Source: Brachionus koreanus (Eukaryota; Rotifera; Eurotatoria; Ploima; Brachionidae). Taken from it: 64,000 nucleotides of DNA. The DNA lies in contig PJRA01000444.1 in NCBI GenBank assembly GCA_016987375.1, forward strand, positions 233,814 to 297,813, in the 5' to 3' direction. Positions 1 through 64,000 of the stretch are shown piece after piece (the stretch's first letter is position 1; every line of letters begins with the position of its first letter). The position numbers were made by a program, and so were the translations under genes. Below the pieces are notes generated by a model that saw nothing but the letters and a program-made list of their open reading frames with translations, was not told the origin of the DNA and made no database searches.

Positions 1-3000
1 TTGTAACGCTTCGAGTTGCCATACATTTCAATTGAAAGTTGTCCTCTTTTTTGTACCATCAGCAGGACTGTCTAAATTATCATCTTATTTGAAACACAAT
101 GTGGAAGGTTATTTATAAATTTTAAAGATAAACAGCAGACTTTGTGTCCATGTAATAAAGATAAATTAATACTTTATTTTTTTTAATAAAATCAATTAAT
201 AAAAATTATAATTAAGAATTTATAAAATTTATTTTTAAAAAGCTATTCGAAAAAGCAAAACATTGTAACATCTAAATTAAATTTTTTGAATATTTTTGCT
301 ATATCTGTAAAAATTAATTTGAGATTATTGAATGTAGAAAACTTGAATGTAGTTTCATGTAGTTTAGGCCGAGAATGAACAGTGTTGCGCCAAGAATATA
401 AAAAATAATTGCCTAGTAAATCAAGCTTAAATTTTTTGCCTTATCAAGAAATAATCTAAACGAATGTGATTTGCTTTGAAAATAGGCTAAAATTTAATTA
501 AAAGTAAATTAGCTATTATTTACCAAAAATGATAAAGAACATTTTTTTCTCTTTTAAATTATGTTAATCTAAAAATTGATAAACATTTATGTGGGAAGTT
601 TAAACAATCAATCCCAATCGCATGTCTATAAATAAAACTTGATTATTATGCAACCTAAAATTCATCAATCGCAAATTATCTTATTTCTATTCTGTTTAAA
701 CTAATATCCAACATTTGCTTCAGATAAATGTGTCTAAAACCGCATCAATCAATAGCTATTAATGTCAATCTAAACCTTGAAAAAAACAGATTAAACATTT
801 TTGATTTTTTTTTTTTAAATTAATGTAGCATTAAATTCTAGGTTCAATTATTTTCTAATCAAATAGTAAAATATTAGAGTAATTTGTTAAATTCTATTTA
901 TTTATTTTCTTGAATGAAAACACAGCAATTTATAAAAATTAATAAAAATAAAATCTATTCAATTTTGTCTATAAATAATTGAGATTTTTTTTTTGTATTG
1001 AAAAAAATTTATTTCCTTGTAAATACTCAAAAAATATACGCAATAGTTAAATGTATCATTATCAACACTGTTAAAAGAACACATCTGCTCTTGCTATCTT
1101 AAATTTAATTTCTACGAACTTTTGTTTTTTTTTTCTTTTTTTTAAATTTAAGTAAAATAATTATGCACATGAATTCATTTTAAATAAGTCAAATAATTTT
1201 AATAAAAAATGGCGTATGTAATTTTCAGTAACGAAGTTTTGTTTTTTTCTTATAACAAAAAAAAAATTCTTCAGTTAATCCCATAGAAAATGAAAGCTTG
1301 AATCCAAGACACTGCCAGACCAATTTAAATCTATTTTAATTTTTTTTCTATTTTGATTTAGATACATTATAACTGATAAAGGTATAAAAAATAGTTGTAT
1401 TAGCAATCTATTTGAGATATATGACATTCTAGTTGTAGAAAAGATCCGCCCTAGCCAAACTAATGCTGCAAAGTTACACAATCCCAATCGCTGCACGTAG
1501 TTAATACGATTCCAATTCGAATAAACTAATTTCCATTAATTAGAACCAATTAGTATTTTTAGAGAATAAGTTGTGATTACATAACCTTTTTTTTTCTCCA
1601 AGTTAAATGTAAAAAAGTCCCGCAGTTAGCTTGCCTATTGTTTTTATAAATAAAACTCTTATTGTTTTGGTTGTTTATTTTTTTAAAAGATTACAGTCAC
1701 TTGAGTATTTAAGTTTTCTGTTTTGATCTTTTTTTTTAATCTATTTTAGAAATATTTTCTACTTAATTTGACACTCCTTAAATGCTTGAATAAAGTAAAG
1801 TAAAAAAAAATCAATTTTATTTAAGAATTTTTATTAAAAATTTGATTTAAAAAGAGATTATTTTTGAGATTAAATTAGAGAAAAAATTATAGAATTTGTC
1901 AATTATGCAAAAAGTCTGTGATAGCCTTTATTTTTTTGTTTCAAAATAAATATTTTTTAGAATAGAATGATAAATAGTGATGACAAATAATTAAATTTTA
2001 ATTGCTTTAAAACGAATAGTTGTTAAGATGACCATAAAAGTCTGTGCAAATATTTAGACTAATTTAAGAGTTGATATATTCTACGAGCAATTCTGAATTT
2101 TGAATTGATCAACTTGGCTTCACTTTTTTTTTGAGTCATTGTACATGTTAGAAATAAATTTACTCGATTCTATAGTAAACGTGATCTAACTCCAATGCTT
2201 TTCCTAAGTAGTTCATTTTAGAGAAATTTTAAACTTGATTAGCAAAATTTGTTTTTATCTTAATGCTTTTTTTGAAACAATATTAAATTACTTAAAAGTT
2301 TTTATATTTAAATCTTTATTTTCATACTTTAGTACCAATAAAAAAAACCCTTTTAAGTGAAAGACATTCTGCTCTGCGTTTAATTTAAAAAGTAAAAACA
2401 GAAGGCCATTTTAAGCTGCTTTTTTTCACTAAATATTCTATTGTCTATAAGCCTAAGGCTCTCGCTATTTAACCCTCATATTAGTACTTTGTATAAGAAA
2501 CAATATTAATTTTTCTATAAATTCAGAAATGGCTTTAATTATCAATAAGATAGAATCAAATAAATTTCAATTTTAAAGTGAAAAAAATAAAATTCTCAAG
2601 TTATGTTTATTTAAAATTTGCAAGACTACTGTTATTTAGCTAAGATCCATGGTGGATTCCTTTTGGAATTCTTTTGCATTATATAAATACCTTTACTTAA
2701 CTATAGAGCTCAGAGAATCTTTGGGAGATGTACGGGGTTTTAAACCTAAGTGAAGTCTGGAATTATCTCGAAGAAATAAAGTTAGCTTTTAGTTGACCAA
2801 ATATGGATATATTTCTTGAAATGAAGAACACATTCTAGTGTTCATAGTGTTCACCAAGCACACAACATCATCTTTAAACCAAAAAGTTCTCTTTTCTCAC
2901 GAAATGTTTGAATTGGGTCCAACCATTGAATTCTATTATCATAATTTCGAAAATAGATTCAATTCTAATTCACCAGTAATGGTCATTCTGATATATGTAT

Positions 3001-3239
3001 ATGTTGTATTTTTTTGGGAAATTTCAATCAAATTTAATCTTCTGACAGTTGGAGAAGTTATCTTATTTTAGATTCAAAATAGATTGAATTGCTGAATTTT
3101 TTTGATGTTAGTTTCTGGAAATGGCTTGGCTTTAAACAAGGAAAAGGGTCTGATAGCTCTTATTGACATTCTCTTAATGACTCTTATGACTGATTTACTG
3201 AATATTTAGTTTTATGATTGTAAGTAAGTAAAGAACATT
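1..3239. other. AT-rich spacer, no gene recognised
   Basis: Very AT-rich sequence with many poly-A/T runs. The few short ORFs here (for example near 1275-1496 and 2838-3071) carry no recognisable domain and look like chance. A segment near 2850-2935 starting 'ccaagcacacaacatc' resembles one near 13848-13915, so part of this stretch is dispersed repeat. I see no RNA gene or promoter. Confidence 0.6.
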
Positions 3240-3890
3240 GGTTTTGAAACACTAAAGGTCACACGGGACTTCGGGACACGCTCCCTTTGAGCCCGATCCA
3301 GAGTGTTTTATCTCTGGATTTATCATACAGTCGCTTGATCACTTTTTAGTACGCTGAGAATCGTTTTTCTTGGGGGCTTCTTGCATAGAGCTCCTTCGTC
3401 AAGTTCTTCATGGTTATTGTAGTCTTCGACAAAGTTTTGTATAAGGCTGTTGGTAATCATTGCTTTGTTCAAATACTTTTTTGTTAGTGTTTTTGACCTT
3501 TCCACTATTTTATCAATTTTTGCCTCTTGGTATACTTTTTCTGAATTTGTCGTTTGAGCTAAATTAAGTGCGTACTTTAGGCCTTTGAGTTGAATACGTT
3601 CCAGGACATTTTTGTTTGTCTCGCACATGATTTGTGGTGCAAACGGCACATAGTCTATCAGGGATCTGACCAATGTTTTGTATGTTATAAGCTTAAGCTT
3701 ACTGTTTGCTCCCCATTTTTTCCCTCCAATTGAACGTAGTAAGTTCAGTCATTTAATCGATCTAGTTTTTAGGTCATCTGCGTATCTATGGAGTCTTAAT
3801 CCAGGGTCTAATGTGACTCCCAAAAATTTGGGATTTTATGATTGTATGAACTTGTCAAATGAATAAATACTGTTCATTACAAATTAAGAT
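3240..3890 (-). mobile_element. Non-LTR retrotransposon (LINE) 3' fragment, degraded
   Basis: On the minus strand this reads as the end of a LINE reverse-transcriptase ORF. It has an FLGVTLD motif (about 3835-3815), then ADDLKTRSIK, one in-frame TGA (near 3750), then a block resembling the usual YKTLVRSLIDYV thumb motif, and an open frame to 3323. Below 3320 lies a more GC-rich 3' tail, ending near 3222-3236 in a short (GTAA)n-like run, as many LINE tails do. The stop codon and missing 5' part show that it is a dead, 5'-truncated copy. Confidence 0.75.
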
Positions 3891-3899
3891 TTGGCCTTG

Positions 3900-4690
3900 T
3901 TCAATCTATTGTCTCATCAGCATCTGTTTTTCAAAAGGTTTAAATTGGGCGTGTTTATGGGATAGCTGTGAGAAATTCAAAATAAAAATTTGACTAATTG
4001 TCCAGATGTGTCTTGAACACAGAGAAAGAAAAGGATTGTGGGCTTATTTAATTTTAACGATTTATTTTTCCCTTAAACAAATGTGTCTGTGTTTGTGTAT
4101 GGTTTTAAAGTCATAAAAAAGATAGGAAAAAAATGATTAGAGTCTTTCTTTCAACAAATATTAAACAATATGTTTTCAGTTTTAAATTTCATATACTTTT
4201 GATCTAATTTTGTTATGCTATCAGTCTGCTTAATAAGCTAAAGTAAGAAAAAAGCTAAAAAAAAGCAATTTCCAAGAGCATCATTCATTTAAAATGAAAT
4301 AATTCAAACAAATATAAATAGACTTAATTTTCTAAACAATGGTCTCAAAAATTACATAAAAAGGTAATTTAATCAAAGCATGTTGCGCAATCCGCCGCTA
4401 TAATGTAATCCTAAAACTAAAAAATCCAGTTTTTAATGTGTTGTTATGACAAAAAAAATTATTTTTAAATAAACGCATTAAATAGGCATAATGTCAGAGC
4501 CCTTCAAACAAACACTCTCAAACAAACTTATCTATTTAGCATTTGATTTTAGATTTCTAAATACTGCTGTATGTTTACATTTAATAATAAGATTAACCCA
4601 CATAAGCTAGATTAATAAAAAAAATTCAAGCAAAAAATAAATAAAAAAAAATAATCTTATTTCCCAATTCACATAATTGTTTTTCTTTTA
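3900..4690. other. AT-rich spacer upstream of phosphatase gene
   Basis: No coding sequence or RNA gene seen. A pyrimidine run ending in AG at about 4680-4691 could be a 3' splice site for a 5'-UTR intron of the phosphatase gene that follows. This is a suggestion from sequence form only. Confidence 0.4.
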
Positions 4691-4758
4691 GGTTTTATTA
4701 TTGAATTTAAAATAAAATAAATATTTTCATAGATTTAAAATTTATTAAAAAACTCATA

Positions 4759-5514
4759 ATGTACGCTCATATGTACGGCATTAGCCAAGTGTCCGAAATA
4801 GTGGCCAATTTGTACTTGACAAGTGTGTACGGTGCAACCAAGGAGAACATATTGCGCAAAAATGTGTCTTTGTTGATCAACTCGGCACAAGAGTTGCCCA
4901 AACAGGACATACCCGGTGTCGAGTCGATAAAATTATTTCTCGACGACACACCATATGCGCTAATTAATATTTATTTTGATAGAATGGCGGACAAAATGCA
5001 CGAGCACATAGTCAGAGGCGGCCGTGTACTGGTGCACTGCATGCTTGGCGTGTCCCGGTCGACTAGTCTAGTATTGGCCTATTTGATGAAGTACAAAAAC
5101 ATGAGTCTAAAGTCGTCGTATGACTTGGTCGCCTCAAGACGACCGTGTGCTCGACCCAACCCAGGTTTTTGGCGCCAGCTGGTCGACTATGAAAAAAAGC
5201 TTCTTAGTTCTTATCAATCAAGAAGCGAAACTGCAATACCCATTTCTATTGTTTCGTCGAGCAGAAGCAGGGTCGGCTCAGCGGCCAGGTATCCTTCTGC
5301 TGGTCCCACTAGGCGATACGCCAACCAAAGCTCCAAAAGTCCTTTCGAGACAAATTCTAATACAACTTCGGCTCTGCTTACCTACTTGAACAATACGAGC
5401 TCGCCGCAAGTCTCTCACAGATCTAGTCTTTATGTAAATCCAGATAATAGATACATGCAAAAGTCTAGCGATTTTATTACAACTTATAGATCAAGTTTTG
5501 GAAAATTCATGTGA
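4759..5514 (+). CDS. Atypical dual-specificity protein phosphatase (DUSP14/18/21-like)
   Basis: A 251-aa intronless ORF starting at ATG 4759. The DSP catalytic domain covers residues 8-150. It has the signature HCMLGVSRS with catalytic Cys94 and Arg100, and the general-acid region LDD at 61-63. The block ARPNPGFWRQLVDYE (131-145) is typical of the small atypical DUSPs (DUSP14, 18, 21, 28). These remove phosphate from Ser/Thr and Tyr, often on MAP-kinase pathway proteins. There is no kinase-interacting (CH2) domain. A Ser/Arg/Thr-rich tail of about 100 residues follows and looks disordered. All catalytic residues are present, so it should be active. Which DUSP it matches best cannot be told by eye. 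AATAAA signals lie near 5609 and 5770. Confidence 0.9.
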   Translation: MYAHMYGISQVSEIVANLYLTSVYGATKENILRKNVSLLINSAQELPKQDIPGVESIKLFLDDTPYALINIYFDRMADKMHEHIVRGGRVLVHCMLGVSRSTSLVLAYLMKYKNMSLKSSYDLVASRRPCARPNPGFWRQLVDYEKKLLSSYQSRSETAIPISIVSSSRSRVGSAARYPSAGPTRRYANQSSKSPFETNSNTTSALLTYLNNTSSPQVSHRSSLYVNPDNRYMQKSSDFITTYRSSFGKFM

Positions 5515-6050
5515 TTTAATTAGACTTGATTTAATAGATTCATTGGAATATTATGAAATTTATTTTTTTATACAATTTTTTTAATAATTAACAATGCTTT
5601 ATGAGTTTTTTAATAAATTTTTTTATACATATTTATATTTAATTCATTTTTTTAAATGATTTTACTCTTATTTAATCCATGTTGTACATCAAACAAAATC
5701 AATCATAAGTTTTTCTAATATATTTTCTATTGATGAAAAGAGTGTTATCCGTGAGAGTAAAATGTTTCAATAAATTTTAATTCTTCAAAAAAAATCAAAA
5801 ATGTATTCAGCTGAGTCAGTCTCACTGGAAAAAGAAGAAGATTAAAAAGAAGCAAAGCAACTCTTAAAGATTTACCCTTAATCAACAGCTTAACTAACTT
5901 TTAGCTTTGCTTTACAGAAAAATATTTTTATCTGTTTATTTTACATTTTTTTTTCTCAAAATCTTACAATATTTATCATTTCGGAAAAGTATTGTCATTC
6001 TAAATTAGAGTTGTTTAAATTCATAAAGTCAAAGTCAAGTCATTTGACAT
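5515..6050. other. 3' flank of phosphatase gene
   Basis: AT-rich sequence with candidate AATAAA polyadenylation signals at about 5609 and 5770. No other feature seen. Confidence 0.4.
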
Positions 6051-6302
6051 TTGATTACACGTGACAGTTTTGAAAAGACCATTAAAATTTGGGATCTAAA
6101 TAAGTTCACATTAAAACACACTCCAACTGGACATACACATTCGGTTTGGTGTCTTAAATTGATTGACAAAAATACACTCGCAAGTGGTAGTTGTGATAAT
6201 AGCATTAAAATTTGGGATCTAAATAATTACACATTAAAACACACTCCAACTGGACATACATATTTGGTTAGTTGTCTTCAATTGATTGACAAAAATTCCT
6301 AA
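6051..6302 (+). pseudogene. WD40-repeat gene relic (two repeats)
   Basis: An open frame of 83 codons without its own ATG (it opens at TTG) encodes two nearly identical WD40 blades. Each contains KIWDLN, then a linker, then TPTGHT, and the first pair is separated by LASGSCDNS. The unit length is 123 nt (41 codons): the shared 'attaaaatttgggatctaaataa' begins at 6081 and again at 6204. A real WD40 propeller needs about seven blades. With no start codon, no further blades and a stop inside the third blade, this looks like a fragment of a larger WD40 gene. The near identity of the two blades at DNA level suggests a recent tandem duplication in the source gene. Confidence 0.7.
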
Positions 6303-6377
6303 TGAATTTTTTTCGAATAAATTTTTTTCAATAAACTTTTTAAATTTTAGATAATTTTTTGTCTTTTATTTTTATCA

Positions 6378-6690
6378 TTACGCAAAAATTGATTAAAAAA
6401 TCATAAATATGTAGAAGAAAGAAAAATGTTAAAATGTTAATTTAGGTACAATTTGCGAGTCTGGAGAATTTATCTATAGGTGTGTCAAATCTTGTTTGGA
6501 TTTGTTTTTTACAAATTTAACAAATAAGCTGTTTGATCTATCTTGGATTGTTTCTAGCTTTAGGACTTTGTGCATTGATGTAATTGAGGTTTCGATTGGA
6601 AAATATTTAATTATTTTTAACAATTTATTTTGGATTTTTTGGAGGGATGTTTTTATTCTTGATATTCCGATACTTAAAATGATAAATTTA
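6378..6690 (-). mobile_element. LINE 3' fragment, copy A
   Basis: Nearly identical to the stretch at 32320-32635 (copy B), from 'acgcaaaaattga' through 'ggagggatgtttttattcttgat'. Read on the minus strand, it encodes the end of a LINE reverse-transcriptase ORF (SLQKIQNKLLKIIKYFPIETSI-type block). Copy A lacks about 14 nt present in copy B: 'tcaaatttttgctatcaaat' has collapsed to 'tcaaat', a deletion between two 6-nt direct repeats. It is a dead copy. Confidence 0.75.
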
Positions 6691-7027
6691 CAATTTGTAA
6701 ATTCACTTTAATTACTCAATTTGGAAAAAAAAAATTTATTTTTAATTCTTCAATTTCTTCAATTAATTAATCATTAGAAATCATAATTATTGTTTAAAAT
6801 TATTTGTTTAATTTATTAAGCAATTTCAAACTGTTATTTTTTATGTTTTCAAGATTAATCAAAAATCTACTAACTAGTGACTATGTCAAAAAAGCCGATT
6901 TACCTAAAAATAAGGCTTAGAAAAAGCGGGTTATTTAACGTTTCCCTAAACTTAAATCAAATAAAAATTTTATTAAAATAAAAAATTATTCTTTTAAACT
7001 TCTAAGTTAATGAAAGAAAAAATAATT

Positions 7028-8050
7028 TTATTGAGCTGTGAGACCATGTTTTTTGTAGCAATTTAGAACATCTTGTACGTCTTCTTTTGATCCAACAAAG
7101 AATGGCACACGTTGATGAATATCCGTTGGAATTACATTAAGAACAGGTTCTCTGCCAGTTGTGGCCATTCCACCAGCTTTTTCGATTATATACGCCATTG
7201 GGTTGCATTCATACATTAGTCTTAACTTACCGTTAGGTGCATCGGTAGTAGCTGGATACATAAAAATGCCTCCATAGACAAGAGTTCGATGCAGGTCTGC
7301 AACCATTGAGCCAACATAGCGGCTCGCATAGGGCTTGCCTGATTTAGGAAACTTTTTCTCATTTATGTATTCTTTGACAGCCTCATCCCACTTGGCCGAA
7401 TAGCCTTCATTTATCGAATAAATGTTACCCCTAGGTTTTATTTGCATATTTGGATCAGTTAATATAAATTCTCCAATAGAAGGATCCAGCATAAAGCCAT
7501 TTACGCCTGAGTCTGTTGCTAAGACAATCATGCATGCACTGCCATACAAAGCGTATCCTGAACAAACTAGCTTATTGCCAGGTTGAAGGGCGTCTTTTAC
7601 CGTTGGTTCACCGCTATCCGATTCACGTTTCCATACACCAAATATGCTACCAATGGAGACCAAACAGTCTATGTTAGACGATCCGTCAAGTGGATCAAAA
7701 CACACTATATATTTGCCTTGTTTATGCTTGTCTATGATAATTGCATTTTCGTCTTCTTCTGAGGCTAGAATACAAGTTGTATATGAAGACCAAAGCATGT
7801 TAATAAAGAGCTCATCGGATACAACATCTAATTTTTTTTGGTCATCTCCTGTTGTGTTCGTGTTGCCAGCTAGACCAAATATTTTTGAAATTCCAGCTTT
7901 TCGCACCGATGATTGAATGGCTTTTACGGCTGTAAGTATGGCATTTAACAATTGAGTCAATTCGCCAGTTGCTTCTTTGTGTTTACGTTGTTCATGTAGA
8001 AAAAATCTAGCCAACGTTAAACAATTTGTGTTCATGCCGTATTTCTCCAT
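7028..8050 (-). CDS. FBP1: Fructose-1,6-bisphosphatase
   Basis: A complete 340-aa enzyme (human FBP1 is 338 aa) that hydrolyses fructose-1,6-bisphosphate to fructose-6-phosphate in cytosolic gluconeogenesis. ATG is at 8050. Metal and substrate motifs are intact: SEED at 97-100, [11 protein letters not shown] at 118-128, and the substrate-binding region [13 protein letters not shown]. The N-terminal GELTQLL (about 29-35) and KY at 113-114 match the AMP allosteric site, so AMP inhibition is probably kept. The gene has no intron, while its large neighbours have several, so an old retrocopy is possible. The frame is intact and no poly-A scar is visible. The stop codon TAA overlaps an AATAAA polyadenylation signal (7027-7032). 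Confidence 0.97.
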
Positions 8051-8974
8051 TTTTATTTTTAATTTTATTATTTTATTCCTTGAAGATTATTTCTGAAGCT
8101 TTTTCATTTTTTTAATAATATATGCATTTTATGATATTTTAGGCGTGTTTATTTTAAATGCCTTCTAGATCTGTTTGAAAAAGCCGATTAATATGTGATA
8201 AGCAATTTTTGTTACTTAACTCAATGCCACCCTCCTCTTTTCTCATCCGGGCTGGGGACCGGCAATCGGCAGAGTTATGATCAAAAACTTGTGGGACGTT
8301 CATCATAAACAGCGCCACTCATCCGAGCACTCAATGGCTGCGAACTCGGCAACTATTTAGACTAGCTTGGAACCACAAACCAAGCGACATTCTCAAAAGA
8401 GAAATGTCTTAACTTTAAGCTTCCAAAGTTAAGTATTTAAGAAGAGAACAAGCTGTAAGATTTTATCCTGGCGCTTTGGTTCTTCATACTTGCATTCATT
8501 CTTTATTTAGACTTTTTAATGATTAGATTTTTATTTTTTGTGTCAGGGTTCTGTTTCTTGATTAATTTAATTCAATTGTTACTAAAATTAAATGAAACAT
8601 GACGCACTAAAATCCGTTAATTTGTATGTTCATCTCAAAACGATCCTTCACTTTTTGTTTTTTTTTAAAAAAGGGTAGGCCATTTTCTATCGGACGAGCT
8701 ATTTTGGGCTTGTTTGAATATCTTAATTTATAAAAAAAATGTGGGAATTTTTCGGGACTTGTCCGAACCACAAAAGCCTTCTTTTCTGCCCCCTTGCCAA
8801 TGTTTGTTATTTAGTATATCAACAAAAATTTAAAATAAAGTAATTTAGAAATATTTGAAAAATAAAGATTAAAGATTAAATTTGTCTAATTGTACAATTT
8901 ACATTTTTGTCATATAAAAACATACAAATTTTAATTTATATTTATAAAAAATTTAGTTTATTTCAGTATGGATT
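8051..8974. other. Spacer with a GC-richer island
   Basis: Mostly AT-rich. The block 8220-8400 is clearly richer in G+C ('ccgggctggggaccggcaat' and following) and has no ORF. It resembles the untranslated ends of the LINE elements nearby and is probably repeat-derived, but I cannot assign it. Confidence 0.35.
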
Positions 8975-9552
8975 GATTGTCTAATCTTTATGATGCTGCC
9001 AAATGGTGTTTGGAATTTTTGATTTGTACTCAGTTGGTGGATTTTTCGTATTCTCTAATCTCTATATGTTTAGTGAGTCTACATTCTTTTTGATTACAAA
9101 TTTTTTAAACATTTTTTCAATACAAGGTTTAAGTTGCTCGATGTTTAGTTGTGTTTTTCCTTTTATCTGGTTTTTTTAATTTTGTTTATAGTATTTTTCT
9201 TTTTATTCACAGAAAGATCGGGTTAGCTACTAGCGGAATTTCTTTCTCATCTATTGATAGTCTTAGATTGTACTTAGTAAGATAGTTTTTTCGTTGACCA
9301 CCCCTGGCAAAAACAATATAATTTGTTTTGTCATTATTTATAACAAATTCTTTGTTTCCGTAATAGTTTAATGCGGTCGACCGCATTTTGTAGTACCTTG
9401 CTTAGCTCTATCAGTGAATTTTTTGTTGACCAAATACATAAGTCGTCTGCAAACAGACTACATTTGACATTTTTTGGTATTGGTTTTAGAATGTCACTAA
9501 AGTATAAAATAAAAAGAGTTTGAGAGAGCAGCTTTCTTGAGACACCCCACAT
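8975..9552 (-). mobile_element. LINE reverse-transcriptase fragment
   Basis: On the minus strand, 9552 to about 9205 reads as the core of a LINE reverse transcriptase: LFILYFSDILKP, then the catalytic FADDLCIW, then NNDKTNYIVFARGG, then a KEIPLVANPIF-like block. A further degraded part down to about 8975 includes EQLKPCIEKMFKKF. Frame breaks and the missing N-terminal half mark it as a relic. It belongs to a different lineage from the plus-strand element at 10251. Confidence 0.8.
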
Positions 9553-10008
9553 ATATACAGGTATATTTTAATTGTGAGAACGTAAAAACGTAATTAACGG
9601 TTAATAGAATTGCAGTATTTTGATCTAACTAATTTTATCAAATAATTAGATATTTTATAAATTAGAAAAAAAAAAATAGACTAAAAAATAATCTTAATAC
9701 TATTATCTTCTGAATTTTAAAATTTTTTCAATTTTTTTTATTTTTTATTTCGAAATCTTAATTTTTTAAATAAATTTATTTGACACAAATATTTGATATG
9801 AACTTCTCTATTTTTGATACTTTTAAAATAAAATTAGATATCAACAAAAATATCTGGGTTATGACTTTACTGGCTATCAATTTGTAGTCATCATCGTCAT
9901 CCGGTAATGGAGAAGGTAGGTCCATACAATGTGAAAGTACATTTTTAGCCAGAATGTCCCATTGAATGTCATATAACTTTTTGTGTTGTCAGTCAAATTT
10001 TAGTAATA

Positions 10009-10122
10009 ATGCAAATAACTATTCCAGTTTTTCCAACATCCGTAGATCAAGAAGCTGACCTAGTTAGAAGAAGGGGTCGACCAAAAGGGTTTAACTCAAA
10101 GAACAAAAAAACAACAGTTTAG
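10009..10122 (+). CDS. Small AT-hook ORF, uncertain
   Basis: A 37-aa ORF from ATG 10009 to TAG 10122. Its centre reads RRRGRPKGF, a good AT-hook (GRP core flanked by basic residues) that binds the minor groove of AT-rich DNA. Such short AT-hook tails occur at the ends of transposon-coded proteins as well as in host chromatin proteins. It lies between two LINE fragments, so a transposon remnant is the likelier reading. The upstream sequence is not open in this frame. Confidence 0.35.
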   Translation: MQITIPVFPTSVDQEADLVRRRGRPKGFNSKNKKTTV

Positions 10123-10250
10123 TAGTCATTTATTCTTCATAGAATCGATATATTAATCTTTTAAATTTTTTTAATCTTTTTATTTAATTTTTATAAAAAT
10201 AATGCTTAACCAAAAAATGATTTTTTTAAATTTTCTTTATTTTTTAATCT

Positions 10251-10568
10251 TTGGTGCTGCAACAAATGCAAGGGTCTGTACTTGGACCTCTGCTATTTGT
10301 TCTGTACATAAATGACCTACCCGGCTGCGTTTCAAATAGAATGGAATTATATGCAGATGACTCAAAATTACTTGGTTTAGTTAATAATGTTTATGAGAGA
10401 GCGATGTTACAGAAAGATCTGGATGCAGTATGTCAATGGATAGAGGTTTGGCGTATGGGATTGTGTGCTAAAAAATGTAAAGTAATCCATTTCGGCAGAC
10501 TAAATGAAAGGCATAAGTATACACAAAAAAGCAACAGAAATATTACATTAGCGACCACAGAAACTTAA
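10251..10568 (+). mobile_element. LINE reverse-transcriptase fragment (CR1/Jockey-like)
   Basis: 105 codons encode the middle of a LINE reverse transcriptase: QGSVLGPLLFVLYINDLP, then the catalytic YADDSKLL, then the DLDAVCQWIEVWRMGL and KCKVIHFG blocks. These motifs are typical of CR1/Jockey-type elements. Both ends are missing and no ATG precedes the domain, so it is a short dead fragment. Its wording differs from the minus-strand RT at 9200-9552, which shows that at least two LINE lineages have inserted here. Confidence 0.85.
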
Positions 10569-10669
10569 TTTATATTTTCTCAGCACAGATAAACAAATAA
10601 ATAGATAATTAAAAACTTTTTTTAAAAATTTTATTTAAAAAAATTTGCAAACAAAAATAAAATCTATCT

Positions 10670-13600
10670 TTAAGCATTGGGAGTTAGCTTAATATATCTT
10701 TTAAATCTATTTTGATTGCTACCATGTGGCAAGTCGTACCATGCTGACTTGTAGTAAATTTTCTTAGCTATTTTAAGCTTTAAGTCATCATTTTTGATAA
10801 GTAAATTTTTTAGAGAACTTCTCGGTCCATTGAGTGAATATTTTTCGTTATTTGATTCAATGCTCATTGAAGTGGGACACTTGGTCACAGGTCTTGTTGG
10901 AAAAGTTTTGGCCCGTTGAGGCAGCAGACTAACTGGAGGCATTTTGGCATGATCAAATGTTTTCTGACGCTTTAAATTCTCTTTTTTATTCTCTTCACCT
11001 TTATGTGACAATTGCTGACTTAAATCAAGCTCAGACTCGTTTTCTTTCATCACTCTGCTTTTACTAATAAATTCAATAACTGAATTTTTTTTTATCCATT
11101 CATCTAGGCCATTACTACTAGTTGAATTGACTGAGACAATTTTTCTACTCCGACTAACGGGCGTTTTTCTTGCATTTGATTGACGAGACAATTTTTGATT
11201 ACTTAGCATACTAAGTGTTTCTCTGGACATACTGGTTGCAGCTGGAGTAGTCGCCTTTGGGTTTTGTTGATGCGCCATGGCAGCTAGAATTTCATTTAGC
11301 CGGTTTTTGATTATCTTACAGTCATCATGGTCAGCGCCAAGCAGTAGAGTTTTCAAGTCAAGTGAGCGTCTGAGACACTCCAGCGCTTCTTTTTTGGATA
11401 GAATTGGCTCAAAAGTGGCCAGTAAGCCGCCCAAGTCAAACAATATTTCCGCAATTGTATTCTGGTCATCGTTGGAGCCGGTTTTCTTGTACTGATGAGA
11501 CGTTTGATCGGTTGATGGCTGATTTTGTAACAATTGAGATTCAGTTGAAGAGCGTGAAGTAAAAAATGATGAATTGGAGAACAAATTGACTGATTTTTGT
11601 ATGTCAACACTGTTAATCATAGACTGCTTTTCTTTCTCCCGTATGTAAAGAGCTTTGCGTAAATAGAGCTCGGCTCTTCGCGGGTTATAGCTAGAAAAAA
11701 AAATCTTGAAAAAAAAAAAACTAACTTTTAATTAATTTTAATTTAAATACTATTCCATTTCTTGCAGAGAAAAAAAACAACCATAATAATGGTAAATTTT
11801 GGATGTGTTTGGATGAAGTTTGCCATACCATTTTATCGATAGATCTAGTGCGTCGTGAAAATATCTGTTTGCTTGGAGGAAATTCATTTGCTGCACCCTT
11901 AATCAAATAATTAAATAATTTTTATTTATTTTTTCTTAATTAAAATAAAAATTTAAAAAATAAAAAATGTTTCTTTCTGCACGCCAATTTTGAGCTTCAA
12001 AATAAATTCATTTGAATCTAATAGTCGATTCAAATGTTCAGAAATATTGTTTTAATTTGAGCCTTGAAGCTTGGTCAACTGTTTTAATGTTATTATGCTA
12101 ATATTTGTAAAAACATCATAGAAATAATTAAATATGAGGAAAACGATCATCAAGGAGATCTTTATTCACTAATTTAGTTAGTTTATTAAGTTTATTCAAT
12201 AAATATAGATGACATAATTGATGACATACACCTTTGTTTACTGTACTATGTTTGTGAATTACCTTATTTATTTTTTTTAAATTGAATTAAATGGTTAAAT
12301 GAATAAGAAAAAAAATGGTATTATGATTTTTAATAAAATAGACTAATTGGTCTAAAATCTCTAGGGTCTTTTGGAAGCTCAACTTTTGGAATTGAAATCA
12401 CGTTTGCTTGTTTCCATTGTGTTGACACAAAATAGATGTTGGGTTATAAACCTTTTTTTTATGTCTTATTCTGATCTGCTATGATCTGGTGGCTCATGGC
12501 TATTACACAAATTATAAATGATATCAATTTTAAATAATAGCTTTATTAATTTAAAATTTAATTTCAATCCTTTTTCAAAAGTCAAAGTCGGTGTTGTAGT
12601 TATTTAGAGAACTGCAACAGTTGAACACAAAAAATATGCAAAATTGATAATTAATATTTTGATGCGAAACAAATAAATTTTAAATAAAATTTAATTTTTC
12701 AAATAAAATCAAAACATTTAAATAATAATAGTAGCTGAAAAAAAAAAACAAAAAAATAATAATCAGTCCGTGTTGAATTTAGTTATCCATGTCTATACAT
12801 ATGCAAAGTAGCGTTTCATTTTTTTTAAGTTCAATTTTATTTCTACTTTTCTTTTCATTCTCTTTATCTTTTATTATATAAAATAAAGATTGATTTTATT
12901 AAGGTATTAATTGTTTAAATTTGAAAATTTTAAATTTAAATGTCCTGGCCTGAAACACTGTCGAATGCTGAACTATAAAAAAGAACTAATTCAGAGCCAT
13001 TAAGTCAATGCATTAAGAACCAGAGATTTGGATTACATTGGCTTGTACATTTACTTAGAATGAAAGAAAAAAGGACGACACATACAAGGGGAACGTAAGG
13101 TAGGAAGACCAGCAATAAAAGAGGTCAACAATCACGAAAGAGCTCGTTTAAATGGAAATAAGATGGGGAGAAGCAAGCCTGAAGACAAAAGATCGACTTG
13201 AGTGGAAACAAAAAGTAATTACCCTATGCTCCACAAGGAGTGAATAAACAAGAAGGAAAATTTAAATTTAATATTTTCAAAGAAAAAGAAATAGTTCTAA
13301 AAACTGTTTCTCTTCAAATTTTTGATAAAATTTCTTTGAATGAAACAAAAATAAATGTTCTTCTTTTTTAGTCATCTTAACTATACAATTTTATTTTTCT
13401 TTTTTACTACTTGTGGAATATCTTTTAATTTCATTATAACTAATTTTATTTACTGAAGAGCTTTGGTGCTGACGATCCATTTCAACCGTCAACTTCCCAC
13501 TTAATATACTTTATTTTCCTCTAGGAGGATTCGAATCAGAGTTATTTAAAAGCCACCAGTCTTAAATCAAGTCAAAGAAATGACAGCTTTAGATGACTTT

Positions 13601-16600
13601 TCCTCAAATTTCATTTTTTAAATTTGATCAAAAAATCTTAAATGCACAATTAAATTTTTAGAAATTACAATCATTTTTCAACTGTTCCAAAATTTGAAAG
13701 CTTTGAAATACTAAAAAAATTTAGAAATTTGCGATGAAATTTAATTGCACATTTAAAAATTTTTGATCAAATTTGAAAAATGAAACTTCATCTGCAAGTC
13801 GTGACATGACTTTGTTACGACTTTTATACAAGTCTGACCCGAACCAATACCACCAAGCACACAACATCCCTTTTATTAAACTGTTCTCTTTTCACTCCTG
13901 GTTGAACTGGTTACGATGGATCTAATCTTTAATTTCTTTCAAAATTTTCAATTTTTAAATTTTTTTAGAATTAAATAAACAAAAAGTTAGACATAACAAT
14001 TCAAATTTTAATTTTATTGATAATGTTGGACTATGTGGCAGACTTTTGAACAAAAATAGACTTACTCGTAAAGACCTGAGATGAATAAATAGTGAAATTT
14101 TGATTCAAATGAACCAGAATCATCAGTGTTCTGATAGACATCGACAATATTTGACTTCTGATTTTTGACATACTCCTCGAGACTTTCACGATAAATCAAC
14201 TTGTTCATGTCACATTTTTCTTGCATTAACTGATCACTTTTTGAAATTGATTTGTCAAATCTGAACTTTTTGTCCAATTTAATGATAATATTGGTTAATT
14301 GTTCACTATTGTAGCTCTTTGCCTTGGACAATAGAACACCAGCAGCATCTAAATTGTTAACTTTGAGCAATAGCAAGGCCATATTTGAATGCAGTAGACT
14401 GAGCCGGTTGCTTATTTGCAAAAATTGCATTCGAGTCTTAAATTTTCTATCCAAGTCGGACACATTGAACACCTCGAACAAGTCCTGCAGTACTTCAATG
14501 CATTTTATTATGTACTTAAGCGCAAAGTCAATGCTATTTGCTTGTAAAGACATTTTGGCCATTTGTTCTAATAGATGGCTGTACCGAAGCTTCTCGGTAT
14601 CACTTAATGGATATTTCTGAGAAACAAGAAAAAAAATTTTTTTATTAAATTTAAAAAATAATTTTTTTTTTACCTGTGTTACTATATTATTAATAAAATT
14701 AAGAACAGAAAAAGCAAAGTTGTCTTGAAAAAATTTGTCATCCAAATATTTCATTAGGTCGTTGAGAATAAGGCAACGATTAACCAGCAAAAGTGTGCAC
14801 GAGTCGGAGAACTCGGCACTAGTGTTGTCAACCAAATTATCAACTAAACTGTCAATACTAGCACTGAGCTCAATCGATTCTTTGTTAAAATAATCTTCAT
14901 GTTCAGTCTCGGTTCTACTAAAAGCGTCATTTTGGTAATTTTCATATACTTTAAGCTCAATGTGATTGTCAGTTAGCTCAAAATCGTATTGATCTATGCC
15001 TTTGGTCAAATTTTTGATAAGACTAGTGCGCGTTTCTTTTTGACTGTTTACCAAACGAATGTAATTGCACAAATCAAACCATTCGTTCGGGTATCTAAGT
15101 CTATGTGAATCGAAAATTTGCAATACTTTGTAGCTGGTCAAAAGTTTGTGAAGATTGCGTATGTCAAACGACATGTACAAATGATAGATTAATTCATGTA
15201 TGTGTTTGAGCACATTTTGGGATATTTGCTCGCTATTTGCTGCGCTTGTCGATTCTATTCGACTGCTCAAGTCGAAGTTTGATTTGGTCAAGCGACTTTC
15301 AACAATGTCCGATATTAATAGTGAATGAATTTCTTTTTGTTTTTGACTAATGTTTTGTTTAAACAGTGCTGGTGTTTCCTCATTTTTTTGGTCTACATTT
15401 ACACTAAATCCATCTGTAAATAAATAATTTTTAAATGCTCAAATTCTTTTTGGTCAAATTATAAAAGTATTTTTGTTAACTAATATTAATGAATAAATTC
15501 ATTTTTTTAATATTTTTTTATAATCTAAAAGAGCATTAGCTCAGAAAATTTGGTTAAATCTATTAAGAAAAGAATGGGGAAAATTTTTAATACGAAATAC
15601 GAATTTTCACTTATAAAAGCTTGTATATACCAATTATTCCACACAAAACTATTCATTCAGCCAAAAAAAACAAATGTAAGGAAAAAAATGTTGGTTTATC
15701 AAAAACCGTACCGTAGGATATCCTTATCTAAAATTTTTAATGAAAGATTCCGATCTAGCACTCAGATAATTGCATTGATCCCAGCCGGATGTCTTTATTT
15801 TTATGAAACATCTCTAAATAAATTGATTAGATGATCTCTTGTTTTTGGGGTTTAAACTTATAACCCTTTGCACAAGCATTGCCAACACACTAGCATAGCA
15901 AAATTAAGAGGTAAGTGTTTCTAGTGTAAAAAAATTTAGGTATTAAGTTTGTCATGTTTGTCTACCGTTCTAGTTCATTCAGTTCATTATCAAGAGAGTA
16001 TTCAGTTAGATTTTTTTAATGAAACAAATTTATTTAGAATATTCAGACTTGATTTTTTTTTCAAATTATAGCAATTGAAAAAAATCATTTACAGTATATT
16101 TAATTTTACATTGGTAAAATATATTTTCAATTAATTTTCTATTTTTCTAAATTTTTTCTCACTATGAATTATTGATTAAAAAAAATTATTTTAAATTAAA
16201 TATTAAAGTTAAATTGTGAATAAACAATAAACATACCCAAAAGCAAAGCTTGAACAGCTTCTTTGAAATAAACATGAGAAAATTGAATAGTGCCACCAAG
16301 ACCTTCTTGCAAAAAGCTTCCAAATTGCATTCTAAAAGCACTCCAGTGCATTTCAGTTATACTCATATGGTCCACAAAGCCAAGACGCTTTAACAGTCTC
16401 AAAATGGTCTCTTTATTAATTCCGTTTAGAGACAAAGCTATAAAACAAAGAGTAGTGCCGACCCATCCGGGATTATCAAGTGACAAAGGTGCACTCTCGT
16501 CTACTGACCAATTATTCTTTCTCAAATAGCGTTTTAATATTTTCTCTATTATTTCCCTAATAGTGGCCACATCCTCAAAATATGAGTTCATAATATTTAC

Positions 16601-19600
16601 CGAATTGTTAAGCAATGACGATGCTGATGATCTAGATGTAACTATTTCGTGTCCTTCGACTAAACTCCCATCCAAACTACCGGCTACACTGTTCAGTCGA
16701 CTCATGTGAACCGGATGGTTTTTGAATATCTCTTTGTCAAACGAGAACAATTCTTGAGCTATTAGTGTTAAAAAAAGCGGATTATTTACATGTTCTGATG
16801 TTTTTAATTCGTGAAAAATATTCAAATATTTTTTGTACAAAATGTTTGAGCTTGTTGCATTTGAAACACCGAGATATTTTCTGAAAAAATTTTCAAAGTC
16901 ACTACTACTGTCTAATAGGATTAAATGCTGTAGAATACAGTCACTTCGCTTAGATAATTCACGATAAAATTCGCTAGAATCGCGCATTGTAAATACAAAT
17001 TTGCAGTCTGGTTCATCGATTTTTTGCGGCAACCATTGACCAATTGGCAAGCTCATTTTCGCATTCAGTTCACTAAGTCCATCTATGAATATGTTTGCTG
17101 GACCTAATTGTAATGCTGCATTAAATTGTTCAATAATTGATTTTTGATCAAACAACTCCGAGTCCAGACTTGACAGTGAATCTTTTTTTAAATATTTGGC
17201 CCTCAGTTTAGATGTAATATTCACTAGAGTGTTTATAAGATGATCTTCAGGCTCTAGAAAATAGAATAAACAAAACGGGCCAGTCTGATCGGCTAGGCCC
17301 GTATTAATCACATATTTTTGATACAAACTAGCCATGAAAGTTGTTTTTCCATGACCACGCGGGCCTGATACAACATAAATTTGTTTTTGCTTTCCTACTG
17401 GTGCCGGAGTGAACGAACTTGACAAATTTAAATGTCTTAGTTTAAGTATTTCTAAAAAGTCTTCTTTTTCGTCTTCTAAATCGGCATCAAAACTGTACAT
17501 GTTAAAATCTTCGACAGTCTCGTGTTTGAATTCTTGAGATGCTTCTAATTTAAAACTGACACTGGTCAATTGTCTAGGCTTTAGAAACATGTCCACCATT
17601 TTGGCCGTATTAACAAAATTATCAGTAAACACGGCATTATTTAGTTTATTGTACACTAGTGTTTCGGTTTTTAATAAACTTCTTGTTTTTAAAAAGTCTG
17701 TGCTTATGCTTAAAAAAACTAATATTTTTTTTTTAATTTTTTTTTGGTTAAAGTAAATATTCACTTTATCTATAAGAAGATCTTTTAAAATTTTTATTTA
17801 ATTTTTATTTTTAAATAGAGTTGGAAAAATTTTGAAATTTTGTCATCATTAATAAAATTTCTCTTGATTAAGTTTTTCAGACTGACCAAATGACCTTTAC
17901 ACATCACAATGGACAATGTATAGTCATCTTAATTTGATTAACAAAGCTAACAGACATTACCCATTTGATCCTAATGATTATACATACTGAACTGTAGATC
18001 ATCACTTCCTAGTACTTAACTTGGGTTAAGGACTACTTTTTAGTACCATTTGTGGAAAACATATTTTGGGTATGGTAGCTAAAAGTTTAAAGAAGTTGAA
18101 CATAAACTCATTGAGAATGCTTTACACAGCATCTCATTTAGAATTGGCTTAGTTATGAAAATGGCTTAAATTTTTCTTGTAATTGAAAGTATAATTAGAG
18201 AAAATATAATAAATGTATTATTTGGTAAGAAGTGAAAAATTGTATGCAGCGATATCATTTTTTAACTAATTGAGTAGCTAATGTTAGGAATAGTTAACCT
18301 CATCACATCATTAATTCTATATCAATAAACAATTTAGAAAATAATCTGGACAAATGGCTCAGGAAACAGTCAAATTTACTGTCATAGCTTCAAAGAAGCT
18401 TTACCCAAAAGGGACCCAGTATGTTTCGTTTCGTTAATAATTAATAAATATTCAAACCTTAAGTCTATTTAATTTAAAACCATCATCAATCTAGTTAGCC
18501 GTTAGACTCACTATTCGAGTCTACATAGCATAGGATACAAAAGAAAGAAAAATTGTGGCGTGCTTTACTAATTTAAAAATAAATCGGAAAAATGAAATTA
18601 TCTGTGGAGAAACTTGTATATAGAATAAATTCATAGGATTTTTTTTTAAATTGGAATAATGCAAAAAATTAAAGTCTTAATGTAAATATAATTCAACGAA
18701 ATGTCTAGAATACCAAAAATTCATATAGGACCAAAGAAGTTTTAAACTTCATATAAAATCACATAAAAAATTTAAGATATTTTTTGATTAAGATTATAAA
18801 ATAACTTTAGACATTACTCAACATTAGTTTACAATATTTCTTTTGAATAAATGAACAATTAATAGAACAACCAAGAAGATGATCGCTTAATGATCAAAAA
18901 ACCAATACTGGCAATCATACTTGTAACGGTATGAAAATAACCGTTACAACCATTTAAATTATCCTTAATATTATTTACAATTTATTTAGATTATATCTTA
19001 ATGACCAATTTAATTCACAATTAATTATACTGTGTATAAATAAGAATCTCAATTCGTATTCTTATTTATACACAGTAATTAGAGGGCTTTATCAACTTTG
19101 TATTTTTTCCTATTTTACAACAATCTTTAAAATAAACGTTTATATAAACAATCTCGATCTTTGTCTTTACATATCTCCTCTGAAGTTAATCTAAGGAATC
19201 AGGCCAATTTCGTAGACTAGCATACTGGTATTTTTTTCCATATTTATTGTAACTGGAACTTGGTTTAGTTTAAAGTCAATCAAACTATGAACAACTGCTC
19301 ACTTTTCAATAAAGATAGAGAGCAAGTTATTGGTGGAGGAGTTGCTATTTATGTACGAAATGATATTGAGATTTTTGAGAGTAAAAAATTTGGGCTTTCA
19401 GACAGAGGTATAGAATAAATTTAGTGCAGTATACGCATAGGTACATGCCTGTATATTCATCCCACAAGATTAATGTTAAAGTGAACAAAGCTATTAATTT
19501 AAACTTAGTGATATAGATATTGGGAAATTCAAACACAAACAAAATAGAAAATCCTATTTTTTGATAAATTTAAATTTACCTAAAAAAAAACTGCCAAAAA

Positions 19601-20968
19601 TTTACCTACATAATTTGTTAATTAATCTAAAATTGAATTTCTTCTTACTTTTTTCATAGGAAATCAAATTAATAATCAATCAAAATCTTATTGACCTTTT
19701 ATTTTTTATGTCTTTTCAAAATAAGAAAAAATATTTTATGTAAAAAAGGTGAAACAAAGTCTGTTGGTAAAATTATTTCTTGTTAACATAATTAACTATG
19801 TTTGTTATTCTTTCATTAACAAGTATTACTATACACTCATTCTTGTTGTTTTGAATTGAAAAAATGTGCTGGTATCTAAAAGAAATTAACGAGTAGAGAG
19901 AAGAACAAGAGTGACTGATGTCAAGACATAAGTCTTAAAAAAAGCATGCTTGAATGTTTCAGATTTGATAATTTGAAAATTAAAATCAATTGTGAAAAAT
20001 TGAATTTTTTTTTTCTAAATAATTTAACCAAAAATCCAATAAACAATTGAAAGAAAAAAATTTAAATTATTTTATTATTATGCAAAGAAAAAATTTATAA
20101 ACTTATTGTTGAACTCTTGGTCTAATTTTTAAGTTTAGAGGCACAAAAAACTAAAGACTTACATAATTGTGTCAGTGTGTGTGTGTTTGATTATTTTTAA
20201 AAACATTTTCAAATAATTAAATATTTAAAATTTTAATAGATCTTCTAAATTAGCTAAATAAAATAAAACATAATTCATACCTCTTATAATGTCAATAAAA
20301 TCGTCATAAATTAAATCATTTAACTGCTCTAATGAATTGTAGTATTTTATAACAAGTCCTTTTTTGGCCAATTTCATTTTGAGATTTTTAATTTTAGTAT
20401 CACATAGAGCATTTTCGGCCTCGTGCTTTTTAAGCTCAATCTTTCGCCTCTCAATAGGCAAGTGTGCGTACATCTCTTCAAAATATTCAAATTGTCTAAA
20501 ATAAAATCTGTAAAACGAAAGAGCTTTTGTGTCCTCAAGAGCCTGATTGACTTGGTGTTCGACAAGACCACTATTGAATGTTTGAGCATTGATAACAGAT
20601 TCAAAACCTGTTTGGGAAGCGATTAGGTAGTTTTTCTCCAACCAATTCATATCGATTCTGGTGGAAGAATCACTAGACAGGAGGCTTTGTGCTTGCGAAT
20701 CGGTCAAATTAGGCCCGTACTGGTGGCCAAACAGACCGATAAAAAATGGTGAACTTTTTCTTATGTTTGTAAGCAGTAGTCTGAGAAGAGTGCCGCTGCG
20801 GACAAGGTCACTAGAGTCGGCCCAGTCTATCAGCACCGGATCAAAGTTCACATTAAGTCTGATCAGCCGTTCTTTTAGCTTAGGGAATGTAATGTCGCGC
20901 AAAAAATTAATCTCGTCCCTGAACTCATCTTGATTACAACAAACATATGGATTTATATTCGAAAACAT
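10670..20968 (-). CDS. DUF4062-NACHT-TPR protein, TTC41/Gnn- or nephrocystin-3-like (6 exons)
   Basis: Exons on the minus strand: 20968-20281, 17718-16237, 15413-14674, 14616-14066, 11897-11751 and 11690-10670. All junctions are GT/AG, phases match throughout, and the total is 4629 nt (1542 aa). Residues 5-100 form a DUF4062 domain with a PFFIGLFGHQYG core. The NACHT-type ATPase has Walker A GPRGHGKTT (about 348-356) and Walker B IFIDGL (about 438-443). The C-terminal third has helical TPR-like segments, including ALDLSIKWYGKLHP and RRAELYLRKALYIRE. This architecture is that of TTC41 (Gnn) and nephrocystin-3; the latter acts in cilia. The second-last exons carry the TPR signal. Intron 3 (14617-14673, 57 nt) is in phase and stop-free, so a raw ORF reads through it. 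Which of the two families is closer needs a tree. Confidence 0.8.
12330..12445 (-). mobile_element. LINE RT N-terminal motif relic
   Basis: On the minus strand the segment encodes WKQANVISIPKV followed by PRDFRPISLF. This is the classic 'WK.A.V.PIPK...DFRPISL' entry motif of LINE reverse transcriptases, and a stop follows at once. It lies in intron 4 of the DUF4062-NACHT gene. Confidence 0.75.
12980..13247 (+). mobile_element. LINE C-terminal relic (CSTRSE end)
   Basis: In two frames the plus strand reads GERKVGRPAI, then WGEASLKTKDRLEWKQKV, then ITLCSTRSE and a stop at 13245-13247. A C-terminal 'VGRP..W...D R..W...V..LCST' is a well-known ending of many endonuclease-type LINE polyproteins. 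A frameshift near 13150 shows decay. It sits in intron 4 of the DUF4062-NACHT gene, antisense to it. Confidence 0.75.
13609..13786. repeat. Long imperfect inverted repeat (fold-back element)
   Basis: The left arm at about 13609-13660 ('tttgatcaaaaaatcttaaa' then 'tgcacaattaaa') pairs with the right arm at about 13733-13786 ('tttaattgcac' then 'aaatttttgatcaaattt'). About 50 nt pair with few mismatches around a loop of some 75 nt. It is probably a MITE or fold-back element in intron 4 of the DUF4062-NACHT gene. Confidence 0.65.
13930..14000. repeat. Dispersed repeat, copy 1
   Basis: Shares about 45 nt, including 'gaattaaataaaca' and 'aaagttagacata', with 23195-23245. The preceding 13848-13915 resembles 2850-2935. 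These are probably pieces of an uncharacterised interspersed repeat. Confidence 0.45.
15414..16236. other. Intron 2 of the DUF4062-NACHT gene
   Basis: Holds a 94-codon plus-strand open frame (15550-15834) with no domain I know. Its start ('ttggttaaatctattaagaa') resembles 28507-28525 in a usherin intron, so it is more likely repeat-derived than a gene. Confidence 0.4.
19028..19077. repeat. Perfect 20-bp inverted repeat with 10-nt loop
   Basis: 'tactgtgtataaataagaat' (19028-19047) is followed after 10 nt by its exact reverse complement (19058-19077). About 80 nt upstream, 'ttgtaacggt' and its complement form a second smaller hairpin. The pair may be the ends of a collapsed fold-back transposon. 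Confidence 0.85.
19290..19460 (+). mobile_element. LINE endonuclease-domain relic
   Basis: The plus strand reads FNKDREQVIGGGVAIYVRND, then IEIFESKKFG, then two stops amid a CSIRIG block. 'GGGVAIYVRN' is the hallmark of the APE-type endonuclease of LINEs. It is a dead fragment in intron 1 of the DUF4062-NACHT gene. Confidence 0.8.
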
Positions 20969-20978
20969 ATTTGGACAT
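20934..20978 (-). promoter_or_regulatory. Upstream ORF overlapping the start of the DUF4062-NACHT gene
   Basis: An ATG at 20978, ten bases before the chosen start (20968) and in another frame, opens a 14-codon ORF that ends past the main ATG. If it is in the mRNA it could lower translation. A (TGAT)n run (20981-20998) and a pyrimidine-rich tract precede it. Confidence 0.35.
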
Positions 20979-21041
20979 TAAATCAATCAATCAATCAAAA
21001 AAGAATTAGAGAGAAAGAGAAAAAATATTAGGATTTAATTT

Positions 21042-21047
21042 TTTATT
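21042..21047 (-). terminator. Probable polyadenylation signal of the usherin gene
   Basis: AATAAA on the minus strand, 74 nt after the usherin stop and only about 70 nt before the ATG of the next gene on the same strand. The interval from 21077 to 20969 has no AG dinucleotide, so a cis or trans 3' splice site for the downstream gene would have to lie at or before 21078-21079. Confidence 0.5.
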
Positions 21048-21120
21048 AGGTAAAAATTGAAAATTAAAAAGTAAAAACTCGGTTGTTATGGAGACCATTT
21101 TTAATTCAAAAATATTTACA

Positions 21121-21796
21121 CTAGATTGTCGACTTTTCTAATACTGGATTATTATTAATTGAATTTGATGCTAGGCTCAAAAATGAACTATTTGCTTGCA
21201 TGAATAAATTCTATTCAAAAATAAAATTTAATTAAATGTTTTTTTTTTTTTGTTTTTCAAGCCTACCTGTAAAGAGCTGTTTATTGACAAAGACGATGAG
21301 CTGAATGATTGCTCGGCATTAGAAGAACGGTATTTGTTTACACACCAAATGGCAGAAGCGAATACTTAAAAAGGATTAGAGATCATACATGTGCGCAAGT
21401 CTAATATTAAGGTATTACTTGTGAATGTAATTAAGAGGATTGTTAGTATAAGAAAAATAAACAACAATGTGTTGTTTGATTGGCTGGAGCTAGAACATTC
21501 AAATGGGATCGAGACTGGCTGAGCTAAATAAACGTTGTTATTCAAAGAAGACTTGAGTCGAATTTGAACACTATTGCTTTCGTTCAACAAACTAGTGCAT
21601 GCTTCTTCAGTCAAGGCTTGTTTGAATTGTCGCGATTGTCCTGTATACACTGGTTTATTGTTCACAATTAACTCAAAGCTTTGAGCTTTTAAGCCATTAG
21701 CGTTTGGCTCAAAGTCTTCCCAGTTTATGTCGAACAAAATTGATTTGTTGTTCAATTTTTGTATATTAACTAACGGAAACTCGGTCTTCAATGATT
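21121..21796 (-). other. Usherin exons 12-14: last extracellular part, membrane helix, PDZ-binding tail
   Basis: The membrane helix (LLFIFLILTILLITFT plus IFASAIW) is split by a 54-nt intron (21365-21418). Reading through this intron would give a false stop. Exon 13 adds a basic stop-transfer (CVNKYR) and a Ser-rich segment. The 29-codon exon 14 ends LEKSTI and then TAG. S-T-I at the C terminus fits a class I PDZ ligand (S/T-x-hydrophobic). Human usherin also ends in a PDZ ligand that binds whirlin and harmonin. The tail is short, about 55 residues. Confidence 0.8.
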
Positions 21797-24700
21797 CTAT
21801 AATAAAATAATTTTTAATTTGAATAAAAAAAAATAAAAGCACATAAATTAAAATAAAGGGGGCTTGTCAAATTCATGACCAGATGGTCACATATTTTACT
21901 TCAAAAATTCAAATAATTAATTAATTTTATAATTAATTTAAAGTAAATTTTGTGAACAAAATTTTTCACTCTGAAAATTTTTTTTCTAGTCATGTGATTG
22001 ATTACAAATATTGAATGTAAATTTTATGAACAATTATGTAATTTAAACTATTTCAAATTGAATTGTAAAATTATAATTTAACTTTTTCAAAAATGGAATT
22101 TAGTGAACTACAATATAAAGACCCATGTCAATTAGTTCTTTTTTTGATGAGCTTGGGAATTCTTTTGCCCGAGAAAGAATGCCAACAATGTAGACGAAAA
22201 TGTTCCTTGAAAAAACGTTCTCAAATAAAGTTTTTTATTAATCTGTATATATGTTAACGGTAAAATAAAATAAAATATATTGTTTTAAAAGCTTTATTAA
22301 GATAATTGAACGTTCTGAAGTTCTAAGAATTGAATCTCTATTTATACCTGTATTCTCGTGTTTATTACACAGGTCTATAATCAAGTCAAAATGTACTTTA
22401 GATGCTAAATGCATTTGTCAGCATGTTGAAGCTTCTAGTTTTTGTGATACATGGCTAGCATACCCTTAGTTATCTTTGTGCACCAGTTCATAAGCTGATG
22501 ATTGAGTGATAATCAGGCTAACATATATAGTCTTTTTAAAAGACGATAAGAACAATCAGACCCATTTTAAAATAACCCAATCGGTCAACTTTCACAACAA
22601 GGCCAAAGCTTATTATCTAGTGACATTAGAGATATTGGAAAAGCGACAAGAACAATCAAGTAAATTTTGTAAAAATAAACTGCAATGCCAAAATTTTACA
22701 GTTATATCAGTTAAATGTCTGTAGTGATGCCATGCTTCTGACAATTTGGGTCAAGTCAAAAAAATTTTGCATCAAAAAGAAAAAGCAATAGTTTGCTAGT
22801 CCTCAAAGTATTAACCATTGTCTTTTAGTCTTAAGCGAGTAGTTCCTCTCTAGTACCTTCCCTTGCTTCAACTTTGTCTTGGTTAGGAAAGTGCAGTTCT
22901 TTAAGAAAATGATCAAAAAGATGACAATCATAAGGAGAAAGATCTGAGCTATACACTGGTTTTATTAAACCTTGAAATTCTAATAAAAAAACAGCATCAT
23001 CACCTTTTTAACAAAGCGTACTCTTTTCAAGGCTAGCTAAGCTAGTTGAGATGGTTCCAACTGATATATTCTGTTCTAATATATTTGAAAATGCATTCAC
23101 TTCTCAAAACTAATTATCTGTCAGAAAAATTGTTCACCTAGTGAAATTTAAATAATGACAAACGAAAATTTAAAAATTTTCATTTAAAGTTTTTATTTTT
23201 TAAATTTTTTTTGAATTAAATAAACATAAAGTTAGACATATATCATTTTGAAAATTCTTTTTAATTAAACATATAAAATGACTTAGAGTTTTAAAATTAC
23301 AGACAAAGATGCTCGGAAGATCAGAAATATTCAATCTTTTAAAAAATGCTAAATTTTATGACTCAACATTATATCAAACACAATTTATACTAAACACTAA
23401 TAAAATAAATAGTTTTAAAACATTATGTGCTTTTTCATAAATAATTATTTTGAGACAAAATAGTTAAATTATTAAATTTTTAATTTAAAAGAAAAAAAAA
23501 AGCATTTTTTTTTGATATTTGATTTTTATTTTTTCCTTTAATTAAAATCTTATTAAAACACGTAAAATCAATGATTTTTAACTTTTTTTTTTTAAAATGC
23601 CTGAAAAGTTAAATCGAATTTTTATAAAAAAATTTGTAAAAAATTAAAAAATGATCAAGAATATTTTTTCAAGTGATCCAAATAGACACACACATGTTTT
23701 TTATGAGTTTATTAGCATACATCTTGAGCTAATACTACTTTGCATTTCAGTTATAACCGATTTATTCTGTATTTTTATCATTTTAAAATGCAAAAAATTA
23801 TTAATAAAAATTGATTTTCTAATTCTAATTAGTTTAGCTATATGGTGTATGTTTTTAAAGTTTTTCCTATTCAACACTTTTATATTTATTGGTTTTAAAA
23901 TAAAAGTAAAGAAAATAGTCTGTATTTTTTTATTAACATTAAGAAGCTTTGTAATGCAATACCAGTCAATACTTTTTTACTACTCTTTATTTCATCTATC
24001 ATTTCTTGATCGAACAAAATATTTCATTAGATTGAATTGTCTAATCAAAAAACCGAATTTCTTTTTTATTTACTTGACTCTAGTTTCGCTAATTTCTTTC
24101 ATATTCAATTTTGCGATTAGTTTTAAATTTCAAAGTGAAATAATGGAAACAAATGTACAGTATTGTTCGTTCAAGCAGGAATGGGTGTATGGCAAGAATC
24201 TTAAATACTTAGTTGTTATTCTATTTGAAGCATTGCCAAGTTTTTTAGCTATTTTTGTTTACAATATGTCATTATTTTTTCTTATAAAAATAATTTTGAC
24301 CAAAAAGCGTCTTTATTCTATCAGTGTGATAAAACACTTTAAACAACTTTTAAAAGTTATTTTGAAATTTATTTTTTACAACATAGTCTCAAATTTAAAT
24401 TTATTTATAATAATTTTTATCATATTACAAAATGTTTTCAAGTATATCGATTGGAGTCCTCAAATAAATGCAATGTATTCGATCACAAATTATGCCATCT
24501 ATGTACAATCAGTAATTCTATTAGCAATTCACAAAAAATTAAAAAATTACTTTTTTATTTTAGTCAAAAAAATGCTGCATAATTTGAGACAATTTTTTTT
24601 TAATTTAAAAAAATAAATCCTATTTGAAAAGTGTGTTGTGTCATATCTTCAATTGACTGATTTGATTTTAACTAAAGCTATTAAAAAGTTAAATGAAAAA

Positions 24701-27700
24701 AAAATCTCTTTTAAATGGATCAAAATATTTGAATTCATTTTAAATTTTCTAGGCTCGTGTTTATTTAGAATCAAAATCATGATGGATTATTCTACAAATA
24801 ATGAAACCATTTATTTCGTTTGTCATTTCTAGATTAAACTTTAATTTTATTAAATTTACTCAATAAATAATAAAAAAACCTAGTATTTTTTATATGAATT
24901 TCATTTTTTATTTTCATATCCATAAATAAATTTATTATTACAACAAAAGTTATAGCAATCTGGTTATTGAACAGTTAACACTGCAGTATACATTCATTCG
25001 ACTAGTTCACACAATCATAGACTTATTTAGTTAGTGACAAAATTTGCAGTGTAGATGATCAATTCCATGCAGTAGCCTCTCTGTCAGATCTGAGCTTTTG
25101 CACAAAAATGTACTAGAAAAAGAGTCGAATGCCTCCCCATTATTCACTAGGATAGAATAAGGTCAATTATTATTAATTTTAAATTTGGTCTCTAAGATAA
25201 TTAAGGACGATTTATTATTTTTTAACAAAAATTAAATATTATTTTACTAAAAAAAAAAATTTTTTTCAATTCAGTTCTAATCAATTCTAAAATTTTATAT
25301 TTGAAAAAAAAAGTAAATAACAGTAGTAATTTGTATTCTTTATCAATTCAATACTTAGTTTTTTTTATCTACTAATGTTTCATTTAAAATAGTTATTTTA
25401 TGCATTTTGAACAACAATATGGATGTTTTTTTGATATCGACATCAATTAGCTTAAAATTATCTTGTAACAGTTCAGCTAAAATTTATAAATTTTTTCTTT
25501 TAGTCTGTCAAAACCTCTAATTTTTTTTTAAGAGAAAATTTTAAATTGATATATTTTTCTTTTGTTGCTTGCTAGTATGGTCTGATCAGAAGCTCAAGGA
25601 TGCAGTGTCTTTTCAAGTCACTTGGGGAGCTAATTACATGCCGCTTTATTGACTCTACAGCTGCATCCTATTTAATTCAGTCAGTAAATAATTTTAGTAA
25701 TAGTTTTTAAATTTAAAATTTTGAGTTAAAATTTTTTTTTTCTTTTCTATAACTTTTCCTTTGCTTTGATCATAATTAACATAAATTTAAATTAATTAAC
25801 ATGATTTACTGGATAATTTATGAACATCTAATTTATTAATGTATTCGTTTCATTATTATCAAAATTTAAATTCAATTAATCAAAGAAAATAATTTAATTC
25901 TAACTTTCTTCTGGTTGTGCTTCAAGCATCAAAATCTTTCTATCAATAATTAAATTGTTCTGTAGCTCATCAATAGCTAGCAGTTCGAATTCACTTGTTG
26001 CCATTGATTTGGCAGGTCGATATTCAAAAGCTTTCTCATAACCGTCATATAGCACAATACCACCCAGATTGACGGATCTCAACTGATACCTTTAAAAATG
26101 AAAAATTTTTTTATAAAAATTTTTAACTAAAAATTCTTACTTTATTAATCTAAAATTAGTTGATTGTTTCATTGCCCATTTGAAGACAATTGTTTTGTCT
26201 ACTCTCCACATTGCGTCAAAAAAAATAATTCTCTCATTTGACAACGTCTTAAATTTGATTGTTTGTAGACTGATCAAACAGGACACTTGGTTACAAAATT
26301 CTGTCTTCATTTCATATACTGAATCAGACATTAAACCATTTATTGTAACATTGCTTAAAAATTCAAGTAGTTGTTGCCCGTCTAATTGGCTTAAATTCTC
26401 ATGTACCAATTCATTTTTTGATTCTAATCCATTTTGCTTTACAATTACATAAATGGAGTTTAGTTGACCATTTATTTTTAACGGTGGTCTAAGCATCAGT
26501 GACACTGAGTCATTGCCAGCATATAAAATTGAGCCGATCATGACCAATAATTGTGGTGACATTGCTTTTGTCTTTAATTTTAAACTTTCACTTTTAACTA
26601 ATCCATAAATTGAAGTCATTTCAACATAATAGATATATTCTGTATCAAAGCTTAAAGATATGTCTTCGTATCGATAGCCGGTTCCAGCATAAACTACTTT
26701 ATCTTCTAGTTTAATAGGCCTGAAATTTTGATCATATAAAATTGGCTGATTTAAAACCAGTCGATATAGTTTAAAATCAAAATCAAGATCCTTCAAATTA
26801 TCATCAATATTCCATTTAAATAAAAATCCTTGCATTGTTTTCATTGCTTTAAATGAAATATTTTTTATTGTTCCAGTTGTGTTGCACACAAAGCTCTTTG
26901 AATAGGCACAACCGGCTTTGTTACATGCACCTAAAACAATTTCATATTGGCTAAATGGCATTAAGCTGTCAATAATGACCATATTTTTGTCTTTTACTAC
27001 CAAATTAGAAAACTCATTTTGTCCAAATCGATACTTAATGACATAATTATTTATTGTTTGAGATAATAGAGGCCATCCAATGCTCAAATTTCTCATGCCG
27101 GATGTACAAATTGGTTCAACGTCAATCACTGGAAGGGTTTGAAGTGTTTCAACTTCAAGATAATCACTAGATTTTAGACAACCTAGGTCTAAAAATGTGC
27201 ATACTTCTAAATTAATGAAATATTGAGTGTTAGCTTGAAGATTTTTGATTAATACAACTGGTTCGGGAGTGGCCATAGTCATCACATTGTTAACGAAATA
27301 TCTGTATTCAACTATTTTTTGGTTGACACGAAGGACAACACTAAGACTTGCATCTAATTTGATGTAATCAGTGCCTAAATCAAGAAGAATCGGCTTGTAA
27401 ACAAGAACTGGTGGTAAATTAAAAGTTTTGATAAAGACAGAAAAATTGTCATCGCTTGAGCATCCAATTTGATTGCAAGCAAATACATTATATTTTAGAT
27501 ATTGATTTGGCGTAAAGACAAAAATGTCGTCATAGCTCAATAAATCTGATTTTTGATCGTATAAAGTGGTTATTAGATTTGAATCACGATAAATTTTGTA
27601 ATTGACAAGATGAGAGTATGTTGTCGGCTTTTTGAAAGTTAATCTTATTAACGTTTCATTTATTTGTTTAGCAGTCATTTGGTGAAAGCTATGTGGCTTA

Positions 27701-30700
27701 ATGAGATCAATAGGCACTGGTTGGGTATACTCACTGGACACACTGCCAACAGAATTATAAATCACACTTCTGTAAGAGTAAAGCTTATTGGGAATCACAG
27801 AACAATCCAAAAATGGTGTTGTCAGTGTAAAATTATTGACTAGAATTTCTTCGGTTACTTCAGAACTAATTGATTTGCTAGATCTGTAAATTTCTCCATA
27901 TCTAGATTGATAAATTTAAAAAAAAAAATTTATTATATTTAATTTCTAATTGTGCAAAAACAAATAATTTTATTAATTTAAAATTTATAAAAAAAATGCT
28001 TAGTTTAATGCTTTAGAACAAAGTGAATTGTTCGGGCATTGTTCTAAAAAAATTTCCGCTTTTTATACCTATTTAAAATAAAAAGACCCATAAAAAAAAT
28101 ACCAACAAAATAAAGCAACATGTCATTTTGCATTTTTTTCAAATGAATCAAATTTTTTTAAAGAAAAAAATAAAAATTATTATTATTATTAATTGAGAAA
28201 AAAATTCTTTCTTTAAATTTTATTAATTCTAATTCTAGTTAGCGCATTTTATTTTCCTTTTTACCTAAATGTCTTTAGATTATACAATATTGTCAATTGA
28301 GAAATCGAGCACAAACTAGAAAACACAATCAAGTCGATTCAGTCACTCAACCTTGGATGCATATCTTTAATATATTTTTCGTCCTTTTTTTTCAGATTTC
28401 CCTTTCTGTTAGTAGGATTTGGTTAATTCTAATAGCATTTTTCTGTATTTTTAATTTTCAATATTTTCTAGACATGTTCGTATGGAGTCTCTGATACCAT
28501 ATAAAAATCTGGTTAGCTTATTAAGAAAAGCTAAGGGGAAAAATAACATATATGGATATATGTTAAATAGTTTATTGCAATAGTATAATATAAATATAAT
28601 GTAATATATATAATAAAGTCTTTTCCATTCAGTAGGACTTTTAAGTCGCCATAATAATTTTTAGTCATCTCAGACTAGCAGGTAAACTTTATTAATTAAC
28701 TTTTGAAAAAGAAACTTTTTGTTTACTTTGTCAAATGCCATGCTTTCATCTATTGCACCCTCGCATTCATTTCTGTTTTTATTTTATTTTTTGGTTGATT
28801 TTTATATTATTTTTCTATACTATTAAGTCTATTTAGAGCTTAATTATTGATTTTTTTGTCTCTTTTTTAAATAATTACAGATAAATATTTCATTTTTTTA
28901 ATTAAATAATCTTTTAAAGTGCTAACTTGATTTTTTGTGTACATTAAAAATTAAAAAATATGCCTAATTACATTTTTCATTTTTTTAAAGAAATCCAGGA
29001 TTTTTTTACATTTCTTTATAATTTAACCCAAGTCTTTCCAAATGTCTGAATTAAATTTTTTGGTTAAAAAAACTGAAAAACACTTATAAACAATGAAGAA
29101 ACAAAAAATGAATGAATCATTAAACTAATTAAATTTTGAGTTTTTTCTTACTTGTAAACTCCGTTCATTTTTGACGGTAGATTAACACTAACCGTAAAAC
29201 ATTGGCTTTCTTTGATTACATTAGGTGCTTCTAGTCCCATTGGATAGCTAGACTCAGTTTGAACAACAGTTGTGTATGAATACATTGAACAGCCCATGTT
29301 GGTGCATGCCTCATAGTCAAAGGTATAATTTGTAAATGGCTCTAAATTTGAGCACATAAAATCCCGATTTTTGCCACTAAAGACTAATTTTTTGTCCATA
29401 TACAAATTAAATTTAGTCACTATGCCGTTTGGTTGATCTGGCTCAGAAAATCTAATAAAAATTTTGTCCACAAAAGACTCGTACTTGAGGGGTCTAAGAA
29501 GCTTGGGCGGAGACTCCAGTGTGTTCACTAGCAAAAACTCTTCGACCTTGGACTCAAATCCAGAGAAGCTCACTGCCCAAACAGTCACATTGTACATGGT
29601 GAATGCTTTCAATCCGTTCACCACTGTTTCATAGGATGAATTAACTCTACACACAGTTTCAACTGGTATTTTAAACAAGGTTTTATTCGAGTCTAAATAA
29701 ATTGTTTCTAACAAGACAATAAAGTGAGATAGATAAAAATTTTGGTTTTTGAAGCGAATTTTGATGCCTGTTGAAAAAATTTGAATGGTGCGTAGATCAT
29801 AAATGGGAAGTGGCCGGCCGCCTGGAGTCATGAAATTCAGTTCGTCACTCTCGCTCATGCCATGTTCATTTGCAGCTACAACTCTAACCCAATTGAATAT
29901 AAACTCATTTAAAATATTTATTTTGAAAAATAAAAAATTTTCACTCATTTCAATTGAATTTATTAAAGTCATATTTTCAAATATTCTACTAGTACAATTT
30001 GACTTAGTCCAAATGACCTGATATCTATTCACACAATTAATTTTCATTCGCCATCTAATTGACACTTCATTTGAATGATTTTTAAATGCATAAAAAATCG
30101 AGTCAAATTGAGGCAGTTGGCATTTGGTGCGCACATAAATAGCGTTGCTGATCAAAGCTTTATTTCTAGGAAAATTAGAGCTAATGATTAGACGCAGCGA
30201 ATAGTTTGTGTACGAATTTAGGCCAGTAATGTTAACCAAAGTGACTGATTTGTTTCGATCAGGATATGGAAATTCTAAACTTTGAGCCTTTTTTTTTTGG
30301 CTTAAAAGCAAAATTTTTATCGAAAAGCTGACAGATGGTTCCAGGCAAGAAATAAACGTTTGCCATTCTGAATTACTGTAGCTTAGAGTCAAAGAATTTG
30401 AGTGCACTTTGCTCAAATTTACTTGCAGTAAATTCATAAAATAAATTGAATTTGGAAATTTTAAAGTGTTGTTTTTGCACTTGGAAAATTTTGAGTCCAC
30501 TGGAGTCCTTATTTGTACAGGCATAGATTCCAATACACACACTCCATTCGATACCTCAATCACATATGTATACAGCTCATTTGGCTCCAGGCCAGTGTCT
30601 ACATGCGCATAAAAATCTTGATTTGCATCTCTTACTGTTACAACTAGAAGCTCATTGCGGTATAGTTTGTAATAGGCCAAATTTCCATTCAATTCAGGCT

Positions 30701-33700
30701 GCCACCAGATTACCTCAATAGCGCTCTCATTCAATGCATACAAAGTTGGCTTTTTAAAGTTTGAAATTTTGTCTGAATTAGTAGTCACGTGACCTAAACT
30801 AGGATCACTGCATCCGTTCTCATTACAAGCTATCAATTTAAAGTCATACAAATAATTAGCCTTCAAATCAATTATGTTAACAGTGATATTTAAATTGTTG
30901 TCAATAAAAACATTGCTTGTTAGAATAATTGATTTGGATGGACCTTGTGATGAAATCGTACAATTTGTTTGATTTGATTCAAAATTGAAGTAAAATTCTG
31001 TTTCCAAATCGATTTGTGGTATTTGTAAGACAATTTTTTGTACAATGTCAATCACAGACCATTTGAGTGTAATTGAAGAACTTGTTTGTGTTACATGAAT
31101 TAATTCAATAGATTCGGGTTTGTCTAATTTTAAACTCAATACTAGCTTATTTGAGTTTTGAGTGCATCCTGCTGAATTGCACGCTTCTATTGAATAAATA
31201 TACTTTTTATTTTTATCAATACTTTTGTCCTCAAATTCAAGTAGTTTTCCTAAATAAATTTGCGAATTATTGCGGCTCAAAATAAAATAAAAATTAAAAT
31301 CATTTGGTCTTAATGGCATTTGCCATGTGAGTAATATTGAATCATCACTAGTTGATTGAAATGTAAATTGTGAGAAAAATTGTGGCCTAGTAACTTGAGT
31401 TTTAATTGTGTAGGCTTGTGTCGAACATGCTTGACCAAATGAGTTTTCTGCACAAATTTTGTATTCATATATTGTGGAAGAGTTTAGTTCTCTGTCTGAA
31501 TAATAAGTCAAATTTTGTGTCGATATCAAATGGTATTGTTGACAAAATTTAGGCAAAGGTGGAAAAATTGGACAGCGTCTTGATCGGTCTGCAAGCTCGT
31601 TCTTGAGTTCTAAATTGCAGCAATATTGAGTGGACGTGTTGTAATAGGGCAGACCAGCACAACAAGCATTTCCTTGACCTGTGTTGTAGCTTATGTCAGT
31701 ATTACTTTTACAGCATATTTCATTGTCTTTCACTGGAATGTAGTAATTTGAACAGCATTTGTGGCCTCTAAGTGGATCATAGATTTTATCGCCACAGCAT
31801 ATTTTACCTATTGGACATTCTTTTTGTAAATTAGATGAAATACATGCCAAACGACGCAGTACTAAGTACTTAATCTCATAGCCATTTGGTCTGTCAACTT
31901 CTTTCCATGATAAATCAACTGAAGTTGGTTCATTTAATTTGAGCATTAATTGAGATAAACCTTTGGTTGATAATTATTAAAATTAAGCAATAAATTTTTT
32001 GAAAATAGAGTTTATTTTTAAATTCATTATAATTCATTTCACTTTTTACTTATATTAATTATCAATTTTTTAATTTAATTTTTTCTTATAAGAAAAGAAA
32101 AAAGGTGCTATTTCGGGATATATTTTTTTACGTAATTGTCAAACTTGTTTTTAAGTCATATAAATTTAAGTCTTAGGTCAAGTCAGTGTATTAATTTTTT
32201 AGTCAAGATTAGGCTTCATTATCTGCTTTTATTTATTTATTTTTATTAAAAATATAATTTAGGGGGGTCTCCAGGTTCGTCTGAATGGCTTACGGCTTCA
32301 TTTAAACCCAATAGCTACGCAAAAATTGAGTACAAAGTTATAAATATGTAGAAGAAAGAAAAATGTTAGAATTTAATTTAGGTACAATTTGCAAGTCTGG
32401 AGAACTTATCTATAGGTGTGTCAAATTTTTGCTATCAAATCTTGTTTGGATTTGTTTTTTACAAATTTAACAAATAAGCTGTTTGATCTATCTTGGATTG
32501 TTTCTAGCTTTAGGACTTTGTGCATTGATTTAATTGAGGTTTCGATTGGAAAATATTTAATTATTTTTAACAATTTATTTTGGATTTTTTGGAGGGATGT
32601 TTTTATTCTTGATGTTGCGATACTTATTATGATAAAGCAGTAATCGAATAGCGATCTTATCAATGATTTGTATAGCGTTAAGTTCAACTTGATTGAGTTT
32701 GACCATTTCACCCTTTTTATTCTTCTAATAAGGTCAGTTTTTGGAAAGGTTTGTCCAATTAAGAAATTTTCGAGTGGAATGAATTTGTGATTTAGACTTA
32801 AAACTATGACTTATAAACAAGTATCCTAATAGTTCATTAATTAATTTGCAAATTTGCTTTAAGTAGTTTAAATTTAAAAAAAAATTGTCTAGATTTTACT
32901 AAAACTTAGGTTTTTGAATAAAGCATTCGACAATTATTATCTAAACTTTTAAACAAGTTTTTTTATCTAATATTTGATGAGAAAATCAAGTTTCTAATTA
33001 GTTTTTTTTTTAAGAATAAAAAATTAACATTCATTAGTGATAAATAGAATAATGTTTACCTTGTGGCGGTAGAGTACTATGTGAGTAAACTTTAGGCTTG
33101 AATTCAATACAATTCAAAAGAAGACATGCTCTAAGTCTTATAAAGTAAACTTCATTATTGACTACTGGCCCAAGAGCAATCTGTCCAATTTTCTCAGCTA
33201 CTTGTTTGACATCTAATATTTTTTCTTTAAATTCCAGCAGAATTCCCAATTTGTCATAATATTTAATTAGCAAATCTGCCATTCTGTACATGACCATCAG
33301 CTGATTGTTTGATCGTTGAATTAGAATTTCAGTGTCATAATAAGTGTCGGTCAAACTTTTTGTTCTACATGATCTTTGCTCGCTTTTCAAATAGTACACA
33401 TGAGACGAGTCGGACACCAATTTTATCACTAGACTAATATTATAGTCACGTGACTCGTTCAAAAAAATCAAGTCTTCATTTAAAATGAAAAAATCTTTCC
33501 ACCTAATGTTTGTTCCATTTAGCTCTAAATAAAATTCCTCATAAACCAACTGATTTGTACCAAACAATTTTTTTAAATAGAATAAAATCTCATTTTTTTT
33601 AATATTCCATTTTATGTGTCCCAAATTGGCCGTTGGACATTTAAATTCCAAATTAAAATTATATCTAATTATGTCATCAACTAGAACTGGTTCAGTAGAT

Positions 33701-36700
33701 GTGACATCGACTACACTGGTCCATTCAGATATTGCACTTCCAAACTCGTTAATATAAATCACTCTATATCTGAACGAGCTTGATTTTACACCAGTGTCCA
33801 AATAGTGCAAATCTTGGCCCGAATACAAGTTTTCTGTTCTATTCGTATTGACGTTAAGTCTGATTACTTGGTAGCTAATAAACTGTCCATTACTAAATTC
33901 TGCCTCAAGCCATTCAACTGACACTGCTTTTGGCGAGAGCATTTTGGCTACAGGACGACCAAAACCTGTCGGTATGTCACCAGGTGTTCGAAAACTTTTG
34001 CTCAAACTATACGAACATGAATCGCTCATTTGACTAACACAAGCAATTAATGTATTCTTATAAACTGTAAATGGTGTTAAATTAGTGATCAGTATAGTTT
34101 GTTGATTTACATCTTCAATATTAAACAAAAGTGATTGCTTATTACTTTTAAGCTTAAGAGTGTATCTAGTTAAATTGCACAAAGTTATTGGTTTGATCCA
34201 TTCGAATCGTGCACTAGAACTATTAATTAAATTAATGACTGGTGGGGTTACAACAAGAGGCTTGGATGAAGAGACCGTTATGTTTGTGTATGTGCTAATA
34301 GCCGATCCTACTTGATTGAAAACAGAAATGCGGTATGAATAAACACCACATGGCTCTATATCGTTGTCATCTAAAAATGTGTTCTTTAGACCGGAGAATT
34401 TGTACTTGCGCACAGAGCGGCTTTGTAGCAGTGATTTAAAATCATAACGTTCAAGCACATAGTGTTTTAATATGCCGTTTAGTTTAGACGGCGGTGACCA
34501 TGTGACTTGAACAGTGTATGAATTAATGGAGCTTAGAACTGGAGGCTGTTGTCCTTGAGGCTTGGCTGCAACTGTTCTTGTGTAGTTATTATTGCTTAGA
34601 TTAAATTTGTCATAAGAGGATTGTGCACAATCTATAGAATTGCATGACTCTATGACAAATAAATATTGCGTGTACGGCTCTAAATGTGTTATGTTATATT
34701 CATTGGTTGTGTTGTCAACACTTATCACTCCTATATGCTCTAATTCATTCATGTACTTGAAAACATTTATTCTAAACAGGCTTATAAATCCGTTTGGCAT
34801 AGAAGCCTGTGTGAATTTCACATAAGCACTTGTTGAGCTAACATTTACAACTTTGATTGGTGGCTGGTGCATAGGAGCGGCTTCTTGGGTGTAAAAATCT
34901 GGACTCCAGTCCGAAGTTGTTTGTCCATAAAAATTCGAAGCTGTTAGTCTAAACGAAAAGGCAGTGTATGGACTCAAATTTTTTAAAATAAAAAAACTGG
35001 CTAGAACTCTATTAGAGAACAAGCTAATGATTTGATCTTCATAGACAGGCTCTTCAATAGGCCCAGATTGGTTCCATACAAATTTTTTACGATAAACAAG
35101 CTCATAGGAAAAAAGTTGGTCCTCCGAGTTTGTTAATAAGGGCGGCAACCATTCAACTTTGAGACAAGTACAATTTGAATAGACAAGCTCAGGTGCTGGC
35201 AGATAATCTGGACCTGATTTTAAAGTTACAACCCTAACTATATCACTAAGCACAAAGCCTTTGCTATTCGTAGCATTTATTTGAATTTCATAAATTGAAT
35301 CCGCCAGGATTCGATCTAGCACTCCATATTTTGTGTTCATAACTGTAGTGTTCATTAGATTAACAGTCATTGTTTTGACTATTTGCAAGCCATCTTTGTA
35401 AAATTGTCTTAATAGTTTAATATCTGATTCGACCAGGAATGGCCCGGTCACAAATACCAAGTAAAGAATATTTCCATTTGGTTTTAGTGGATCCTTTGGA
35501 TCTGAAAACCATTTGAGCTCAATTTGGTTCGATCCTTGATTAAGAATTTTATTTTAAATAAATAAATAAAATAAGTAGAATTTTAGAATTAAGGTTCGCG
35601 CGTAGCAAAACTACTTGAGAAAATTCTGAACAATATGTTGGGACCACTTTTTTTATTTTTTTAATTTTAAGCACAAAAAATTGCTAAAAATAAGTGTAAA
35701 ATAAACAAAAAAAAGAATTAAATTGTTTTATTTTGATTAGTGTTTTTAGAACTTTAGAAATTTCTTTATATGTTTAATTTTTATATAAACAGACTAAACT
35801 AATTAAAGAAATAAAAAAGGTGGTCGCAACATTTTGTTCAGAATTTCCTCTGATTTCTGAATCTGTAAAAAAAGGAGGGGTTGGGAAAAAGTAACTGGAA
35901 AAAGTCTATGTTTTTACCATTTTTTGTCAAAAATCATGGTAAATTGTCATAAAAAAATAGAAAATAAATATACCATTTTGTAGAATAGATTATGAGCTTT
36001 CAGATTTGGTGCATATTTAATGAGCTATGACTATGAATACCTGAGATATTTTGACTTAAAGACAAGCAACTTTTGTTTTTTTTCAAATCTTTAAGGACGT
36101 GGGGTCCAAAAAAATTTTTTTTGACCAAACCAAAAAAAATACTAATAGAAAAAACAGTAGAAGATGTTCTTGGATACGTAAAACATGAGAGAAACAAATG
36201 GGCACAGATAGCCGAAACAGAGAAATTAAAGCCAAAATATTACAGACAAAAATTTTCTTGATTCGAGAAATATTAGAGAGACATTATAAACCAGAAAAGC
36301 TGTAGAAGCCACATATAACAGCTTAAGAAAGAGAACACGCTCTTAGATATTGCGACTCATTCAGCTCTTAAGTTTTAAATAGACAAGAACCTAAAGAGTG
36401 CATATGTCCTGTACCCACTAGTAACGAGTGTAGAATAAAAATGGATCATAAGTTAAGTTCAATTTGCTATAAGAGTGGACAAGACTATTCCCAATTTTTT
36501 TGCAAAATTTGAATTCAGACTGATCCTACCTAGTCAATCAAAATTTGAATTAAAAAAAAATAAATCGATTTTTCATCGATGAGAAGTGAGCAAATTCATA
36601 ATGTTTTATTGTTAAGAAATAAAAATTTCATCGGCTTTTCATTTATCTAAATATAATAAATTAATTTTTTTTACAAAGTTTATAGAAAGATTTGAATTTT

Positions 36701-39700
36701 GGTTTTTAATATTTATTTTGATGAAAAATTAATTATATTTTAGAAAAAATTTGTGAAATTCAAATGTTTATTTTTTTTTTCATTTTTAATGTTTAGTCTC
36801 TCAAACGTTTTTGATTTTTATATTTTGATACATATCGTCATAAAAAGCAAGCCGAGTTATTTATCTAATTTTATTTAGTCTCAAAGGCAAGTTACTTATT
36901 AGAAAAAAAGATACTTTACTATCTCTAATAGCAAATAACAATAACCAGAAAAAATTGGGATATAGAAGATCAATTCGATGTATGCATGGTCGGCACTATT
37001 GATCAAAAAAGATTTGCCAATTTTCTATTATTTTTTCGGAAATCATGATAAAATTTAAATATGGTAGGGAAAGCTTTTGATATTTTGAGTAACGAATCCT
37101 TAATTGCCAGAAATATAAATAATAAAAATTCAATTTCGAACAGGATTGTCTTTTTTATTAATTGCGAGTCTTTAGAATGCTGTACCTAACAATCCAATAG
37201 TAAGAGAAAAGATCGTCCTTGTTTCTTGTATTCTAAAATGAAGTGATTGACCTGCTAGAATAGCGATGAAACTAATGCTGGGTAAACTTAGAGCCTATTT
37301 AAATCATTAATCGGGTCTTTCGCAAAGAAAGATGGCTAGAAAGTTTAATTGCCACTATACCTATATTGGAAAGATTTTAAAAAAGTATAAAAAACGCAAT
37401 AGACCTCATTTAAAAGCTTATCAAGAGTAGACAGCTAGGCCAAAATGTCATCGAATGCTTTTAAAATATAGCAGATATGAATTTATAATTGATGATGAAT
37501 CTTATTTCACTCTTGGTAACGCCGCGCTGCCAGGAAATGATATTTTTATAGCAGTAACCTAAGCGTTAAAAAATTTGAAGAAGAATTAATGGTCTGTCAA
37601 CACCATTATTAATAAATTAATTAACGGTCTGTTAGCGGTCAATCAACATGTCTATCTTGGACAGTGTATTAAGAAACAACTTGAACCAATGAATTAAATA
37701 AAATGTTAGATAAAAATTTATGGTATCTTGTCAAAGAAGTGAATCCAGAAAATGCACCAAAAGCACGACCAATCGAAGATTTTTGATGAAATTTGAAAGC
37801 CAAAGTTTATGAGGGTGATTGGAAGGCCAAAAATATTAAGCAACTCTAAAACAAAATTGGCAATCGCATGTGCAATATGGACCCAAAGGTTGTACCAAAG
37901 ACCATGCCAAGACTGTTGGCTCTAGGCTCGATATCATACGTCGTCATGGAGTTCAATGCCTTCACTGATATTATTTTTCAAAATAGGAGAGTTCAGTTAT
38001 AATTTAAAAAAAAATTTTTTAATTTTTTATGAAAGAATTAATTTTGTGCCATTTTCTATTGTAGACCCGTTATTAAGCACAATATTGACATTCAAGTATC
38101 AAATAAGGAAGAAATATTGACTGCATTAAAAGCTTTGAATAGTAGAAAACAATTTTTTTGTGATAAAATAAAAGACCTTGAAATTTAAAGCATTGAATAT
38201 TGTAAAAAAAAATATTTACCTTTAGCTTGAGCATTAAGAAGTAATGAACCTTCAGGTTTTGTCTCATCAGTTCTAAATCTTACTGGAATACTTGAATTAC
38301 AACTAAAAAAATTACAAAATTGTACGTAAAAATAATAAAAAGTGTTAGGTAAAAGCTTGTCAATTTTGAATCTAGTTAAATTTCCTTCATAGATAATTTT
38401 ATCATTGATAAAAAGAGTATTTTTTCTAAATAAACCATTCGGTCTTGATGGCCTTGTCCAATTTAGAAGCAAGTAATCAAAGCCTCTTTGTTCAAGTTCA
38501 ATTTTTATATCACTTGCATCTGGGTCACTTTCCAAAGTTCTAATAGGCAAAATGGTACTATTTGTGCATCCACCTTTGGTGCATGCTGAAAGAATTATTT
38601 CATAGAGAGCACCTGGTATTAAATTGTTCAAGTTTTTGATGTTTGAAGCACATTCAGCACAAGTTGATATATTAAACGATGTAATGTTGTAGAAATATTC
38701 TACATCATTTAAATAGACTATGTAGTTTGTTAAAAATCCATTTTGAATTTGATCATTGCTTGGCTTGGACCATTTAATTATGATTACATTTTGAGTAATT
38801 TTCAGGACAGTTGGAACAGATACAAACAAAGGCGCCATTTCTTTTGTGACAAATGAAACTTTTTCGCTTCTAGCACAGCCTATGGCATTACATACCTCAA
38901 GAATAAATGTATAATTTGTCAATGGGTGAAGGTTGATTGCCAAAAAACTTTTTTGAAGACCGAAGTACAAAACATTTTCAGATGTTTCTTCGACTAGACG
39001 AATTATGTAAGCAGTTATGTTTCCACTAGGATAATCGGGAATATGCCAAGTCAGATTCAATGAATTCGAAGTTGCACTTGATAAAATTGGCGGTTTAATT
39101 CCGTCCGGAATTTCAGCTAAAATTTAATTCAAAAAAATTAATCTTATTTAATGAATTTATTGAAAAAATTTAAAATATTTATAATTAAAATTTTTCTCTT
39201 TAAAGTCAAAAAAGATTTAATTGATGCAGATGATGAAAATTTAAGAGTGAAATCAAAGAAAATGATCTAAAATTAATCTTATTATAAAAAATGTCTTCTT
39301 TAATTAGACGATCTTTAGCTTTACCTATATTTTTAAAGCGTATAATCAGCAAAAATGTTAANNNNNNNNNNNNNNNNNNNNNNNNNNNNNNNNNNNNNNN
39401 NNNNNNNNNNNNNNNNNNNNNNNNNNNNNNNNNNNNNNNNNNNNNNNNNNNNNNNNNNNNNNNNNNNNNNNNNNNNNNNNNNNNNNNNNNNNNNNNNNNN
39501 NNNNNNNNNNNNNNNNNNNNNNNNNNNNNNNNNNNNNNNNNNNNNNNNNNNNNNNNNNNNNNNNNNNNNNNNNNNNNNNNNNNNNNNNNNNNNNNNNNNN
39601 NNNNNNNNNNNNNNNNNNNNNNNNNNNNNNNNNNNNNNNNNNNNNNNNNNNNNNNNNNNNNNNNNNNNNNNNNNNNNNNNNNNNNNNNNNNNNNNNNNNN

Positions 39701-42700
39701 NNNNNNNNNNNNNNNNNNNNNNNNNNNNNNNNNNNNNNNNNNNNNNNNNNNNNNNNNNNNNNNNNNNNNNNNNNNNNNNNNNNNNNNNNNNNNNNNNNNN
39801 NNNNNNNNNNNNNNNNNNNNNNNNNNNNNNNNNNNNNNNNNNNNNNNNNNNNNNNNNNNNNNNNNNNNNNNNNNNNNNNNNNNNNNNNNNNNNNNNNNNN
39901 NNNNNNNNNNNNNNNNNNNNNNNNNNNNNNNNNNNNNNNNNNNNNNNNNNNNNNNNNNNNNNNNNNNNNNNNNNNNNNNNNNNNNNNNNNNNNNTCAGGC
40001 CAAAAAACGTAGTCAAGGTCTTCATGATACTCATGTATAAATGGGAGCAGTCGTTTATTCAAGTTATTTCAAGTTCATTTACTTATGCATCACCCGTTAA
40101 TTGTATTTGGCGATTTATTATTTTTTTACTGAAATTACTGAAACTTAAACTTAGATCACTTGTAAAAAATAGGAATTGCTAATTTTGCATTACTTGTATT
40201 ATTCATCATATTTTTTCTTATATGTATTAAAATTATAAATGGTATGTGAAAGTGTATTACAGGTGTAGTCTTTCAGATTGCAAGCGAAAATTTTTTTATT
40301 TTTTCAATTCTAAATTTCTCTATTTGAAAATGATAATAAATAATTTTGGTAATTAGTATTCTTTATAAATTCTATACTTGGCTTTTTTTTAACTACTAAT
40401 GTTTCATTTAAAATAGTTTTTTTTATGATATTAAGATCAGTTAGCTTAAAATTGTCTTTTAACAATTCAGCTAAAATTTATATTTTTTTTCTTTGAGCCT
40501 GTCAAAAAGTCTTATTTTTTTTAGAAAAACAAGTTGACATAAAACATAAATATGCTAACATAAATCTGTATTTTTATATCAATTAAGTAATTTTAAGTAA
40601 AAAAAAATTGTAAATTTTCTATTAATTAAATAATACTGGTGAAAAATAAGTAATTATAGTTAATGAAAATAAGTAATTATAGCATACGCCTTTGTATTTT
40701 ATTCCAAATCTCTCGTTCTATGAATTTTCGAACAAATAACGAAAACAAAAATTTAAAATTAAAATAGATTTTTTAATCATCTAAAAACCTTTCTTGTTAT
40801 GGTCGAAAATTCATTGTGAAAAATTTATCAGCTGATGCAAAGTTTCTATTATCCAAACTAAATTTGTGAGAATACTTTGCAAGTCTGCAAAGCACTAAAT
40901 ACAACACAAACTTTGTATCAACTGATAAATTTTGCAGAATGAATTTTCGACCATAACAAGAAAGCTATTTAAAATTTTTGTTTGTTGTTTTTTTTTTTCA
41001 AAAATTCACAACGCTGCTTCTAGTAGCGTCTGCTTCTGAGAGACATGACAAATATATTAATTCTTATTTATCTTTGTGCATCAATTGAGAAACTGACGAT
41101 TGAGTGATACAAAAGGTGTATTAAAATTATAAATTTTATTTACCTAATGTAGTAATATTGACCATTTGACTGTTTGTACATCCAGCACTATTGCATACAC
41201 CAACAACTAATGAATAGACCGTAATTGGCTTCGAACTAATAAGCAATTTTTTTGCTCTGGGGTCTTGAATTCTTGTAAAAACAAATTCTTCTATTTGAGA
41301 GCTTTGTTCCAAATTAGTTTCGCTTGAGCACACAGTCTCACAATAAAATTCAAAACTTCTAACACCATTGGGACCCTTGACTCGCAAGACAAATTTATCG
41401 ACATATCCTCTAGCCATATATGACCAATTGGTGCAATAGAAACAAAATTTTTCCATTTCTTCCACTTGTATCTGGTATCCACTGAGTGGCTTGACTTTTA
41501 AAAAGCGCATTATGTCCACAAAGCCTGATGGCTTGTCTTCCGGTGTACGTATCAATAACCATTCAGACGATGACTCACCCTGGCTATTGAATGCTGTCAC
41601 TCGGTAAAAATACTCTGTGAACTTGTTAAAACTTTTGTCAATGGCCACACTTTCATTTGTTTCCACTAGAACATCTTTAAGTCTGGACACATTTTCAACA
41701 AAAGTGTTCACATTCGGACAACCATCAAACCTTGTGTTTTTGTATGCAATTAGGTTGTTCAAATCAAAAAAATCAACCATAAAGCCATTTATTTTGACCT
41801 GTTTGATGCAACCAGTAAAGTACGCGTCTTCATTTAGAAGTTCAATTTGTTTGAAAAATGCACTAAAATACTCTCTGGTCAAAGGCTTTATAAACGACTT
41901 GGCCAATAGACTATAAATGTCAACAAGCATTTGAAAATCAAAGCCTCCTGTAAAAAATTGTGTGTTAAAATAAAATGTAAATAGCAACGTTGCATTTAGA
42001 ATTTTTGTATCGAAATTTTTCGGTAAGCTGTCAGATGTGAGAAAATTTTTGTTTACAATACGAGTTTGATTCAGCTCGAGAAGAAGAGATCGATTTTTAA
42101 AGTTGAGCTCCAAGTTTAGACTAGACCAGTATCCATTAGCCAGTGAGTTTATTCCGTATGACTCGTTGAAAACAAGATCGAAAAAGTTCAAAAATGCATT
42201 CGAATTGGTTAAGTCGTAGCGAATTCGAGTCTTGAAGCAAATCTCTATTTTGTTCGTGTCTATTAGTCTCACTAGGATGTATTGTTCGTTTTCGATGTCA
42301 AAATTAAGAAATAGAATGCCAGTCGGCCATTCAGTTCTGTACTGGATGTTGAGCGTGAATTTCTCGTTCGAATCGCTTTTTACTGGAGCTGTGGCGCCAA
42401 TGTTTGAATAAATGAAGCCAAAACCAAGAACATGCACTGGACTTGAGTCGGTGTCCAAGTTGATCGGACAACCGTATATTGTGTTGGAATTGTACGGCTC
42501 ACCAGGTGATGTGGCCGCTTCCGAAAAATTGAATTCCAACTGCCGACTTATCGCAGTTGATTTATTAGAGCTGAATTTAATTGTATCAAATTCAATTATT
42601 GTACTCATATTTTTTAAACATCCTTTTGAAATAAAAATTATTTTTACTCTAATAAATATTTTAAACAATTAATTTGTCACATATTTAATTAAATTGCAAA

Positions 42701-45700
42701 TAAAAACTATTTTATTCTATTTTTTTAATCTCTGAAGGAGCTTGAGCCCGGCACAGACAAACACATAATTACATTTTGACTTAGTTGGTTGAATCAGAAC
42801 CGCTAGTTAAATTCTTTATTAAAAAATAATCATGTAAATAAATTCACAGTCAAAATAAAAAAAGATGATCATCGAACATAATGGATGAGAACATTATTTT
42901 ATTTAAAAAAAAAGCTTTTTTATTTTAAATAACTTTCAGGATTATAATTAGTAGACAGTCTGAATTAAATATTTTATTTTAGAATTTATTCATTTTCTAA
43001 AAAATTACAATTAAAATTTTTAGGTAAAAAAAAGCCATTTTTTAAAATTTTATGTGATAAAATTCAAGTTTCAATTTTTCAAAAAGGAACCTAGAAAACC
43101 CCTCGCACATTCTAGTGTTAACATCAAAGAACAATCTAGTAATTCAATTATATAATATTTTTTAAAGTCAAGATACACTGAATATACAATTTATACTAAT
43201 AGCTGGCTTCATTTGTAATTCAATTCACAAAACATTAGCTTCATAAATTTTGGTTAGTACAGTATGAAATAATAGCAAAGTAAAATTTATGATCAAATTT
43301 CAAAATTTCAAACGTGCTCAAAATTTGTTTAATGCGTAGTTGATTGCATTGTAGACTTCAGAAATTTTTAAACTTCATTGTTAAATTTGAAAAAAAAGGA
43401 TAGCCGCGTGTTATCTTGGAAATGATTAAATTACGTATTTTAAATATTTTGATTTTTTTTTTAGATTTCAATTTAATAAAAATGTTCAGACCAAACATAT
43501 AACTTTAATTTAAAAGCGTCCTCAAACCTGAATTGTTTAAGACCAGTAGAAGATAAATATTCAAGAGGATTTTATGAAGAGCATTTTGGTAACTTAAAAA
43601 CAAGAGTGATTAATATCTTAGAGTTTTTTAACAAATATTTTAGATATTTTGTTTACTCAACAATATCCTGTGTTTTGGTAGGCCTTTGCCTATTCATCCT
43701 AATAAAATGTTTTTTACGGAACAGTAATAAGAGAATAATTAATATAATACAAACAAGATCTGAAGACAATGGAGACGAATCGGATTCAATCGATATATGA
43801 TTGAGAGAGATAATGTGATTATCGAGACGATAATATTTTAAAGAAGGGGGATGTCATATTATTAGTCGTTTTGAAGAATTTATCTAACATAGCTTATTAA
43901 AATTCATTTTACCTTATTTGGCTATTAGTTGTTGCATCTTTATCTTTTTTGGAAATCTAGGCACGTACTTGATTCAGTATTTAAGCAACTCAATTTTATT
44001 ATTATTCTTATTTTTATTTAATAAAGTAATAGTTATAACATGTCTTTCTATTAGCTCCCTAATACATTACAAGATCACAACATTTGTTTACTTTACTGTT
44101 TGAAAAACTGAATTTTCTCATGATAATAACGAAAAAAAAAGAGGGATGGCTTGTTTACACAATCAGTTAAAAAAAAAGGAAAGTTAAAACGCTAATCCTT
44201 CTAGCAAAAAAGTTTTTAAATAACCAAAAAAATACAAAGATCAATTTTAAGCGTTTTATTGGCCTTAATCCAAAAAAATTCATTTATAATTGACGAAATG
44301 ATTCAAAAGTGAAGCAAAGATGAAAGTGTTAGATTTTTCATGATTGGATTATTTCTAAATATTTCGAAAGAATATGGTGAAAATTTTGTCTTACACGCAA
44401 AAAAAATGAGATGATTTATTTATGAAACATCAATGAAGACACCGATTTTTGATTGACTAGGTCTTATAGTCATACAGTTAGGTAAAAACTTTGCTGCAAA
44501 TGAGAGTGATAAGCCTGAACGAAAGTGAAGTTCTTCATGGCACAGACATTTTATGTGAAAAGATATTATTGGTGTTGCTTAAAGCCAATGTTTATTTTAT
44601 ACATTTCCTGAGCAAGCTTTTGTACCATTTTGTAAATTAAAAAATTTAAAGTAATACCCAAAAATTTAATTTTCCAAAAATAAATCTTTGACTTTTTAAT
44701 TTAAAAAATCAGTTACCTAAAAATCTGTTAGGTTGAATTTTTTTAAATGGTTCGCTATCAAACGCCTTCTCATCACGACTGAGAAAATCATCGGGTAAAC
44801 CACCCACATAAACACCAACAACATCACTAATTACTTGCTTATTACATTTGCTAGAATTCACTTGAAATAACTTTTCATTTGATCTAATAAAAGCATAGCT
44901 ATTCAATCTAAAAACTTTGGCTGTATTCCATTTGAGATTGTTTTCGTCACCTTTTAAATAAATTGAACATGCCTCGACTTGAGACTGAGTTTCTGATAAA
45001 TACCAATTGCTTTCCAGATTTACTTGCAAAGCACTAAATTCACTTTGAGAATAGCCAGAGCTTGCCAAATAAATAAGTCCATTATTTCTAGTCTTAAATT
45101 GATACTTGAGGCCAAAAAAAGGATATCCTTGAGGGTAGTATTTGTCTGCATCAAATTTAAAGTAGTTAAAGCCGTGCAGACGATAGCCATGTTCAAGGAG
45201 AGTTGGTGGATTAGCAAATGAGATCTTGGCCCGTTCTAACCTGTACTTGATACCAGTAAAATTAGTCAAATTATATGGCTTATACCTACTCCAGTCAAAT
45301 TGTAGCTGCGAATCAACCACTTGATATGTTAAATCATCCATAGACCATTTATTAGGCGGAGGGTCTATTGTTTGAACAGAAAAATTATTTGTTCTTAAGC
45401 ATCCAGCATTGTTACATAGCTCAACATAAAAATTATAAACTTGTGAAGAATTTAAGTTGATAAAGTTAAAAGAATTTCCTAGTCCACTATAAACCAACGT
45501 TGATTTATCACTATTCAACAAGTATAAAGAAAAATTTCTAATTCCACCTCCAAGACAATTTATCCAATAAGTATCAAACAGTGTTTGCTGATATGTTGGA
45601 AGCCATTTTATGAATACACTGTCGAATCTAAGCGAAACAGCGCTTTGCACTACTGGTGGACATATTGGAGCATTTTCCAAAGTGGTTAATACTAGTTCAG

Positions 45701-48700
45701 TACTAGGTTTGGAACGGCCTATCACTGTTGAACTAGTAGCTATTATTCCATATGTTGATCTTGGCCTCAAATTTTTTACAATACATATTTTTAGTTTGTT
45801 ATCTAACACAGAATCATTTGGATCATAAAATTCTTCAATAGCACAAGCTAAAGAATATTCTTGATAATCAGTTGAATTGTAAGATTTTTTGTATATTTCA
45901 TACATTACTATGATGCCATTTGGTTTAAGGGGCCGTTTGACTCCTATAATAATAAAACTAGAATTAAGTGAGATGATAACTGGTTGAGTTTGGTTGACTG
46001 GTCTATCTTGGGAAGTTATAAAACTGGTGTATTTAGAGGCCGATTGAGTTTTTGGATCGCCTATAAGACAATATAAAATTTCTGCATTATTCAAATCTCG
46101 GTTACAAACTTCTACACTCAAAAAATAGTGACTATAAGGATTAAGATTATGAATAGTGGTCTGCAGTATATTTGTGCTCGATTGCATATGTATATGCTCG
46201 ACTATCTTACTTGAATTTGTCTGCTCGATTAGGTTATTCAAGTCGATTGGATTGCTTGGAAGATTGGCATTTTTCTTCGAATAAACTTTAATTGAATAAA
46301 AGGGGCTTAAGCCATTGAGGCGCTCAGGAATAGTCCACAACACTTGAACTTGTGATGATCTTATATTGAACAATTGGTATGTAAAGTTACAGCAGGGCTG
46401 ACTTGGCAAAGTAATTTTGATGTTTTGTGAACGACTTGGTGTGCCACCTTGATCGTTAAAAGATTCAATTCTATACGAGTATACCACAAATGGAAGCAGA
46501 TTGGTATCATCATAATTTTTTTCTAAAATAACAGAATGTTAAATATTTTTAAATCATTAAAGAATAAAAAATTAATCTAGGTATTAAGTTTGTCGTGTCT
46601 CTACGTCCGTCCTTTTTAAAATTTTAAAATGACCAGACCAAGAAATTAATCTATATAACATATAGTCTAAATGAAATAAAAATATTATAAATGAATTTTT
46701 TTCACTTACTTGAAGTGTTTGTCACTAAAGTTTCATTTCTATATACCAAATAATAACGAATAATGCCATTTGGATAGTCTGGCGGAGACCAACTGATGCT
46801 GATTGTATCAGAATTTTTAATTGACAAAAATGGTGGACTTTGTTTGCTTGGGACTAAAAAAATTTGATTATTAAAATTAAAAAAAAAAGACACAAAATAC
46901 ATTTTGAGCATCCAAACGGATTATCGACATCTAAATTGCTGGTTCCAGGTACACATGTATTACATTTAAGTCCAGTTGAAAATTCTTTACAATTGCACTG
47001 ACCAGTAAATTGATCACAATCTTGATCATAACTACCAGCAATATTGCATCCACACTGTTTACAAGTTCCAGTAACACTCGAAAAGTTAAAATATCCTTCA
47101 GTGCATTGATCACACCTTGTTCCACCTATTCCATTAGCTATTTTACACACACACTCGCCAGTCAAACTATCACAATTAGAACCTGGTATACTACCGGCTG
47201 GATCACATGCACACTCAAAACAATCAATGTCGTTTATATTAAGAAAAAAAAATCCATTTGCACAAGTCTCGCATTTTATGCCAATTCGATTTTTGTTACA
47301 GACGCATTGACTTGTTCTCGAATCACATATATAATTGCCATTGACCAAAGTGTCTTTATTAGTGCCTATTGGATCACATTCACATTTGGTACAATTATTA
47401 CTATACTCATTTAGACCATAATATCCTGGCTTGCATCGATCACAAGCAAATCCTTCGCTTAACTCATTGCATATGCATTTTCCAGTCTCTTCTTCACAAA
47501 TATTCTCTTCATCTAGAATTCCATTCAAATTGCATTCACATTTGACACACTGTGATCCCGATCTCCAATAACCATTTAGGCATCTATCACAGTTTTTTCC
47601 TCCATAGCCAGTTTTACACAGACACCTACCGGTAATAGTATCACATACATTTGGGTTTATTGAGCCAGCTGGTTCACATTGACATTTGTTCGCACATCCA
47701 TTAATCGTCAAATTGTAGAAGCCCAACTCACATTGATTGCATCTTAGGCCTCGCACTCGACTTTTGCAATTGCATTGTCCTGTTATTTGATCACAAGCTG
47801 CTGATAAAGAGCCAAGTGGATCACAGTTACACTGTTTGTTACATCCATTTTCTAAATCATACATTGATTCAATACAACGGTCACATTTGAATCCAGAAAC
47901 AAAAGTAGATTCACATGAGCACTGACCAGTTTTTTGGTCGCATAAAGTTAAATTTGTACCAGGTACCAATTGTGTTGAGCCAGCATTACACTCACATTTC
48001 ACACATCCATTTTTATTATTTGCTGTTAGATTAAAAAAACCAGGTTTACACTGATCACATTTTGATCCCTTTACGTTTTGCTTACAAATACATGTGCCAC
48101 TTAATTGATTACAATAGCTTAAGCTCACTGGTCCAATTTGAGTTATCACTCCTTTTAAGTCACATTCACATCTTTCGCACTGGTTTGTTAGATTATTGAA
48201 AAAAAAGTTAGCTATGCATCGACCACAATTTGGACCAGTTGAATTTTTGTCACAGTTTTGACACACACCTTTTCTCATCATTGAATCGTAAATGCATGAA
48301 TTTGATCGGTTGTTACAATTACATTTTGAACAACTAGCAAATGGATTTAAGTAACGTGTTTCATATGCTCTATTGTTGAACAGAGGCATGCACTTTTCGC
48401 ACTTTGTAAAGAAAACTATTTTAATTTTCACTTACTCAATAAGTACTATTAAGTTTTTATTTGTTTTAAATATTTCAAGTAAATTAAATGTATTTATAAT
48501 ACCAAGAATAGAATATTTAATAATCTTGAGAGAGAAATAGTTTACTTATTCATCTGAATTTATTAATAGAAGTGGTTTTCTCATGTAAATAGCTGTAAAA
48601 TTTTTTAATAGAAAAAAAGGTCTTTTACCAATAGATATTATGGTTGTATTAATACTAAAGAAAGATGGAAGTAGACTAATTTTGTTGAATGATGTATAAA

Positions 48701-51700
48701 AAATATGTTTAAAACTAACCATTAAAAACAAATTAAATCAACCTTAGTAATATTTAATATTAATTAAAGTTTAGATTACATTATATTTTAATAAATAATA
48801 AATTTTTAAGACAAATTTAACTCACAATTTATTTTGATTTAACTTCTTTATTATTAATGACCTTATTTAAGCTACAATTACTGAATATAAACACAGTTAC
48901 TGTTGCGGAATTAAATGACGTTGCAGAAAACAATGATTATTCTAATACAAGAAAAACAAAAAACAGAAAATGCATTAGTTGTTTTGAAAGCAAAGTTAAC
49001 AGAATAAAACAAATTAAACTCTACTGACGTGGATGTACATAGAGATGATGTATTTTTGATCTTAGGCGATTCTTCTCGAATAACATATATTTGGAATTAT
49101 GCAGTTTTGTGAAGTATAAGTAAACGATATTCTAGTTTATTCTAATAATAAATTTTTTTACTTTTCTTAAATTTATAGAGCCAAACTTTTTTTTACTTTA
49201 AAGTTTTTAAGATTTAAACGTTTTATTGAATAAGAATTTTTGAGTTAAATAAAGTAGAGTAGTTTTGCAATTAAATTTTCTCTAAAATTAGTAAATAAAA
49301 AAACTCTCAGACTTTATAATTATTATTTTAATTATTCAAGTTTTGGTTTCTAAGAAATAAAAAGTAAATTTAATTCTAAAATAGATTTCAGCTAAATGGC
49401 CCAAACAAAACAGGCATCTTTAAGTTGATGATCGATTCAAAATATCATTTCAATTCAAAGAGTTTATCTTTAGATTTTATAATCAATCAATGTAAATTTA
49501 GGAAATAAATAATTTTTGAAAAATATTTTCTCAACCTTTTTTGATAAGATCAATTTTTAGATTTTTTAATGTAATGGCTCATTATTTTTTAGGTTTATTT
49601 TTTAGCTTTTAATTTCAAAAATATTTGTAGAAAAGAAAAATATTTTAAGTTTATTACTAATTTTATTACTATGATATTTGAATTTCATTTTTAAAATTTA
49701 ACACTAAATGCTAGTTTACCAATACTTTTGAAATAGATTCAAAATAGATACTATGGTTGTATTAATTCACAATTTTTTTTTACATTTTAATTTAATTACA
49801 TGTTAACCGTGTTACACTAAAACTATTTAGATTAAATTAAAGATTGATTATAAAATCTAAAGATAAACTGTTTGAATTGAAATTATATTTTGAATTGATC
49901 ATCAACTTCAAGATGCCACAAAACAGAATGCTAAAAATCATTGGTATTATAAAGATAGAAAAAATTCATAAAGAAGTAAAATATGTCCAATATGTAACAA
50001 GATGTTTGAGGCAAAAAATAAATCTAAATGTAATCGTAAATTTTGATATTTTCGAAATGTTTAGTCAATTATGATAAAAATAACTAAGAATGTTAATTTT
50101 TAGTAAATTTGAAAAGTTAGCAAATGTTCTATAGTGATAATTAAGAAACTATTTATCTTATTCTTCTCAATTATTACAGCACCTGATAATGCTTTGATGC
50201 TGACTGAAAATAAGCAGAAGCATAAAGAAAGATTTTATGCTCTACTTGAAACCAATAGAATCGAGGAACAACTAGTATCCGATCCTGAAAAAAAGACGAG
50301 AAAAACCAAAAGCCAACAAATGCTGAAGAATACCAACAGCTAATCAATGAAATTGAAATTGCCAAAAGCTATAAATACACTTTAAAAGTTGTGAAATAAC
50401 TCAAAATACCGTCATAATAGATTCGGTCATAATTTCTTTATCTCATGACTAAAATTTAGATTTTACTTAACATTATATATAAAAGAAATATATTTTATGC
50501 TGATACTAAATTTATTTTTCTGCTACCTAAAAAAAAATAAAAATGATACAAAAATTCACACTTAAGATACTAAAAATAAAATTAAAATGATACTTATTTT
50601 GTTTATGTGATACTAATATTTTTTTTAATTGGTATCAAATAATTAATCAAATAAACATTTATGCATTGATGCCACTTATAAGCTTTTATGGCAAGGATTA
50701 ATTGACAACTATATAAATGTGTTAATATACTATATAAAATAATTATCATAATAATGAAATACTGATAATATTTAAATTGATTACTTATTTATTTAAAAAG
50801 ATTTCTCATCATTTTTTATACTAATCAATTAATATAAAGTCTAAACTAAGAATGTAAATATTTACCATATTTCCATGAGTATAACTTCCTTCGTCACAGT
50901 TACATTTGAACGGAACTTGAGTCATATCACAACTAGCTGAATATCCATTACAATCACATCTAAGCAAAAATTATTACAAAAAAAAAAGCAAAACTAAAAT
51001 TATTCATTCAAACCTTCCTCTAATCCTAAATTCATTTATTGAATAATACAACTTTCTAATGTCATTTTTAACACTTTGAAAATAACCAGATAAAACAAGC
51101 TTGATTTTGGAAGCTTTAATTAGATTGACTTTGTCAAAATTGGAAAAAAAATCCTCCTCTTGGTCGATCACAGCCGACCAAATGATTGGGAAGCCTCCAA
51201 AAAATCCGCTCTCAAACTCAGCTGGTATTTGACCACATGCTGGATCGGATCCATCACAATCAATTGAATAGCGCTGAATTTCATACCACTGATTGTCCAT
51301 AAACCTTTGAATGACAACTTTGGTTGGAGGCAAATTGGCAAAAAATATTTCTATCCTTTCGACAAGATAGACACCGTTTTCCAAATCTAAAACAACTTCT
51401 ATTGGATTAGTACTAGTCAAAATACATGAAATCCACGATGTCTTAAAGTTGTCATCATTGATATAGTTAAGCGGATGAGCAAATTGATTCAGGCGTGTTG
51501 TTCTGTCCAATTGATCAAGCATTTTAAACTTGTTTTTGAGACAAATGGTTGAATTTCTGTTTTGATTGCGTGGATAAGCATTTGGACAGCGACATTCAGA
51601 CTGAATGCGCAAATCAATTGACTCAGCACCAAACAAATCTAAAATTTCTCTATTCACCAACGATATGCTAAAAACTCTAAAATCTTGTATCCATCCAAAA

Positions 51701-52614
51701 AATTTATTACCACCATTAGAATCAACACCAACATAAAAATTTATCTTGTCTGAATTGTTTACCAAATAAGATCCGAGGTCATAGGACAAATCAATTGACG
51801 TCACCGACAAATCTTGTTCCAAATCGCTTGGCTCATTGATAAATAAATCAAGAGATTGTTTGTGAATACGCATGGCAAAAAAGTTGTCTTTTGTTTTTAA
51901 TTTTGGTAGATCAACCACTAAAAAACACTCGCTTTCAATCTCTTTAAAAGGATATAAATCACTTATTAATAAACAAAAATATGTAATAAATAATTTTTTT
52001 TTAATTGTTTGTAGAGTTAGTGTGAGAATAGGTGAATTGTCATCTTGTACAAGAGTGATAAGAGTGCCATTATTCGATCCGGATTGAGTGAGCCAGAGAG
52101 TGAATGAAAAGCCCGAGTTTAAAATATCCGCATCTGGTGTTCTCGGACTGGAATAGCTAAGCTCAGGCTTTGACTTGCTGGACGACAGAGCAAACGGCTT
52201 CCAAGCTTTGTTCTTCATTGAGCACAAATTGTTTGTCTTGTCAAAGAAGAACGAATTTTTTGAAGTGCTTTTTTTGTTCAATATGTATCCGTAGTCTTTG
52301 AATATGACACATGGATTCATAGTGTCCAATTTGAGTTGGTCTAGTAGATGCAAATTTTGTATGTTGTTGCCATAAGGACATGTTTGATCACAAAAAAAAA
52401 TTCTATCCGGATTTGAGCATGATTTTTCATCTGTAAAACGATTGTCGCACAAAGTGTCTTTGTATTCTAAGCCACAGGTCGAGCCCGATGGACTTATTGA
52501 GACTGGTTTATACAAGGCTATGTTTTCAGATGGCGGATATAGCAATTCGCTTTTTTTGAGCCTTAGCAAGGCTTGAAAAATTAAGGTAAAAAAACAAAAT
52601 TTAAAACAATTCAT
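21121..52614 (-). CDS. USH2A: Usherin (USH2A) orthologue, 14 exons, 5105 aa
   Basis: A large basement-membrane and ciliary-link protein. Exons (minus): 52614-51014, 50959-50866, 48401-46901, 46853-46710, 46522-44717, 42622-41144, 39116-38220, 35534-33060, 31960-29152, 27901-26141, 26089-25905, 21796-21419, 21364-21267 and 21210-21121. Every junction is GT/AG, every phase fits, and the sum is 15318 nt. Domain order: signal peptide, LamG-like, laminin N-terminal, 10 laminin-EGF, 4 FN3, 2 laminin G, many FN3 (about 30 in all), one membrane helix (about 5026-5050) and a short tail ending in a PDZ ligand. Human usherin has the same order and about 5200 aa. In vertebrates it forms ankle links in photoreceptor and hair cells with ADGRV1 and whirlin. 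A 633-nt gap lies in intron 6, but the phase across it matches, so probably no exon is lost. Confidence 0.95.
22093..22257 (+). mobile_element. Merlin/IS1595-like transposase N-terminal relic
   Basis: A 54-aa ORF reads LVLFLMSLGILLPEKECQQC, then CSLKKRSQIKFF. A short helical lead, 'LG.L...K.C..C...', a basic block and then the break look like the N-terminal zinc ribbon of Merlin/ISXO2-type transposases. The rest of the transposase is absent. The assignment rests on pattern only. Confidence 0.4.
22468..22515. repeat. Short dispersed repeat, copy 1
   Basis: 'ttatctttgtgca' and 'ctgatgattgagtgat' here match 41068-41110 ('ttatctttgtgca', 'ctgacgattgagtgat') in another usherin intron. Possibly the end of a mobile element. 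Confidence 0.45.
22790..23060 (-). mobile_element. Mariner-type transposase relic 1
   Basis: The minus strand reads LLEFQG, then KPVYSSDLSPYDCHLFDHFL, then KELHFPNQDKVEARE and a stop. 'YS.DLSP.D..LF..LK..L' is the C-terminal catalytic block of mariner transposases, with the D of the DDE/D triad in DLSP.D. The copy is truncated and broken. Confidence 0.7.
23195..23245. repeat. Dispersed repeat, copy 2
   Basis: Matches 13940-14000 over about 45 nt ('gaattaaataaacataaagt' against 'gaattaaataaacaaaaagt'). Confidence 0.45.
23651..24616 (+). CDS. Seven-transmembrane receptor (GPCR-like), nested in usherin intron
   Basis: A 321-aa single-exon ORF from ATG 23651 to TAA 24616, on the strand opposite to usherin and wholly inside its intron 11. 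Seven hydrophobic segments are visible at about residues 25-47, 54-82, 90-122, 137-158, 184-213, 235-262 and 273-295. A Cys at the start of helix 3 (VCIF) and one in the second outer loop (QYCSF) can form the disulfide usual in class A receptors. The end of helix 3 has FLDRTKYF in place of DRY, and a clear NPxxY is missing from helix 7. The overall look is of a lineage-specific, fast-evolving rhodopsin-like receptor, possibly chemosensory. The ligand is unknown. The very high Phe/Ile/Leu/Lys content follows the AT bias. Confidence 0.75.
   Translation: MIKNIFSSDPNRHTHVFYEFISIHLELILLCISVITDLFCIFIILKCKKLLIKIDFLILISLAIWCMFLKFFLFNTFIFIGFKIKVKKIVCIFLLTLRSFVMQYQSILFYYSLFHLSFLDRTKYFIRLNCLIKKPNFFFIYLTLVSLISFIFNFAISFKFQSEIMETNVQYCSFKQEWVYGKNLKYLVVILFEALPSFLAIFVYNMSLFFLIKIILTKKRLYSISVIKHFKQLLKVILKFIFYNIVSNLNLFIIIFIILQNVFKYIDWSPQINAMYSITNYAIYVQSVILLAIHKKLKNYFFILVKKMLHNLRQFFFNLKK
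25260..25560. repeat. Dispersed repeat about 270 bp, copy 1
   Basis: Collinear with 40296-40530 over most of its length. Shared blocks include 'ctactaatgtttcatttaaa', 'agcttaaaattatcttgtaa' (one copy has 'gtctttta') and 'cagctaaaatttata'. Copy 2 has a deletion of about 20 nt in the middle. Both copies sit in usherin introns in the same orientation. Confidence 0.75.
27902..29151. other. Usherin intron 9
   Basis: AT-rich. It contains a LINE RT relic (28680-28770) and a segment at 28503-28550 that resembles 15547-15590. No gene seen. Confidence 0.5.
28680..28770 (-). mobile_element. LINE RT relic (AFDKV motif)
   Basis: The minus strand reads AIDESMAFDKVNKKFLFQKL, closely fitting the 'D.SKAFDKVN...L..KL' catalytic motif A region of LINE reverse transcriptases. 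It is very short and then broken. Confidence 0.6.
31540..31850 (-). other. Cysteine-rich insert within a usherin FN3 domain (exon 9)
   Basis: Inside an FN3 fold in exon 9 is a segment of about 100 residues with many CC pairs (KICCGDK, HKCCSNYY, EICCKSN, NACCAGL, QYCCNLE). It starts between the usual FN3 strands, whose flanks (NGYEIKYLV and IYEYKICAENS) are normal. I believe vertebrate usherin has a similar cysteine-rich insert among its FN3 repeats, which would make this an ancient feature, but I have not aligned them. Confidence 0.7.
32240..32740 (-). mobile_element. LINE 3' fragment, copy B
   Basis: The minus-strand frame (32711-32421) encodes the RT C-terminal block: LTLYKSLIRSLFDYCF, then IQNKLLKIIKYFPIETSIK, then KLETIQDRSNSLFVKF. 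Below 32345 follow a short 3'-UTR and an (AAATAAAT)-like tail at about 32240. It pairs with copy A at 6378-6690 and keeps the 14 nt missing there. It lies in usherin intron 8. Confidence 0.85.
35535..38219. other. Usherin intron 7 (2.7 kb)
   Basis: Contains the mariner relic at 37190-37965. A 62-codon frame at 36073-36261 (ending EKLKPKYYRQKF) is unrecognised. The rest is AT-rich. Confidence 0.5.
37190..37965 (+). mobile_element. Mariner-type transposase relic 2
   Basis: The plus strand, in more than one frame, reads LSQRKMARKFNCHYTYIGKI (helix-turn-helix part), then YEFIIDDESYFTLGN (first catalytic Asp), then PENAPKARPIEDF, a stop, and WNLKAKVY, then NRMCNMDPKVV. This is the order of a mariner-superfamily transposase. 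Several stops and frame changes show that it is dead. No clear terminal inverted repeats were found by eye. Confidence 0.75.
39362..39994. other. Assembly gap (633 N)
   Basis: A run of N inside usherin intron 6 (39117-41143). ORFs that cross it are artefacts. Just before it, 39291-39361 opens with ATG and a frame (SSLIRRSLALPIFLKRIIS) that runs into the gap, so a small gene or transposon could be hidden there. Confidence 0.95.
40296..40530. repeat. Dispersed repeat about 270 bp, copy 2
   Basis: Partner of 25260-25560, in the same orientation, with one internal deletion. It lies in usherin intron 6, close to the assembly gap. Confidence 0.75.
40789..40964. repeat. Long inverted repeat (fold-back/MITE-like element)
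   Basis: The left arm starts 'ctttcttgttatggtcgaaa' at about 40789 and runs to about 40875. The right arm, ending at 40964, is its near-exact complement ('cgaccataacaagaaag'). Shared inner blocks are 'aaatttatcag.tgat.caaag' and 'actttgca'. Arms of about 70-85 nt leave almost no loop. Weaker matching outside ('acaaaaattt' near 40745 and 'aaatttttgt' near 40975) suggests the full element is about 250 nt. Confidence 0.8.
41068..41112. repeat. Short dispersed repeat, copy 2
   Basis: Partner of 22468-22515; ends in 'attgagtgat' just before usherin exon 6. Confidence 0.45.
41144..46853 (-). other. Usherin exons 4-6: FN3 1-4 and the two laminin G domains
   Basis: Exon 4 opens FN3-1 (SISWSPPDYPNG). 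Exon 5 continues through FN3-4 (…DPPP) and the first laminin G domain, which ends across the exon 5/6 junction with the GCLK motif typical of laminin G ends. Exon 6 holds the second laminin G domain (ending FTGCIKQVKINGFMVDF) and the next FN3. The intron between exons 5 and 6 (42623-44716) carries the LTR-element relic listed separately. Confidence 0.85.
43480..44078 (+). mobile_element. LTR retrotransposon 3' end with envelope-like membrane tail
   Basis: An open frame without ATG (about 43500-43800) ends in a juxtamembrane region, one hydrophobic helix (about 43655-43715) and a short acidic cytoplasmic tail, as at the C terminus of an envelope-type protein. About 50 nt after its stop is a purine tract 'aaagaaggggga' (43840-43851), a good polypurine tract. 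An LTR-like stretch follows, starting TGTCATATT (about 43852) and ending ...CACAACA (about 44078), with an AATAAA near 44020. The 5' part of the element is missing. Upstream frames are broken, so it is inactive. It sits antisense in usherin intron 5. Confidence 0.6.
46901..48401 (-). other. Usherin exon 3: laminin-EGF repeats 1 (second half) to 10
   Basis: One 1501-nt exon encodes the rest of laminin-EGF 1 and nine more complete modules. Each opens with a C.C pair (CNC, CEC, CQC, CAC, CGC) and has the spacing of eight-cysteine laminin-EGF domains, with repeated GQCNC and CDRC blocks. Ten modules is the number in human usherin. The exon ends at FGCSK, just before the first FN3 domain, also as in vertebrates. 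All ten modules sit on two exons, so most vertebrate introns in this region are absent. Confidence 0.9.
48402..50865. other. Usherin intron 2 (2.5 kb)
   Basis: AT-rich. Around 49890-50345 two plus-strand open frames occur. One alternative frame has a CPICNKMFEAK zinc-finger-like stretch (49980-50040) and the other an acidic/basic helical stretch (50174-50340). They may be remains of a transposon-coded protein. I cannot name it. Confidence 0.4.
50866..52614 (-). other. Usherin exons 1-2: signal peptide, LamG-like and laminin N-terminal domains
   Basis: ATG at 52614 is followed by a hydrophobic signal (CFKFCFFTLIFQALL). A LamG-like jelly roll covers about residues 150-340. The laminin N-terminal (LamNT) domain runs from ECRCPNAYPRN (about 343) to INEFRIRG at the exon end. 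In usherin this part binds type IV collagen and fibronectin. The exon 1 donor is GTTTGA, which is non-consensus but gives the right phase. The 94-nt exon 2 carries the first half of laminin-EGF 1 (CDCNGYSASCD). Confidence 0.9.
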
Positions 52615-55368
52615 TTTTATTATTTTTATTAAAAAAAAATAAGAAACAGAAAATTGTATTTTTCAAAATTTTGTTTTTTTTCTCTGATTTTGCGTGATTG
52701 GAATTTTAATTCCCTATAATGGTCCAAATATTGATTTCCCAAAATTGTTCAATTGACAGACAAATAATCTTGTAATCTTAATCAAAGTTATATAAAACTT
52801 GTTCACTAGGCAACTGAATTGTATTATAGATTTTGTTATATTTGTAATCTCAACAGACAGAAAGAAATTTCTTTAATTTTCAGAGAAAAAGTTGCATTAT
52901 TTTAGTGTTTGTTGCTCAATAGATTTTAGAATTAAGCTTAGAAAATAAGAATCATTTCTAATCAATTTGCATGCACTGGTAGTTATTTTTCTAGATTACA
53001 GTCCAAAGACATCGATTAGTTTTAAAATTAGAAATTATTTTAATTTTAAAGATTTTGAATACTTTCAGAATTGGTGTTTGTTGTTTTATTGGTTTTAGGG
53101 TGACAATCTCTGTACATCTATATACCTAAGCTGTTTACAGTCAATTCGTGATGTGAGAAATAATTCTTTAGAATTTGGTTTATTGTTGATTTTATGTTGA
53201 TTATACAGAAATAAGCATTTTTATTAGTTATTCTGTGTACCTGTTTTGCCACTTCTTGTGTAGGATCAGAGTTGTTTAAAAGTAAATGTCAGTCTACTAA
53301 CAAATTGGCAACCAAGAATTGGTTAGCCAAAAATTAAGTTAAAATTTTTATTTGTAAATTTTAGTTTCAGCTTAAGTTTTTCAAATAAATTCTTATTTAA
53401 TAAAAAAAAAATTCATTTTAATGATTTATTGGAAAGGATTCTTCATGAATAAATTAAAAAAAGCTATAAAAAATTGTTTAATTAATTAAAAAAAAAAATT
53501 AATAAAATTAAAAAAATTAATTTTTCAGATCTCGTTAATTTTAGTTACAATAAAAAACAACTTTTAGACCAAAACCGTCTAAAAGAAAAATTAGCAGATG
53601 TGTTCGACTGGAATTAATATGAATAACTAAAAATTAAATCAATAACCGAATTTTTGGTTAACCAATATTTTGCTTACTAAAATTTTTCAAATGAATATAT
53701 CTTTTTTGATTTTTGTAGATTTAAAATTTTCTTTTAAAAATGATATTACTTTATAAAATTATTACAGTTTTTTATTGAATATTTTGGTATGCTTTAAAAC
53801 CTATACCCGTCAAGATTGAGAAAAAACAACACCGGGTGTAAATCACAAAATTTATTATAAAAAGCCAATTTTTTTTCAGCACATTTACTTTTGCTTACCC
53901 GAATTTTATTATAAAATCTTTATTTTGTAAAAAATAAATCATCATCATATTAAAATTTTAAATGAAAAAAAAATACTCCAATACACTTAAAAACACCCTT
54001 GTAATTTTCGTGATACACCTAAAAACTAACAATATTTTCTTAAAGAGCATAAAAATATATATTAGAAAATGTTGTTTTTATTATTAAAATAATACGATTT
54101 TTCTATGAAAAATTGAAAAATAACTAATAATAGATAGTTGTTTAATAGTTTATTGCAATAATGGATATAATATTATTATTCTAGAAGTATTTATTAACAA
54201 TACAGTCAATTATTCTAAAAACAATTTTTCTGTTCATTTGACTTTAAATTGTAATAGAATGGGATAGGATTTTTATTATTATTATTATTTATTGATTAAT
54301 TCTTTATTCTCCTAGATCAAAGCTAAAAAAATCTGAAATGACAGCCATTCATTTATAATTTTAATTAGTCAAAGACAAAGACAACCCAAATTATATACGA
54401 CTAGTGCAATTAGTAAATAATTATAAAATGAACTTCATTATTTAATCCGATAACTAAACCAAGTGGAATAGTGAAAGAATTATTTCAAGAGCAAAATATT
54501 ACAAGTTTATATGTAAATAATTTCAAATATTGACAAAATCAAAAATTTTAATTTACAATAAAAAATTTTATTATCAAAACAATTTTTTAAAATAACATAA
54601 TTCATGGATTTAAAATATTATTTAAACATTAATTTTGATTGCTTTAGATCTTGTGTTTGACACGAGTCTTCTAATTTGAACATTTGACATATTTTATTTT
54701 ACAAAAAAAATATATCCTTGTCAAGTTCTGAATGATAATTTTTTTTTTCGTTAGATATAATAAAAAAATTAGTTTGACATGATTCTAAATATTTTTCACT
54801 TTTATTTTATTTAAAATAAAAATTGATTCGTCTCATTTTTTTCCTTCCTTTGGTCTCTTTTGAATTCAACACCAACTTTAATCTGTTCTAAACAACATTC
54901 TGCTAAATGTTGCTCTTATATAAAATGATATATCAATTTATGAATGACTATGACTGCTTGATGTCTTAGTTACTTGCAAAATGATAAGCCATTCATTCAT
55001 TGTATTCTTTTATGTAAATTAACAATGTTAATTTTTCTATGTAATGACATAAAGCCTCAAAAATGCTAACTCACTTGGGAATTTTAAACTTCGTTCAAGC
55101 TCATATTGTTGGTCTCTAATTTTAAGAAATATTCTTTTCCATTTTTGAAGGCTTCATAAATGAATTATTTTTTCTTGAAAAGTTGACAGTTGTGGTTTGA
55201 AATAAATTTTTTAAAAAGTTAATTAAACTTTAGATTTTAAAGATGTCATCATCATATTTTTAATACTTTTACACCTAAAAAAAAATTCCAAAATGAGTTT
55301 TTGATTTGTTTTGAAAATAAGTCAATAATAATCAATTGGAAAATTCAAATAAAAAGAAAATAAAAATT
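52615..55368. other. Spacer between usherin and the sodium-channel gene
   Basis: 2.75 kb of AT-rich sequence holding the usherin 5' flank. I see no ORF, RNA gene or clear promoter motif. A stretch near 53258-53290 ('ggatcagagttgtttaaaag') weakly resembles 13527-13552 ('cgaatcagagttatttaaaa'). Confidence 0.5.
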
Positions 55369-56805
55369 TTATTCTATGCACATTCGCAAAATTAATTCAA
55401 AAAATTCGAACAAACTAAGTAGACTGATTCCCATAAATAAGCCAAGAGTTCCTCCAATGCTGCCGATTAGACCATCGATACTAATATTTTCACTCTCTGT
55501 TATTTCAGTTTGTTTCAAATGTGCATAGAAAACATTCAAAGCTAATAGACTCTCACGCAATTCATTCAAACTAACATTAGATCTATTTTTGAACAAACTT
55601 TTAACTTTGTCTGTTTTCATTAAACTGTTTGCATACGAAACAGACGGGTACTTGCTCTCTGACTTGACTATTCTATAACTGATCGATTCACACTCAAGCG
55701 GACACAATTTGTTTATTTTACTTTTATAATTTGATGCTGTAATCAAACGAAAATTCTCTAATGCACACAACTGCTCTGCTAATGTATTACACGGATTGTT
55801 GTTTTCTAAAATTAAATTTGAGATTGCATCATCACAACTACATTTTTTGTAGATCTCAGATTGAATATAAGCATAGAAACAGTCCATTTGACGGTATTCT
55901 AAATTTGAGCTTAAAACTTTTCTGTAATATTCTGAATCAAATGAATCAATTGAGTTCAAATTGTTCACACACTCACTGTATGGATACGGCTTTTGAATGT
56001 TTGATATGCGTTCAAGAACAAGATTTGTGTAGAAACCCGATGCAATGTCGTTTCCCTCTCCAATCAACGGTAACATTGGATTATCATTGATGTAGATATG
56101 GGCGCCAGTTGACAGACTTAGGCTTGTTGAATTTTCTGGTACACCGACAAATATTTCTAGCATTAGGCCATTGTATTTTCCTGTTTGATAGGATTTTTTC
56201 AAATTTGACTTTCCCGAATTAAATCGGTAGCAATTTCCGTACTGGGAGTCAAAAAACCAAGACCAGTCGTTTGTATGGCATGGCTGGGCATTGAACAAAC
56301 AGCTAATGATCATTTTATTCAACGGAACTGCTAGTTGTTTCTTAACTTGGTCGGGCAAAGATTTTAGACTGATAGATCCGAATAGTCGAATGAAGTTGTA
56401 ATTGAGAAACAAGAAAGAATCATTGTATAAGCTTGATGCATTCAATAAAACCGTTTGTTCAAAGTCTGTTAGATTGTTGGCTCTAAGGATATTTTGGATG
56501 AATTGAATGCCTGTGTCAGTCACAAACGGATTGACATTACAAACTGTTATGGTTGGAAACGGAAGGCCATCTTTTTCGACAGCTCTTATTTTAGTTACAA
56601 CATCATAGTTAAGAAAATCTGTAACATGCAATGAGATAACATAGATGCATGCTCCAATTGAAGCTAAAGACAGAATTGTCCACATAATTCGGACAAAAAG
56701 AATGCTGGTTCGAAAAATGTGCTGAAGTCCGTGAACTGTGATGCTTTGAGACCATTCTTTGAAAGCACTAGAAGCTAATGAAGTATTTTTGTTCTTTGGG
56801 TCCAT
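55369..56805 (-). CDS. DEG/ENaC-family sodium channel subunit
   Basis: An intronless ORF. I choose ATG 56805 (478 aa, MDPKNK...) because the longer frame opens with TTG. Family marks in order: HG motif in TVHGLQHIF (H25-G26, needed for gating), TM1 about 37-60, post-TM1 motif FPTITVCN (83-90), a cysteine-rich extracellular domain, then pre-TM2/TM2 with SIGGTLGLFMGISLLSLFE, where G459-I460-S461 is the G-x-S selectivity filter. These channels are trimeric, amiloride-type sodium channels of the cell surface gated by peptides, protons or mechanical force. Length is near the usual 500-600. The gating stimulus cannot be told. An AG at 56852-56853 might be a splice acceptor of an upstream exon. Confidence 0.92.
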   Translation of the reverse strand: MDPKNKNTSLASSAFKEWSQSITVHGLQHIFRTSILFVRIMWTILSLASIGACIYVISLHVTDFLNYDVVTKIRAVEKDGLPFPTITVCNVNPFVTDTGIQFIQNILRANNLTDFEQTVLLNASSLYNDSFLFLNYNFIRLFGSISLKSLPDQVKKQLAVPLNKMIISCLFNAQPCHTNDWSWFFDSQYGNCYRFNSGKSNLKKSYQTGKYNGLMLEIFVGVPENSTSLSLSTGAHIYINDNPMLPLIGEGNDIASGFYTNLVLERISNIQKPYPYSECVNNLNSIDSFDSEYYRKVLSSNLEYRQMDCFYAYIQSEIYKKCSCDDAISNLILENNNPCNTLAEQLCALENFRLITASNYKSKINKLCPLECESISYRIVKSESKYPSVSYANSLMKTDKVKSLFKNRSNVSLNELRESLLALNVFYAHLKQTEITESENISIDGLIGSIGGTLGLFMGISLLSLFEFFELILRMCIE

Positions 56806-56844
56806 CAAAGCTTCACACAACAACAACAAAAATTGTTCAAACAA

Positions 56845-57719
56845 TTTTCTATATTAATATGATTGTAAAAAAATATATAATAATTTTGTTTAGAAGCCAT
56901 AAAAAGTTACGCCTGTGACAATGTTAAAAATTCTTATAGCTTTTCTCTCATAAGTTAAAAGCAAGTTCTGTAAATGCAGCATGGTGCAACATTCAAAGTT
57001 GCACTAGTTTGTTGCACTTATAGAACTAATTATAAGCCTTCCGAAAAAAAGTTATTAAATATTTTAGCATTTTTTTTGTTCTAATTGTTTAATTTGTATC
57101 AAATTTCACAAAACCCAAAATAGCTAATTAATATTTAAAAATAAAATAATTCTTTTGTCAATATGCAAAATGTGTTCATTGCATTAGTGACATCATGGAT
57201 GTTTACAAGCAAAAATTAAAAAGAAAAATTTGACATGTGCTAAATGAATTCGAAACAAGGCATTACTAATTACTTTTGAATAAATACCTATCAAAGCTTC
57301 ATGTCAAATATGCACTGAAAAGCTCTAATTAATTAGGAAATTTTTTTTCCTTAAATCTTGATGTAAATATTAATCGAACAAATTTTTCCATAATTTTACC
57401 ATTTATTCTGATGATAAATAAAATTTGTTAATTTCTTAATACCAAAGTTTGTTAAAAAATTTGAAAATTGTTAAAAACCATGCACATTTTTTTTATGTCT
57501 TAAAATCAGTATGTCTAGTATTATCAATAATGTCTTGTGAAATGTGAAACAGTTTTTCATAGAAAAGGGAATTCGTTTATTTTTGTTTGACCCATTCATT
57601 GAATAATTAAAAATTTAATTATCATATTTAATTTTTTTTAAATGTATGACACAAACTAATATACCAAGTAAACAGTTTTTTTAATCTATCTATTTGTGAA
57701 GCTGAATCTAAAGTCAGCA
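56845..57719. other. Spacer upstream of sodium-channel gene
   Basis: AT-rich sequence with no recognisable gene or RNA. Confidence 0.5.
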
Positions 57720-58060
57720 GCTTTCAAAAGACCAAACTTAGAAAACTGCTCTTCAATATAGTTTTGTAAGTGATTTATAGACGAATCAAATCAAGATTTT
57801 ATCATTGTGAAAAATTTGTTGAATACTTCACATATATTACTTTTATCATAGTCCAATCTATCTCCATTCTTTATGCAAGTCAAAGGTGTATTAGAGTTTT
57901 TATCAGATTTCATTTTAATTAATGGAAAGTATAATTGCAAAAACTTTTTAGGATTTTTTAAAGCATTCATGGTTTTTATTATGAAAAATAGAGGATTAGC
58001 TTCTAATCGTTTATTGATTTAAACTGTTTTTTAAGATAATAATTATTTACGCACAGAATC
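57720..58060 (-). mobile_element. LINE connector-region relic
   Basis: The minus strand reads MNALKNPKKFLQLYFPLIKM, then NGDRLDYDKSNICEVFNKFF, then a stop. The 'NPKKF......NGD...D......FN.FF' pattern is the usual link between endonuclease and reverse transcriptase in LINE ORF2. It is dead and truncated. Confidence 0.8.
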
Positions 58061-58172
58061 AGGTTCTAAATAAATTTTTTTGTTAAAAAACCTGATTTAT
58101 AAAAATTTTTCTCAATGAATGAATGAACATTTTTAAACGTTTTATTAATTAAACATTATTGATTTGATGGGA

Positions 58173-61100
58173 TTAAGATTTTCTCTTCTTTTTTTTCTTT
58201 ATTTCTAATTTTTTCAATTGTCCTTTGATTTCCATTGTTTGCTCAATACACTTTTCTAGTCTATTGTTCATGTTTTTCAATTCGTAAAACAAATTGTTAA
58301 TACTATCATCGGTTCGTGTAATTAGTTTTACACTTTTGGCATTTAGCTTCTTTTTTTTCTTCTTATCCGAATATTTTTTGTACTTTCTTAAAAAATTTTT
58401 GATAACACTACATCTACTTGCCAAATTAATTGCTGTTCTGATCACATCATTGACACAGTCAGTTAATTTTTCAACCAATTCTTCTAATTTAATAAAAATA
58501 AATCCAAATTTCAGCTTTTTAAATTCTTCTATCCTTAATATGTAGTCTATTTTACTCACAGCATCATCTCTTTCGGCAGTTCTAAACAATGTTTGGACTT
58601 CATCAATTGATATGCCTGTAAAAATGTTTAAAAGCAAAATAGACATAAAGTAAATAAAAAATCCATAGATAAAAAAGTTGATAAAAGAGAATCTATTGAT
58701 ATCTTGGATACCCATGTCATCTGTTTCCAATGAGCCCATCATCATAATAATTGTCTTAAAAAATGAGAGTGAAAATGAGGAATTGAAATTTGTAATAAAA
58801 TCATTTTTATTGGAGCTGAAATTATTTGAAAGGTTTTGAAACGACAAACAAAAGGATACCAAAAATATTAATACAATGATGACAAGACCGTTTGCTTTGT
58901 TAAGTATTTTACCAATTACTCGTATATATTTACCAAAATAGAAAAATTTGTCCATTTTAAAAATTAAAACAATGTAAGATAACAAAATTGATACAGAAAA
59001 AATGATTATATTTTCTTGATTTAATTCCAAAATAATTGTTAAAAATGCAAAAATGTATGTTAAAATTTCGATAAAGTTTTTCTTTGAGAAAATATATTCA
59101 AAAAAATTTTCCAAGTCATCTTTTGAATAAATAGAATAGACGAATTGAATGATCTCAAAAGAAAAATTGATTAATAAGGAAAAAAAAGACAATATTTTTG
59201 AATAGCTATTCCATGATCCTCTTAAATTTCTATATTCTTTTATATAGATTGAATAAAATATTAGAAATAAGATATAAATAAAAATGGATGCTAGATAAAT
59301 TTTGATTGAAAGTTTTTTCCAGCATTTTTCAAGCATTTCTTTGAATACTTCATCACCAATTATTTCATCGTTATCATAGTGTCGTATTTTCTGAAAAAAG
59401 TTTATAAGATGATCATTTTTCTTGACATAAAGCTTTATTTGTTCTTTCTCTTTTCTTAAAACATTTGAGTCTTTTTTGATATCATCAATTGTATTTGATA
59501 TTCTTGTTTCATTCAAGTCCTTTTTCATTTGGTCATTGACTCTAAGCAAAAAGTTTCTAAATTAATAAAATAGTAAAATTACTAGCAGGAAATATAACTA
59601 GAAAACTAGTCTTTTATTTAAAAATCAATTGTATTGAAATCTTAGAAAAAAAACTAATATTATTATTATCAAAACATATAAGTTGTCTATTCATTTCCAA
59701 CCAGTAGGAAAATAAGAATAATTTCTTAATACATACTTTATTTCTCTATAGTAATCACTTTTCGTATTGCTATCTGGTGTGATATCAAAAAAAAAATTTA
59801 TTGAATTTGTTTCTCTGATTAGAATCAAAATCAATTTGAACCAATTATTTCTAAAAATTACTGATAAATTATTTCGAAAATTCTCTTTTAAATTTTCTAT
59901 TTTTTCACTTTCGAAATACTCTCCATTTTTCTTGGCAAAAATAAATGTTTTAAAAAAACATATAAGCATTTCTTCATTATTAAGCTCAAAACATTTTCGA
60001 TAGTCTAAATCGAAGTCGACTCTTGAAAAAAAATCGTTTGCCAAGTAATTGTTCATTGCTCCCATATCTGTTTTAATAAAATTTTTGAATAGTATTGGGT
60101 CTTTTCTCTTTAAAAGATTAAAAAAAGATTTGGGAGACAAAACTCTAAATTCAAAATTTTCACTACAATTGATAAATTTCTTTTTAAAAATATTTTTTAC
60201 CAAATATTTTAAGGTAATTATATAATTGGAAGGAATGTAATCAAACATAATAAACATGTCAAGAATACTGTACTCGAAATTGTGATAACATTTAATAATT
60301 TGCTCTAACTCTTCGTGATCATAAATGTTTAAGCAGTTTCTTGCCAAAACATAGAAAATTAATCTAAGATCCAATCTCAAATTTCTAGTAAGAATTATTT
60401 TTTTGGAATATTTACTAATTTCTTCACAAATTGAATTATCTGAGCAACTTTCAATTGACTTTAAAATAAAATTTATTTTATCATGCACTTTGTTGTCAGT
60501 TGTTTTTTTTTGTTCATCGAGAAAAAATCTTCTCAAAAAAATTTTTGCTGCATTTTCTTGGATATTAGCTTTTGATAAATCAAAATATTGAAATAAAGTC
60601 GACATGTCCAATAAATCTTCTAAGTCTAAATTATACTCAATTTTAACTTTGAACGAAAAATCTGGGGGTAAATTCATCGCGAATGTGTAGAGTGGAATAT
60701 TATTATTTGATACATTCAAACATTCAATTTGTGAAAAAATTAAACAACTTTGAAATGTGCGAACTATGTTATTACTTAAATTAATTTTGAGTCGAGGATT
60801 TGATCCACAAAGATTTTCTTTAATTACTTTGATTCTATTCTTGGAAAGATTTAATTCATTTAAATTTGAAAGATCTTTAAATGAGTTCTCAGATAGGTTT
60901 TCGATTAAATTATTTTCTAAATTCAATGATACAAGCCCGATCATTGATTTAAAATGCCTTTCACTAATTGACTTTATTTTGTTGTTAGATAAATCGAGAA
61001 AATAAAGTTTGGTCAAATTCTTAAATAAATTGCTCGGTAGATCTTCAATCAAATTATCATTCATGCATAGTTTTAAAATCTCGTTTGTTGAACTAAAAAG

Positions 61101-63218
61101 ATTTTCATTGATAGTTTGTATCATGTTATTAGAGATATCGAGATAGTATAATTTTGACACATTTTTGAACAAAAATTGTGGCAAAGTTTGAACTAAATTG
61201 CTACTAAAATACAAATAACCAAGTTCATTTGAATTTTTAAAAATGTTTTCATCAATTTTCTTTAGCTTATTGTTCGAAAAATATAGTGAATTTAATTTTT
61301 GTAAATTTTGAAAAACATTCGGGTTAAGATCCTCGATTAAATTGTTACTCAAATATAAGGTGACTAGTTCATTCGTTGATTCAAAAGCATTGTTTTCAAT
61401 TGATTTTATTGTGTTAAAAGAAACATCAAGAAAATTAAGATTTTTTAAATTTTGAAAAAATGATCTGGGTAGAATTTGGATTAAATTGTTGCTTAAATTT
61501 AATGTCATCAGTTCATTTTTGTTTTTAAAAAAATTTCCTTCAATAGTCTTAATTTTGTTATTTGAAAGATCAAGATAGCTTAAATTCTGCAGATTATCAA
61601 ACGAATCATCATGAAGGTTTTCTATTAGATTAGCAGTTAGACTCAATGATCTCAAGTTTAACAAATGTCTGAAAATGTTCCCATCGATTCTCTTCAGCTT
61701 ATTGTTAGAAAGATGAAGCGATGCTAGTTTTGGTAAATTTTTAAAAATATTTGCTGGTAGATTTTCAATTAAATTCTTATCAAGATATAATGATTCCAAT
61801 TGATTCAATGAGCTAAAAACATTTTCATTGATCGCTTTTAGATTATTTTCATAGAGATAGAGAGAAATTAGCTTTTGCAAATTTTGAAATACAAAACTAG
61901 GTAGATATTCGATTAAATTGTTGTTTAAGCTTAATACTTGTAATTCATTAATTGACTTGAAAGCATTTTCATTTATTGTTTTTAGCTTATTAGAAGACAA
62001 ATCAAGATATTTTAATTTTGATAAATTACAAAATACATCAGCTGGTAGATTTTCGATTAAATTGTTATTCAAGCATAATGTAACAAGTTCACCCATTGAT
62101 TCGAAATTTTTCTCATTTACACTCTGTATTTTATTATCATAAAGATAAAGAGACTCTAGTTTTTTTAAATTTTGAAATAAACTTGCAGGAAGATGTTCAA
62201 TTAAATTATTATTCAAATATAATGTTTCAAGTTCATTCATTGAATTAAATACAGTTTCATTTATTGATTTAAGCTTATTATACGATAATTCAAGATATTT
62301 TAAATTGTTAAAGTTTTGATAAACATTTTTTGCTAGATTTTCGATCAAATTGTTATTTAAAAATAATGTCTCTATTAGTTTAGTTGACTTGAAAGCATTT
62401 TCATTGATTACCTTTAGCTTATTATCAGATAAGTCAAGATACTTTAATTTAGAAAAATTTCGAAAAATATCTGCTCCTAGATTTTCGATTAAATTGCCTC
62501 TTAAATAAAGCGTCTCTAGTTCAATAACTTTTACTAAACCCTTATTGCAGATTGCTTCTATCTTGTTAGAAGATAGATCTAAAATTTCTAATTTTTGAAA
62601 ATCTTGAAAAACATTCACTTGTAGAATTTCGATTAAATTATTATTCAAATTCAATGTACCTAGTTCATTCAATGATTTAAACACATCTGCATCAATTTTT
62701 TTTAGCTTATTACTAGATAAATCAAGATATTCTAATTTTGATAATTTGCAAAATACATCAGCTGGTAGATTTTCGATTAAATTGCTATTCAAAACTAATT
62801 TTTTTAACTTAGTTGTTGACTTAAAAGCATTTTCTTCTATTGCCGTCAGTTTGTTGTCATAAAGATAAAGGCAATTCAATTTTTCCAAATTTTGAAATAA
62901 ATTGCTTGGTATGCTTTCGATTAAATTGCTAGTCAAATAAAGTGAGTTCAATTTGTTCAATGGTACGAAAACCTTTTCATCAAACATTTTTATTCTATTG
63001 TTTGAAAGATCAAGAGAGTTTAGTTCTGGAAAATTTTCAAAAAATGAACTCGGTACATTGCAAATAAGATTATTGCTTAAAATAAGGTCTTCTGTGTTGG
63101 CGTTCATTGATTTTGGATCAATTTTATTCAGATCTTCTAGCTGTTTATACGACAAATCACATTTTATCATTTGTTTGCTATTACCCAAATCCGGATCAAT
63201 TTGGTTTACCTCTTGCAT
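58173..63218 (-). CDS. LRR-TRP channel fusion: about 33 leucine-rich repeats plus a TRPA-like pore domain
   Basis: Two exons, 63218-59737 and 59556-58173, joined by a GTATGT donor and a TTTAG acceptor (intron 180 nt, phase matched): 4866 nt, 1621 aa. There is no signal peptide. Residues about 40-840 are LRRs of 24 aa in strict A/B alternation (NNLIENLP type, then NNKLKxI type). A helical linker follows (about 845-1240), then S1 at about 1245, S2-S5, a pore loop FFKTIIMMMGSLETDD (about 1424-1441) and S6 ending LLLNIFTGISIDEVQ (about 1470-1484). A coiled-coil, Lys-rich tail closes it. The pore and post-S6 resemble TRPA channels, which carry ankyrin repeats at this place. Without the splice, the channel ORF has no ATG near its start and the LRR ORF ends 15 codons later. 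Two separate genes remain possible. Confidence 0.75.
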
Positions 63219-64000
63219 CTTTTTTTCTGTTAGTTTATAATTTTATAATAATTAATTTCTATCATTGATTCTAAAATTTTTTGCTTATATAAATATCCAA
63301 TTTTGTAGCCTTTTATTGCTGAAACCAAAATTGCATCATAGAATATTTCTTTCAACGCAAATAAATACTTGATTTTTTTGTTGTTGCCTAGTAGCTATAA
63401 AAAATCACTATTTTTAAAGCATGTTTCACTTTGCTTCATTTTATTCACTAAGCGAATTTTAATTTTCTGCTTATTTGAATGTGTCGATCTCACCTTAAGA
63501 CTAAAACCATTTTTGATGCTTGTTTGCATACACTTTATTTACAAATCAAGAATCTAAATTCTATTATACTTTGAAAATTTTTTCTAATCAGCAACAGATC
63601 AAGTTTTTTTTATTTATTTAAAAATATAGTTTGGGTTTAGACCCGGGCAGTTTGGAATGGATCTTAGTCCTTCCTTTCAGCCGCCTGAAAAAAAAGAAAT
63701 TGCTTTTAGTAAATTCTGAAATAATAGTAAATTCGCTAAATAATAATTAAAGTAAAAATAATAAGGATAACAGCAACAGTAGACTGCATGTCGAGCAAAT
63801 CTTTAAGTAACTTTGTTGGTCTTTTTATCTGAAATCACATACAAAATTTAATAGCAAGAGAAAAAAGATTATAAATTATGTAAATATAAATTAATTATTT
63901 TTGATTTAGATATCGAAAAAATTATAGGAGGCATTGTTTTTCTTTAGATATTGTAAAAATTTCGAATAATGTTTGGAATCTACGTGGATTATGGTCCGAG
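63219..64000. other. 5' flank of the LRR-TRP gene with a LINE-like tail
   Basis: AT-rich. At 63605-63690 a GC-richer block ('gggtttagacccgggcagtt' onward) follows a (TTTA)n run, much like the 3' tail of LINE copy B at 32240-32300. It is probably a LINE 3' end on the minus strand. A 62-codon frame at 63369-63557 is unrecognised. Confidence 0.4.

Follow-up and report, generated by a model that had tools for sequence, protein, structure and literature searches.

A leucine-rich repeat array joined to a TRPA-related channel pore in a rotifer gene family

Two neighbouring open reading frames on the minus strand of a Brachionus koreanus contig raise the question of whether a leucine-rich repeat (LRR) protein and a TRP-type channel are here one gene and, if so, what channel it encodes and what the repeats might do for it. 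The window, the whole 64,000-nucleotide stretch analysed, contains an LRR ORF of 1183 open aa at 59691-63242, whose first ATG lies at 63218, and a channel ORF at 58173-59561 (462 aa open). An earlier note had these join in frame through a GTATGT donor and a TTTAG acceptor 180 nt apart, and both ORFs and both splice sites were found as it described. Splicing there would yield one open frame of 1621 aa. Exon 1 (59737..63218, minus strand, as are all features below; residues 1-1160) comprises the start codon, the LRR array and a linker, as indicated by the open frame, the in-frame join and dN/dS against a second copy, C26. The predicted 180-nt intron (59557..59736) is in phase 2, and C26, C3a, C5, C18 and C3b each have a candidate donor that matches it in position and phase. 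Exon 2 (58173..59556), recognised with a channel-region profile against the PDB, encodes a pre-S1 segment, a six-helix TRP pore, a post-S6 helix, a likely coiled-coil and lysine-rich tail, and the stop. Exon 2 contains another in-frame acceptor, GCTTAG, 15 nt from its start, with identical letters in the window and C26 copies, which leaves the exact acceptor uncertain by five residues.

The earlier note also held that the downstream ORF has no start codon of its own near its beginning, which is wrong: its codon 12 is an ATG, at position 59528, and becomes residue 1171 once the exons are fused. This ATG, together with one at codon 11 of the C3a channel exon, would suit two adjacent genes, one for an LRR protein and the other for a short TRP-like channel, as would locus C50, a fragment-like LRR-linker exon for which no channel ORF of at least 100 aa was found in the 2.85 kb read downstream. 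We nevertheless consider two genes extremely improbable and reject that reading. LRRs stand upstream of the channel in all seven channel loci of the LRR lineage in this genome, and six of the seven share the candidate intron in both position and phase. The channel exon start is readable in these same six (the window, C26, C3a, C5, C18 and C3b), and in the last three no ATG precedes S1.

Database homologues have the same layout. The union of two protein searches, one of which scored the 7995 candidates sharing most words, gave 16 homologues. In 14 of them a single predicted chain contains both LRRs and channel sequence, and in 12 it extends from the LRRs through S6. P0007 and P0008 are assigned to the LRR lineage by homology, their own chains being without LRRs. 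Members include P0001, an unnamed protein of Brachionus calyciflorus (the only organism named in three protein result lists), and metagenome proteins, several annotated "Leucine-rich repeat (LRR) protein" and none named as a channel in the result lists. With such names, and with a pore below the Pfam cut-off (see below), routine annotation can miss genes of this kind. Alignment A1 found no relative in prokaryotic and viral collections, where 144 viral-contig and 178 genome-contig pattern matches were obtained and none was confirmed.

Both exons are under similar constraint, which also argues against two genes. The window chain and C26 are 94% identical, differing at 94 of 1621 residues without any break of frame, with dN/dS of 0.29 overall and 0.31, 0.21 and 0.31 in the LRR, linker and channel parts. 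The same order in seven loci, the candidate intron in six, the fused homologues and this dN/dS indicate that the fusion is not due to chance, and the single gene of the earlier note is supported. Since the C26 match (96%) is confined to 58172-63604 plus a 39-bp piece at 58130-58167, with no match further downstream, C26 is likelier a dispersed duplicate, about 5.4 kb long, than the other haplotype, the upstream flank having been followed only a short way. A recent duplicate of this sort, the broken LRR frames of C18 and C5, the fragment-like C50 and an Ion_trans score under the cut-off could also point to a decaying duplicate with no working channel. This is very unlikely, given that all 1621 codons are intact in the window and C26 copies at a dN/dS of 0.29 and that C3a, at 50% identity, keeps its LRR and channel frames open. 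We looked for ligand-face diversification between the window and C26 copies and saw none.

The LRR solenoid (60798..63101, residues 40-807; Pfam LRR_8, E 1.3e-138), delimited by a list of units and their columns, contains 31 consecutive units, each exactly 24 residues long, that span residues 64-807 and follow an imperfect unit at 40-63. One or two degenerate units follow up to about residue 850 (60669..60797, residues 808-850; a single unit-scan match, at residue 829), and the earlier estimate of about 33 repeats is therefore sound. The units alternate in type, forming a 48-aa, 144-bp super-repeat, and a 144-bp period is present in the DNA over 61756-62842. Across the family the count runs from about 8 to about 37. 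Repeat number varies so widely among relatives that a "spring of similar length" to the ankyrin array, as first suggested, is not a family trait.

On which side of the membrane would this arm lie? Extracellular LRR proteins, LGR4 and LRRTM2 among them, account for many of the top PDB hits to the LRR model, and the DNA is compatible with an upstream 5' exon that would supply a signal peptide and turn the LRRs outward, as in polycystin-1. That arrangement is highly implausible: none of 20 chains examined reaches the threshold of a 19-residue Kyte-Doolittle mean of 1.6 in its first 90 residues, and the six-helix TRP topology places the N-terminus on the inner side. The window chain peaks there at 0.74, in agreement with the earlier statement that it has no signal peptide; the highest value among chains with LRRs, 1.42, belongs to the open frame of C9, whose start codon is not fixed.

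The pore (S1 to S6, 58596..59306 by alignment A1) is a TRP pore by profile and fold comparison. A profile of seven channel regions matched TRP channels best in the PDB, with TRPA1 first (E 3.3e-14, 55.8 bits), then TRPV2 (25.6 bits) and a TRPM-like entry (23.1 bits), so the subfamily check that the earlier note called for favours TRPA. In a Foldseek search with the P0007 model TRPA1 entries took ranks 1-10, the model matching TRP structures in a fold comparison that by itself does not separate TRPA from TRPV. The profile-profile comparisons, here and for the linker below, drew on 13 LRR-lineage and 10 TRPA proteins out of the 16 and 22 obtained from the database. They related the LRR lineage to ankyrin TRPA pores at 100% (E 1.2e-42; E 4.6e-31 after removal of the first 30 residues, which hold the pre-S1 motif), and to PKD2-like channels of the same genome at 16% (E 0.0016). 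A non-TRP membrane family is rejected on these PDB profile, Foldseek and profile-profile results. Three channel searches of the genome returned three TRPA loci and no match near its TRPM or TRPC domain matches, both of which exist; in loci C10 and C4 the ankyrin repeats were recognised by visual inspection of the ORFs. Ion_trans scored 17.9 bits in the window exon, below the Pfam cut-off of 25, and was matched at E<=0.01 in 10 of 19 family members.

Within this kinship the lineage stands apart. The pore search gave 48 regions; in the tree built after P0015, P0016 and part of C9 had been dropped as short, one branch (100/100) splits 20 LRR-lineage rows from 25 TRPA rows. The tree is without a named outgroup, as human TRPA1 and other named animal TRPAs were absent from the 22 database hits labelled TRPA, 12 of which carry an ankyrin Pfam entry; four PKD/TRPML-type ORFs fed to the pore search were not recovered. 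In the selectivity filter region (MMMGSLETDD, 58716..58745) a serine occupies the position where ankyrin TRPAs mostly have an acid. No acid follows the filter glycine in any of the 21 LRR-lineage rows that are readable there (23 in all, two with gaps; P0014 poorly aligned), whereas 19 of 25 TRPA rows have one; its absence may alter calcium selectivity. The pore is thus TRPA-like in that TRPA is nearest by profile, as the earlier note had it, but it groups beside the ankyrin TRPAs and is missing their usual filter acid. As the ankyrin array is missing too, we file the gene as a TRPA-sister lineage and not as a TRPA.

The pre-S1 segment (59310..59414) has a TRPA-like signature, LxHETTxxLLxxKW, in the family consensus (A3 and A4), diverged in the window gene, and a post-S6 helix (58521..58595) lies at the TRP-domain position in the alignment of the family with ankyrin TRPA. 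The end of the chain (58185..58307) is a likely coiled-coil with a lysine-rich tail, judged from its sequence and from models of P0005 and P0007, which show long helices at the C-terminus, in part with pLDDT below 50. The AlphaFold2 model of homologue P0005 has LRR strands mostly 24 residues apart, a helical linker, a six-helix pore and these long helices.

The helical linker (59739..60668, residues 851-1160) is conserved in the family, as indicated by conserved columns in alignment A2 and by a linker search of the genome, which matched C26, C18, C3b, C5 and C50; C3a and C9 had no match at E<=0.01. Within it, an ankyrin-like hairpin (59928..60014, residues 1069-1097) is a candidate remnant of the last ankyrin repeat, from a weak profile match of the family linker to that repeat (score 30, shuffled maximum 20, probability 9-10%). 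Residues 1113-1145 (59784..59882) are candidate TRPA-type linker helices by profile alignment to the ankyrin TRPA linker, and the model of a homologue, in its region immediately ahead of the membrane, can be superposed on human TRPA1 593-1019. This weak evidence suggests that the family retains the TRPA linker and a final ankyrin-like hairpin. No ankyrin family appears in Pfam scans of the window gene or of any of the 19 A4 members, four of which were scanned as channel exons only. The proposed exchange of ankyrins for LRRs therefore holds in that LRRs replace the array, but the swap may be incomplete.

With gene structure, fusion, selection, family and pore relationship established from sequence, we consider it probable that this is one spliced gene for a TRPA-sister TRP cation channel under allosteric control of a cytosolic LRR sensor. 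Each chain would present about 33 typical 24-residue LRRs, then the helical linker, S1-S6 and the coiled-coil tail, and the channel is most likely a tetramer. The LRR arms, presumably in the cytosol, would bind an intracellular protein or ligand, or alternatively a partner whose state follows cell stress. A shift in arm position may then be relayed by the linker, which would correspond in position to TRPA1's last ankyrin repeat and linker, to the pre-S1 and post-S6 helices, opening the pore.

An arm of the same kind might instead act mechanically, as a tether or spring from cytoskeleton to pore, for which the ankyrin helix of TRPN/NOMPC is the precedent. A long, regular solenoid at the same place in the chain is compatible with this, but LRR number ranges from about 8 to 37 among members, no cytoskeletal anchor was identified, and no test run pointed to force, one of the two stimuli that the earlier note had suggested; we regard a mechanical channel as possible but doubtful. 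A more speculative and rather unlikely extension of the sensor reading is a new TRP subfamily in which fast-evolving, birth-and-death cytosolic LRR arrays form an intracellular recognition module wired to a cation pore. If true, this would unite LRR receptor and calcium or cation effector in one chain, a logic comparable to that of plant resistosome channels.

For the question of how a cytosolic arm gates the pore in TRPA and TRPN, these relatives, in which a TRPA-side pore follows an unrelated solenoid of four- to five-fold varying length, offer a natural set of chimaeras that could reveal which part of the arm gating needs. The family would add an unrecognised group of sensors to the animal TRP channels. 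Among the matches listed in a full-text search of open-licence papers, no description of an LRR-bearing TRP channel was found in titles and abstract openings, and, as the earlier note had supposed, no named TRP family with an LRR-plus-pore layout was found in that literature. One paper mentions LRR family expansion for a bdelloid rotifer (PMC3846280), and another lists TRP families without using the word leucine (PMC11526382).

Among known systems, TRPA1, a sensor of pain and heat, and the other ankyrin TRPAs are closest: they share the nearest pore by profile, the pre-S1 signature (in the family consensus), the post-S6 helix, the predicted C-terminal helices and a repeat solenoid ahead of S1. 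They differ in that the solenoid here consists of LRRs, with no ankyrin family in Pfam scans, and the LRR lineage has no filter acid (0/21) and its own tree branch. In TRPN/NOMPC, too, a TRP pore is preceded by a very long solenoid, there of 29 ankyrin repeats, whereas here the repeats are LRRs of variable number and ankyrin families are absent. Polycystin-1 is also a single chain with both LRRs and a six-helix TRP-like part, but its LRRs are extracellular and it has a signal peptide, 11 helices, and PLAT and GAIN domains, whereas the Pfam scan of the window gene lacks PLAT, REJ and GAIN and its N-terminus is not hydrophobic. LRRC8/VRAC has four helices, C-terminal LRRs and a connexin-like or pannexin-like anion pore. 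The pores are unrelated, the LRRs here precede the pore, and no pannexin-like family appears in the Pfam scan. What LRRC8 shares with the channel proposed here, and for which PMC8440666 provides the precedent, is allosteric regulation of a channel by cytosolic LRRs.

The LRR ORF (59691-63242, minus strand) and the channel ORF (58173-59561, minus strand) are connected in the window, as the earlier note had proposed, by a predicted intron with GTATGT and TTTAG bounds 180 nt apart; it lies in phase 2, and the join leaves 1621 codons open. A second acceptor, identified in the near-identical copy on contig C26 and present in identical letters in the window, lies 15 nt inside exon 2 and preserves the frame. 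The same note was mistaken in stating that exon 2 lacks an ATG near its start, as there is one at codon 12, which does not decide whether this is one gene.

The two ORFs are best read as one gene. The channel exon matches its own genome 11 times at 10 loci, and LRRs lie upstream of the channel at seven of these: the window, C26 (94% identity), two loci on C3 (C3a and C3b), C5 and C18 (50–53%), and C9 (39%). The remaining three, on C10 and twice on C4 (27–31%), contain ankyrin repeats when read by eye. A candidate phase 2 donor past the linker also occurs in C26, C3a, C3b, C18, and C5, where it is not top-ranked among the candidates. At C9 a single open frame, with a run of N inside it, spans both LRRs and channel. 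Two database searches with linker-channel queries together gave 16 proteins, including one from Brachionus calyciflorus. In 14 of them a single predicted chain contains both LRRs and channel sequence, and in 12 it extends to S6; P0007 and P0008 are chains without LRRs, and P0015 and P0016 end early.

The gene adjoins a same-strand DEG/ENaC (ASC) sodium channel (55372-56853, minus strand; Pfam E 4.3e-66). Farther along the minus strand, ORFs at 26140-52662 (five scanned) contain FN3, laminin-EGF, and laminin N-terminal domains, looking like a single large usherin-like matrix gene, and an ORF at 16199-17797 has a below-threshold NACHT / NPHP3 P-loop match.

Pfam Ion_trans is weak alone on the window gene (17.9 bits; cut-off 25). 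A profile of seven channel regions, from five own-genome loci plus P0007 and P0008, best matches TRPA1 (7ykr; E 3.3e-14, 55.8 bits), followed by TRPV2 (25.6 bits) and a TRPM-like protein (23.1 bits). In profile-profile comparison, 13 LRR-lineage pores match 10 ankyrin TRPA pores (100%, E 1.2e-42; E 4.6e-31 with the first 30 residues removed); against six own-genome PKD2-like channels the LRR lineage gives 16% (E 0.0016) and ankyrin TRPA 60% (E 8e-5). The genome also encodes TRPM-type (23 matches) and TRPC-type (four matches) domains, and three channel queries gave no match near either. An unrooted tree of 45 of the 48 pore regions, with long branches flagged, has one branch (100/100) parting 20 LRR-lineage rows from 25 TRPA rows; within it, the TRPA-like pores P0035, P0036, and P0037, in which an asparagine pair replaces the filter glycine and acid, form their own long branch. 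Based on these profiles and the tree, the LRR channels form a lineage beside ankyrin TRPA, and the unrooted tree does not imply nesting inside it; we file the gene as a TRP channel with an LRR arm, of a TRPA-sister lineage.

Among other own-genome Ion_trans matches, six ORFs with channel sequence, each between 316 and 557 aa long (L051–L056, from C50, C24, C35, C3, C22, and C10) and part of a larger set, appear PKD2-like, and L057 (C1) appears TRPML-like.

The predicted count of about 33 LRRs agrees with the window gene, in which residues 64-807 comprise 31 consecutive units of exactly 24 residues, preceded by one imperfect and followed by one or two degenerate repeats. Two unit types alternate (R L K L K L... 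at unit column 12), forming a 48-residue (144-bp) super-repeat at 60798-63101 (minus strand), and Tandem Repeats Finder reports a 144-bp period across 61756-62842. The array therefore seems to have grown through duplication of repeat pairs. Family members have 8 to 37 LRRs, each a lower bound from one regular expression, leaving out the P0011 fragment and the two LRR-less chains.

The C26 copy differs from the window gene at 94 of 1621 residues with zero frame breaks (dS 0.086, dN 0.025, ratio 0.29; LRR 0.31, linker 0.21, channel 0.31). With intron identity at 89%, this intact frame and low ratio suggest that both exons are maintained by selection. Pore identity to the B. calyciflorus LRR channel (P0001), which need not be an ortholog, is 43%. 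By contrast, the ankyrin locus C10 shares 80% identity with the B. calyciflorus ankyrin TRPA across 85% of the query region. LRR frames are broken at C18 (L045; TGA and frame changes) and C5 (L044; spread over three frames), representing either decaying copies or repeat assembly errors. On C50, an LRR and linker exon of the family (L066 474-2150) has no channel ORF of at least 100 aa within the 2.85 kb read downstream, and is either a fragment or a gene with a more distant second exon. Low cross-species identity, the recent duplicate, the broken loci, and the C50 fragment together suggest fast family turnover.

In human TRPA1, the acid after the filter glycine matters for calcium. An acid in this position is mostly present in TRPA (19 of 25 rows) but absent from all 21 readable LRR-lineage rows (two more are gapped; P0014 aligns poorly and P0012 has alanine for glycine), so ion selectivity may be shifted relative to TRPA. 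Because N-termini of the family chains are not hydrophobic, the LRR arm should be cytosolic, as previously claimed.

In the favored reading, the channel would assemble as a tetramer, each chain with a cytosolic LRR arm; binding of a protein or ligand by these arms would be relayed to the pore by the linker, pre-S1, and post-S6 helices. We give sensing by binding about an even chance; that the arm is instead a mechanical tether we consider rather unlikely. Full-text searches of mainly open-licence literature listed no paper on an LRR-bearing TRP channel, judged by title or abstract opening, in line with the claim that no named TRP family has this layout. LRRC8, in which cytosolic LRRs control the channel allosterically (PMC8440666), is a precedent for the control proposed here.
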